A DNA stretch of 40,123 bases from Caldifarciminota bacterium (GTDB lineage: Bacteria > Hydrothermota > Hydrothermia > B15-G9): the NCBI GenBank assembly GCA_015489175.1, contig WGAI01000070.1:1-40123 (forward strand), written 5' to 3'. Within the stretch, counting starts at the first letter, position 1; each line of letters begins with the position of its first letter. Positions 1 to 40,123 of this stretch are shown here, in pieces. Under the pieces are notes generated by a model. The model saw nothing but the letters and a program-made list of their open reading frames with translations, made no database searches and was not told the origin of the DNA. A program made the translations under genes and the position numbers.

Positions 1-3000
1 GGTGGCTTTGTTGCCGATCCAGCTGATGGATGGCAATGGGGGACACCTACAAGCGGGCCTATGGGAGCACATTCGGGCCAGAACCTGTGGGCTACCGTTT
101 TGGATGGCAATTACCATGACAACGCTGATTGGTATCTCTATTCGCCAGATTTCATAGCCACGACTGATAACCCCGTGCTGAGTTTCTGGCAATGGTATAA
201 TATCGAAAACCACTGGGACGGAGGCAATGTCTCGATATCGACTGATGGTGGCAACACATGGACATTGATTGAGCCTGAAGGTGGTTATGACGACGGTTCT
301 GTTAGCGGATTGGACGGCGAGCCCGGATTCACTGGCAACAGCGGTGGATGGGTTCAGGCTGTGTTCAACCTCGACGGAATCACCGCGGGCACGGTATTCA
401 AAATAAGGTTCCGCTTTGGCTCTGACGGTTCTGTTAATCATGAGGGCTGGTATATTGACGACTTTGCAGGGATCGGATTTAACGAATTTTTTGTCGAGCA
501 CGATGCCCAGCCTTTAGCTGTCACAGTGCCAGCAGATGTCTGGCCCACATTGCCCTTCGATTTGACCGTCGATGTGACGAATAGCGGTCTGTATTCCGAG
601 ACATTTGATGTAAGACTGGTTGTTACTGACGCTAACAATAATGTCCTATTTGATCAAACTCAATCCGTCACAGATCTTGCAGTTGATGACACAGTTCAGC
701 TCATATATAGCGGTTGTGTCGTGCCGGATTACGGTGTGTATCATGCTGTGGCTATCACACTTCTTAATGGCGACGATTACACAGGTAATGATACTCTGGA
801 CAGGGCCTTTTCGGTTGCATTTGCTGGTACCCCCCACATGAGAGGCCCTGATGAATATGGATATTACATGATAGACAATGAACTGCCCCGTGGTCCCCGA
901 TTCAACTGGATAGAGGCAACCGATAGCACCGCTAATGTCGTGACAAAGGGCAAAAGCAAACCCGATAAAGGCGGGAACAGCATAAGTTCATGGGATGACG
1001 ACTATTTCATTGTGCCTCTCCCGTTCTCCTTCACATTCTATGGAAACTCTTACGACACTGCTTATGTCTCCACAAACGGCTATATAGCGTTCAGCGGAAA
1101 CAGATATACTGCACTTGGAAACATTCCTATACCTAATCCAAGCACCCCGAACGATTTCATTGCTCCGTTCTGGGACGATCTCAAATTCTTTGACAGCGAT
1201 TCTGCCCGTCTCGATACAGTCAGCGGCGTTACTCAAGATGGTACCCATTACTTCGTGATAGAATACGAGAATGTGGCTCATTACGGTCGTCAGGGTGAGG
1301 TTATGGACTTCGAGGTCATTCTCTATGAGAACGGCGACATACTTATCCAGTATGGCTCTCTCGGAGACGGCATTTATAACGACGGTTCGAGCGCTACTGT
1401 TGGAATTGAGAACGCGGATGGCACAATTGGACTCCAATACCTCTACAACGGCGATCCGCTTACCCTGCACGACAGCCTTGCCGTTCTGTTTACTTTGAGA
1501 CCTGTTTTCTTCCACGATGTGGCACTCGATGCGGTAGTAGTTCCTGAAAATAACGGACATTATGTGGCTGGCGAGACTATTCAGCCTGTTGTCAGGGTGA
1601 AAAACACGGGTGTTTACCCTGAGGCTGACACATTCAATGTGAACATAGAGATTCAGCATGCCAAAGCTGTGGGCGTCAGCTACAGCAAGACCGTTTACCT
1701 GTTCCCAGGTGATTCGCTCGATGTAACCTTCGATCCTTATCTCATACCTGAAGAAGGCGATTACACCGTCGAGGCTTATGTCAGCATGCCAGGCGATGAA
1801 GCACCCGAGAACGATACTCTGGTGACTACATTCTACGCAGAAGGACGCGACGGCTCTGTCTCTGAGATTGTCGAACCTGCTGATACTGTCCTCTTTGGCA
1901 CATCGGTTGCACCCGTGGTCAAGGTTGTAAACAACGGGACAACGACCGACACATTCTCCGTGACGATGGCGATTCCAGGCCTCGGCTATCAGGAAGAAGT
2001 TGATGGTGTCGAGATCGAATCTGGCGATACGGCTGATGTCTCATTCCCACCGGTTATCTTAGATCAGGAAGGCGAGCTTGATATGATCGCCTATACCCAT
2101 ATCGAATACGACTTGAATGCGTCCAACGATACACTTGAGAGGCCCGTTTTTGTCGGATATCCGGATGTCGGCGTGGATAGCATCATCAATCCGATGCCGA
2201 TCACATACACCGAGGGCGATACATTTATCCCTGTCGTCAGAGTTCATAACTTCGGCAACATGAGAGTTAACACTCCGGTTGTCGTTGAGATCTGGCATTC
2301 TTATTCAAAAGATAGGACACTTGCATACGCCGATACGGTCATGGCTGAGGTTCCTGAAGGCGATTATGTGGATGTTACCTTCAATCAGATCTTCACGCTT
2401 GTGGATAGTGGATACTACGAAGTGGATGCGTTTACGATTCTTGATAACGATATGGACAACAGCAACGATTCATCTCAGCTGTTCTTCTCATCCTTCATTT
2501 ACAGGGACATCGGTATTGACAATGTTGTGACTCCTGTGAACTCTTACAACATCTGGGAAACTGTGACACCTGAGATCGTTCTGCGCAACTATGGAACCAG
2601 TGAAGCAACATTTACCGCAAAACTCAAGATTTTCTATGAAGGCACGCTCGTGGTTGTGGACTCTGTTGCAAATATAACGCTTCAGCCCTCCGCACAGACC
2701 AATGTCCAGTTTGCTGAATATCAGTTCGATGCTACTGGAAATTACACCTTCAAGTTCTGTGTCAAATACGGCGAGGATATGGACACAACGAACAACATGG
2801 CGATTCAGAATGTGTTTGTTGCAGCTCATGATATTGCTTTGACAGGAGTTGTGGAGCCGAGCGGCAACCTCTACGAGACTGAAACATGGATTTACCCCGC
2901 TGTCAATGTGGTCAACAACGGAAATGTCCCCGAAACCTTCGATGTTCAGCTTGATGTGCTCGAAAACGGAGCTCCTTATGCGACCCTCACAACAAATGTA

Positions 3001-4638
3001 TCTCTGGATGCAGGTGCCAGCGGTGTTGCTGCATTCGACTCTGTGCAGCTTGCTAACGAAGGCGAGTATGAGTTCATCTACACCGTGAATGTGCCACACG
3101 ATACATGTGGCGCCAACAATCAGGTCTCCACAGTGGTAACTTCTTCATACCACGATGTGGCTGTTGCAGAAATACTCGACCTTTCATCCGTGATCTATCA
3201 TGTTGGCGATAATGTGGAACTTGCGGCTGCCTTCGCAAACATCAAGTCGTTCGATGAAAACATAAATGTTGTTGTGGATGTTAGAGTTAACGATTCTCTC
3301 GTATTTACACGCACGATGCCGCTCTTCCTTGCCCATAATTCAGTTGATACAGTCGAATTCACCGTCTTCACCATACCTGCTGGCGGATACTACACGGTTG
3401 ACTTCAGAGCTTGCCTGCCGACTGATCATGATACCACGAATAACATAATGACCCGAACATTCCTTGTGCCCGAGATGGAGGTCGCCGATTCTATGCCGAT
3501 GTTCGAGGACACACTTGGCAACTGGCAGTTTGGTCAGCCAGCGTTGCCCGATGAGCCGAGCGCATTCAGCGGCGAAAACCTCTGGGGCACTGCGCTTGGC
3601 GGATTTTATCAGCCTGATGCCGACTGGACGCTTTACATGAGCGACTGGCTGGATGTCACCGGCGATGATCCTGCTGTTGTCTTCTACCATTGGTATCAGT
3701 TTGGCTCAGGTGACGGAGGCTGGATACAGGTCGAGCTTGGCGATGGGAGCATCATCGATGTTACTCCTGTGGATGGATATAACGGCGAGGTTAACGGACA
3801 TCCGGCATTCGTTGGAACATCTGATGGATGGGAAGATGTTGCCATTGAGCTTGGCGACATCCTCACTAACGGTGACAGCTTCAGATTGTTACTGCATTTC
3901 CACTCGGACGGTGTCGAGGAAGGTCTTGGCTGGTATGTCGATGATATGCAGTTCGTGCAGGTCTATCAGAGGTTGCCCAACGATGTAGCTGTGAGAGAGC
4001 TCTGGGCACCGACAGCTGCTCAGCCGCTCTATCGTGGCCAGCTTGTCAACCTCTGGACAATACTCAGCCTTACCTCCAACACGCCTACCTCGAGGACATT
4101 CAGGGTTATTGCCAAGGTGTTCGACAACGACGGCGTGCTTGTCTATAGCGCGAGTGCCGTCGTAAGAGGCCTCAATCCTGGCGACAGAGACACGGTTTAC
4201 TTCTCGCCCGGATGGATACCGTTCGAGGTCGGCACTTACCGCTTCACGGTGACAGTTTATAACCTTGGTGATCCCAACATTGCCAACAACATACTTGCTA
4301 CCAACATCGTTGTTCAGGCGGACAAAGGAACCCATGAGGATCAGACCCTGCCAGTGCCTGAGGTATTCACTCTTGCTAACCTCGCACCCAATCCGTTCTC
4401 CGATAACCTCGAGATAACCTTCGGAATTCCTGAGGCTTCGCATGTGAAAGTGCAGGTCTATGACGCTCAAGGTCGTGTCGTGAACGAGCTTGCCAACGGT
4501 CAATTCAATGCAGGTTACCATACAATCAGATGGAATGGCAAAGATATGTCTGGCAGGTCTGTCAGCTCTGGCATCTATTTCGTGAGGATGCAGAGTGGCG
4601 ACTTCTCTGCTGTCAGACGGGTCGTTCTTGTCAAGTAA
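1..4638 (+). CDS. Giant secreted multidomain protein with T9SS-type C-terminal tail, 5' partial
   Basis: The frame is open from base 1, so the start lies outside the window and at least 1,545 codons are present. The visible part begins inside a cleaved-adhesin/MAM-like beta-sandwich (SGQNLWATVLDG, then GWYIDDFAGIGF). A nidogen-like module follows from codon 282 (GPDEYGYY, FNWIEA). Six tandem CARDB-like domains then start near bases 1516, 1849, 2164, 2506, 2830 and 3154, each opening with D-[VIG]-x-[VL] and containing a V-x-N-x-G turn. A second cleaved-adhesin-like domain spans about 3480-3960 (GWYVDDMQF), followed by one more CARDB-like domain. The last ~80 residues form a FlgD-like/Por-type sorting domain (APNPFSDNLEITF, YDAQGRVV, GIYFVRM, ending RRVVLVK). 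It is probably exported by T9SS and anchored or released at the surface. No catalytic domain is visible; ligand unknown. Confidence 0.88.
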   Translation, partial: GGFVADPADGWQWGTPTSGPMGAHSGQNLWATVLDGNYHDNADWYLYSPDFIATTDNPVLSFWQWYNIENHWDGGNVSISTDGGNTWTLIEPEGGYDDGSVSGLDGEPGFTGNSGGWVQAVFNLDGITAGTVFKIRFRFGSDGSVNHEGWYIDDFAGIGFNEFFVEHDAQPLAVTVPADVWPTLPFDLTVDVTNSGLYSETFDVRLVVTDANNNVLFDQTQSVTDLAVDDTVQLIYSGCVVPDYGVYHAVAITLLNGDDYTGNDTLDRAFSVAFAGTPHMRGPDEYGYYMIDNELPRGPRFNWIEATDSTANVVTKGKSKPDKGGNSISSWDDDYFIVPLPFSFTFYGNSYDTAYVSTNGYIAFSGNRYTALGNIPIPNPSTPNDFIAPFWDDLKFFDSDSARLDTVSGVTQDGTHYFVIEYENVAHYGRQGEVMDFEVILYENGDILIQYGSLGDGIYNDGSSATVGIENADGTIGLQYLYNGDPLTLHDSLAVLFTLRPVFFHDVALDAVVVPENNGHYVAGETIQPVVRVKNTGVYPEADTFNVNIEIQHAKAVGVSYSKTVYLFPGDSLDVTFDPYLIPEEGDYTVEAYVSMPGDEAPENDTLVTTFYAEGRDGSVSEIVEPADTVLFGTSVAPVVKVVNNGTTTDTFSVTMAIPGLGYQEEVDGVEIESGDTADVSFPPVILDQEGELDMIAYTHIEYDLNASNDTLERPVFVGYPDVGVDSIINPMPITYTEGDTFIPVVRVHNFGNMRVNTPVVVEIWHSYSKDRTLAYADTVMAEVPEGDYVDVTFNQIFTLVDSGYYEVDAFTILDNDMDNSNDSSQLFFSSFIYRDIGIDNVVTPVNSYNIWETVTPEIVLRNYGTSEATFTAKLKIFYEGTLVVVDSVANITLQPSAQTNVQFAEYQFDATGNYTFKFCVKYGEDMDTTNNMAIQNVFVAAHDIALTGVVEPSGNLYETETWIYPAVNVVNNGNVPETFDVQLDVLENGAPYATLTTNVSLDAGASGVAAFDSVQLANEGEYEFIYTVNVPHDTCGANNQVSTVVTSSYHDVAVAEILDLSSVIYHVGDNVELAAAFANIKSFDENINVVVDVRVNDSLVFTRTMPLFLAHNSVDTVEFTVFTIPAGGYYTVDFRACLPTDHDTTNNIMTRTFLVPEMEVADSMPMFEDTLGNWQFGQPALPDEPSAFSGENLWGTALGGFYQPDADWTLYMSDWLDVTGDDPAVVFYHWYQFGSGDGGWIQVELGDGSIIDVTPVDGYNGEVNGHPAFVGTSDGWEDVAIELGDILTNGDSFRLLLHFHSDGVEEGLGWYVDDMQFVQVYQRLPNDVAVRELWAPTAAQPLYRGQLVNLWTILSLTSNTPTSRTFRVIAKVFDNDGVLVYSASAVVRGLNPGDRDTVYFSPGWIPFEVGTYRFTVTVYNLGDPNIANNILATNIVVQADKGTHEDQTLPVPEVFTLANLAPNPFSDNLEITFGIPEASHVKVQVYDAQGRVVNELANGQFNAGYHTIRWNGKDMSGRSVSSGIYFVRMQSGDFSAVRRVVLVK

Positions 4639-4646
4639 TTGTGCAG

Positions 4647-4680
4647 CGGGATGCGGCAACTGCCGCATCCCGATTATTTT
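4647..4680 (+). terminator. Intrinsic terminator after the first surface-protein gene
   Basis: An 11-bp GC-rich inverted repeat (CGGGATGCGGC at 4647-4657, complement at 4662-4672) with a 4-base loop is followed by ATTATTTT. It starts 8 bases after the stop codon, as expected for a Rho-independent terminator. Confidence 0.85.
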
Positions 4681-4709
4681 GATTTGAAAATTCAAGGAGG
4701 TAGGTAGAT

Positions 4710-7406
4710 ATGTTGAAAAAAGTGTTGATGGTGTTGGTAATGGTCGGAGTGGCCTCATTGTGGGGCATAAATGACCCTGAGTTCAATGGAAAGAAGCGCC
4801 AGAAGAATATCTCACCTGAGATGTTGCGGATCCCTGCTGTTAAAAGCTTCCATAAAAGTGATTCTAAGTCTCAGGTTATAAACGAGAATTTTGAATCCGG
4901 AAGTATTCCTTCCTCATGGGCACAATACCGCATCGGCTGTCCTGAAGGTCCTGGCTGGCAAATTACGGCGGATCACGCGCATTCCGGCACTTACTCCGTT
5001 TACCACAACGATGATAATGTGTCATACGATAACGATGATTGGCTTGTGCTTCCGGCTGTGACTATACCTGCAAATGCCTCTTCTCCTGTGCTCACATTCT
5101 ACACAATGGTTCGTTGGCCGGATTGGTTAGTCTATCACGGCATCTGGGTTTCTACAGGTTCCCCCGATCCTGCTGATGGGGACTATGTAGAGCTCCTCGA
5201 TATGAGCTCAATTTCTCCCGCTAATTTCACCCAGGAAACCGTTGATCTTTCAGCCTATGCCGGACAGACAATTTATCTGGCATTCCGTTATATAGGAGAT
5301 TGGGCCAGTGAGTGGTATATCGACGATGTGACAGTGGATGATGGCGCGGCCGTGGGACCAGATGTGCTTGTCGTTGACGATGATGGGGGACATCCCAATA
5401 CATTTGGACAGTTCTTTGCCTATGCACTTTATTCAAGGGGATATACTTTTGACTACTTCAGCACCTATGACAGTAGCCGTGCCCCAACTCTTGATGAACT
5501 GGAGAATTACAGCGCCGTGATTTGGACAACAGGGGCTACCTGGGATGGAAGTAATACTTATATTGATGATGTCCCGGATCTCCTTGGTGATTACATGGCC
5601 AATGGCGGGCATGTGTGGTTTAGCTCACAGGATTATCTTTATTGGATTGGTTATCCATTGCCGTGGATGCACATAGATGATTATTATGATGATGCTTTTA
5701 CAAGCAGCACACTCCCTGTAGATGGTGTCTCAGGAAGCCCAATAGGTGATGGCTTTTCATTTGACCTTGAAGCAGTGGTTACCAACTATGTGGACGAGCT
5801 TGTCCCCGATCCGGCGGCTCAGCCGGAATTCGAGATTTATGGTTCCCCTGTCGCTATCAGTTATGACGGCTCAAAAGGCGGTAAATTGTTCTTCTCAGCT
5901 TTTGTATTTGGCAATATTTCTGAAGAAGCAGACAGGGAGGAGCTGGTGTCGAGAGTCATGAACTTTTTCGGGATAGAACCTCATCCTGATATGTACAACG
6001 CTGGCATAGAGTGGGCTGAAGCTGGCAGTGTGTTTGAAGGCGAAGATGTTAATGTTATAGCTGAGGTGGTCAATTATGGGCAACAGGATCTTTATACACC
6101 TGTTGAGATCAATATCTACAACTCAAATGATGATCTTGTATATTCAGACACTACCTATCTGGTCATTGGTTATTCCTCATCAGATACACTCAGCTTTGAT
6201 CTCGCTGGCTTACCCGGTGATGTCTATCATGGATGTGTTTGCACTGATGTTCCGGCTGATCAGGAGCACTCTACTGATACTGCATTTATAAACTTCAAAG
6301 TTGTTCCTACATTGGATGCCCCTGTTACTGATAACTTCGATAATCTCAATAACTGGCTTGAGGGCGGCGATGGCTCATGGAATGTGATACAGCACGATGG
6401 CTATATAGAGCTTACAAGAGGAGATTGGGAGGAAGGTAATACCTATATCGTGGGGCGCTTCTACACAGGAGAACTTAACTCGCCCAAACTTGGATTTGCA
6501 TGGAGCACAGAAAGCTGTGAGAGCGGAGAATATCTCTATGTCGAGATTTCCACAGATATGGTCACATGGACGGTTCTTGATTCGATCACAGATGATCAAC
6601 CTTGGGAAAATGAAGAAATCATGTTGCGTGAATACGGCATCGGTCCTGATGATACGGTCTATGTGAGGTTCAGATCTTACCTGAGCTCAGATTGGGATCA
6701 CGCTTATGTGGATTCCGTTTACATGGCCGAGGGACTCTTACCTTATGATGCAAGCATACCGGCCCCACCAAACCCGGAGCTGTGGGATTCCACAGTAGTT
6801 GATACTGCTACTGGAGATACCATTCCGGTCATGACCTCCTTCCTGATGACTCCGCATGTCACAATAGCCAATGCGGGTAATCCCGGCGCTGATCCTCCTA
6901 TATCGTTCCGCGTGTTCTACAAGATTTTTGATCCTAATGGCGTTCAGGTTTATTCCCAGTGGAGGATTTACAGAAACCTTGCTGCTGGTGATACAGCAGA
7001 CATTTATTTCCCGGGCTTCATACCTTCGAGAAGCGGTATATACAGGTTGATTGTGACTGTGAGGTCGCCTCATGATCCTGCTCTTGCTAATAACACATAT
7101 TCCACGAGGTTCTATGTTCCACCACACAAAGGTGCCGCCGGTGAAGGTTCCGTTCCCGAAAAACTCACACTTAAAGTGAACTCCGGAATTGGTAACCCTG
7201 TAATTAAATTCGGAGTGCCTGCTAACACAAGGGTCAGCATCGAAGTGTTCGACATGACTGGCAGGATGGTTGCCAGACTTGCTAATGGGACATTCGGAGC
7301 GGGTTATCACACGGTTGAGTGGGATGCACCTCGTAGCGGCGTCTATGTGGTCAAACTCAAAACCGGACTTGGAGAACTTTCCCAGAGGATAGTTACCATC
7401 AAGTAA
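4710..7406 (+). CDS. Secreted adhesin-like protein with GATase-like domain and T9SS tail
   Basis: This 898-residue protein begins with a Sec signal peptide (MLKKVLMVLVMVGVASLWG). The start is supported by AAGGAGG eight bases or so upstream. Order of domains: a cleaved-adhesin-like beta-sandwich (~55-210, ending EWYIDDVTV); a Rossmann-type region opening with VLVVDDDGGHPN (~215-425) that resembles class I glutamine amidotransferase/ThuA-like folds found in secreted proteins; a CARDB-like domain (~427-530); a second cleaved-adhesin-like domain (~535-685); a linker; and a C-terminal sorting domain (VFDMTGRMVARLANG, SGVYVVKL, ending RIVTIK). The last ~200 residues are clearly paralogous to the end of the preceding gene product. 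No Cys-His-Glu triad is evident in the amidotransferase-like part, so an enzymatic role is not supported. It probably acts at or outside the outer membrane. Confidence 0.87.
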   Translation: MLKKVLMVLVMVGVASLWGINDPEFNGKKRQKNISPEMLRIPAVKSFHKSDSKSQVINENFESGSIPSSWAQYRIGCPEGPGWQITADHAHSGTYSVYHNDDNVSYDNDDWLVLPAVTIPANASSPVLTFYTMVRWPDWLVYHGIWVSTGSPDPADGDYVELLDMSSISPANFTQETVDLSAYAGQTIYLAFRYIGDWASEWYIDDVTVDDGAAVGPDVLVVDDDGGHPNTFGQFFAYALYSRGYTFDYFSTYDSSRAPTLDELENYSAVIWTTGATWDGSNTYIDDVPDLLGDYMANGGHVWFSSQDYLYWIGYPLPWMHIDDYYDDAFTSSTLPVDGVSGSPIGDGFSFDLEAVVTNYVDELVPDPAAQPEFEIYGSPVAISYDGSKGGKLFFSAFVFGNISEEADREELVSRVMNFFGIEPHPDMYNAGIEWAEAGSVFEGEDVNVIAEVVNYGQQDLYTPVEINIYNSNDDLVYSDTTYLVIGYSSSDTLSFDLAGLPGDVYHGCVCTDVPADQEHSTDTAFINFKVVPTLDAPVTDNFDNLNNWLEGGDGSWNVIQHDGYIELTRGDWEEGNTYIVGRFYTGELNSPKLGFAWSTESCESGEYLYVEISTDMVTWTVLDSITDDQPWENEEIMLREYGIGPDDTVYVRFRSYLSSDWDHAYVDSVYMAEGLLPYDASIPAPPNPELWDSTVVDTATGDTIPVMTSFLMTPHVTIANAGNPGADPPISFRVFYKIFDPNGVQVYSQWRIYRNLAAGDTADIYFPGFIPSRSGIYRLIVTVRSPHDPALANNTYSTRFYVPPHKGAAGEGSVPEKLTLKVNSGIGNPVIKFGVPANTRVSIEVFDMTGRMVARLANGTFGAGYHTVEWDAPRSGVYVVKLKTGLGELSQRIVTIK

Positions 7407-7435
7407 CTATAGAACAAAAATCACAATCCTTTGAA

Positions 7436-7476
7436 GGCGGTTGGGTGCCGGTTCTACCGTTCAGGCCCCAACCGCC
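7436..7476 (+). terminator. Probable hairpin terminator between surface-protein genes
   Basis: GGCGGTTGGG (7436-7445) pairs perfectly with 7467-7476. The 21-base loop can itself pair partly (CCGGT with ACCG). The downstream run is A/T-rich (ATAAAATTTAAATA) rather than a clean T-tract, so efficiency as an intrinsic terminator is uncertain. Confidence 0.6.
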
Positions 7477-7504
7477 ATAAAATTTAAATAAAAGGGGTGA
7501 TAAT

Positions 7505-10500
7505 ATGAGGAGAATAATGTTGAGCGTGATTTTCATGTTGATGATAACTTCATCAATATATGGTGCTGAGATAGTGTCCCATCAAGTGACACCGACGAAG
7601 GTGCCGCTTGATGCTAAAGGTGGCGGACCTGACAACTATGGCTATACATGGCTCGACTCCAGCGATCCCGGAGGCCCTTCTTTTGACTGGATAGAGATCG
7701 ACCCTGATTCCGGCGGAAGCGGAACGGCTCTCCATTTTTCTCCGGATTACAACGATGGCTATGTCTGGGTTAACCTTGAGCGGCCGTTCTGGTTTTACGG
7801 CCAGAGATTTGACTCGATAGCTGTAAGTGTGAACGGATGGATCAGCTTTGTAGATGGCGTTGAAAGCTTCTACGGAACCATACCTTCAACTTCTCAGCCA
7901 AATGGTGTTGTTGCGGCTCTGTGGCGGGACCTCGTGTTCTACAACAACTACGGAGACGACGACAGCGCCTATGTCGCATACCTGCCTGACCAGCAGATGA
8001 CCGTTATCGAGTGGAATGAAATATCAAAGCTCGGTTCATGGCCCACTAATTTCACTTTTCAGATAGTGCTCAATCACTCGAATAACACGATCAAAATCCA
8101 GTATGCGCGTGCTACGGACTGGACTGCCGCCCGCCCCGTGACCGTCGGCATAGAGTCACCGGATGGAACGGATGGGCTCAGCGTGCCAAATCCTGACCGC
8201 ACGATACACGACGGATATGCCATCAAGTTCATACCTCCCCCTACCGTCGATACTCTCAGTTATGATGAAGGTGTTGCAACATCGGACTGGGCATGGGATT
8301 CGGCTGGCTACGGTTTTGGCGAAAGGTTTGTGCTGCCCGGCCATCCGTTAAACACGGTGGTCAATGGCGTGTTTGTGTATATCCCGAACTGGGGTAGCTC
8401 ATCTGGCAGCTTTTCCGTATTGGTCGTCGATGATGACGGCGTGAACGGGACTCCGGGCACGACCATCTTCCAGACATCGGTGGCTGTGACGCCGGGCTCG
8501 TGGAACTACATCGAACTCGGGGATGTCGAGGATCGAAATGGAATTTTCTATGTGTTTTTCGTTCAGGAAGATGGAGCGCCCAACTCGCCTGCACTTTCAA
8601 CCGATTCACATCCAGACCTGCCTGAAGGGTTTGTCTGGGAATATCGGAATGGAGAATTTCGGCTTTCAAGCTCACGGTTTTTCGGCGGCGATTTCCTGAT
8701 ACGTCCCGTTGTCGCTTTTTACCCTCGCAATGTGGACGCTGCTGCTATGTGGATAAACGATCAGTATCAAGCTGAGCCGTTCGTGCCTGTCCCGTTGGGC
8801 GGGGTTGTATCTTACGCTGGCATACTCAATTCCGCATTCTACACCTACATAGATGTCAGAAATTCAGACGGGTTGGTCGTGTTTCACGATTCGGCGCTCG
8901 CAGCACCATCTCTTAACGAGCTTTTTGGCGTGAATTTCAGGGGTTGGGTGCCTGTTGACACAGGTGAATATACCCTGAGCATGTATGTCGATTGCCTCGC
9001 GGATCCCAACCACGAGAACGATACCGTTTTCTCAGTAATTCATGTTGTGAATGTGCACGAGGGCGGCCCTGATTGCTACAACTACACCTTCAAGGATTCT
9101 CATGCCCCGGATGGTCCTCAATTTAACTGGATAGAGATTGCCGAAACAGGTGAGCCTCTGCCTGTTGGTTCAGATAGCTTTGCCACAGTGTCGCTTCCGT
9201 TCACATTTCCGTTTTACAGCGGGGAGTTCGATTCCGTCTATGTGAATGCGAACGGGGCCATCGGATTTCAGGGCGGGAATGTCCCGTCCGAAAACAGCTC
9301 CATGGATGGGGCTCCTTCGTGGTTGCTGGCTGCTTATTGGTCAGACCTTGACCCCGCTGCGAACGGAGGGGTCTATTATCGCAGCTTTGGCGATAGCGTA
9401 GTGTTCGAGTGGAAGAATGTGCCCGAAGCAGGGGAGTGGGGCTTCAATTCCTTTGAGATCGTGCTCTACTCCAACGGCGACATGCAGGTTAACTATCTCG
9501 TCCTGCCGCGATACAGCGATGAGACGGCCGGCATAAAAGGGGATAGCTGTTATCTGCAGGTTTTCTACGATGGATCGCCTTATGTGCCGGAGGACAGCAT
9601 GTCGGTGAGGTTCTATCGTGTGGAATATGAAGTTGCTGCGACATCGATTCGCTCACCGCAAGGCCATCTTGTGCCGTGGCGGCCGGTTCCTGTTGTCGGA
9701 ACGGTCAAAAATCTCGGAAGTGCGATCGCCAATTTCGAGGTGCGTGCCGAGGTTGTGGACAGCGCTACGGGTCTTGTGGCGTGGGCTTCGACCAGAACGG
9801 TAACAGGACTTGCCACCCTCGAAGAGCGCACGGTCGAGTTCGGCGACTTCACTCCGGGCAGGGACAGCTCTTACATGGTCAGGATTTACACACAGCTTGT
9901 TGGAGATGCCAATCCTCACAACGACACTTTAGAGACATCGGTCAACAGCGTCATGAGGGTCGGCGATCCTATTTTCGGCCCTATGCTGCTCGACCCGATC
10001 ACCGGCCAGCACACACATCAGGCAGTGGAATTCGATGGCAGATATTTCTACATAACCACGACGGGCAATACCAATCTGCTCTATGTTGTGGATACCAGCG
10101 GAGCCATTCTTAGGGTTATCATCCAGCCTACGGGTGGGGCAGGATGGCGTGATATGGCGTGGCAGGAGATGGACACCGGCTCGGTCTCCGGCATCATTGA
10201 TACACTTTATGCGAGCACAGGAGACATGATTGAGAAATTTGCGATTGACCTCAACACGGGCGAATTGATTTCTTACGGCAACTTCATGGGGCCGATGGGA
10301 TATCACAGAGCGCTCGCTTATAGCGTTCAGAGAAGGACATTCTTTGCAGCCGACCTGAACTCGCCCATCTATGAATTTACCAGAGAAGATTCCGTTGTCA
10401 GGGTTATGCCGAACCCCCATAACATCGAAGCTATGGCGTGGGATGAGGGCGTTGTTGGCGACACTGTCGGCTATCTATGGATGGCGACTGACGAAGAAAA

Positions 10501-11023
10501 CGATTCCTCAAGCCACATCACGGTTTACCAGTTCAACGAGGCCACAGGCGCATACACGGGAGTTGCTATCACCCCATCACCGCTTTTCTCGCCGATGGAA
10601 AAGGCGAACGGCGTTGCTTTCTGGCGTAATTTCAACGGCTTCTCGACCTTGTTCGTAGTTGTCGAAGGTGATACAGACTACATCACAGGCTATTTCGTGA
10701 GATACGCTGACCAGACGCGTCAGGTTAACCCCTCAGTGGAGGAGGGACAGATTACCACGCCTGTCGCGTTCAGGGGTGGCATCAGGAGCAATTTCGTTAG
10801 GGATGGGCTGTTGTCCGTTCAGCTCGCCTCGCCGCAATCCGTGAAAGCCGTAATTTCGATATACGATATTTCAGGAAGGACGGTTCTGACCAGAACTCTG
10901 CATGTTAAAGAAGGGATTGGGACTTACGACCTTGCGGTCAATTCTTTGTCGACTGGCGTCTATTATGTGCTTCTTAATTCACCTCTTGGAAAGTTGAGCT
11001 TTAAATTTGTTGTGCTGGAATAG
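7505..11023 (+). CDS. Secreted protein with two nidogen-like modules, propeller-like region and T9SS tail
   Basis: This 1,172-residue protein has a signal peptide (MRRIMLSVIFMLMITSSIYG) and an AGGGGTGA ribosome-binding site. Two nidogen-like modules share a leader motif GPDxYxYxxxDSxxPxGPxFxWIEI, at ~residues 38-250 and ~520-700. The same motif occurs in the first gene of the window. A CARDB-like domain follows (~705-820). Residues ~820-1080 contain repeating strands such as GRYFYITTTGN, DTLYASTGDMIEKF and GYLWMATDEEN, suggesting a beta-propeller like those of PQQ/NHL-type repeats. The last ~80 residues are a sorting domain (ISIYDISGRTV, STGVYYVLL, ending FKFVVLE). It is presumably secreted by T9SS. 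No hydrolase motif was found; an adhesive or structural role is inference. Confidence 0.87.
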   Translation: MRRIMLSVIFMLMITSSIYGAEIVSHQVTPTKVPLDAKGGGPDNYGYTWLDSSDPGGPSFDWIEIDPDSGGSGTALHFSPDYNDGYVWVNLERPFWFYGQRFDSIAVSVNGWISFVDGVESFYGTIPSTSQPNGVVAALWRDLVFYNNYGDDDSAYVAYLPDQQMTVIEWNEISKLGSWPTNFTFQIVLNHSNNTIKIQYARATDWTAARPVTVGIESPDGTDGLSVPNPDRTIHDGYAIKFIPPPTVDTLSYDEGVATSDWAWDSAGYGFGERFVLPGHPLNTVVNGVFVYIPNWGSSSGSFSVLVVDDDGVNGTPGTTIFQTSVAVTPGSWNYIELGDVEDRNGIFYVFFVQEDGAPNSPALSTDSHPDLPEGFVWEYRNGEFRLSSSRFFGGDFLIRPVVAFYPRNVDAAAMWINDQYQAEPFVPVPLGGVVSYAGILNSAFYTYIDVRNSDGLVVFHDSALAAPSLNELFGVNFRGWVPVDTGEYTLSMYVDCLADPNHENDTVFSVIHVVNVHEGGPDCYNYTFKDSHAPDGPQFNWIEIAETGEPLPVGSDSFATVSLPFTFPFYSGEFDSVYVNANGAIGFQGGNVPSENSSMDGAPSWLLAAYWSDLDPAANGGVYYRSFGDSVVFEWKNVPEAGEWGFNSFEIVLYSNGDMQVNYLVLPRYSDETAGIKGDSCYLQVFYDGSPYVPEDSMSVRFYRVEYEVAATSIRSPQGHLVPWRPVPVVGTVKNLGSAIANFEVRAEVVDSATGLVAWASTRTVTGLATLEERTVEFGDFTPGRDSSYMVRIYTQLVGDANPHNDTLETSVNSVMRVGDPIFGPMLLDPITGQHTHQAVEFDGRYFYITTTGNTNLLYVVDTSGAILRVIIQPTGGAGWRDMAWQEMDTGSVSGIIDTLYASTGDMIEKFAIDLNTGELISYGNFMGPMGYHRALAYSVQRRTFFAADLNSPIYEFTREDSVVRVMPNPHNIEAMAWDEGVVGDTVGYLWMATDEENDSSSHITVYQFNEATGAYTGVAITPSPLFSPMEKANGVAFWRNFNGFSTLFVVVEGDTDYITGYFVRYADQTRQVNPSVEEGQITTPVAFRGGIRSNFVRDGLLSVQLASPQSVKAVISIYDISGRTVLTRTLHVKEGIGTYDLAVNSLSTGVYYVLLNSPLGKLSFKFVVLE

Positions 11024-11047
11024 GATTGAGGAACGAAAACGGGCGTA

Positions 11048-11076
11048 TTGACATCTGCTGTGGCGACCGTAAAAAT
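11048..11076 (+). promoter_or_regulatory. Candidate promoter for the uracil permease leader
   Basis: TTGACA at 11048-11053 matches the sigma-70 -35 box. It is followed at 16-17 bases by TAAAAA/AAAAAT, a fair -10 box. If active, it gives a leader of about 190 bases before uraA that contains several hairpins. An imperfect inverted repeat (ATCTG..TGGCG / CGCCA..AGAT, ~11053-11092) overlaps it. Confidence 0.4.
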
Positions 11077-11156
11077 AGGCGCCAACAGATGAGCGGCAGA
11101 ATAGTGAAAATCAAAAGGATAATATGTGGGCGAAATCGCCTGAGGGGTGAGATTTT

Positions 11157-11180
11157 GGGGCGGTTTCGCCCCATTTTTAT
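11157..11180 (+). terminator. Hairpin terminator downstream of the third surface-protein gene
   Basis: GGGGCG (11157-11162) pairs with CGCCCC (11167-11172) across a 4-base loop, followed by ATTTTTAT. The position 134 bases after the stop codon suits a terminator for the preceding gene or an element of the uraA leader. Confidence 0.6.
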
Positions 11181-11186
11181 TATTTA

Positions 11187-11214
11187 GGCGGCCTTTTTGG
11201 CCGCCTATTTTTTT
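11187..11214 (+). terminator. Strong intrinsic terminator in the uraA leader
   Basis: GGCGGCC (11187-11193) and GGCCGCC (11199-11205) form a 7-bp all-GC stem with a TTTTT loop, followed by TATTTTTTT. This is the best terminator in the region and lies 63 bases upstream of uraA. A transcript reaching uraA must either read through it or start after it. Confidence 0.8.
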
Positions 11215-11228
11215 ATGTGGAGAAAAAC

Positions 11229-11248
11229 GGGCGGCCGTCAGGCCGCCC
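11229..11248. promoter_or_regulatory. Third hairpin, directly upstream of uraA
   Basis: GGGCGGCC-gtca-GGCCGCCC is a perfect 8-bp stem ending 28 bases before the uraA ATG. On the + strand no T-run follows it. On the - strand it is followed by GTTTTT, so it could stop antisense transcription or act in the uraA leader. It is nearly identical to the hairpin at 23788-23806. Confidence 0.5.
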
Positions 11249-11276
11249 TTAAACCAGATCAAAGGGGGAGTTAATC

Positions 11277-12518
11277 ATGATGCATAATGGCCCAATAACC
11301 AAGATAAGGGGTAAAATGGCGTGGGCACTTGGTGTCCAGCACTTCCTTGCCATGTTCGGAGCCACTGTTCTGGTGCCGCTCCTCACCGGCCTCGATCCGC
11401 TCGTAGCCCTCTTCACGGCTGGCATCGGCACCTTAATCTTTCACATCGTCACTGGCAGGAAAGTCCCCGTCTTCCTCGGCTCATCCTTCGCATTCATAAC
11501 GCCCATAGTGCTTGTTGCTCAGAAGCAGGGGCTGGCTTATGCGACAGGTGGCATTGTAGTAGCGGGTGCCGTTTACCTGTTCGTGGCCCTGATAGTCATG
11601 CTCGTGGGGGCAGAAAAGATAGTTAAACTGTTTCCGCCCGTTGTATCCGGCCCTGTCATCATCGTCATAGGCTTGAATCTCGCTCCTGTTGCCGTGAAGA
11701 TGGCGGCTTCAAACTGGATTCTGTCCGGTCTTACGACTTTGACGATTATCGTGGTGGCCACATTTGTTAGGAGCGGGCTCAAGCATGTGCCTGTCCTTAT
11801 CGGTGTGACGGTTGCCTACATCGTGGCTCTCGTTTTCGGAAAAGTGGACACGGAGCCGCTCGTCAAAACCGCATGGTTCGCAATACCGAATTTCATGCTC
11901 CCGAAATTCAGCTGGTTTGCAGTTTCTGTGATCGCACCTGTTGCCATCGTTACGATGGTTGAGCACATAGGTGACATCCTGACCAACGGGGCAGTTGTGG
12001 GCAAGAACTTCCTCAAGGATCCGGGATTGCATGCCACGCTTGCCGGCGATGGACTTGCCACGCTGTTCGCTGGCCTGTTTGGGGGGCCTGCCAACACCAC
12101 ATATTCCGAAAACACGGGTTTGCTGGCGCTCACAAGGGTTTATGATCCGTCCGTTCTGCGCAAGGCCGCTTTGATAGCCATCCTTGTGTCGTTCTGGGCT
12201 AAAATCGGCGCCGTTCTGCGCACTATCCCGCAGTCGATAATCGGCGGCGTGAGCCTCGTCCTTTTCGGGATGATCGCGTCCGTTGGCATCAGGATGCTCA
12301 AGAGGGAGGAGATAGATTTTGCCCACCCGAGGACTTTGATCATCGTTTCCGTGATTTTGACGCTCGGCGTCGGTGGTGCGGTGTTGAAGATTGGGAATTT
12401 TGAGCTTTCGGGTATGCCGATTGCTGCCATAGCCGGGATAATCCTGAACTTGATTTTGCCTGAGGGAGAGGAGATTCTTCCGATGGCGAATTTGAAAAGC
12501 GAGGTTGTGCAGGAATAG
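11277..12518 (+). CDS. uraA: Uracil permease (NCS2 family)
   Basis: A 413-residue polytopic inner-membrane protein of the nucleobase-cation symporter-2 family, which takes up uracil with protons for pyrimidine salvage. Family signatures are present: the N-terminal [21 protein letters not shown], the TM3 region [18 protein letters not shown] containing Glu229, and [17 protein letters not shown] containing Glu278. These two glutamates correspond to the substrate/proton-binding glutamates known in E. coli UraA. The start is set by AAAGGGGGAG upstream; a second in-frame ATG follows immediately (11280), so either could be used. It is isolated, with a hairpin-rich leader before it and a terminator after it. 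Length matches the family (about 420-430 residues). Confidence 0.93.
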
Positions 12519-12547
12519 GATTTTCCACTCTGTGACGAGATTTTGTT

Positions 12548-12581
12548 CGGCGGCAGGGCGAAGCCCTGCCGCCGATGTTTT
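12548..12581 (+). terminator. Intrinsic terminator of uraA
   Basis: A perfect 12-bp stem (CGGCGGCAGGGC at 12548-12559, complement at 12563-12574) with a GAA loop is followed by ATGTTTTA. It lies 30 bases after the uraA stop. Confidence 0.82.
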
Positions 12582-12778
12582 AAGTCGCGCCTGTTATGAA
12601 GGGGCTTACCTTTTCTCCTTCTGCGGCATTGCTGCGGTGTATCCCTATCATGCGGACATTCCATGCCGAATACAGACGCTCCTGCCACCGTTTTGTAAAA
12701 ACGAGTTTGTGCTCGAATTGATGGGACAGCTGCAATTTTCCTGAAACGGCGTTCCTAAGCCGTGAAGCGCAATTTGGG
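12582..12778. other. Intergenic stretch with no recognised feature
   Basis: Between the uraA terminator and the next promoter I find no supported coding region, RNA gene or repeat. The short open frames here lack a ribosome-binding site and coding character. Confidence 0.5.
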
Positions 12779-12808
12779 TTGACAACTATCATTCGAGAAA
12801 TCTATAAT
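12779..12808 (+). promoter_or_regulatory. Near-perfect sigma-70 promoter of the envelope operon
   Basis: TTGACA (12779-12784) and TATAAT (12803-12808) are both exact consensus boxes, separated by 18 bases. Transcription would start near 12815, giving a ~30-base leader with an AAGGAGAG ribosome-binding site before the ATG at 12847. Confidence 0.85.
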
Positions 12809-12846
12809 TTGCAGGCAATTGAGGAAAAACAAGGAGAGTTCGGAAT

Positions 12847-13488
12847 ATGAAAAAGATCGATTACAATGGGGTTATCGATTACATAAAAGAGCATCTTCGG
12901 AATGTGATTATAGGTAGCGTTGTCGTGCTTGTCCTCTTAATCGGTGTTGCTATTGTCGTTAGTTATCATCCTGCGCCACCGCCCGGAACGCAGTTGAAAT
13001 ACATGCGCGCTATATCATTGTTTACGATGGGAGATTCCACAGCAGTTGATAGCCTCTTAAGCATTGCAGAAGTGGCTCCATCTTCTGTAGAAGGCAAGAG
13101 GTCGCTTTACTACCTCGGCGTTGCCTACATGAAAAAGGGAGACATGGACGCCGCTGAGAGCTATTTTAACAGGTTCCTTAAATCTGGCCTGAAAGACCCA
13201 TTTATGACTGCGCTCGCATATAACCATCTGGCCACTATTGAGATCAACAAGGGCAGGGTGGATAAAGGACTTGCCTATCTCAAAAAGGCTATGGAAGAAA
13301 ATCCATACGCATCTTACAAGGGATTCTATCTTTACCGCATGATAATCATCAATGAAGAGCTGGGCAATTACAAAGAAGCCTATAAATTGGCCAAAGAGTT
13401 TAAGGAGAAATACAAAGATCACCCGCTCTATGTCGATGTGAGCCAGGAATTGAAATTCCTTGAAGGCGCTCTGACCTCTCAGGGATAG
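12847..13488 (+). CDS. Membrane-anchored TPR protein (YfgM/BamD-like layout)
   Basis: This 213-residue protein has a cytoplasmic N-terminus, one transmembrane helix at ~20-39 (VIIGSVVVLVLLIGVAIVVS) and a periplasmic helical region with TPR-type repeats (YLGVAYMKKGDMDAAESYF; YNHLATIEINKGRVDKGLAYL; ELGNYKEAYKLAKEF). The layout resembles YfgM-like tetratricopeptide proteins, which associate with the Sec translocon and periplasmic chaperones. It is first in an operon with clpC, bamA and two SurA-like genes, which supports a role in envelope protein traffic. The exact function is inference; no enzyme motif is visible. Confidence 0.8.
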   Translation: MKKIDYNGVIDYIKEHLRNVIIGSVVVLVLLIGVAIVVSYHPAPPPGTQLKYMRAISLFTMGDSTAVDSLLSIAEVAPSSVEGKRSLYYLGVAYMKKGDMDAAESYFNRFLKSGLKDPFMTALAYNHLATIEINKGRVDKGLAYLKKAMEENPYASYKGFYLYRMIIINEELGNYKEAYKLAKEFKEKYKDHPLYVDVSQELKFLEGALTSQG

Positions 13489-13510
13489 CCCTGCGGGAGG
13501 TGATCTTAAG

Positions 13511-15943
13511 TTGGTCAACAGCAGATTCACTGAGCGAGCCAAAATTGTCCTGAAGATTGCGCGAGAAGAAGCGCTTAAGTTAATGTCAGGTGATATCCGC
13601 ACAGAGCATCTATTGTTGGGCATAGCGAAGCTTCGCGAGGGAGTAGCGGTCGTAGTGCTTTCAAATCTCGGAGTTGAGCTTGAAGACCTTGCTCAGCGCA
13701 TTCTTGCTATTACAAAGCAGTCACGAGATTACACTCTGGCTACCAATGAAGATGTAATTTCATACGATGAATATGCTGGAAACGCCCTGAACTTTGCCAT
13801 TGAGGAATCCCGAAAGCTCGGCCATGACTATGTGGGGACAGAGCACCTGCTGCTTGGGATTTTGAGGGTGAGACGCAGCCTTGGCGCCCAGATACTTGCA
13901 TCTATGGGACTTGATTATCCTACTGTCAAAAAAGAGGTGATCGATGTCTCCAGCAAGATGCGTGAAAATAGCTTTCAGACCAAGACACTGGATAGCTTTT
14001 CAGTTGACCTCACTCAGTTTGCGAGAGAAGGCCGACTTGATCCAGTCATTGGTAGGGAAGATGAGATCGAGCGTGTGATACACATCCTTGCAAGACGCCG
14101 TAAAAACAATCCGGTGCTTGTCGGGGAGCCCGGCGTGGGTAAAACCGCCATTGTCGAAGGGCTCGCTCAGCGGATAGCGAAGAAGGATGTTCCTGATGTC
14201 CTTCTGGACAAGCGAATCTTGCAGCTCGATATTGCCGCAGTTGTCGCCGGGACGAAGTATCGCGGCCAATTTGAGGAACGGATGAAGACCATAATCGTTG
14301 AGGCCGTCAAAACGCCGAATGTCATACTTTTTATCGATGAGCTTCACACGGTTATCGGTGCAGGCTCAGCTGAGGGCTCACTCGACGCATCGAGCATGCT
14401 AAAACCCGTGCTCGCACGGGGAGAGTTGCAGATAATAGGTGCCACGACATTTGATGAGTATCGCAAATACATCGAGAAGGATGGGGCGCTTGAGAGGCGT
14501 TTCCAGCCGATAATGGTTGAGGAACCATCGGTTTCCAAGACCATCATGATACTCAAGGGGCTGAGACACAAGTATGAGCTCTTCCACGGCGTCAAATATT
14601 CGGATGAAGCGCTTGAGCTTGCAGCAAGGCTTTCTGATCGTTACATCGCGGATCGTTACCTCCCGGATAAGGCCATCGATGTGATTGATGAGGCTGGGGC
14701 AATGGTGAAACTTGAGGCCACCAATGTGTCGGATGAATTGCTTGAGCGATACCAAAAGGAGTTAGAGAGAATCAAAACGCTGAGAGAGCTTGCCGCCGAA
14801 CATAGGGAATACGAGCAGGCAGCCCGATTGAGGGACAGGGAGCGTGAGGTCAAAAGGAAAATAGCTTTTCGCAGGAAGATGCTTTTGGAGAGAGAAAAAG
14901 ACATCACCGTGACCCCTGATCATATCATCCACATAGTTTCCAAATGGACAGGTATCCCTCTGAACAGGATAGATGTGGAGGAGGGTAAAAGGCTTCTGAA
15001 TATGGAGGAAGAGCTCAAGAAGCGGATTGTCGGGCAGGATGAGGCCATACATGTGCTGGCGCGCGCGATAAAGCGGTCGAAAGCTGGCATCAAAGATCCA
15101 CATAGGCCAATAGGCTCCTTCATTTTTCTTGGCCCCACAGGGGTCGGCAAAACTGCACTTGCAAAGGCGCTGGCGGAGTTCCTCTTCGGCGAAGAAGAAG
15201 CGCTAATTCAGATCGATATGTCGGAATACATGGAAAAATTCTCCGTTTCGAGGCTGATCGGCGCGCCTCCGGGATATGTAGGATACGAGGAAGGTGGTCA
15301 GCTCACCGAAAAGGTCAGAAGGAGGCCGTATTCCGTTGTCCTTTTTGATGAATTTGAGAAAGCGCATCCGGATGTCTTCAACCTGCTCCTTCAAATACTT
15401 GAGGAAGGGGTTATCACTGACAGCATAGGCAGAAAGATCAATTTCAGGGAGACGGTTATCATCCTGACATCGAACATAGGCACGAGGTTTATCAACAAAG
15501 CGCGTGGGCTCGGGTTCTCGGCAGAGCCTCAGGAGCTCGATCAGGATAAAATCAGAGCTTTTCTTGCCGAGGAGCTTAAAAAGTTTGTCCCGCCGGAGTT
15601 TCTCAACAGGATCGACGAGGTGATCATTTTCAATCCGCTGCAAAAACAGCATCTCTACGAGATAATCGATGTGATGATTGGCGAGTTGAAGGACAGGTTG
15701 AGAGAGAAAAACATATCCCTCGAAATCTCCACCTATGTCAGGGATTACCTTATCGAGAAGGGATATAACCCCGAATATGGGGCTCGTCCGTTAAGGCGAG
15801 CCATCAGACAATACATTGAAGACCCTCTGTCAGAAGCAATTTTGGCAGGGGAAATCAAAGAAGGCGATAATGTCATTGTTGTGCTTGAAAAAGGCACAAT
15901 CCAATTCATTCCCACCAAGGAGAAAGAGAAATGTCTGGTATAA
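13511..15943 (+). CDS. clpC: ATP-dependent Clp protease ATP-binding subunit ClpC
   Basis: An 810-residue class I Hsp100 unfoldase that feeds substrates to ClpP in the cytoplasm. The N-terminal double Clp-N repeat (~1-145) has [16 protein letters not shown] and TEHLLLGI twice. D1 has Walker A GEPGVGKT near 205-212 and Walker [14 protein letters not shown]-type coiled-coil motif (~425-450, [13 protein letters not shown]) identifies ClpC rather than ClpB or ClpA. D2 has Walker A GPTGVGKT near 541 and Walker [14 protein letters not shown]. The LGF tripeptide near 667 (RGLGFSAE) is the expected ClpP-docking loop. Translation starts at TTG, backed by GGGAGGTGATC seven bases or so upstream. The 3' end overlaps bamA by 13 bases. 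No ctsR, mcsA/mcsB or clpP is adjacent in this window. Confidence 0.95.
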
Positions 15944-18234
15944 TGTTGGTGTTCCTTCTTTCTTTCCCGATAACGGTCAAAGATGTTCAGGTTCAGGGTG
16001 CTAAATGGCAGCCCCCGCAGTTCATCACGACCAAATTTGGCATATCACCCGGCGATAGAATTGGTCTGCCTGATCTTTTCCTTGCAACCCGCAGGCTTTA
16101 CTACGGCGAACGATTTAGTAATATCACGGTGTATCAGATAGGCCCTGATACTTCAGCTGTGCTTAACATCTCGGTTACCGAAAACCCCACTTTGAAATAC
16201 CTGATATTGGTCGGAAACAAGAAAATTCGGGCCGATGAGATCAAGGACTCGGTGTTGAAGATAGTTGCGTCGGAGCCGCCTTCGTCAGACCCCGTTCGGC
16301 AGAAATACCGCAGGGAATTTGGCAAAAATGCGACTGTTTACCTTGTGCATGGCGGCTATCCGCTGTCTCCCAACCGCGTGTTCTCTTGGAAAAGGAAGAT
16401 TGAGAAGCGGTATCTCAAGGAAGGGTATGCACTTGTGAATGTGGAAGCTGAGGTGGTGGATACCGACAGCGTCGGATATGCGAACCTCATCATGAAAGTG
16501 CACGAAGGCACGAAGATTAAGGTTAAAGAGATAGCATTTCATGGAAATTCCGCATTTGACGATAAAAAACTCAAGAAGGCGATCAAGACCAAGGAGGCCG
16601 GTTTCCTGAGAAGCGGCACCTTCAAATTGGATCAATGGCAGGAAGATTCAGCCCGCATAGTTGAATTTTATGCCAATCACGGCTATCCGAGGGCGAGGGT
16701 CGATTCCACAAGGATCAGGTATGAGGGGAAATACGCATATCTCGATGTCTGGGTCACTGAGGGCAATAAGCTTGTGATTCACAGCATAGAGATCGAGGCG
16801 GCGCCGCCTTTCGACTCCACAAAATTGTATTCCCTGTTGAAGATCAAACCCGGAACGCCTTTCTCGAGAAAGAAATACATGGAGTCCATGCAGAATGTGA
16901 TGACGGTTTACCGCGATTCCGGTTACATGTATGTCAATGTCTTACCTGTCGATTCAACGGTTGACGATACCCTGTTGGATGTCGTCTGGAAGATAGTGCC
17001 CGGACATCGAATTTTCATCAGGAAGATAGACATCGAGGGCAACACGAAGACACGGGACTATGTGATATTGCGTGAGCTTGACCTGTTCCCCGGAGATCAT
17101 TTTTCGTCCACCAAGCTGCAGAAGAGCCAGCGCGACCTGTTCATGCTCAACTTCTTCAGCAATGTGATGGTCAATTTCAAGAACACGGAAGATAGCTCAT
17201 GGATAGATCTTGAGTTCAAAGTTCATGAGAAACCGGCGGGTCAGCTCGGTTTTGGAGCCACATACTCGGAGCTCGAAGGCCCTGCGCTTTATTTCAACAT
17301 TATGCAGCCCAATTTTCAGGGTAAGGGACAGGTTATATCCTTCATGTTCCAGTATGGCAAGAAGGTGCAGAACTACCGTATATCGTTCACTGAGCCGTGG
17401 CTTGGCGGGAAACCACACTCGCTCGGGTTCGACATCCACAATGTGATTTACTACTACTATGCGGACTTCGACAGGCAGGAGACCGGTGGAAGCGTGTCGT
17501 ATTCTCAGCGCATCTGGAACGATTACTGGAGGACAGGCATAACTTACAGCCTCGAACGGGTCAACCTTTTCAATGTCTCTGAATACTATCGTGAGCATTA
17601 TCCCGAATACTCAAAGCCGTTCTGGACATCGTCTATATCGACATTCATCACGAGGGATACGAGAAACAGGCCGTTCTTCCCGACCACAGGCAGCAGGTTC
17701 ACATACACGCTTGTGTTCGCGGGCGGGCCACTTCAGGGAGATGTGCATTATCACAAGCATACCGTTGAGTGGTCGAAATATTTGCCTAAACCATTCAGCA
17801 GCAAGAAATACGCCTCTGTCTTCTGGCTGAGAGGCGGTTATGTCGGTGGTTTCCATCCGGACAACTGGGCAGAAGGTGTGCCATACTACGAGCGGTTTTT
17901 CCTCGGAGATATAGGATTTTACGGGCTTAGAGGGCACGAGATCAGGTCTGTCTCGCCGATAGTCGATGGCAATAAAGTGGGTGGGCGTGTGTTCGGCATC
18001 TTAACATTCGAGGAAAGATATCTTGTGGAGCAAAACATCTATTTCCTCGCTTTTGTGGATGTGGGCAACACATGGCTAAATGTGAACAAAATACCGCAGG
18101 TGGGATTTGAATATGGGCTTGGTGTCGGCATGCGGATGGAGATCCCGATGATGGGGATCCTGGGTTTTGACATAGGATTTGACCCCAGGACGCGGAACTT
18201 TGTGCCGCATGTTCAGGTCGGCACCATGTTCTGA
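15931..18234 (+). CDS. bamA: Outer membrane protein assembly factor BamA (Omp85)
   Basis: This 767-residue protein has a short N-terminal hydrophobic signal and five POTRA domains: ~12-82, ~85-180, ~195-280 (IKVKEIAFHGNSAFDDKKL), ~282-360 and ~362-435 (RKIDIEGNTKTRDYVILREL). A C-terminal 16-strand-type barrel follows. The conserved loop-6 VRGF/Y motif is present as GLRG at about 665-668. Five POTRA domains favour BamA over TamA. It folds and inserts beta-barrel proteins into the outer membrane. AAGGAG at 15917 supports the ATG at 15931, inside the clpC 3' end; an alternative ATG overlaps the clpC stop at 15943. Co-operonic SurA-like genes downstream are natural partners that deliver unfolded outer-membrane proteins. 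Confidence 0.92.
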   Translation: MSGIMLVFLLSFPITVKDVQVQGAKWQPPQFITTKFGISPGDRIGLPDLFLATRRLYYGERFSNITVYQIGPDTSAVLNISVTENPTLKYLILVGNKKIRADEIKDSVLKIVASEPPSSDPVRQKYRREFGKNATVYLVHGGYPLSPNRVFSWKRKIEKRYLKEGYALVNVEAEVVDTDSVGYANLIMKVHEGTKIKVKEIAFHGNSAFDDKKLKKAIKTKEAGFLRSGTFKLDQWQEDSARIVEFYANHGYPRARVDSTRIRYEGKYAYLDVWVTEGNKLVIHSIEIEAAPPFDSTKLYSLLKIKPGTPFSRKKYMESMQNVMTVYRDSGYMYVNVLPVDSTVDDTLLDVVWKIVPGHRIFIRKIDIEGNTKTRDYVILRELDLFPGDHFSSTKLQKSQRDLFMLNFFSNVMVNFKNTEDSSWIDLEFKVHEKPAGQLGFGATYSELEGPALYFNIMQPNFQGKGQVISFMFQYGKKVQNYRISFTEPWLGGKPHSLGFDIHNVIYYYYADFDRQETGGSVSYSQRIWNDYWRTGITYSLERVNLFNVSEYYREHYPEYSKPFWTSSISTFITRDTRNRPFFPTTGSRFTYTLVFAGGPLQGDVHYHKHTVEWSKYLPKPFSSKKYASVFWLRGGYVGGFHPDNWAEGVPYYERFFLGDIGFYGLRGHEIRSVSPIVDGNKVGGRVFGILTFEERYLVEQNIYFLAFVDVGNTWLNVNKIPQVGFEYGLGVGMRMEIPMMGILGFDIGFDPRTRNFVPHVQVGTMF

Positions 18235-18297
18235 GTGGGCATTTATCCCCGAATTGTCAATGATAGAAAAAATGTTCTTTTAACAGAGGAGGACGAT

Positions 18298-19164
18298 ATG
18301 AGTAAGAAAGCCATTATGGCGGTGGTGGTTGTAGCCACTCTGGCGGTCATAACCACATTTGCAGGATGTAAAAAAGGCGGAGAAGGATATGATACCAAAG
18401 AACTTGGCACCCCAATTGTAAAGGTTGACGGTCTCACACTTTATGAAAAAGACCTTGAGATTTACGGTCAGGGCATGCAGTGGACACCTCAGCAAAAGAG
18501 AGATTTCATAAAGCAGTGGACAAAGATGGCACTTCTTTATCTTGCAGCCAAAGAAGAAGGATTTGACAAGAATCCCCTTATCAGAAGGAAACTTGAGTTG
18601 AACGATCAGTTGACATTGGTTCAGGAATATGAAGCTCAGAAGATGAACAACATCACGGTCTCTCCGACGGAAGTCGATTCCATTTATAACCTGCACAAGG
18701 ATCTTTTCGATCGAAACGCAACTTTCCTGATAGTTTATGCTCAGGATTCATCGAAACTCGAACAGATTGACAGGATGCTAAGAAACAAGAAGGGCAGTCG
18801 CCTTTTCATGGCGATAGAACAGGTGAAGTCGGATTCCACCGTCACCGCCTTTGAGACCCAGAATCCTGTGAACCTTGGCATATTCTATCTGACCTACAGC
18901 GATATACCGGAATCTCTGAGGGCAAAAGTCGTCAAACTCAGGCCCGGACACGGTGTTATGGGCAAGTATCAGGATGGCTCTTACATCTACCTGTTTTTGA
19001 TCAGCGAGAACAGGACGCCTGCTGGCGAGCAACAGGTTAAGAGCTTTATCCAGCAGTATCTTGTCGATCACAGGCGTAAGGCGGTCGAGGACTCTCTGAT
19101 CTCGGAGATGCAAAAGAAATATAAAGTCGAATATCTTGCCGATACGACAAAAATCAACAAATAA
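18298..19164 (+). CDS. SurA-like periplasmic lipoprotein lacking a clear parvulin core
   Basis: Translation from the ATG at 18298 is preferred because AGAGGAGG precedes it. The frame stays open further upstream but that part is not protein-like. The 288-residue product has a lipoprotein signal with lipobox TFAGC. A SurA-N-type helical domain follows (IVKVDGLTLYEKDLEIYGQ, then KQWTKMALLYLAAKEEG), with the D-S-I-Y hinge motif (SPTEVDSIYNLHKDLF) that in relatives precedes a parvulin domain. The region where parvulin would lie (~135-240) lacks the usual A-x-H-I-L start and the G-x-L/I-G-W/F signature. It therefore looks like a chaperone-only paralogue of the following gene. It probably holds outer-membrane or surface proteins in the periplasm. 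Confidence 0.8.
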   Translation: MSKKAIMAVVVVATLAVITTFAGCKKGGEGYDTKELGTPIVKVDGLTLYEKDLEIYGQGMQWTPQQKRDFIKQWTKMALLYLAAKEEGFDKNPLIRRKLELNDQLTLVQEYEAQKMNNITVSPTEVDSIYNLHKDLFDRNATFLIVYAQDSSKLEQIDRMLRNKKGSRLFMAIEQVKSDSTVTAFETQNPVNLGIFYLTYSDIPESLRAKVVKLRPGHGVMGKYQDGSYIYLFLISENRTPAGEQQVKSFIQQYLVDHRRKAVEDSLISEMQKKYKVEYLADTTKINK

Positions 19165-19176
19165 GGTGGGGATACC

Positions 19177-20481
19177 ATGAAAAAAGCTATCTTTTTGATG
19201 TTCCTTGCTGTTCTGCCGCTTTTGGGGCAGCAGGCGAAGAAAATAAAAATAGATGACACACTCGCAATAGTTGGCGACCAGCCACTTTTAAGGTCTGAAT
19301 TCGAGAGTGTGTATGATCTCTATGCCACGCAATACAGGCCGGATACGATATCCGATTCGGTTATGCGCAAACAGCTTGTGACTCAGCTCAAGGCTCAGGT
19401 CTTTAACGACCTCCTGACGACAAAGCTTTTCTATGTCGCTGCCCTTAAGGACACTAACATCAATGTGACCGACGAGCAGGTTAACGAGCAGATTCAGACC
19501 TTCATCGACAACATCAAAAATTCCATCGGTCAGCAAGGTTTCAACCAGTTGCTTCAGCAGCTCGGCACCAATCTGGAGAATTTCAAGAAGATGTTGAGGT
19601 GGTATATACGGGAACAGCTCTATGCTCAGGCCTACATAGATGCACATGTTCGGCCGAAAGTGCAGGTTTCGCCCCAGGAGATCGATAGCCTTTACAACGC
19701 CATGAAGGATTCCATCCTTCTGACGCCTGAGATGGTGCGCATAGCTCACATCCTCATCTCCGTGAAGCCGTCAAAATCGGAAGAACGGGCAACGAAGAAA
19801 ACGGCTATGGCTATCTACAAGAAACTCAAGAAAGGCGCCGATTTTGCTCAGCTGGCTTCAAACTACTCAGACGACCGTCAGACAGCCCAGAATGGCGGTT
19901 ATATCGGATTTCTGAGCCGAAACAATTTGCCTGATACTCTGGCAGATAAGCTCTTTGCACTTAATCCCGGCGACATCTCTGAGCCGATAAAGGGCGAACT
20001 TGGATACAACATATTTAAGTGCCACAGCAAGAAGGACGATCAGATTGAGCTCTCTTACATACTCGTCAGATACTCTACCTCCCGTGCGGATACGCAGAGG
20101 GCACTCAAAAAGGCGAAGAAGATCTTGAGTGCCATCAAAAGCGGTGCGTCTTTCGATTCCCTCGCTGAGCAATATTCCGATGATAATGCCACTAAGGATA
20201 TGGGCGGCGATCTCGGATGGATTCAGCTTCAGGCTCTGCCATCTCCTTTAAAGGACTCTGTGGCCGTGATGAAGCCCGGTGACATAAAAGGCCCGATACC
20301 GTCGGAATACGGATACCACATTGTGAAGTTCATCGACCGCCGTGAGGCTCAGAGACCGACAAAGGAGCAGTTCGCCCAGATGGTCTATCAGCAGAAAATG
20401 AACCAGGCGCTTCAGGCCGAATACCAGAAACTTAGCAAGGATATCTACATCGACATCAAGGTGCAACCCGATCAGCTTTAA
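19177..20481 (+). CDS. SurA-like periplasmic chaperone / peptidyl-prolyl isomerase, two parvulin domains
   Basis: A 434-residue protein with a signal peptide (MKKAIFLMFLAVLPLLGQQA) and a SurA-N domain (DTLAIVGDQPLLRSEFESV). Two parvulin domains lie at ~186-288 (RIAHILISV, NGGYIGFLSR) and ~290-392 (ELSYILVRY, MGGDLGWIQL, PSEYGYHIVKF). This is the classical SurA architecture, and the length matches E. coli SurA (428). It catalyses cis-trans proline isomerisation and chaperones unfolded outer-membrane proteins to BamA, encoded two genes upstream. The gene follows the paralogous lipoprotein by 12 bases with a GGTGGGG ribosome-binding site, and ends just before a strong terminator, so it closes the operon. 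Confidence 0.93.
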   Translation: MKKAIFLMFLAVLPLLGQQAKKIKIDDTLAIVGDQPLLRSEFESVYDLYATQYRPDTISDSVMRKQLVTQLKAQVFNDLLTTKLFYVAALKDTNINVTDEQVNEQIQTFIDNIKNSIGQQGFNQLLQQLGTNLENFKKMLRWYIREQLYAQAYIDAHVRPKVQVSPQEIDSLYNAMKDSILLTPEMVRIAHILISVKPSKSEERATKKTAMAIYKKLKKGADFAQLASNYSDDRQTAQNGGYIGFLSRNNLPDTLADKLFALNPGDISEPIKGELGYNIFKCHSKKDDQIELSYILVRYSTSRADTQRALKKAKKILSAIKSGASFDSLAEQYSDDNATKDMGGDLGWIQLQALPSPLKDSVAVMKPGDIKGPIPSEYGYHIVKFIDRREAQRPTKEQFAQMVYQQKMNQALQAEYQKLSKDIYIDIKVQPDQL

Positions 20482-20508
20482 TCGAATTTATAGAATTGAA
20501 TTTGGTAA

Positions 20509-20536
20509 GGCCCGGCTTTGACCGGGCCATTTTTTT
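20509..20536 (+). terminator. Intrinsic terminator of the clpC-bamA-surA operon
   Basis: GGCCCGG (20509-20515) pairs with CCGGGCC (20522-20528) across a 6-base loop, followed by ATTTTTTTA. It lies 28 bases after the stop codon. Confidence 0.88.
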
Positions 20537-21380
20537 ATTTTTCTGGCGAGAGGATATCTTTTATCTCTCTAACAAGTTTATTTTCTACAATGTTGGAAAG
20601 CCCAATCTGGTTTTTTTCTATAACAAGTATTAGCAGATGATCATTGTCTATTCCTCTTACCCTGACAACATGTGCGTCAAAAGATAGAATAAAGGCCGAA
20701 TTCTCTATTGACTTGTTTTTGAGGAATTCCTTTGCTTCCTCGTAAGCTTTTTGAATAAAGTCGCTTCTTGCCTGTGCAACCAGCCTGACCAATCTTATGG
20801 TTATATCCCCATGGGAATCCTTACATTCCAGATGTATGGTTGGTGAGAAACTCCTTACTAATGGATTTCCCTCTTTATCCGAAAATATTATAGCCATCAG
20901 CTGGAATTCCCTGACCGTATTATCCAGAATTTCCTTAACAGCTTCGAGGGAAGATGCAACCCTGGTTTTCTTTTCAGCAGGTAGTGTTCTTTCAGGTGGA
21001 ACTTCAGGAGGAGCTTGTGTGACTATTGTTTCACCAGGATCTTCTTCAGCAAAAATATTAGTTTTTTCAGTTGTGATAGCTGAACTTCCAAATTTCTCCC
21101 CCGGTGTTGTATCGTTTTTCCTGGCCGGTGACCAGATAAACAGGTAATACTCGTTGTCAACTATGTAGTCGAGGATTCCTCTAAATTCGGCATCATCCAT
21201 AGGGTAATTGACCTTTTTAACACTGCCGTCGCTCTCCAATATTTCGCCTGTTCCAGGAACATTGTGGAGGAATATTGCGAGCAAAAACTCCTTAAGTATA
21301 TCACCTCTGATGTGGGACATATAAGCCCTGCTCACTGCATTCCTGTATCTATCTTTTAACTCTTCCCATAATTTATTCAT
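20535..21380 (-). CDS. Uncharacterised protein with a C-terminal roadblock/LC7-like domain
   Basis: I choose the ATG at 21380 because AAGGGGGTGG lies just upstream; the longer frame adds 11 unconvincing residues. The 281-residue soluble protein has three parts. The N-terminal part is helical and charged (~1-90, MNKLWEELKDRYRNAVSRAY). The middle is a low-complexity linker rich in Pro, Glu and Thr (~90-140). The C-terminal alpha/beta domain (~145-278) has strands LMAIIFSDKEGNPLV, AFILSFDAHVVRVRG and HLLILVIEKNQ followed by a long helix. That pattern resembles roadblock/LC7 (MglB-like) domains, which regulate small GTPases. The family match is by fold pattern only and is tentative. It stands alone, convergent with the surA operon, with its own promoter. 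No GTPase partner is adjacent. Confidence 0.65.
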   Translation of the reverse strand: MNKLWEELKDRYRNAVSRAYMSHIRGDILKEFLLAIFLHNVPGTGEILESDGSVKKVNYPMDDAEFRGILDYIVDNEYYLFIWSPARKNDTTPGEKFGSSAITTEKTNIFAEEDPGETIVTQAPPEVPPERTLPAEKKTRVASSLEAVKEILDNTVREFQLMAIIFSDKEGNPLVRSFSPTIHLECKDSHGDITIRLVRLVAQARSDFIQKAYEEAKEFLKNKSIENSAFILSFDAHVVRVRGIDNDHLLILVIEKNQIGLSNIVENKLVREIKDILSPEK

Positions 21381-21436
21381 TGCCACCCCCTTATCCCTGC
21401 AAATCCAAACCAAGTTGAACCAAATTTGTTTTTAAA

Positions 21437-21465
21437 ATTATGTAGTAAACAGAATAAAGTGTAAA
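21437..21465 (-). promoter_or_regulatory. Promoter of the roadblock-like gene
   Basis: On the - strand, TTTACA (21460-21465) and CATAAT (21437-21442) each match the sigma-70 consensus at five of six positions and are 17 bases apart. The leader would be about 50 bases, ending with a good ribosome-binding site. Confidence 0.65.
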
Positions 21466-21512
21466 GCGAAATATGTTTCAATTAGGTTTTTAATCTATTG
21501 ATTTTATGATGG

Positions 21513-22181
21513 TTAAAATGTCATATAAATCAACGGATTTAGGAACGACATGTCCATTTCAACTTCTATGTGGCCTGTGAGCCTATCCATATGCATGTAA
21601 GTCGGTGATGTAATCGGCGGGAAGTAGTTGCTTTGTGCTGTCACAGTCACGATCACCCACATCTCACCTTTGTTAATCGATGCCTCAAGCGTTGAATTCA
21701 AATTCGATGATCCTTGCAGTGAGTCTGTGACAACGCCCTGCACATTCCCCTGAACCAGAACAGGCGCCCTGTTGACCTCTGAAGGGAGCCTGAAACTGTA
21801 TCCAAGCTGCTGAAGGCCGCTGAGAAATGGCTGGAGCAGATAGGATGGTATGAATCTGCTCAATCCGGTTGTGTCAAACACCATGAGGTAATCTGTTGTG
21901 TCCGATATGTCCTCTGAGCTGATTTTTATCTGAAATGTTACAGGTGTATCGCTTCTCGCGGTGAATGCCCACGATGACGCCTTGACTGTGACGCTTTCTG
22001 GCGATAACGCAACTTTTTTCATCACATAAAACCTGAAAGTTACATTTGTGAAAACATTTTGGATGCCTGTGAGCGGTAGGGAGAGGTTTTTTGTCTCGCT
22101 TTTTACGACGAAATCACCTGTGCAGCCGGCGGTTACGATTAACGCAAGGACGAACATGGATGTGAGAAGGTATCTTTTCAT
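21513..22181 (-). CDS. Predicted lipoprotein, beta-rich, unknown function
   Basis: The ATG at 22181 is preferred because AAGGAGG sits nine or so bases upstream; the longer frame runs into the S4 gene. The 222-residue product has a lipoprotein signal peptide with lipobox VTAGC at ~19, followed by a Ser/Thr/Val-rich beta-strand region (SVTVKASSWAFTARSDTPVTFQIK). No catalytic motif is visible. It follows the S4-domain gene by 28 bases and is probably the last gene of a hisS-S4-lipoprotein transcript. The role is unknown; an envelope location is the only supported statement. Confidence 0.75.
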   Translation of the reverse strand: MKRYLLTSMFVLALIVTAGCTGDFVVKSETKNLSLPLTGIQNVFTNVTFRFYVMKKVALSPESVTVKASSWAFTARSDTPVTFQIKISSEDISDTTDYLMVFDTTGLSRFIPSYLLQPFLSGLQQLGYSFRLPSEVNRAPVLVQGNVQGVVTDSLQGSSNLNSTLEASINKGEMWVIVTVTAQSNYFPPITSPTYMHMDRLTGHIEVEMDMSFLNPLIYMTF

Positions 22182-22209
22182 GGATTTGCCTCCTTGTTGA
22201 TTGTAAATC

Positions 22210-22518
22210 TTAAAGCTCATCACCGGGCAGTGAATCCCAGAAACTTTCGGTTTCATGTGGTTTTATATGTCTGTCCTCGATTATATCTACAAAAAGATGA
22301 CGGTCTTTTCGAGGCACATTTTTGCCCGGAATGCGCAAAACTTTGAGGATGACATGTCTTGTCGGAAGTGAGATCTCAATCGTGTCGCCGACTGCGATCT
22401 CGGATGCAGGTTTCGCAATCTCACCGTTCAACTTCACCGAGCCGTATCGGCATGCTTTCCGCGCCTGTTCCCTGCTTTTAAACACCCCGGTTAATTTCAA
22501 GAATTTGTCTATTCTCAT
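22210..22518 (-). CDS. S4-domain RNA-binding protein (RqcP/Hsp15-like)
   Basis: A 102-residue protein that is almost entirely an S4 domain: MRIDKFLKLTGVFKSREQARKAC, then GSVKLNGEIAKPASEIAVGDTIEI. This is the pattern of Hsp15/RqcP proteins, which bind stalled 50S subunits carrying peptidyl-tRNA in ribosome rescue or quality control. The C-terminal ~30 residues are acidic and family-specific. Its ATG overlaps the hisS stop by two bases (ATGA), indicating translational coupling. Assignment to Hsp15 versus RqcP cannot be made by eye. Confidence 0.85.
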   Translation of the reverse strand: MRIDKFLKLTGVFKSREQARKACRYGSVKLNGEIAKPASEIAVGDTIEISLPTRHVILKVLRIPGKNVPRKDRHLFVDIIEDRHIKPHETESFWDSLPGDEL

Positions 22519-23741
22519 CCCAGTTTAAGGAGCTCTCCGACGGAGAGCAGCTTTTCCTCTCCGGATTCCATGTCCCTGACTTTAACTTTTTGTGAGCTGA
22601 GTTCATCTTCTCCTATAATGATGGTGTATCTTGACCCGATCCTGTTTGCCAGTTTCATCTGAGCCTTCATGGATTTCGGATTGTGAGACATGTCAGCCGA
22701 AATGCCTTCGGCTCTGAGCTGACGAATCAGTTCTACAGCGAATTTTCTCGCTTCATCGCCGTGAGTTACGACAAAGTATTCCGGTTTGGGCGGTTGAGCG
22801 TCCAGATTGAGCGCAAGAATCACGCGCTCGACACCGAGTGCGAACCCAACGGCCGGAGTTGGTGGGCCACCAAGTTCCTCAACGAGCCCATCGTAGCGGC
22901 CGCCGGCAAGCACGGTGTTTTGAGCGCCAAGCCCGGCAGTTTTAAACTCAAAAACGGTGTGAGTGTAGTAATCAAGTCCGCGCACAAGCCGATTGTTTAT
23001 CTCGTAGTCTATCCCCCAGAGCTCAAGGTATTCTAAAACCGTATCAAAATGGCGCCTTGAATACTCTGAGAGGTAATCCATGATGTTGGGTGCGTCTTTG
23101 AGTTTTGGGCCGTCTATCTTGCAGTCCAACACGCGAAGCGGGTTGCGGTAAAGCCTCCTCTGGCAATCTCCGCAAAGCTCATCCTTCCGCTTCTCAAGGT
23201 ATTCGATGAGCACATTCCTGTATCTCTGCCTGTCCTCGACCGTGCCGATGGAGTTTAGCTCCAATTTTAGCTCTTTGAACCCAAATTCTTTCAGCAGTGT
23301 AAGCCCAAGTTCGATTGTCTCAGCGTCTGCAAGCGGGTCGCCTGCCCCTATGAATTCGACGCCTATCTGCCAGAATTCGCGAAGCCGCCCTTTCTGAGGA
23401 CGCTCTGCACGAAAGACATTCTCGTAGTAAGCCAGTTTTACAGGCGGAATCATGTGATTTTCCAGATATGCGCGCACCACTCCTGCTGTGCCTTCCGGAC
23501 GCAGCGTCAAACTCCTGCCGCCCCGATCGGTGAATGTATACATCTCCTTTTCAACGATGTCCGTAGCTTCTCCGACTGACCGCACGAACAGCTCCGTTGC
23601 CTCAAAAGTGGGAGTGGTGATAAAACCGTAGCCGTAACGCATCAGGATTTTTCTGGCCTTCTGCCAGAGCTGTTCCCTTACCTCAGATTCTGCTGGAAGT
23701 ATATCTCTTGTGCCCTTAATTTTTTTGTATTTGAGTGCCAT
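22515..23741 (-). CDS. hisS: Histidyl-tRNA synthetase
   Basis: This class II aminoacyl-tRNA synthetase (408 residues from the ATG at 23741, chosen because AGGAG lies about eight bases upstream) charges tRNA-His. It opens with the typical KGTRDILPAE. Motif 2 is present around LRPEGTAGVVRAY and FRAERPQKGRLREFWQIGVE. Histidine-binding motifs are LVRGLDYYTHTVFEF and AGGRYDGLVEELGGP. Motif 3 is VGFALGVERV. The C-terminal anticodon-binding domain covers ~320-408. Length is close to bacterial HisRS (about 420). It is first in a three-gene - strand unit with the S4 and lipoprotein genes. Confidence 0.96.
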   Translation of the reverse strand: MALKYKKIKGTRDILPAESEVREQLWQKARKILMRYGYGFITTPTFEATELFVRSVGEATDIVEKEMYTFTDRGGRSLTLRPEGTAGVVRAYLENHMIPPVKLAYYENVFRAERPQKGRLREFWQIGVEFIGAGDPLADAETIELGLTLLKEFGFKELKLELNSIGTVEDRQRYRNVLIEYLEKRKDELCGDCQRRLYRNPLRVLDCKIDGPKLKDAPNIMDYLSEYSRRHFDTVLEYLELWGIDYEINNRLVRGLDYYTHTVFEFKTAGLGAQNTVLAGGRYDGLVEELGGPPTPAVGFALGVERVILALNLDAQPPKPEYFVVTHGDEARKFAVELIRQLRAEGISADMSHNPKSMKAQMKLANRIGSRYTIIIGEDELSSQKVKVRDMESGEEKLLSVGELLKLG

Positions 23742-23766
23742 AACGCTCACTCCTGATTGTGGATGC

Positions 23767-23772
23767 ATTATA
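23767..23772 (-). promoter_or_regulatory. Possible -10 box for hisS
   Basis: A perfect TATAAT on the - strand lies 26 bases before the hisS ATG. No good -35 box is present because that position falls inside the terminator hairpin of the upstream gene. Confidence 0.4.
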
Positions 23773-23774
23773 AG

Positions 23775-23806
23775 GCTAAAATAAAAAGGGCGGCCGCAGG
23801 CCGCCC
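23775..23806 (-). terminator. Intrinsic terminator of the KOW-domain gene
   Basis: GGGCGGCC (23788-23795) and GGCCGCCC (23799-23806) form a perfect stem. On the - strand it is followed by TTTTTATTTTA. It begins 26 bases after the stop of the gene at 23832. Confidence 0.85.
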
Positions 23807-23831
23807 CTCTGTTTCTATGTGCCCCAAACGG

Positions 23832-24953
23832 TCACTCCTCGATAATCTCGACATTCGCGCGAGGCACTACCACCTGTTTCCCCCCCTCAAGCTCCACTTT
23901 CAGAACCCTGACTTTCGCCTCTGTTTCGATCTCCTGAAGCTCCGGCGGGAGTTCAATGACTTTGCCGATCTGGCCGAAATAGGGTTCGCGGATAATTCTG
24001 ACGAGACTGCCAGGGACGAGACCTTCACTCAACGATTCCTCCTCGCCTTTTATCTCAAGTGTCTCATCCGGCACGATGACCTCAGGTCTTATCACGCCTG
24101 CCCTGATCTGAGTGGCACCGTTGACGGAGGCCTTCTTGCCCTCAAGCTCTTTCAGGAGTTCAAATGTGCGGTGAGCCATCCTGAGTTTGCCAAATCCCTC
24201 GGTGATGACAAGCGTAATGCCTTTACCTTCGTTTCCTGTGATTGCCACACCGATGTCGTAGCCGAGGAAATCGCGCAGGTTGGCATCGTCAATGCCACCG
24301 ACCACGATAGCGACTGCGCCAACGGAGACGGCTTTCTTTATCGCGTCAGCTGTCACGAACGAGCCTCCGACAAGAATTTTGCCCTTGTGTTCCTCGGTTA
24401 TCATGTCTGCGTCCAGGATGTCGTCCGGTGTCTCAGCGATGACATGGATGTGTCCGATCCGTTCTTCACCTATGCCGAAGATGCCCTGAATGAAACTGGC
24501 CTTCGTCTGAACGATAACACCTTCGTTCTCAATCACTTCAACCACTTCGCCGTCGATGTAGGCCCTGACCTCTACCGGGAGAGGCGGTTCCCTCAGGATC
24601 ACCTGTCCCGTGACTTTAGAGACATTTTCTATCGTTCCATCGACCGGAGCAGTGACGGATGACTTGAACAGGCCGAAAAATCCCTTTGACTGAGCTATTA
24701 TTTCGCCTTTTTTCACGGGGTCCCCGACTTTTTTGAGCATCAGAAGGGGCACATCCTCAGGCGGCACGGACAGGAGGCCAGCGACATTTATCGGAACCAC
24801 ATTGCCGGGCAGCTCTGTCCTCGCAACTACATCCTCGGCTTTCACCTTATCGCCGACCTTTTTCAACACTGTGCCCGGCAAAGGCAATCGCCTTTCCTTT
24901 CTGACGATTGTCGCCTTTGCGACCTTTAAACCTGGCGTATATGCGTGAGCCAT
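23832..24953 (-). CDS. KOW-domain protein with lipoyl/RnfC-like sandwich hybrid domain, function unknown
   Basis: A 373-residue soluble protein with no signal peptide. The N-terminus (~24-112) has two GD-x-V-K-x-x-D/E-x-[VI] turns (KKVGDKVKAEDVV; KKVGDPVKKGEII) and TAPVDGTI, typical of a barrel-sandwich hybrid fold as in lipoyl carriers, HlyD or RnfC. No MKM/DKA lysine for biotin or lipoate is seen. Residues ~125-300 contain glycine-rich alpha/beta segments (AVAIVVGGIDDANLRDFLGYD, GITLVITEGFG). Residues ~313-372 are KOW/SH3-like (PGSLVRIIREPYFGQIGKVIEL) as in NusG or ribosomal proteins. It starts one base after the stop of the DUF2723 gene, so the two are co-transcribed and probably coupled. 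I recognise no named function. Confidence 0.75.
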   Translation of the reverse strand: MAHAYTPGLKVAKATIVRKERRLPLPGTVLKKVGDKVKAEDVVARTELPGNVVPINVAGLLSVPPEDVPLLMLKKVGDPVKKGEIIAQSKGFFGLFKSSVTAPVDGTIENVSKVTGQVILREPPLPVEVRAYIDGEVVEVIENEGVIVQTKASFIQGIFGIGEERIGHIHVIAETPDDILDADMITEEHKGKILVGGSFVTADAIKKAVSVGAVAIVVGGIDDANLRDFLGYDIGVAITGNEGKGITLVITEGFGKLRMAHRTFELLKELEGKKASVNGATQIRAGVIRPEVIVPDETLEIKGEEESLSEGLVPGSLVRIIREPYFGQIGKVIELPPELQEIETEAKVRVLKVELEGGKQVVVPRANVEIIEE

Positions 24954-24954
24954 T

Positions 24955-27915
24955 TTATTTTCCTCCTACTGAAATTGTTGGATTTCCTGGTTGTTTAATT
25001 GTGCTCACGGTCTCGGCTGGCGGCAAAAGCGGCTTTAGGTCAGGCTCAACATTGCCGTATCTGTTCGCTTCTTCCAGAATCTGGAGCGCTTTCGCCGTGT
25101 CTCCCTGCTTCAGGTAGATTCGCGCAAGCTGGTTGTGCACATCTTTTTCACTCGGCAGCTGATCAACTATCATTTGAAGGTATTCCGTTGCTTTTGTGGT
25201 GTCGCCCTTCTGCAGGTAGATGTTTGCGAGCTGGTAGTAAAGCTGGAGCTTCTGGTTCTGCGGTATCGACTGGGACTTGATCGCCGGCTGCATGAGCGCA
25301 AGGGCGGAGTCGTATTCGCCCAATTCAGCATAAAGCTGTGCCATGGTCAGGTTGATGTAAATGATGTTGTTTTCGAGCTTCTTTTGGGTCTCCTTCGAAA
25401 GCGACTGGATGAACTTGTTGCCGAACCAGAACTCGTCGAGCGCGAGTCTGATGAAGCTGTCTTTCAGCGCTGAGTCAGCATTCGCCACCGTTATCGCTCT
25501 CTGCTGATACTCAGATGCGAGACGGAGCGCCACAGATGCATAGTTACGGATCAGCTTCTCATGTGTCTCGTCCTTGAAGACATGCGGATTGAAAACGCCG
25601 CGATAACGGAAGACATCGGGCCATGGCGGCTTGGCGTTCCCATATTTCTGTACAAATTCCTGCGGCCTCATATCATCGTGCAGCAGGTGACGCGTCTTCT
25701 CGATGTTAAGGCCTTCATAACCGGGCGTGGTGGAAACCGGACGGCTGTGTAATGCCATCGCCATGCCTTCCATCTCAAGATATTGCTCCCAGCCTTTCAT
25801 GTGGTCACGAGACACCGTGATTGCGAAGTAGATCGGGGTCGAGAAATTGCCGCCTTTGGCAATGACTTCTTTCAGGAAGTCCTGCTGAGATGCGAGGTAA
25901 ATCCTTGGGAACTTGAGGCCATTGCCCAGCTCGATCATGTCGTCCGTCTTGTAGCCGAGCGAGGTTGCGATCATATCCCTGATCATGAAGTCGGCGAGCA
26001 TGATATAACCGTTCTTAGTCTTCGCTGGGTAGAACACCGGCGGAAGCTTGTCGATTTGAGCCTCTGTGAAGCTGATGGGCGCGCCTTTTATCTTCAGCTG
26101 CTTGACATACCAGTTTGTGTTGAGCAATGAGAGATTAGCGATTATGACATCCTTACGCACATGCAGCACTTCCTGATCAAACCAGAGCGGGAATGTGTCG
26201 TTGTCGCCGTTCGTATACATCACAGCGCCTTTGGCTGGCGAAATCAACATGTTGTATGCGTAATCCTCTGCGATGTAGTTTTGAGAGCGATCGACTATTG
26301 GGTAGAAATGGCCGATCTGGAAGCCGAGCATAATGAATCCGAGGACAGGGCCGAGATAGCTCGATGCCTTTGACCGGAGGTATTTCAGGAGCGCTATGCC
26401 GAGTTCGTAGAGCGCTATGCCCGCAAACAGGGCGTTGAAGGTGAACGCAGGGGCGTAGAAGTAATCCCTGTCACGCACCTCCGTCAGCCCGCGTGCGAGG
26501 TTAGCTGGATTGACAGGATGAGTGGGTGAATCTTTGAGGTTGAGGTAGAGAAAGAGACCGAGACTGCCGATTATGAAAGCTCCTCCGACAAGGAGCCATG
26601 TCCTCCAGTCCTCGAACGCCGCAAGCACAAATCCGATCAATCCAAGCGCAAACATCGGAACCCACAATGCGGCATACTGCCAGCTGAAGTAAAGCAGATA
26701 AACCTTGATCTGGTCTATCAGGGCTATTCTTCTCGGGAACACCTTTGCAGGCTCATACTGCTTGCGCAACAGGACATCCATGAACGCCTTCCAGTTTGAA
26801 GGCCACGCTTCGTTGATCGACGGGTTGTGAATTGATCGCACTATCATGAACGCCTCAACGGAGACCGCTATGACGATGAGTATCAGCGCAAAACCTTTCC
26901 AGTTTTTGTAAAGTCCTGTTGCGGCATACACGCTGAAGATCATCAGGAATGTGCCGATGACGAGCGTCACGCCCACAGACGGGTTCTTGGGCAGACTTTT
27001 CGCTGTTGCCATGCCATAGAGCAGCATGAGTGCGCCAATTATAAGCAGGATGAGATAGATGAGATTTGAAGTCTTTGCATAATCTTTAACTTTCAACATG
27101 AAATAGCCAAGCAGCGCAGCGGCTGAGATGAATGCGAGCACAACTGCGCCGCCGATCTTCTCACCGGCAAGCGGTTTGTAAGTCAGCTCCATGAGTGCGA
27201 TCATAAGAAACATTGCGGCCGTCACCGCCATAAACTCCCAGTCGAGCACGAGTTTCGGATGCATGACGAGCACGAACACGAAGATCACGGGCATGATTAT
27301 CAACGCCATCAGGTGAATGCCCGACGAGAGGAAGACCACATAAAGTGCGAACAGGATATAGCGTATCGATTTGGGATCCTTGATGTTTTCCCACCAGTTT
27401 AGTGTTACCCACACGGCGAGCGCTATTGTGAAAACCGAAGGCGTGTAGGTCTCCGCCTCGATGGAGTTCATCCAGACCGTTCTCGCAAATGCGCCGAGCA
27501 GTGCGCCTGTTATCGCTGCAAGATGCGGCAGTAATTTGGGAATGCTGCCTTTGTTGGCCTTGAATTCAGCCCATTTGTCGATCGTTTTCAGGGTTATTAG
27601 GTAGATAAACCCGGCAGTGAGAGCGCCAGAGGTTATCGAGATAAGAGTTATCCTCAAAACGGGCTCGACAGGGTCGCCACCCGATAAAAGTTTGAACAGG
27701 GAAGACATTGGCAGGGGCAAAAGGGTCATAAATTTGCCCAGAATGACATAAAGCGGCGTTCCGGGCGGATGTGGGATGCCAAGTATGTAACTTGTGGCCA
27801 GAAATTCGCCGACATCCCAGAATACCACTGTTGGAGCCGTCGTCTTGAAATACATCAGCCATGTGAAGATGCTAACGAGCGAGAAAAAAATCACCCTCAA
27901 TCTCTTTTCACTCAT
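24955..27915 (-). CDS. DUF2723 membrane protein (protein O-mannosyltransferase-like) with C-terminal TPRs
   Basis: This 986-residue protein has about a dozen transmembrane helices in its first ~550 residues, then a soluble region and TPR repeats near the C-terminus (~850-950, QLYAELGEYDSALALMQ; QLANIYLQKGDTTKATEYL; QLARIYLKQGDTAKALQIL). The N-terminal signature PTVVFWDVGEFLATSY (Asp34, Glu37) and HPPGTPLY are diagnostic of DUF2723. That family has the GT-C glycosyltransferase plan and is linked to protein O-glycosylation in Bacteroidota. A role in mannosylating exported proteins, such as the large surface proteins at 1-11023, is inference. AAAGGAGGAC precedes the ATG. A consensus promoter sits just upstream. 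Confidence 0.88.
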   Translation of the reverse strand: MSEKRLRVIFFSLVSIFTWLMYFKTTAPTVVFWDVGEFLATSYILGIPHPPGTPLYVILGKFMTLLPLPMSSLFKLLSGGDPVEPVLRITLISITSGALTAGFIYLITLKTIDKWAEFKANKGSIPKLLPHLAAITGALLGAFARTVWMNSIEAETYTPSVFTIALAVWVTLNWWENIKDPKSIRYILFALYVVFLSSGIHLMALIIMPVIFVFVLVMHPKLVLDWEFMAVTAAMFLMIALMELTYKPLAGEKIGGAVVLAFISAAALLGYFMLKVKDYAKTSNLIYLILLIIGALMLLYGMATAKSLPKNPSVGVTLVIGTFLMIFSVYAATGLYKNWKGFALILIVIAVSVEAFMIVRSIHNPSINEAWPSNWKAFMDVLLRKQYEPAKVFPRRIALIDQIKVYLLYFSWQYAALWVPMFALGLIGFVLAAFEDWRTWLLVGGAFIIGSLGLFLYLNLKDSPTHPVNPANLARGLTEVRDRDYFYAPAFTFNALFAGIALYELGIALLKYLRSKASSYLGPVLGFIMLGFQIGHFYPIVDRSQNYIAEDYAYNMLISPAKGAVMYTNGDNDTFPLWFDQEVLHVRKDVIIANLSLLNTNWYVKQLKIKGAPISFTEAQIDKLPPVFYPAKTKNGYIMLADFMIRDMIATSLGYKTDDMIELGNGLKFPRIYLASQQDFLKEVIAKGGNFSTPIYFAITVSRDHMKGWEQYLEMEGMAMALHSRPVSTTPGYEGLNIEKTRHLLHDDMRPQEFVQKYGNAKPPWPDVFRYRGVFNPHVFKDETHEKLIRNYASVALRLASEYQQRAITVANADSALKDSFIRLALDEFWFGNKFIQSLSKETQKKLENNIIYINLTMAQLYAELGEYDSALALMQPAIKSQSIPQNQKLQLYYQLANIYLQKGDTTKATEYLQMIVDQLPSEKDVHNQLARIYLKQGDTAKALQILEEANRYGNVEPDLKPLLPPAETVSTIKQPGNPTISVGGK

Positions 27916-27941
27916 CTAAATGTCCTCCTTTTCTGTGACAA

Positions 27942-27971
27942 ATTATAAATCCGAATAAGCATATCTTTCAA
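27942..27971 (-). promoter_or_regulatory. Strong promoter of the DUF2723-KOW operon
   Basis: On the - strand, TTGAAA (27966-27971) and exact TATAAT (27942-27947) are separated by 18 bases. Transcription would start near 27935 and leave a short leader with an AAAGGAGG ribosome-binding site. Confidence 0.8.
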
Positions 27972-27993
27972 TTACTTGAAGCTAAGCGATTTG

Positions 27994-29352
27994 TCATTCG
28001 ACAATTGCTCCGATCTCGAGCAGGGCCTGATGTGCCTGATCAAGCAACTCTCTTGCCCTGAGTTCGCTGTCAGCTTCGACATAGATGCGAATCACGGGCT
28101 CAGTGTTCGACGGCCTCATGTGAATCCATGCCCGGTCGAGCCTCACATAGGCCCCATCGATCGTGCTCGTTTCTGTCGCCTGCGGAAACATATCGAGCAC
28201 CTTCTCGGGGTCAAACCCGTCAGTACGTCTGAATTTGGATTTCAGCATGGTGTAGGTTGGGAGCTGTTCGACGACCTCGTGCAGCCTGCCTTTTGCGGCA
28301 AGGTCAAGTATCAGGGCGGTTCCCACAAGGCTGTCGCGCGTCGGATTAACATCGGGCAGTATAACGCCTCCGTTCCCCTCTCCGCCTATGACGGCGTTGT
28401 GCTCAAAAATCCCTGCGACGACATTCGCTTCCCCGACCTTCGTCCTGAAGACCGGAACGCCAAATCTGTTTGCCACATCCTCGACCATCATGGATGTGGA
28501 CAGGTTGACGACAACCGGTCCCTTTTTTCGCTCAAGGATTGCCCATGTGGCGATGGCTATAGTGTGTTCCTCTGTCAGGAGCCCGTGTCCTTTCAGGCCG
28601 ATAAGTAACCTATCGCCGTCCGGATCGGATGCAAGCCCCAGCTCGGCGACCCCGCTTTTCAGTATGGCGTCGAGCTCTTTGAGGTGCTCCTTCTTGGGCT
28701 CAGGCACATGCGGGAACAGACCTGTCGGCTCGCAGTTGAGTCTTATGGGATTGCCGCCAAGCCGCCGCACCAGTTCGGGCAGTGCGAACCAGTTGGCGCC
28801 GTTAACCGCATCTATCGCCACCATTGGAGCCATTTTCGCTATCTTTTCGACATCGACATAGCCGGACTCGATTATCGCCTCAATGTGGTCATCGATTGCG
28901 CCGCCGTAAACCTTGATTTTCCCGACACTTTGCCATGTCCGCCATGTCCGCGAACGGCGTTCGAATATCTCCTTAAGCTGATTTACATCGTCCTGAAACA
29001 GGAAGACGCCATCCGGGCGGACAAACTTGAGCGCATTCCATTCGACAGGGTTGTGACTTGCGGTGATGACGATCCCTCCGCCGACATCGTCGTTCCAGTT
29101 TCGGACATTGAAGAGGAGGGTAGGGGTGGGGACGATGCCGATGTCGGCCACATGGCCACCTGCGCCTGTGATGCCGGATTTCACGGCGTCCATGAATGTC
29201 GGGCCGTGCGGACGCGTATCCCTACCCACGATGTAGATGCGGTCGGCGCCGAACAGCTCGACCAGTGATGCCCCGTATTCGAGGGCCACGCTCGGTGTCA
29301 AATCCGTTCCAACGACCCCTCTCAGGCCCGAAACGGTTAAAAGGTAAGCCAT
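27994..29352 (-). CDS. Phosphohexomutase (phosphoglucomutase/phosphomannomutase/GlmM family)
   Basis: A 452-residue alpha-D-phosphohexomutase that moves phosphate between C1 and C6 of a hexose, supplying sugar-1-phosphates for glycans or peptidoglycan. The catalytic phosphoserine loop is TASHNP with Ser99. The Mg-binding loop is DPDGDR at 243-248. The sugar-binding loop is GGEGNGG. The phosphate-binding loop is RPSNTEP near the C-terminus. Motifs alone do not fix the substrate: glucose, mannose and glucosamine phosphate are all possible. It starts nine bases after the acyl-CoA dehydrogenase stop, with GAGGTG upstream, and is the last gene of the - strand string. Confidence 0.92.
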   Translation of the reverse strand: MAYLLTVSGLRGVVGTDLTPSVALEYGASLVELFGADRIYIVGRDTRPHGPTFMDAVKSGITGAGGHVADIGIVPTPTLLFNVRNWNDDVGGGIVITASHNPVEWNALKFVRPDGVFLFQDDVNQLKEIFERRSRTWRTWQSVGKIKVYGGAIDDHIEAIIESGYVDVEKIAKMAPMVAIDAVNGANWFALPELVRRLGGNPIRLNCEPTGLFPHVPEPKKEHLKELDAILKSGVAELGLASDPDGDRLLIGLKGHGLLTEEHTIAIATWAILERKKGPVVVNLSTSMMVEDVANRFGVPVFRTKVGEANVVAGIFEHNAVIGGEGNGGVILPDVNPTRDSLVGTALILDLAAKGRLHEVVEQLPTYTMLKSKFRRTDGFDPEKVLDMFPQATETSTIDGAYVRLDRAWIHMRPSNTEPVIRIYVEADSELRARELLDQAHQALLEIGAIVE

Positions 29353-29361
29353 GCCGACACC

Positions 29362-30510
29362 TCAGCGGTATTTTTTGGCGATTTCACGCGCAATAACCAG
29401 CCTCTGAATCTGGTTTGTGCCTTCGTAGATCTGGGTTATCTTTGCGTCGCGCATGAACTTTTCGACAGGATATTCCTTCATGTAGCCGTAGCCGCCCATC
29501 ACCTGCACCGCATCGGTTGTCACCTTCATTGCGACATCGGATGCGAACAGTTTGGCCATTGCCGAGTATTCCGAATACCTTTTCGCGCCTGAATCTATGT
29601 ATCTGGCTACCGAATAGACGAGGGATCTTGCAGCCTCGATCTGGGTCGCCATGTCTGCAATCATCATCTGGATTGCCTGAAAGTTGATTATGGCCTGACC
29701 GAACTGAACCCTCTGGTGAGCGTATTTCACGGCCTCTTCCATAGCGCCTTGTGCTATGCCGACGGCCTGAGCTGCCACGCCGGGTCTTGAGTGATCGAGC
29801 GTATCCATTGCGATTTTGAAGCCCATGCCCTCACGCCCAATGAGGTTGCTGGTCGGGACGCGAACATCCTCGAAGATGAGCTCGCGCTGCACGGACGCCC
29901 TGATGCCCATCGTATCCTCTTTTTTGCCGAATTTGAAACCCGGTGCGCCTTTTTCAACGAGTATGGCCGATAGCCCGCGCATGCCCCTATCCGGACGGGT
30001 CGAGGCTATCACCGTGTAGATGTCTGCCTCGCCGCCGTTCGTGATGAAGATTTTGGTGCCGTTGAGCACATAGTGGTCGCCATCTTTCAGCGCTTTTGTC
30101 TGGATGTTGCCTGCATCGGAACCGGCGTTGGGTTCAGTCAGCGCAAACGCCGCTATCAGCTCACCGTTCGCTATGCGCGGCAGATACTTCTCTTTTAACT
30201 CGTCGCTCCCGTAAAGCACGATCGGGATGGTCCCCAGCCCGACTGCGGCGAAAGAAACGGCCAGTCCCGGCTCAACGCGGGCAAGCTCTTCAACCACAAT
30301 GGCTATGTTCATAACGGATGAACCAAACCCGTCATACTCCTCCGGCACGAATATCCTGAAAAGGTCGAGCTGCGCCATCTCCTCGATCAGGTCACGCGGA
30401 AATTCGTGAGCCTCATCCAACTCTTTCCACCTCGGCCTTACACGCTCCTCCGCAAACCTGCGGACAAGTTTTTTCAGCTCCTGTTGCTCTTCTGTGAGGA
30501 AATAATCCAT
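29362..30510 (-). CDS. Acyl-CoA dehydrogenase (short/medium chain type)
   Basis: A 382-residue FAD flavoenzyme oxidising acyl-CoA to trans-2-enoyl-CoA in fatty-acid or amino-acid catabolism. Family motifs: ALTEPNAGSDAGN in the middle domain, VQRELIFEDVRVP, and the C-terminal QVMGGYGYMKEYPVEKFMRDAKITQIYEGT, whose Glu363 (IYEGTNQ) is the expected catalytic base in short-chain and butyryl-CoA dehydrogenases. The start is supported by AAAGGAGGG. No EtfAB or other beta-oxidation gene is nearby, so the exact acyl substrate is unknown. Confidence 0.94.
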   Translation of the reverse strand: MDYFLTEEQQELKKLVRRFAEERVRPRWKELDEAHEFPRDLIEEMAQLDLFRIFVPEEYDGFGSSVMNIAIVVEELARVEPGLAVSFAAVGLGTIPIVLYGSDELKEKYLPRIANGELIAAFALTEPNAGSDAGNIQTKALKDGDHYVLNGTKIFITNGGEADIYTVIASTRPDRGMRGLSAILVEKGAPGFKFGKKEDTMGIRASVQRELIFEDVRVPTSNLIGREGMGFKIAMDTLDHSRPGVAAQAVGIAQGAMEEAVKYAHQRVQFGQAIINFQAIQMMIADMATQIEAARSLVYSVARYIDSGAKRYSEYSAMAKLFASDVAMKVTTDAVQVMGGYGYMKEYPVEKFMRDAKITQIYEGTNQIQRLVIAREIAKKYR

Positions 30511-30557
30511 ATAACACCCTCCTTTTGTCGTTGATGAGCTTAATTATCCTGAAAATT

Positions 30558-30995
30558 TTATCTGTGATGGACAGGTGTTGGGCCTTTTGTGGTGTCGCGG
30601 CCGCCACCTTCCGCTACTTTTCCGTTTAAAGAGTAAACCGTGATTCTGCCCGATTCGCCCCTGTTATCCCATGTGTCGTAAGCTACAACATGGATTTTCC
30701 TGATACCGTCGTAGTATTCCGCTGAGTTGAAACACAGCGTCCCGACGACTGTGGTGTCAGGTTTTGCAATTTTCAGTTCGCTTACCGATGTGCCGTCCAC
30801 AAAAAGGGCTGCACGGGCAGTTTTCGATGGGTCATGCGCCTTGAAAACGACGCAAGCGGTGTCTTTAACCGTGTCCGCTTCATGCGGCTCGATTATGGTT
30901 ATTTTCGGACCTTCAAGCTCAGGCTTTCCGGGCGGTGGCGCTTTGTAGCCGCAGCTGGAGACAAGCAGCATGAGTGCAATGCCCAGCTTCCTCAT
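30558..30995 (-). CDS. Small lipoprotein with Ig-like beta domain
   Basis: A 145-residue protein with a lipoprotein signal peptide and lipobox LVSSC at ~15. A proline-rich linker follows (YKAPPPGKPELEGP), then one Ig-like beta-sandwich typical of Bacterial-Ig proteins (ITIIEPHEADTV, RAALFVDGTSVSEL, RKIHVVAYDTWDNRGES). Its ATG overlaps the malic enzyme stop (ATGA), so it is translationally coupled to that gene, although no functional link is evident. Function unknown; probably an envelope-exposed structural domain. Confidence 0.8.
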   Translation of the reverse strand: MRKLGIALMLLVSSCGYKAPPPGKPELEGPKITIIEPHEADTVKDTACVVFKAHDPSKTARAALFVDGTSVSELKIAKPDTTVVGTLCFNSAEYYDGIRKIHVVAYDTWDNRGESGRITVYSLNGKVAEGGGRDTTKGPTPVHHR

Positions 30996-32314
30996 CGATC
31001 AGCTTCCTCCATCGGAGGGATAAGCCCCGATTCCATCATCGTCTCTATCAGCTTCCATGCGTATGTGATCCTCTCGGTAGCTATCAGCCTGAGCTCCTTC
31101 TCAGTTGCAGTCAGCCGTGCGACCCCCTGTTCTATGGCTTTGAGTGCTACCCTGACGGCCTCTTCGATGAACACCTCACGATCGTCCATCGATGGGACGA
31201 TGTGATTTTCGTCGAGGCCTTTGCTGTATGCGTAATCTGCGAGCGCTTTCGCCGCTTCGAGGCACATCTCATCGGTTATGGTTCTTGCCCTGACATCGAG
31301 TGCTCCACGAAATATGCCGGGGAAACCGAGCGAATTGTTTATCTGGTTCGGGAAATCTGATCTTCCTGTCGCAACGACCCTTGCACCGGCCGCCTTTGCG
31401 TCCTCAGGCCATATCTCCGGCACCGGGTTCGAGCCCGCAAACACTATCGGGTCATGCGCCATGAGCCTTATGTGCTCAGGTTTCAGGAGGCCGGGCTGTG
31501 CTGTATAAGCTATCACAGCATCCGCATTGCGCAGAGCTGTCTCAAGCCCTCCCCTGACCTTCTCTCCGTTTGTTGATGCGAGGAGCTGATAGGTGAACGG
31601 ATAGCGATCTTTCAGCTCATCAGTTGTGCCGCTGACGATGCCATCGTAATCGACCACGATGACTTTTTCGGGGTTAACACCGGCCATGATCAAAATCCTT
31701 AGGGTCGCCGTCGATGCGGCACCTGCACCGAGCATGACGATTTTCATCTCGTTCAGCGGCTTGCCGACGATGCGTGCGGCGTTTATCATGCCTGCCACTG
31801 TGACTGCGGCCGTGCCTTGTTGATCATCGTGCCAGACAGGGATTTCCATCTCCCTACGCAGCCGCTCAAGTATGTAAAAACATTTGGGCTGTGCGATGTC
31901 CTCAAGGTTTATGCCGCCGAAAGATGGTTCAAGTGCCTTGACGATGCCGATAAACCTGTCAGGATCCTTTTCGTCTATGCAGATTGGCACGGCGTCCACT
32001 CCACCGAGCACCTTGAACAGCAGAGCTTTGCCCTCCATGACGGGCATTGCCGCCAGAGGCCCGATGTCACCAAGTCCGAGGACCCTTGTGCCGTCTGAGA
32101 TCACTGCGATCGTGTTGGCGCGGTTGGTGTGCTCAAACGACATGTTCGGGTCGTTTTCGATTATGCGACATGGCTCTGCGACGCCCGGTGTATACCAGAC
32201 GGAAAAATCCTTTACCGAGTTGACTGGCACCTTGGGTGCAATCTGGACTTTGCCCCTGTAAAAGGGATGGAGTTTAGCGGCCGTTTCAGCGGCTTCGGAG
32301 TGTTTTTTCTTCAT
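30992..32314 (-). CDS. NAD(P)-dependent malic enzyme (malate to pyruvate + CO2)
   Basis: A 440-residue cytoplasmic malic enzyme of the short bacterial type, without the phosphotransacetylase-like extension of MaeB. Conserved segments: SVWYTPGVAEPC with the catalytic tyrosine, GLGDIGPLAAMPVMEGKALLFK with the catalytic lysine, the metal-binding acidic stretch FGGINLEDIAQPKCF, WHDDQQGTA, and the Rossmann motif MLGAGAAS. It links C4 and C3 metabolism and yields NAD(P)H. The start has GGAGGC upstream. It lies 15 bases after the site-2 protease gene in a probable operon. Cofactor preference cannot be judged by eye. Confidence 0.94.
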   Translation of the reverse strand: MKKKHSEAAETAAKLHPFYRGKVQIAPKVPVNSVKDFSVWYTPGVAEPCRIIENDPNMSFEHTNRANTIAVISDGTRVLGLGDIGPLAAMPVMEGKALLFKVLGGVDAVPICIDEKDPDRFIGIVKALEPSFGGINLEDIAQPKCFYILERLRREMEIPVWHDDQQGTAAVTVAGMINAARIVGKPLNEMKIVMLGAGAASTATLRILIMAGVNPEKVIVVDYDGIVSGTTDELKDRYPFTYQLLASTNGEKVRGGLETALRNADAVIAYTAQPGLLKPEHIRLMAHDPIVFAGSNPVPEIWPEDAKAAGARVVATGRSDFPNQINNSLGFPGIFRGALDVRARTITDEMCLEAAKALADYAYSKGLDENHIVPSMDDREVFIEEAVRVALKAIEQGVARLTATEKELRLIATERITYAWKLIETMMESGLIPPMEEADR

Positions 32315-32329
32315 AAATGCCTCCGAAAA

Positions 32330-33418
32330 TCACCTCATTTTTAGCGGTGCGGGCACAAATGTGAGCAGGAACATAATAAGTGCCAGTAGAGCGATCCATT
32401 TCCGTTTCCTGTCCAGCTTTGAGACCTCGTTGAGCGGCGCGGGATGTGAGATGCCGACAATGATCAATAGTGCTGCCCAGATCAGCCAGCCGAGCCAGAA
32501 CGCTCCGAGAAGTATCAGGATGAGGATCGTGACCTGTGAGATCCTTTTGTGTGCCTTTCCGAAAACTGCGTAGAGTATGTGCCCGCCGTCCAGTTGTCCA
32601 ACAGGCAACAGGTTCAACGAAGTGACGAAAAAGCCAACCCATGCAGCAAACGCAGTAGGCGTGAGCATGACTGCGTAATCTTTGCTGAATTTTGATCCCA
32701 TTACCAGAAATCTGATGAGCATGAAGATGAGAGGTTCGCCGAACTCAAGTGGAGACGCATGCTGCGGTATGTAGCTAATCGGGATTACATGCGAGTGTAT
32801 GAGTCCGATGATAGCGATCGGTATGGATACCACAAATCCAGCTATTGGACCGGCGACACCGATGTCCAGCAGAGCTTTTCGGGAGGGGATCGGCGATTGC
32901 AACTTTATGAAGGCACCCAGTGTTCCGACCATGTTGAACGGGAACGGGATGAAATAGGGGAGTGTGGATGCAACTTTGTGCTTCCGTGCCATGTAGTAAT
33001 GGCCGAATTCGTGGATGCCGAGAATCAGGAGAAGCGAAATTGAGAACTTATAGCCGAGCAGGAACTCCGGCAGGTTTCGGGGGATCCTACCCAGAACCAT
33101 GATTGAGCCAACGAAGAATGTTGAGATGAGTGTCAGGATGAACAGGAGCACATTTACCCAGATTCGCTGTTTTGGCACGGGCGTTGCCTTCGAGATAATG
33201 ACCCGATAGAACCCGTTTGGATCCTCTCTGACCGCAACGACGAACTTGAGTGGCTCAAATATCTCCTGTAATAACTCTATCCCGTCATCAGGGTTGCCCT
33301 GAAACCGTCCTATGAAAATCCATGGGCCATTGTCGTCCATTTTACCCCATTCGTGTATGTCAATGACACGGCTGACCGCCTCTTTTATGACTTCATCGAT
33401 GTAAAAGCTGTCAATCAT
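32330..33418 (-). CDS. Site-2 protease family (M50) intramembrane metalloprotease
   Basis: A 362-residue integral membrane zinc protease. The N-terminal soluble domain (~1-80) precedes the first transmembrane helix. The zinc motif HEFGH is at 136-140 and the third ligand lies in LLPVGQLDGGH, Asp277. Length, the N-terminal domain and the position of HEFGH after two helices resemble EGY1/S2P-type enzymes rather than RseP; I see no PDZ domain between the two zinc motifs. Such enzymes cut transmembrane segments in signalling or quality control; the substrate is unknown. Its ATG overlaps the stop of the upstream isoaspartyl peptidase gene (ATGA). Confidence 0.92.
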   Translation of the reverse strand: MIDSFYIDEVIKEAVSRVIDIHEWGKMDDNGPWIFIGRFQGNPDDGIELLQEIFEPLKFVVAVREDPNGFYRVIISKATPVPKQRIWVNVLLFILTLISTFFVGSIMVLGRIPRNLPEFLLGYKFSISLLLILGIHEFGHYYMARKHKVASTLPYFIPFPFNMVGTLGAFIKLQSPIPSRKALLDIGVAGPIAGFVVSIPIAIIGLIHSHVIPISYIPQHASPLEFGEPLIFMLIRFLVMGSKFSKDYAVMLTPTAFAAWVGFFVTSLNLLPVGQLDGGHILYAVFGKAHKRISQVTILILILLGAFWLGWLIWAALLIIVGISHPAPLNEVSKLDRKRKWIALLALIMFLLTFVPAPLKMR

Positions 33419-34341
33419 TTTGAATAACCCTCGTCTCCTGAGATTATTAAGTCGTTCATGTTCTCATTTCGGAATGCCACAAGCATGTTTTCGTAATTGT
33501 GAGCAAATCCGATGTTTCCTTTCCTGTCAATGGCGATGACTCCGGCCGCTAATTTAACAGTGTTGTCAAGCAAGTCAATGCCCGCCTCCGCCGCTTTCTG
33601 AGCGGATATACCATTCCTTATGAGATCGACAACGGTCTTTGTCAGGAGCGTTTTCATGATTCCCTCGCCTATGCCGAGTGCAGAAGCACCACCGTATTTC
33701 GTGGCATAGGTGCCTGCACCTGGGATGGGCGTATCGCCAACCCGCCCAAAGAGTTTCAGAAAAACACCGCCTGTGGATGTTCCGGCCACGATCTCGTTGC
33801 TTCCATCGAGCGCCACACACCCGACCGTGCCCTGAAGCAATTCAGGATGCGAACGAAGCAGGCGCGATAATTTTTTCCAGTGCTTGATCTGACCGCTTTG
33901 CGCCAATTTTTCGCGCAGGTGGCGCCATTTCTGACGCTGATCCTCGGTCACGGGGTCGTATTTAGGAAATCCCATTATCCTCGCGAATTCCTCGGCACCT
34001 TTCCCAACGAGCAGCACATGATCGGTCTCATCCATCACTTTGCGCGCGAGGCTGATCGGATTTTTTACATTCCTGACATCCGCAACGGCTCCGATGTTGA
34101 GAGTGGAGCCTTTCATTATGGCCGCATCCATAGCGCATTGGCCGTCAAGGGTGAGAGCTGATCCTGTCCCGGCGTTGAAGACAGGAGCATCTTCAAGCAC
34201 ATTGATCGCTTTTTCGCATGCGTCGAGTGCGCTTCCTCCCTGTATCAGAATTGAAAATCCCGTCTCGACAGAGGTCCTGACCCCCTCAATTCGCTCCTCA
34301 TTCAGATCACCGAAGCCTCCGTGCACCACAATGGCCCTCAC
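33415..34341 (-). CDS. Isoaspartyl peptidase / L-asparaginase (Ntn-hydrolase, T2 family)
   Basis: A 308-residue plant-type asparaginase/isoaspartyl dipeptidase, which self-cleaves before Thr172 (QGTVGCVALD) to create the N-terminal nucleophile. Other conserved parts: VVHGGFG at the N-terminus, FNAGTGSALT, STGGVFLKLFGRVGDTPIPGAGTYA, and ASALGIGEG. It degrades isoaspartyl dipeptides and asparagine in protein turnover. Translation starts at GTG (34339-34341), supported by AGGAGG eight bases upstream. It is first in the - strand gene string ending at 27994. No signal peptide is present, so it is cytoplasmic. Confidence 0.93.
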   Translation of the reverse strand: MRAIVVHGGFGDLNEERIEGVRTSVETGFSILIQGGSALDACEKAINVLEDAPVFNAGTGSALTLDGQCAMDAAIMKGSTLNIGAVADVRNVKNPISLARKVMDETDHVLLVGKGAEEFARIMGFPKYDPVTEDQRQKWRHLREKLAQSGQIKHWKKLSRLLRSHPELLQGTVGCVALDGSNEIVAGTSTGGVFLKLFGRVGDTPIPGAGTYATKYGGASALGIGEGIMKTLLTKTVVDLIRNGISAQKAAEAGIDLLDNTVKLAAGVIAIDRKGNIGFAHNYENMLVAFRNENMNDLIISGDEGYSK

Positions 34342-34366
34342 GAATTTGCCTCCTGAAATTGGCTTG

Positions 34367-34394
34367 ATTATAAAGCAAATTCCCCATTTTTAGA
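34367..34394 (-). promoter_or_regulatory. Probable promoter of the isoaspartyl peptidase gene string
   Basis: An exact TATAAT on the - strand (34367-34372) lies 25 bases before the GTG start. The -35 region (TCTAAA, 16 bases away) is weak. It is back-to-back with the + strand promoter of the glycosyltransferase gene. Confidence 0.5.
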
Positions 34395-34440
34395 CGGTTC
34401 CATGTCCTGCTTCAAAACTGCTTTTGGATTGCTTTTTTCT

Positions 34441-34470
34441 TTGACAATCGGGCGTTAAGGTCTTCAAAAT
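34441..34470 (+). promoter_or_regulatory. Probable promoter of the glycosyltransferase gene
   Basis: TTGACA (34441-34446) is an exact -35 box. CAAAAT (34465-34470) with an 18-base spacer is a fair -10 box. The leader would be about 38 bases and carries a TTGGAGG ribosome-binding site. Confidence 0.55.
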
Positions 34471-34514
34471 ATGGCACTCCCAATGGCGTTAAATCTTTTG
34501 GAGGCAATCTGGCA

Positions 34515-35714
34515 ATGAGAATCCTTTATGTCACCCAATTTTTCCCACCTGAAGTTGGGGCGGCGGCTAACAGGGCCCGAAATTTTGTTAAGTTCTGGCT
34601 GAGGCGAGGCGCACGCATAACCGTTGTTTCTGAGGTGCCGAATTACCCTACCGGACGGATAAGCAAGGGGTATGACAGGGATTTTTTTCGTATCGAGCAC
34701 CTCGAGGAAGGACTGGATGTCATCAGAATTCCGGTTGTGCCAACGCCAAGCGGCGGCACAATAGCTTCCAAGCTGATAAACAACATCTCGTTTTACATAA
34801 AAGCTCGCCATTTCTTTAATATTTTCAGAAACCGTAGTTTTGACATCGCTTTTGCAACCACCCCGCCTCTTGGTTGCGTGTTTCTCGGCAGTTTCCTTTC
34901 GGATATGTTGGGCGTGCCTCTGGTCATCGATGTAAGGGATCCGTGGCCGGAGATCCTGCTAACCCAGGATAGTTGTGGCGCCGCATGCCGTATGGTTGTC
35001 AATGTCATAGCCAGATTGATGGTTAGCTATTATAGGAAAGCGCAGATCATAGTGTCCCCTGTGCCATTCATCCTGCAGCATCTTCAGAGGATTTACGCCC
35101 TAAAACGAACGCTGTGGATTCCTAACGGTGTAGATCTCGATGAGGCAGGCAGGATAAGAGCGTCGTCTGAGCCTTTAAAGTCGAGGTTCACGGTGATATA
35201 CAGCGGCATACTTGGCCGAAATCACGGCGCCGAGATCCTGTTGGATGTGATCAGAAGGATGCCCCATGTCGATTTCTGGGTAGTAGGCGATGGAAAAGAT
35301 AGACCTTTATTTGAAAAGACTAACACTCAAAACCTTAAATATCTTGGAGTCAAGGATTGGCATAGAACATTTTCTTTGATAAAGGCTGCTGATCTTGGTA
35401 TCGTCACTTTGCGTGACAACATCTGGATGCGAAATGCTTTTCCCGTGAAGGGGATAGATTATCTTGCGGCTGGGAAACCGGTTGTCGTGAGTATAGGTGG
35501 GGCATTCCCGAAACTTCTTGATGAGTATCAAGCCGGACTCCACTCGGAGTCCAACGATGTGGAGCAGATAATCGCCTCAATTGAGCGTATAAGGAGTGAC
35601 GAAGCCCTTCGCAAGTCAATGGGCGTTAACGCACTTAGACTCGCAAGAGATTACTTTGACATGAGACGGAATGCGTCGAAACTGTTTGACGAGCTGAGCA
35701 GCCTTGTTGGTTAA
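34515..35714 (+). CDS. Glycosyltransferase family 4 (WbuB/WcaI-like)
   Basis: A 399-residue GT-B glycosyltransferase. The N-terminal domain opens with RILYVTQFFPPEVGAAANRA and contains TPPLG and VIDVRDPWPE, typical of WbuB/WcaI-like enzymes making surface polysaccharide. The C-terminal domain has IPNGVDLDE, VIYSGILGRNHGAEILLD, WVVGDGKDRPLFE and the AAGKPVVVS segment; a canonical E-x7-E motif is degenerate here. It transfers a nucleotide-activated sugar to a lipid-linked or nascent glycan at the inner membrane; donor and acceptor are unknown. It is a single gene with its own promoter, not in a polysaccharide cluster. Confidence 0.88.
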   Translation: MRILYVTQFFPPEVGAAANRARNFVKFWLRRGARITVVSEVPNYPTGRISKGYDRDFFRIEHLEEGLDVIRIPVVPTPSGGTIASKLINNISFYIKARHFFNIFRNRSFDIAFATTPPLGCVFLGSFLSDMLGVPLVIDVRDPWPEILLTQDSCGAACRMVVNVIARLMVSYYRKAQIIVSPVPFILQHLQRIYALKRTLWIPNGVDLDEAGRIRASSEPLKSRFTVIYSGILGRNHGAEILLDVIRRMPHVDFWVVGDGKDRPLFEKTNTQNLKYLGVKDWHRTFSLIKAADLGIVTLRDNIWMRNAFPVKGIDYLAAGKPVVVSIGGAFPKLLDEYQAGLHSESNDVEQIIASIERIRSDEALRKSMGVNALRLARDYFDMRRNASKLFDELSSLVG

Positions 35715-35742
35715 ATCCTTCTCTGTGTATCTGATCCCATAA

Positions 35743-35771
35743 TTGACACCTCCCCCTGCTCAATTTATCCT
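35743..35771 (+). promoter_or_regulatory. Promoter of ispA, probably giving a leaderless mRNA
   Basis: TTGACA (35743-35748) and TATCCT (35766-35771) are 17 bases apart. The ATG is at 35780, only eight bases after the -10 box, so transcription should start at or next to it. No proper Shine-Dalgarno precedes the ATG. Confidence 0.65.
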
Positions 35772-35779
35772 GTTAGGCG

Positions 35780-36673
35780 ATGAGAGAAGATTTCTGGAGT
35801 TATTGGAAAGAGCGACAGGTTATGGTGGAGGAGGAACTTGAGCAGTTTCTCCCAGAGAACGGTCCGGGCCCCACGATTTTGCGCAAAGCCATGCGATATA
35901 CACTGTTTGCTGGTGGAAAGCGGCTCAGGCCTGTGCTTGCCATTATGGGATATGAGATAGCTGGTGGTGAGGATGTCAAACATGAGATTTTGCCACAGGC
36001 GGCAGCACTTGAGCTGATTCACACATTCACCCTTATCCACGATGATCTCCCTGCTATGGACGACGATGACATGCGGCGTGGTAAGCCCTCAAATCACAAA
36101 GTTTTTGGCGAAGGAATAGCTGTTCTTGCAGGCGATACACTCCTTGTCGAGGCGTTCAGGTTGTTCATTCAGGGAAAACTGCCTCACGATGTGAAGCTCA
36201 GGATGCTTGATGAGCTGATAGATGCGATCGGCGTGGACGGCGTCATGGGGGGGCAGGCGTATGATCTGTTGTATGAGGGGCGAGAGGCGACGCCTGAGAT
36301 AGTTGACTATATCCACTCGCGCAAAACTGGCGGCTTTATACGAGCGGCTCTGACGATCGGTGGCATGGCGGCTCAAAACGAAAGGCTCGTCCCAGTTTAT
36401 CGTGAGATAGGTAACCTCATTGGCCTCGCTTTCCAGATCACTGATGATGTGCTCGATGTCGTTGGTGATGAAAAGAAGCTCGGTAAACCCATAAAGAACG
36501 ATGAAGCTGCCGGTAAATCCACATATCCGGCACTCTACGGAGTGGAAGAATCCATGAGGCGTGCCCGCGAACTGGTAGATAAAGCGATAGGACTCGCAAA
36601 TTATAACATAGGGCCTGAAATAGCGTGGCCTTTGGTAGAACTTGCTAAATTCATAGTCGAGAGAGACCACTGA
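35780..36673 (+). CDS. ispA: Farnesyl diphosphate synthase (polyprenyl synthetase family)
   Basis: A 297-residue all-helical prenyltransferase that condenses DMAPP/GPP with IPP to make farnesyl diphosphate for undecaprenyl and quinone synthesis. The first Asp-rich motif is DDLPAMDDDD at 88-97, with the two-residue insertion typical of bacterial type II FPP synthases. Phe83 five residues before it fits an FPP chain-length stop. The second Asp-rich motif is TDDVLDVVGD (Asp222, 223, 226). KRLRP and GKSTYPALYG are also present. Its stop overlaps the start of the DUF212 gene (TGATG). The start appears leaderless. Confidence 0.94.
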   Translation: MREDFWSYWKERQVMVEEELEQFLPENGPGPTILRKAMRYTLFAGGKRLRPVLAIMGYEIAGGEDVKHEILPQAAALELIHTFTLIHDDLPAMDDDDMRRGKPSNHKVFGEGIAVLAGDTLLVEAFRLFIQGKLPHDVKLRMLDELIDAIGVDGVMGGQAYDLLYEGREATPEIVDYIHSRKTGGFIRAALTIGGMAAQNERLVPVYREIGNLIGLAFQITDDVLDVVGDEKKLGKPIKNDEAAGKSTYPALYGVEESMRRARELVDKAIGLANYNIGPEIAWPLVELAKFIVERDH

Positions 36674-37110
36674 TGTTAAACGATTTTCTGCACAACACAT
36701 TGCTCTGGAACACGCTCATAGTTTCTATATTCGTTCAATCGTTGAAATTCTTTATCTATCTGGTTCGGAGTGGCAAAGTTGACTTCAGGTGGTTCGTGCG
36801 CACAGGTGGGATGCCGAGCTCTCACACCGCGACAGTGTTTGCATTGAGCACAATGGTTGGTTTGAGGGAGGGCTTTTCGAGTACCATATTTGCCGTTACC
36901 GCAATGTTCAGCCTTATAGTGACTTACGATGCCACAGGTGTGAGGCGTGCAGCGGGCAAACAGGCCGCCGTGATTAATCGCATGATTGAGGAACTTCAGA
37001 TGCAGCATAAGGTGGGGCGTGAGAGGCTCGTCGAGCTGCTCGGTCACACGCCCCTTGAGGTCTTTGTTGGTGCTGTTCTCGGCATCATCATGGGGATTTT
37101 GTTAGGGTAA
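36673..37110 (+). CDS. Divergent PAP2 family protein (DUF212, YuiD-like)
   Basis: A 145-residue membrane protein with three or four helices and the DUF212 signature GGMPSSHTATVFAL followed by YDATGVRRAAGKQA. The SxxH and RR arrangement recalls PAP2-type acid phosphatases, which include undecaprenyl diphosphate phosphatases. It is coupled to ispA through a one-base overlap (TGATG), so a role in polyprenyl phosphate handling is plausible. That role is inference; the family is not biochemically established to my knowledge. The protein is short but complete for this family. Confidence 0.88.
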   Translation: MLNDFLHNTLLWNTLIVSIFVQSLKFFIYLVRSGKVDFRWFVRTGGMPSSHTATVFALSTMVGLREGFSSTIFAVTAMFSLIVTYDATGVRRAAGKQAAVINRMIEELQMQHKVGRERLVELLGHTPLEVFVGAVLGIIMGILLG

Positions 37111-37121
37111 GGGGGTATGCC

Positions 37122-37628
37122 ATGAAAAAGGCGGTTATTCTGGTAGAGTCAGGCTTTGACGATGTGGAATACATCGTTCCATATTACCGATTCCTTGAGG
37201 CGGGCTTCGAGGTTACGGTTGCAGCTCCGTCTCAGGGAACATACAGCGGCAAGGTGGGGTTGAAGGCGGAAGCCATTGAAATCAAATCGGTTGATCCGTC
37301 GGATGTGGATCTGGTTTTCATACCCGGTGGACATGCACCTGACCGACTTCGCAGGTATCCTGAGGTCATTGAGTTCGTGAGAAAGGCCTACGACAACGGC
37401 GCTGTGATAGGCGCTATCTGCCATGCACCTCATGTGCTGATTTCAGCAGGGCTCACGAGAGGCAAGCGGTTGACCAGTTTCTTTTCAATTCGGGACGATG
37501 TGATTAACTCAGGCGCTGAGTGGGTGGATGCGCCAATTGTGGTTGACGAGAGGATCGTCACTGCAAGGTTCCCGAACGACCTGCCGATCTTCCTGCCAGA
37601 ACTGATAAAAATCGTGAATGCAGGGTGA
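37122..37628 (+). CDS. PfpI/DJ-1 family protein; 3' third duplicated at 39555-39716
   Basis: A 168-residue DJ-1/PfpI fold protein, of normal length for PfpI-type deglycase/intracellular protease proteins. The nucleophile elbow AICHAPHVL places Cys100 next to His101, exactly as in archaeal PfpI. Glu residues of the ILVESGFDDVEY segment supply the acid. GGGGG upstream supports the ATG. Codons 116-168 plus the stop reappear 2,088 bases downstream with five differences, two of them silent (CTG CCG to CTA CCT) and three in one codon (Ala167 to Leu). The protein is intact here, yet its 3' end may have been supplied by an inserted element. It follows the DUF212 gene by 11 bases. Confidence 0.93.
   Translation: MKKAVILVESGFDDVEYIVPYYRFLEAGFEVTVAAPSQGTYSGKVGLKAEAIEIKSVDPSDVDLVFIPGGHAPDRLRRYPEVIEFVRKAYDNGAVIGAICHAPHVLISAGLTRGKRLTSFFSIRDDVINSGAEWVDAPIVVDERIVTARFPNDLPIFLPELIKIVNAG
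37467..37628 (+). repeat. Left copy of 162-base direct repeat (3' end of pfpI)
   Basis: It matches 39555-39716 at 157 of 162 positions. The first 116 bases (37467-37582) are identical. Differences are at 37583, 37586 and 37620-37622. Upstream of 37467 and downstream of the stop codon the two loci are unrelated. Confidence 0.95.
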
Positions 37629-37699
37629 GGAAGGATATTTGGACGCCCAACATGGCTTGAGGCTGCTTAGTTTACTTCTTTTTTGGTAAAACCTGCCGT

Positions 37700-37705
37700 T
37701 ATAAT
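37700..37705 (+). promoter_or_regulatory. -10 box of the ATPase gene, probably leaderless
   Basis: An exact TATAAT ends seven bases before the ATG at 37713. The -35 region is only T-rich (TTCTTT). There is no Shine-Dalgarno sequence before the ATG. The arrangement mirrors the ispA promoter. Confidence 0.5.
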
Positions 37706-37712
37706 TTCATTT

Positions 37713-38825
37713 ATGATAAAGAACATTGAGATTAAAAACTTCAGGACTTTCAGACAGCTAAAAATCGAGGATTTTGGCCAAATTAATGTTTTTATCGGTA
37801 AAAATAACCTTGGCAAAAGCTCATTACTCGAGGCGATTTATCTTGCATCCGATGCGGTGGATGAGATTAATGTCTCAAGCTTTTATTATATCCTGAAGAG
37901 AAGGGGGTTTTCTCAAAGGTTAAGGATTGTCGAAACTCAGGATTTAGAGCAAGTATTGAAGAATTTTCAAAAACACATTTTCTACGACGGAAAAGAGGAA
38001 GCCGAAATTGTCATCGGCAACTCGAAAGATTTGGAACCCAGGCGTAAGATCCGCCTTTGCATTACCTCCAGTTACAGTCCCAGAGCGGTTAAAGATATGC
38101 TTGCTAATGTCATGTATGAACTCACTATGGGCTCAAGGATGACTGTTTTTAAATACTTGTCGGGCATAGAATTTGCATCTGTATTGAAGGTGAATCGCAA
38201 ACCTTCAGTCTTTCTGATCAAACATTCAAGGGGCACTGTGCAACTGCTTTATCTCGCCTACAAAATCAGGACAGGCATGATTAAGTTTTTTCTTGATACA
38301 TGTTATCTATGTGGAGGTGCAAACAAATTAAACAGATTTATTAAATCCATTGAGGGGGAATTAGAATCACAAACATATAGCAACCTTAAAGAGATTATTT
38401 CCAATTTCTTCGATGAAAAAGTTAAATCCTTTGAGCCGTCGTTTAGCGATTATTTTGTGAGGTTCGACAACAGGGCTATTCCATTTTCCATGCTTGGCGA
38501 CGGAGTTCGATATTTTATAACCCACTATCTGGTTTTAAATGTTGAAAAACCGGCTATCGTATTCCTTGAAGAACCTGAGAATTTTATGCATCCGGGGCTG
38601 CTTGATCTGCTGACAAGACTCATAGCTGCTACAAAGCATCAAATTTTCATTGTCACACACAGTCTTGAGTTCCTTGAAAAGCTTTTGTGGTATGCCCTCG
38701 AAGAGGAGGCAAACCTTAAGGTGTTCGGATTTTACGCGTTGAAAGATGGGATACCCATGATCGAAGCTTACGACCTTAAAAATGCTTACAACTCAATATA
38801 CAAACTGGATATAGATCTAAGATGA
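37713..38825 (+). CDS. AAA/ABC-type ATPase of the OLD-like class, putative anti-phage effector sensor
   Basis: I start at the ATG at 37713 (370 residues), just where the conserved IKNIEIKNFRTFRQL begins; a TTG ten codons earlier gives no better signal. Walker A is GKNNLGKS at 29-36, the Q/D-loop region follows, an LGDG signature lies in FSMLGDGVRYF, Walker B is AIVFLEEPE at 281-289 with the catalytic Glu pair, and the H-loop is VTHS with His316. This SMC/Rad50-like plan is that of AAA15/AAA21 ATPases in OLD, Gabija GajA and PARIS AriA. Unlike OLD and GajA it ends after the ATPase; the nuclease-like part is a separate downstream gene. A/T-rich codon use differs from its neighbours. An anti-phage role is inference. 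Confidence 0.85.
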   Translation: MIKNIEIKNFRTFRQLKIEDFGQINVFIGKNNLGKSSLLEAIYLASDAVDEINVSSFYYILKRRGFSQRLRIVETQDLEQVLKNFQKHIFYDGKEEAEIVIGNSKDLEPRRKIRLCITSSYSPRAVKDMLANVMYELTMGSRMTVFKYLSGIEFASVLKVNRKPSVFLIKHSRGTVQLLYLAYKIRTGMIKFFLDTCYLCGGANKLNRFIKSIEGELESQTYSNLKEIISNFFDEKVKSFEPSFSDYFVRFDNRAIPFSMLGDGVRYFITHYLVLNVEKPAIVFLEEPENFMHPGLLDLLTRLIAATKHQIFIVTHSLEFLEKLLWYALEEEANLKVFGFYALKDGIPMIEAYDLKNAYNSIYKLDIDLR

Positions 38826-39541
38826 TTACATTGGCCACTGTTTTTGTTGAAGGTACAACTGATGTCAGGTTGTATAAGGCTATTTTCAGAGGCATTTTCA
38901 ACTGTCACTTTGTCAAAGCCGATGAGGAAGAGCATCTCAAGGATATTCTTCGCCGGGAGCGTGTCCCCAGAAAATTGTTTCCGTGGGAAAGCGCCCTGTT
39001 CCTGAATTGTCCAGGTAAACTTGTGATTTTGCACGGATGTGGTGGATATAGCAGGTTGCTGAGTTTACTTGAAGGCATTGAGGATAAAGCCATTGGAATA
39101 CTGAGGCGCAAATTTGAAACAGTGAACATCCAGACAAATTACGGTGAGTTGGGCAGATTTGAATTGTGGTTCATATTTGATGAGGATGCCAGGGACAAGG
39201 TGGGAAGTGTTTATAGATTTCGGTTCTTGGACGATTATATATTTGTCGAGTTTCAAAAAACGCCAGAAGAATTTGTCCTGAAGAATTTTGAGAAGATTTA
39301 CAGGCAAGAAAGCGTTGAAAGGATTTTATATCACGATTGTCTCTCAGTTTTTGAGAAGCGTTTAAGAGTGGTTTCATTGAAGAAACGAGCCGGATTGATT
39401 AAAACAATAATCGGAGAACGATGTTATGACCATCTGTTTGAGGTGATTATATCTAAGATAAAGGAGCGAATAGACGAGGGTGAAGAAAAATTCAGGTACA
39501 TCCCCGAATGGCTCAGTAAGTTCTGCACTGGATGTTATTAG
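38822..39541 (+). CDS. TOPRIM-like protein (DUF3226/DUF4435-type), partner of the ATPase
   Basis: A 239-residue protein whose ATG overlaps the ATPase stop (ATGA), so the two are coupled. The TOPRIM hallmarks are visible: a first strand ending VFVEGTTD with Glu10, Gly11 and Asp14, and a later strand WFIFDEDA with the D-x-D pair Asp120 and Asp122. Between them lies a glycine turn (VILHGCGGYSRLL). The C-terminal half is helical and basic (KRLRVVSLKKRAGLIK). Size and plan fit stand-alone TOPRIM partners of ATPases such as DUF3226 proteins or the PARIS AriB (DUF4435) nuclease. Which family it belongs to cannot be settled without a profile search. It may be a DNA or tRNA nuclease released on phage sensing; that is inference. 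Confidence 0.8.
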   Translation: MITLATVFVEGTTDVRLYKAIFRGIFNCHFVKADEEEHLKDILRRERVPRKLFPWESALFLNCPGKLVILHGCGGYSRLLSLLEGIEDKAIGILRRKFETVNIQTNYGELGRFELWFIFDEDARDKVGSVYRFRFLDDYIFVEFQKTPEEFVLKNFEKIYRQESVERILYHDCLSVFEKRLRVVSLKKRAGLIKTIIGERCYDHLFEVIISKIKERIDEGEEKFRYIPEWLSKFCTGCY

Positions 39542-39554
39542 GTTACATAGTACT

Positions 39555-39716
39555 CGGTTGACCAGTTTCTTTTCAATTCGGGACGATGTGATTAACTCAG
39601 GCGCTGAGTGGGTGGATGCGCCAATTGTGGTTGACGAGAGGATCGTCACTGCAAGGTTCCCGAACGACCTACCTATCTTCCTGCCAGAACTGATAAAAAT
39701 CGTGAATTTGGGGTGA
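39555..39716 (+). pseudogene. Displaced 3' fragment of pfpI (codons 116-168)
   Basis: This stretch encodes RLTSFFSIRDDVINSG and the rest of the PfpI C-terminus up to its own TGA, but has no start, no nucleophile Cys100 and no N-terminal two thirds. It differs from the intact gene at two silent third positions and in the penultimate codon (Ala to Leu). Its TGA abuts the stop of a convergent gene, as if it were the original chromosomal end of pfpI. Confidence 0.9.
39555..39716 (+). repeat. Right copy of 162-base direct repeat
   Basis: It pairs with 37467-37628 (157/162 identical, first 116 bases exact). It begins 13 bases after the TOPRIM gene stop. Confidence 0.95.
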
Positions 39717-40123
39717 TTATGCTGTTAGTTCTTTGCTGATCAACATCTCCACGCTTGTAAGGGCTTTGTTCAGCTCGTTCATTATCTTGCTTTCGTGTTC
39801 TATCTTTTCTTTGAAGTATTTTTCGACATCCCTTTTACTTTTCTCCTCACCGGTTGCCTCAGGGTAGAACATCTGGCTCAGTGAGAATCTTCCCTTGAGT
39901 TCACTCCATTTTTTAATCCTGTCGATGGCTAACTGCAACCTAAGATTTAGTATATCCCTGTAAACCTCAGCATATTCGCTCCTGACTGAACCGCTAAAAT
40001 AGAGGATGGAGTTCAATACCTCGTTGAACTCATCTTTGTTTATCCTGTTGTTGATGTCATCAAAATACACTTTGAACAATCTGCTTGAATAGGATAGGAT
40101 CTCCGCAGCCTTTGAAAATACAA
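39717..40123 (-). CDS. Unrecognised helical protein, 5' partial
   Basis: The frame is open to the window edge, so the start lies beyond base 40123; at least 134 codons are visible. The product is rich in Lys, Glu, Ile and Leu with long helical stretches (EVYRDILNLRLQLAIDRIKKW; KRDVEKYFKEKIEHESKIMNEL), suggesting coiled coil. I recognise no family and see no catalytic motif, signal peptide or transmembrane helix. Its TAA is immediately next to the TGA of the pfpI fragment, a tail-to-tail arrangement that could be the ancestral neighbour of pfpI before the cassette arrived. Confidence 0.65.
   Translation of the reverse strand, partial: VFSKAAEILSYSSRLFKVYFDDINNRINKDEFNEVLNSILYFSGSVRSEYAEVYRDILNLRLQLAIDRIKKWSELKGRFSLSQMFYPEATGEEKSKRDVEKYFKEKIEHESKIMNELNKALTSVEMLISKELTA

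Follow-up and report, generated by a model that had tools for sequence, protein, structure and literature searches.

GlmL-family ATPases act as accessory proteins to B12-dependent mutases, with a job that is not known to have been settled. The B12-binding family PF02310 is a domain of the glutamate, ornithine and methylmalonyl mutases and does not cover the diol-dehydratase types of enzyme. Actin-like ATPases also serve as cytoplasmic platforms, as PilM and GspL do in pilus and secretion systems. The glycerol/diol dehydratase reactivase, as described in an excerpt of one paper (PMC7674605), consists of an Hsp70-like ATPase and a swivelling domain. Here we analyzed P1 (P0001), a barrel-sandwich/swivel/KOW protein of 373 aa encoded, with an ATG start, at 23832..24953 (-) of the window, the whole stretch of 40,123 nucleotides analyzed, which comes from a bacterial genome (G000) that is 95.6% complete in 77 contigs. 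We found that the conserved partner of P1 is a long (~600 aa) ATPase of the GlmL/MutL family (PF13941, hereafter MutL) and not TMEM260, the membrane protein encoded next to it, and this association is well supported.

By sequence comparison, the P1 ORF is real and not a chance frame, because full-length orthologues with 49-99% identity are found in three phyla. A 301-aa ORF antisense to P1 (window 23757-24662 (+)) is most likely the shadow of this conserved minus-strand gene. Directly upstream of P1 lies the gene of the TMEM260-like membrane protein (24955..27915 (-); Pfam PF11028 = DUF2723), which carries C-terminal TPRs; its TAA stop occupies 24957-24955 and the ATG of P1 occupies 24953-24951, so that the one-base spacing reported in the initial annotation is confirmed as base 24954. 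The minus strand across the junction reads AGTAGGAGGAAAATAAAATG, showing that P1 has a ribosome-binding-like site, GGAGG, of its own. Five promoter-like sites were found, a number that is weak by count since shuffled sequences gave a mean of 5.1, and the best match of the five (TTGAAA-18-TATAAT, 11/12; 27942..27971 (-)) is well placed just before the TMEM260 gene. An intrinsic-terminator-like hairpin with 12 pairs, 8 of them GC, lies after P1 and before hisS (23784..23810 (-)). The promoter-like site and the hairpin together make it probable that TMEM260, which heads the local transcription unit as a lineage-specific neighbour, and P1 share one transcript in the window's genome.

The three-part architecture proposed at first for P1 was borne out by an AlphaFold2 model (mean pLDDT 82.4, pTM 0.65; input of six sequences, the window's and those of five related loci with 49-88% identity), which gives a barrel-sandwich, a swivelling middle and a KOW domain. 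The barrel-sandwich hybrid (residues 11-130; 24564..24923 (-)) is read from sub-threshold Pfam matches and from model strands with pLDDT mostly >90, and it contains the two G-D-x-V-K turns noted before, GDKVK (residues 34-38) and GDPVK (residues 77-81). The sub-threshold matches cover residues ~68-119 and are to RnfC_N (24.2 bits vs a cut-off of 25.6), Biotin_lipoyl and NQRA_N (17.5 vs 25), and P1 stayed far below the cut-offs of the full-length models of rnfC (16.4 vs 246) and nqrA (13.6 vs 321). In an alignment of 100 non-redundant rows (orthologues of 330-470 aa that score 300 bits or more, taken from the 121 loci where P1 was matched), Lys was found at residues 95/96 in 0/100 rows, the canonical carrier-lysine spot being presumably P103 minus 8 by the usual lipoyl/biotinyl patterns. 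The lack of a carrier lysine was thus confirmed, and P1 is rejected as a biotin/lipoyl carrier protein. About the carrier-lysine place there is a conserved hydrophobic hairpin, G-F-F-G-L-F-K (residues 91-97; 24663..24683 (-)), whose K97, two residues off the canonical spot, is kept in 86/100 rows.

The glycine-rich alpha/beta middle third of the initial annotation can now be named from a fold search as a probable swivelling beta/beta/alpha domain (residues 131-296; 24066..24563 (-)), with the fold of RraA, the aconitase-X swivel and the phosphotransferase His domain. VIA-align comparison of the predicted model, which was limited to Foldseek-ranked chains and barely covered the barrel-sandwich part, matched residues 130-296 to RraA (Z 9.2, rmsd 3.1 Å, 127 residues), AF_0055 (Z 8.9, 2.7 Å, 111 residues) and rifampin phosphotransferase (Z 8.8, 3.8 Å, 114 residues). 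Such Z values of 8-9 are middling and the profile matches are weak: a profile of 24 orthologues found RraA at E 0.17 and NusG at E 0.08, both at the matching position and neither significant alone. With residue 202 taken as the equivalent of the catalytic His from motif reading, His occurs there in 4/100 rows, and at residues 198-201 and 203-206 in 0/100, and P1 is rejected as a phosphotransferase on the missing histidine. Also standing out in the alignment is the motif TQIRAGVxRPE (residues 281-291; 24081..24113 (-)), in which T281, Q282, R284, A285, G286, R289 and P290 are invariant in 100/100 rows.

The third part is a NusG-CTD/Spt5-like KOW domain (residues 312-373; 23835..24020 (-)), carried by 92/100 aligned rows, and here the NusG-like assignment turned out to be weak by sequence and clear by fold. 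Pfam KOW matched at E 0.23 (11.8 bits vs a cut-off of 22.3) and NusG at E 0.027, while residues 310-373 of the model form a KOW/SH3-like barrel that superposes on an Spt5-type chain with Z 9.4 and rmsd 1.1 Å over 51 residues (VIA-align). The best Foldseek match of the model was Thermotoga maritima NusG (E 7e-6, low TM-score). Pfam reported nine families for P1 up to E 10, and the NGN domain is none of them. In the open-access literature we found no paper combining DUF2723 with KOW and none relevant for a barrel-sandwich hybrid with KOW, "kow" there being an author name.

P1 orthologues were found in 139/147 genomes of the window's own phylum, in 29/39 genomes of the phylum of a genome titled Cloacimonadota NORP72 (which includes G148; the NORP72 phylum below) and in 56/64 genomes of the phylum of a genome titled Latescibacterota (the Latescibacterota phylum). 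As a rule a genome has a single full-length orthologue, and some genomes have in addition a shorter paralogue over residues ~50-297. Viral contigs scanned for P1, DUF6754 and MutL gave no relatives. We inspected the P1 loci of 54/139, 12/29 and 9/56 positive genomes of the three phyla, respectively, and in 12/54, 12/12 and 6/9 of them the gene immediately upstream, with the same orientation as P1, is MutL; 31/54 own-phylum loci, two of them at contig ends, have neither MutL nor TMEM260 upstream. By coordinates, P1 and MutL are adjacent in 27/29 genomes of the NORP72 phylum. The initial annotation could not see this partner because in the window's genome MutL is on another contig than P1 (G000:C29; PF13941, 429.9 bits).

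Presence and absence follow the same pattern. PF13941 occurs in 139/147 own-phylum genomes, of which 136 have both genes, with P1 alone in 3, MutL alone in 3 and neither in 5 (Fisher p 5.6e-6). The corresponding counts are 29/0/0/10 for long MutL in the NORP72 phylum (p 1.6e-9), where long and short forms were judged by open-frame length (that of G174 is cut by a contig end and that of G168 is in two pieces), and 52/4/2/6 in the 64 genomes of the Latescibacterota phylum (p 6.9e-5), where strong MutL matches were counted and four genomes show only ~1e-5 matches; none of these Fisher tests takes phylogeny or genome incompleteness into account. Two P1-negative genomes of the NORP72 phylum (G161 and G176) keep only a short canonical MutL. 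Three of the five own-phylum genomes that lack both genes (G126, G127 and G142) are 94-95% complete, and the exceptions to co-occurrence include G049 (94% complete), with MutL and no P1, and G080 (96%), with P1 and no MutL. P1-MutL distances correlated with r 0.95 over 48 pairs and 0.86 over the 42 pairs left when three KOW-less paralogues, two divergent rows and L116 were dropped, correlations that had no control gene and are not counted as evidence.

The KOW-less P1 paralogue adjoins, or shares a chain with, a second MutL. Single chains of 839-990 aa joining MutL to a KOW-less P1-like part were found at six loci (L088, L105, L106, L107, L109 and L110), and they represent a second, paralogous system. 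In 12/16 of the KOW-less paralogue loci searched, TQIRAG lies at most 21 residues from the protein end, which places the motif in the core tied to MutL and not in the KOW domain; since the link to MutL also survives in paralogues without a KOW domain, this domain is not required for the core function. Two strongly diverged P1-MutL pairs (L134 in G159 and L135 in G158; ~36% identity) are still adjacent, and no quartet of the kind described below was seen at L135.

In the two other phyla, P1 and MutL stand in a seven-gene module with the order C6-MutL-P1-DUF6754-C11-C12-C15 or DUF6754-C11-C12-C15-C6-MutL-P1. The quartet DUF6754-C11-C12-C15 is part of the P1 locus in 4/54 loci of the own phylum, 11/12 of the NORP72 phylum and 9/9 of the Latescibacterota phylum, and the small gene C6 in 11/12 and 7/9 loci of the latter two. 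DUF6754 (PF20539, E 6e-111), C11, C12 and C15 are predicted to be membrane proteins from their hydrophobic stretches, and C6, C11, C12 and C15 matched no Pfam family over cut-off, no NCBIfam family and no PADLOC model. PADLOC likewise returned 0 families for P1 and the six cluster proteins of locus L143, and an anti-phage defence system is rejected on that result. A profile comparison showed no relation between DUF6754 and C12, an AlphaFold2 prediction of the DUF6754 domain from two sequences reached pLDDT 48.7, PDB profile searches with long MutL, DUF6754 and C12 yielded no useful match, and the open-access literature searched does not mention DUF6754. DUF6754 occurs in 140/147 own-phylum genomes with 1-7 matches per genome, whereas there is one P1 orthologue as a rule, and its association with the P1/MutL pair is loose (Fisher p 0.0034). 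In the window's genome, two contigs carry three complete quartets between them, and MutL is found on yet another contig. In G142 (94% complete), four DUF6754 copies were found with neither P1 nor MutL; the quartet may work there without the pair, or P1 and MutL may fall in an assembly gap. At three loci (L050, L100 and L102), a gene that reads as glycine dehydrogenase subunit 2-like (gcvPB) precedes C6 and MutL, and glycine-cleavage-like genes cluster beside C6/MutL in several lineages.

P1 and MutL are thus adjacent or fused, and jointly present or absent, in three phyla, and in two of these they cluster with C6 and four membrane-protein families. We give about an even chance to the reading in which P1 acts as swivel and adaptor for the long GlmL/MutL-family ATPase and the pair serves a DUF6754-C11-C12-C15 membrane complex; it counts against this reading that in the window's genome all the parts are on different contigs. 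The ATPase, which by family presumably has an actin/Hsp70-like fold, would form a cytoplasmic pair with P1, and ATP binding and hydrolysis would move the swivelling domain of P1, by analogy with the glycerol/diol dehydratase reactivase. The TQIRAGVxRPE end of the swivel would be the contact to the ATPase, and docking onto client or membrane partners may fall to the KOW domain together with the barrel-sandwich and its FFGLFK hairpin. The pair would assemble, activate or reset the membrane complex, and a single pair could serve several quartets, three in the case of the window's genome. More tentatively, we see a real possibility that three phyla of uncultured bacteria share a new ATP-driven membrane machine, in which the GlmL-like ATPase, C6 and P1 act on interchangeable DUF6754-C11-C12-C15 sets, one pair driving or resetting several. 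If this is true, the GlmL fold would be shown to work outside B12 enzymology. A GlmL form that apparently lacks a mutase client and has a swivel partner and a membrane set would offer a direct way to probe the job of the family, and the distribution of DUF6754 in its phylum indicates a membrane system that is near-core and uncharacterised.

Several other readings can be considered. P1 and long MutL might be standing structural subunits of a membrane machine, with the ATPase as an actin-like platform of the PilM/GspL kind and not as an assembly factor. Actin-like ATPases do act in this way, the cluster with the four membrane-protein families is fixed in two phyla, and right after one quartet of the window's genome (contig C26) there is a type IV pilin-like ORF (L160:4441-5007) with FTLIELMIVVAIIAILASIAIPQY near its start; but a single P1/MutL pair faces up to seven DUF6754 copies per genome, neither a secretin nor an assembly ATPase was noticed nearby, and the named members of the MutL family are accessory proteins, so we consider these structural roles rather unlikely.

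A role of P1 and MutL as the chaperone that reactivates an adenosylcobalamin-dependent mutase, with the membrane genes as mere neighbours, is quite improbable and is disfavoured by the distribution of PF02310. We searched this family in 12 chosen genomes of the 147, a search that covered clients of the glutamate, ornithine and methylmalonyl mutase types. G000 and G018, which have the pair, gave no match over cut-off and only 22-26 bits in frames of ~450-780 aa, while G126, G127 and G142, all without P1 and MutL, gave strong matches (E 1e-29 to 1e-32); the other seven genomes tested, all with the pair, had matches with E 1e-9 or better. Client enzymes of the glutamate-mutase type look absent from the window's genome, which is 95.6% complete, and by eye no mutase was noticed among the neighbours at 16 + 16 loci. 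What speaks for a reactivase is the family itself, since the MutL of L143 matches PF13941 over its full length (425 bits vs a cut-off of 27), the NCBIfam GlmL models match long MutL at E 1e-47 to 1e-69, and the name GlmL (methylaspartate mutase accessory protein) and the ornithine-degradation relatives suggest such a role; swivelling and Hsp70-like ATPase domains also make up the glycerol dehydratase reactivase, according to the excerpt cited above (PMC7674605). Long MutL, however, stays under all the cut-offs of the NCBIfam GlmL models (163-233 bits for L143 and L097 vs 204/475/600). In the open-access literature, no paper combining ornithine aminomutase with MutL was found.

The KOW domain could instead make P1 a transcription or translation factor that binds S10, Rho or RNA polymerase, its linkage to the ATPase reflecting regulated synthesis of membrane proteins. 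Its KOW part is indeed closest to NusG/Spt5 both by fold and by sequence, with T. maritima NusG as the top Foldseek match, but Pfam did not report an NGN domain, the KOW-less paralogues keep the MutL link, and KOW/SH3-like barrels are widespread with many partners; such a factor is accordingly a low-probability reading.

Least probable is a functional unit of TMEM260/DUF2723 and P1, in which P1 regulates or docks to a protein glycosyltransferase: in its favour are the one-base spacing in the window, the promoter-like site before and the terminator-like hairpin after the two genes, and the position of TMEM260 immediately before P1 in 11/54 own-phylum loci, all in the window's class; but TMEM260 has this position neither in the other 43/54 nor in any locus of the two other phyla (0/12 and 0/9), and it is kept in 142/147 own-phylum genomes, including all five without P1 and MutL, with no association in presence and absence (Fisher p = 1). 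The conserved DUF2723-KOW pairing suggested for checking across genomes is therefore rejected (11/54 and 0/21 loci), and the linked production that had been proposed is plausible for the window's genome, given its transcript-like ends, but does not reflect a conserved functional pair; TMEM260 would be a later operon neighbour of P1 in this lineage.

P1 and the partner ATPase resemble several known systems in part. The likeness of P1 to the N-terminal barrel-sandwich of RnfC and NqrA is confined to residues 68-115, where the match is weak (24.2 and 17.5 bits) and below cut-off; no other part of either protein is present. Residues 130-296 appear to share the fold of RraA, the aconitase-X small domain and the phosphotransferase His domain, but lack the catalytic His and any curated sequence match. 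With NusG and Spt5, P1 has the C-terminal KOW fold in common, but it has no NGN domain and is tied to another kind of partner. An ATPase combined with a swivel is common to P1-MutL and, as far as the excerpt describes it, the glycerol/diol dehydratase reactivase; in P1-MutL the two are usually on two chains, and on one chain in some paralogues. P1 differs in adding the barrel-sandwich and KOW domains, no dehydratase was seen, and no reactivase model is among the Pfam or NCBIfam matches. The partner ATPase shares with the GlmL/MutL family, which NCBIfam covers with TIGR01319, NF040745 and NF040744, a full-length PF13941 match far over cut-off, but it has ~110-150 extra C-terminal residues and scores below the NCBIfam GlmL cut-offs, and instead of a mutase client, of which none was found, it is P1 and the membrane quartet to which it is tied.
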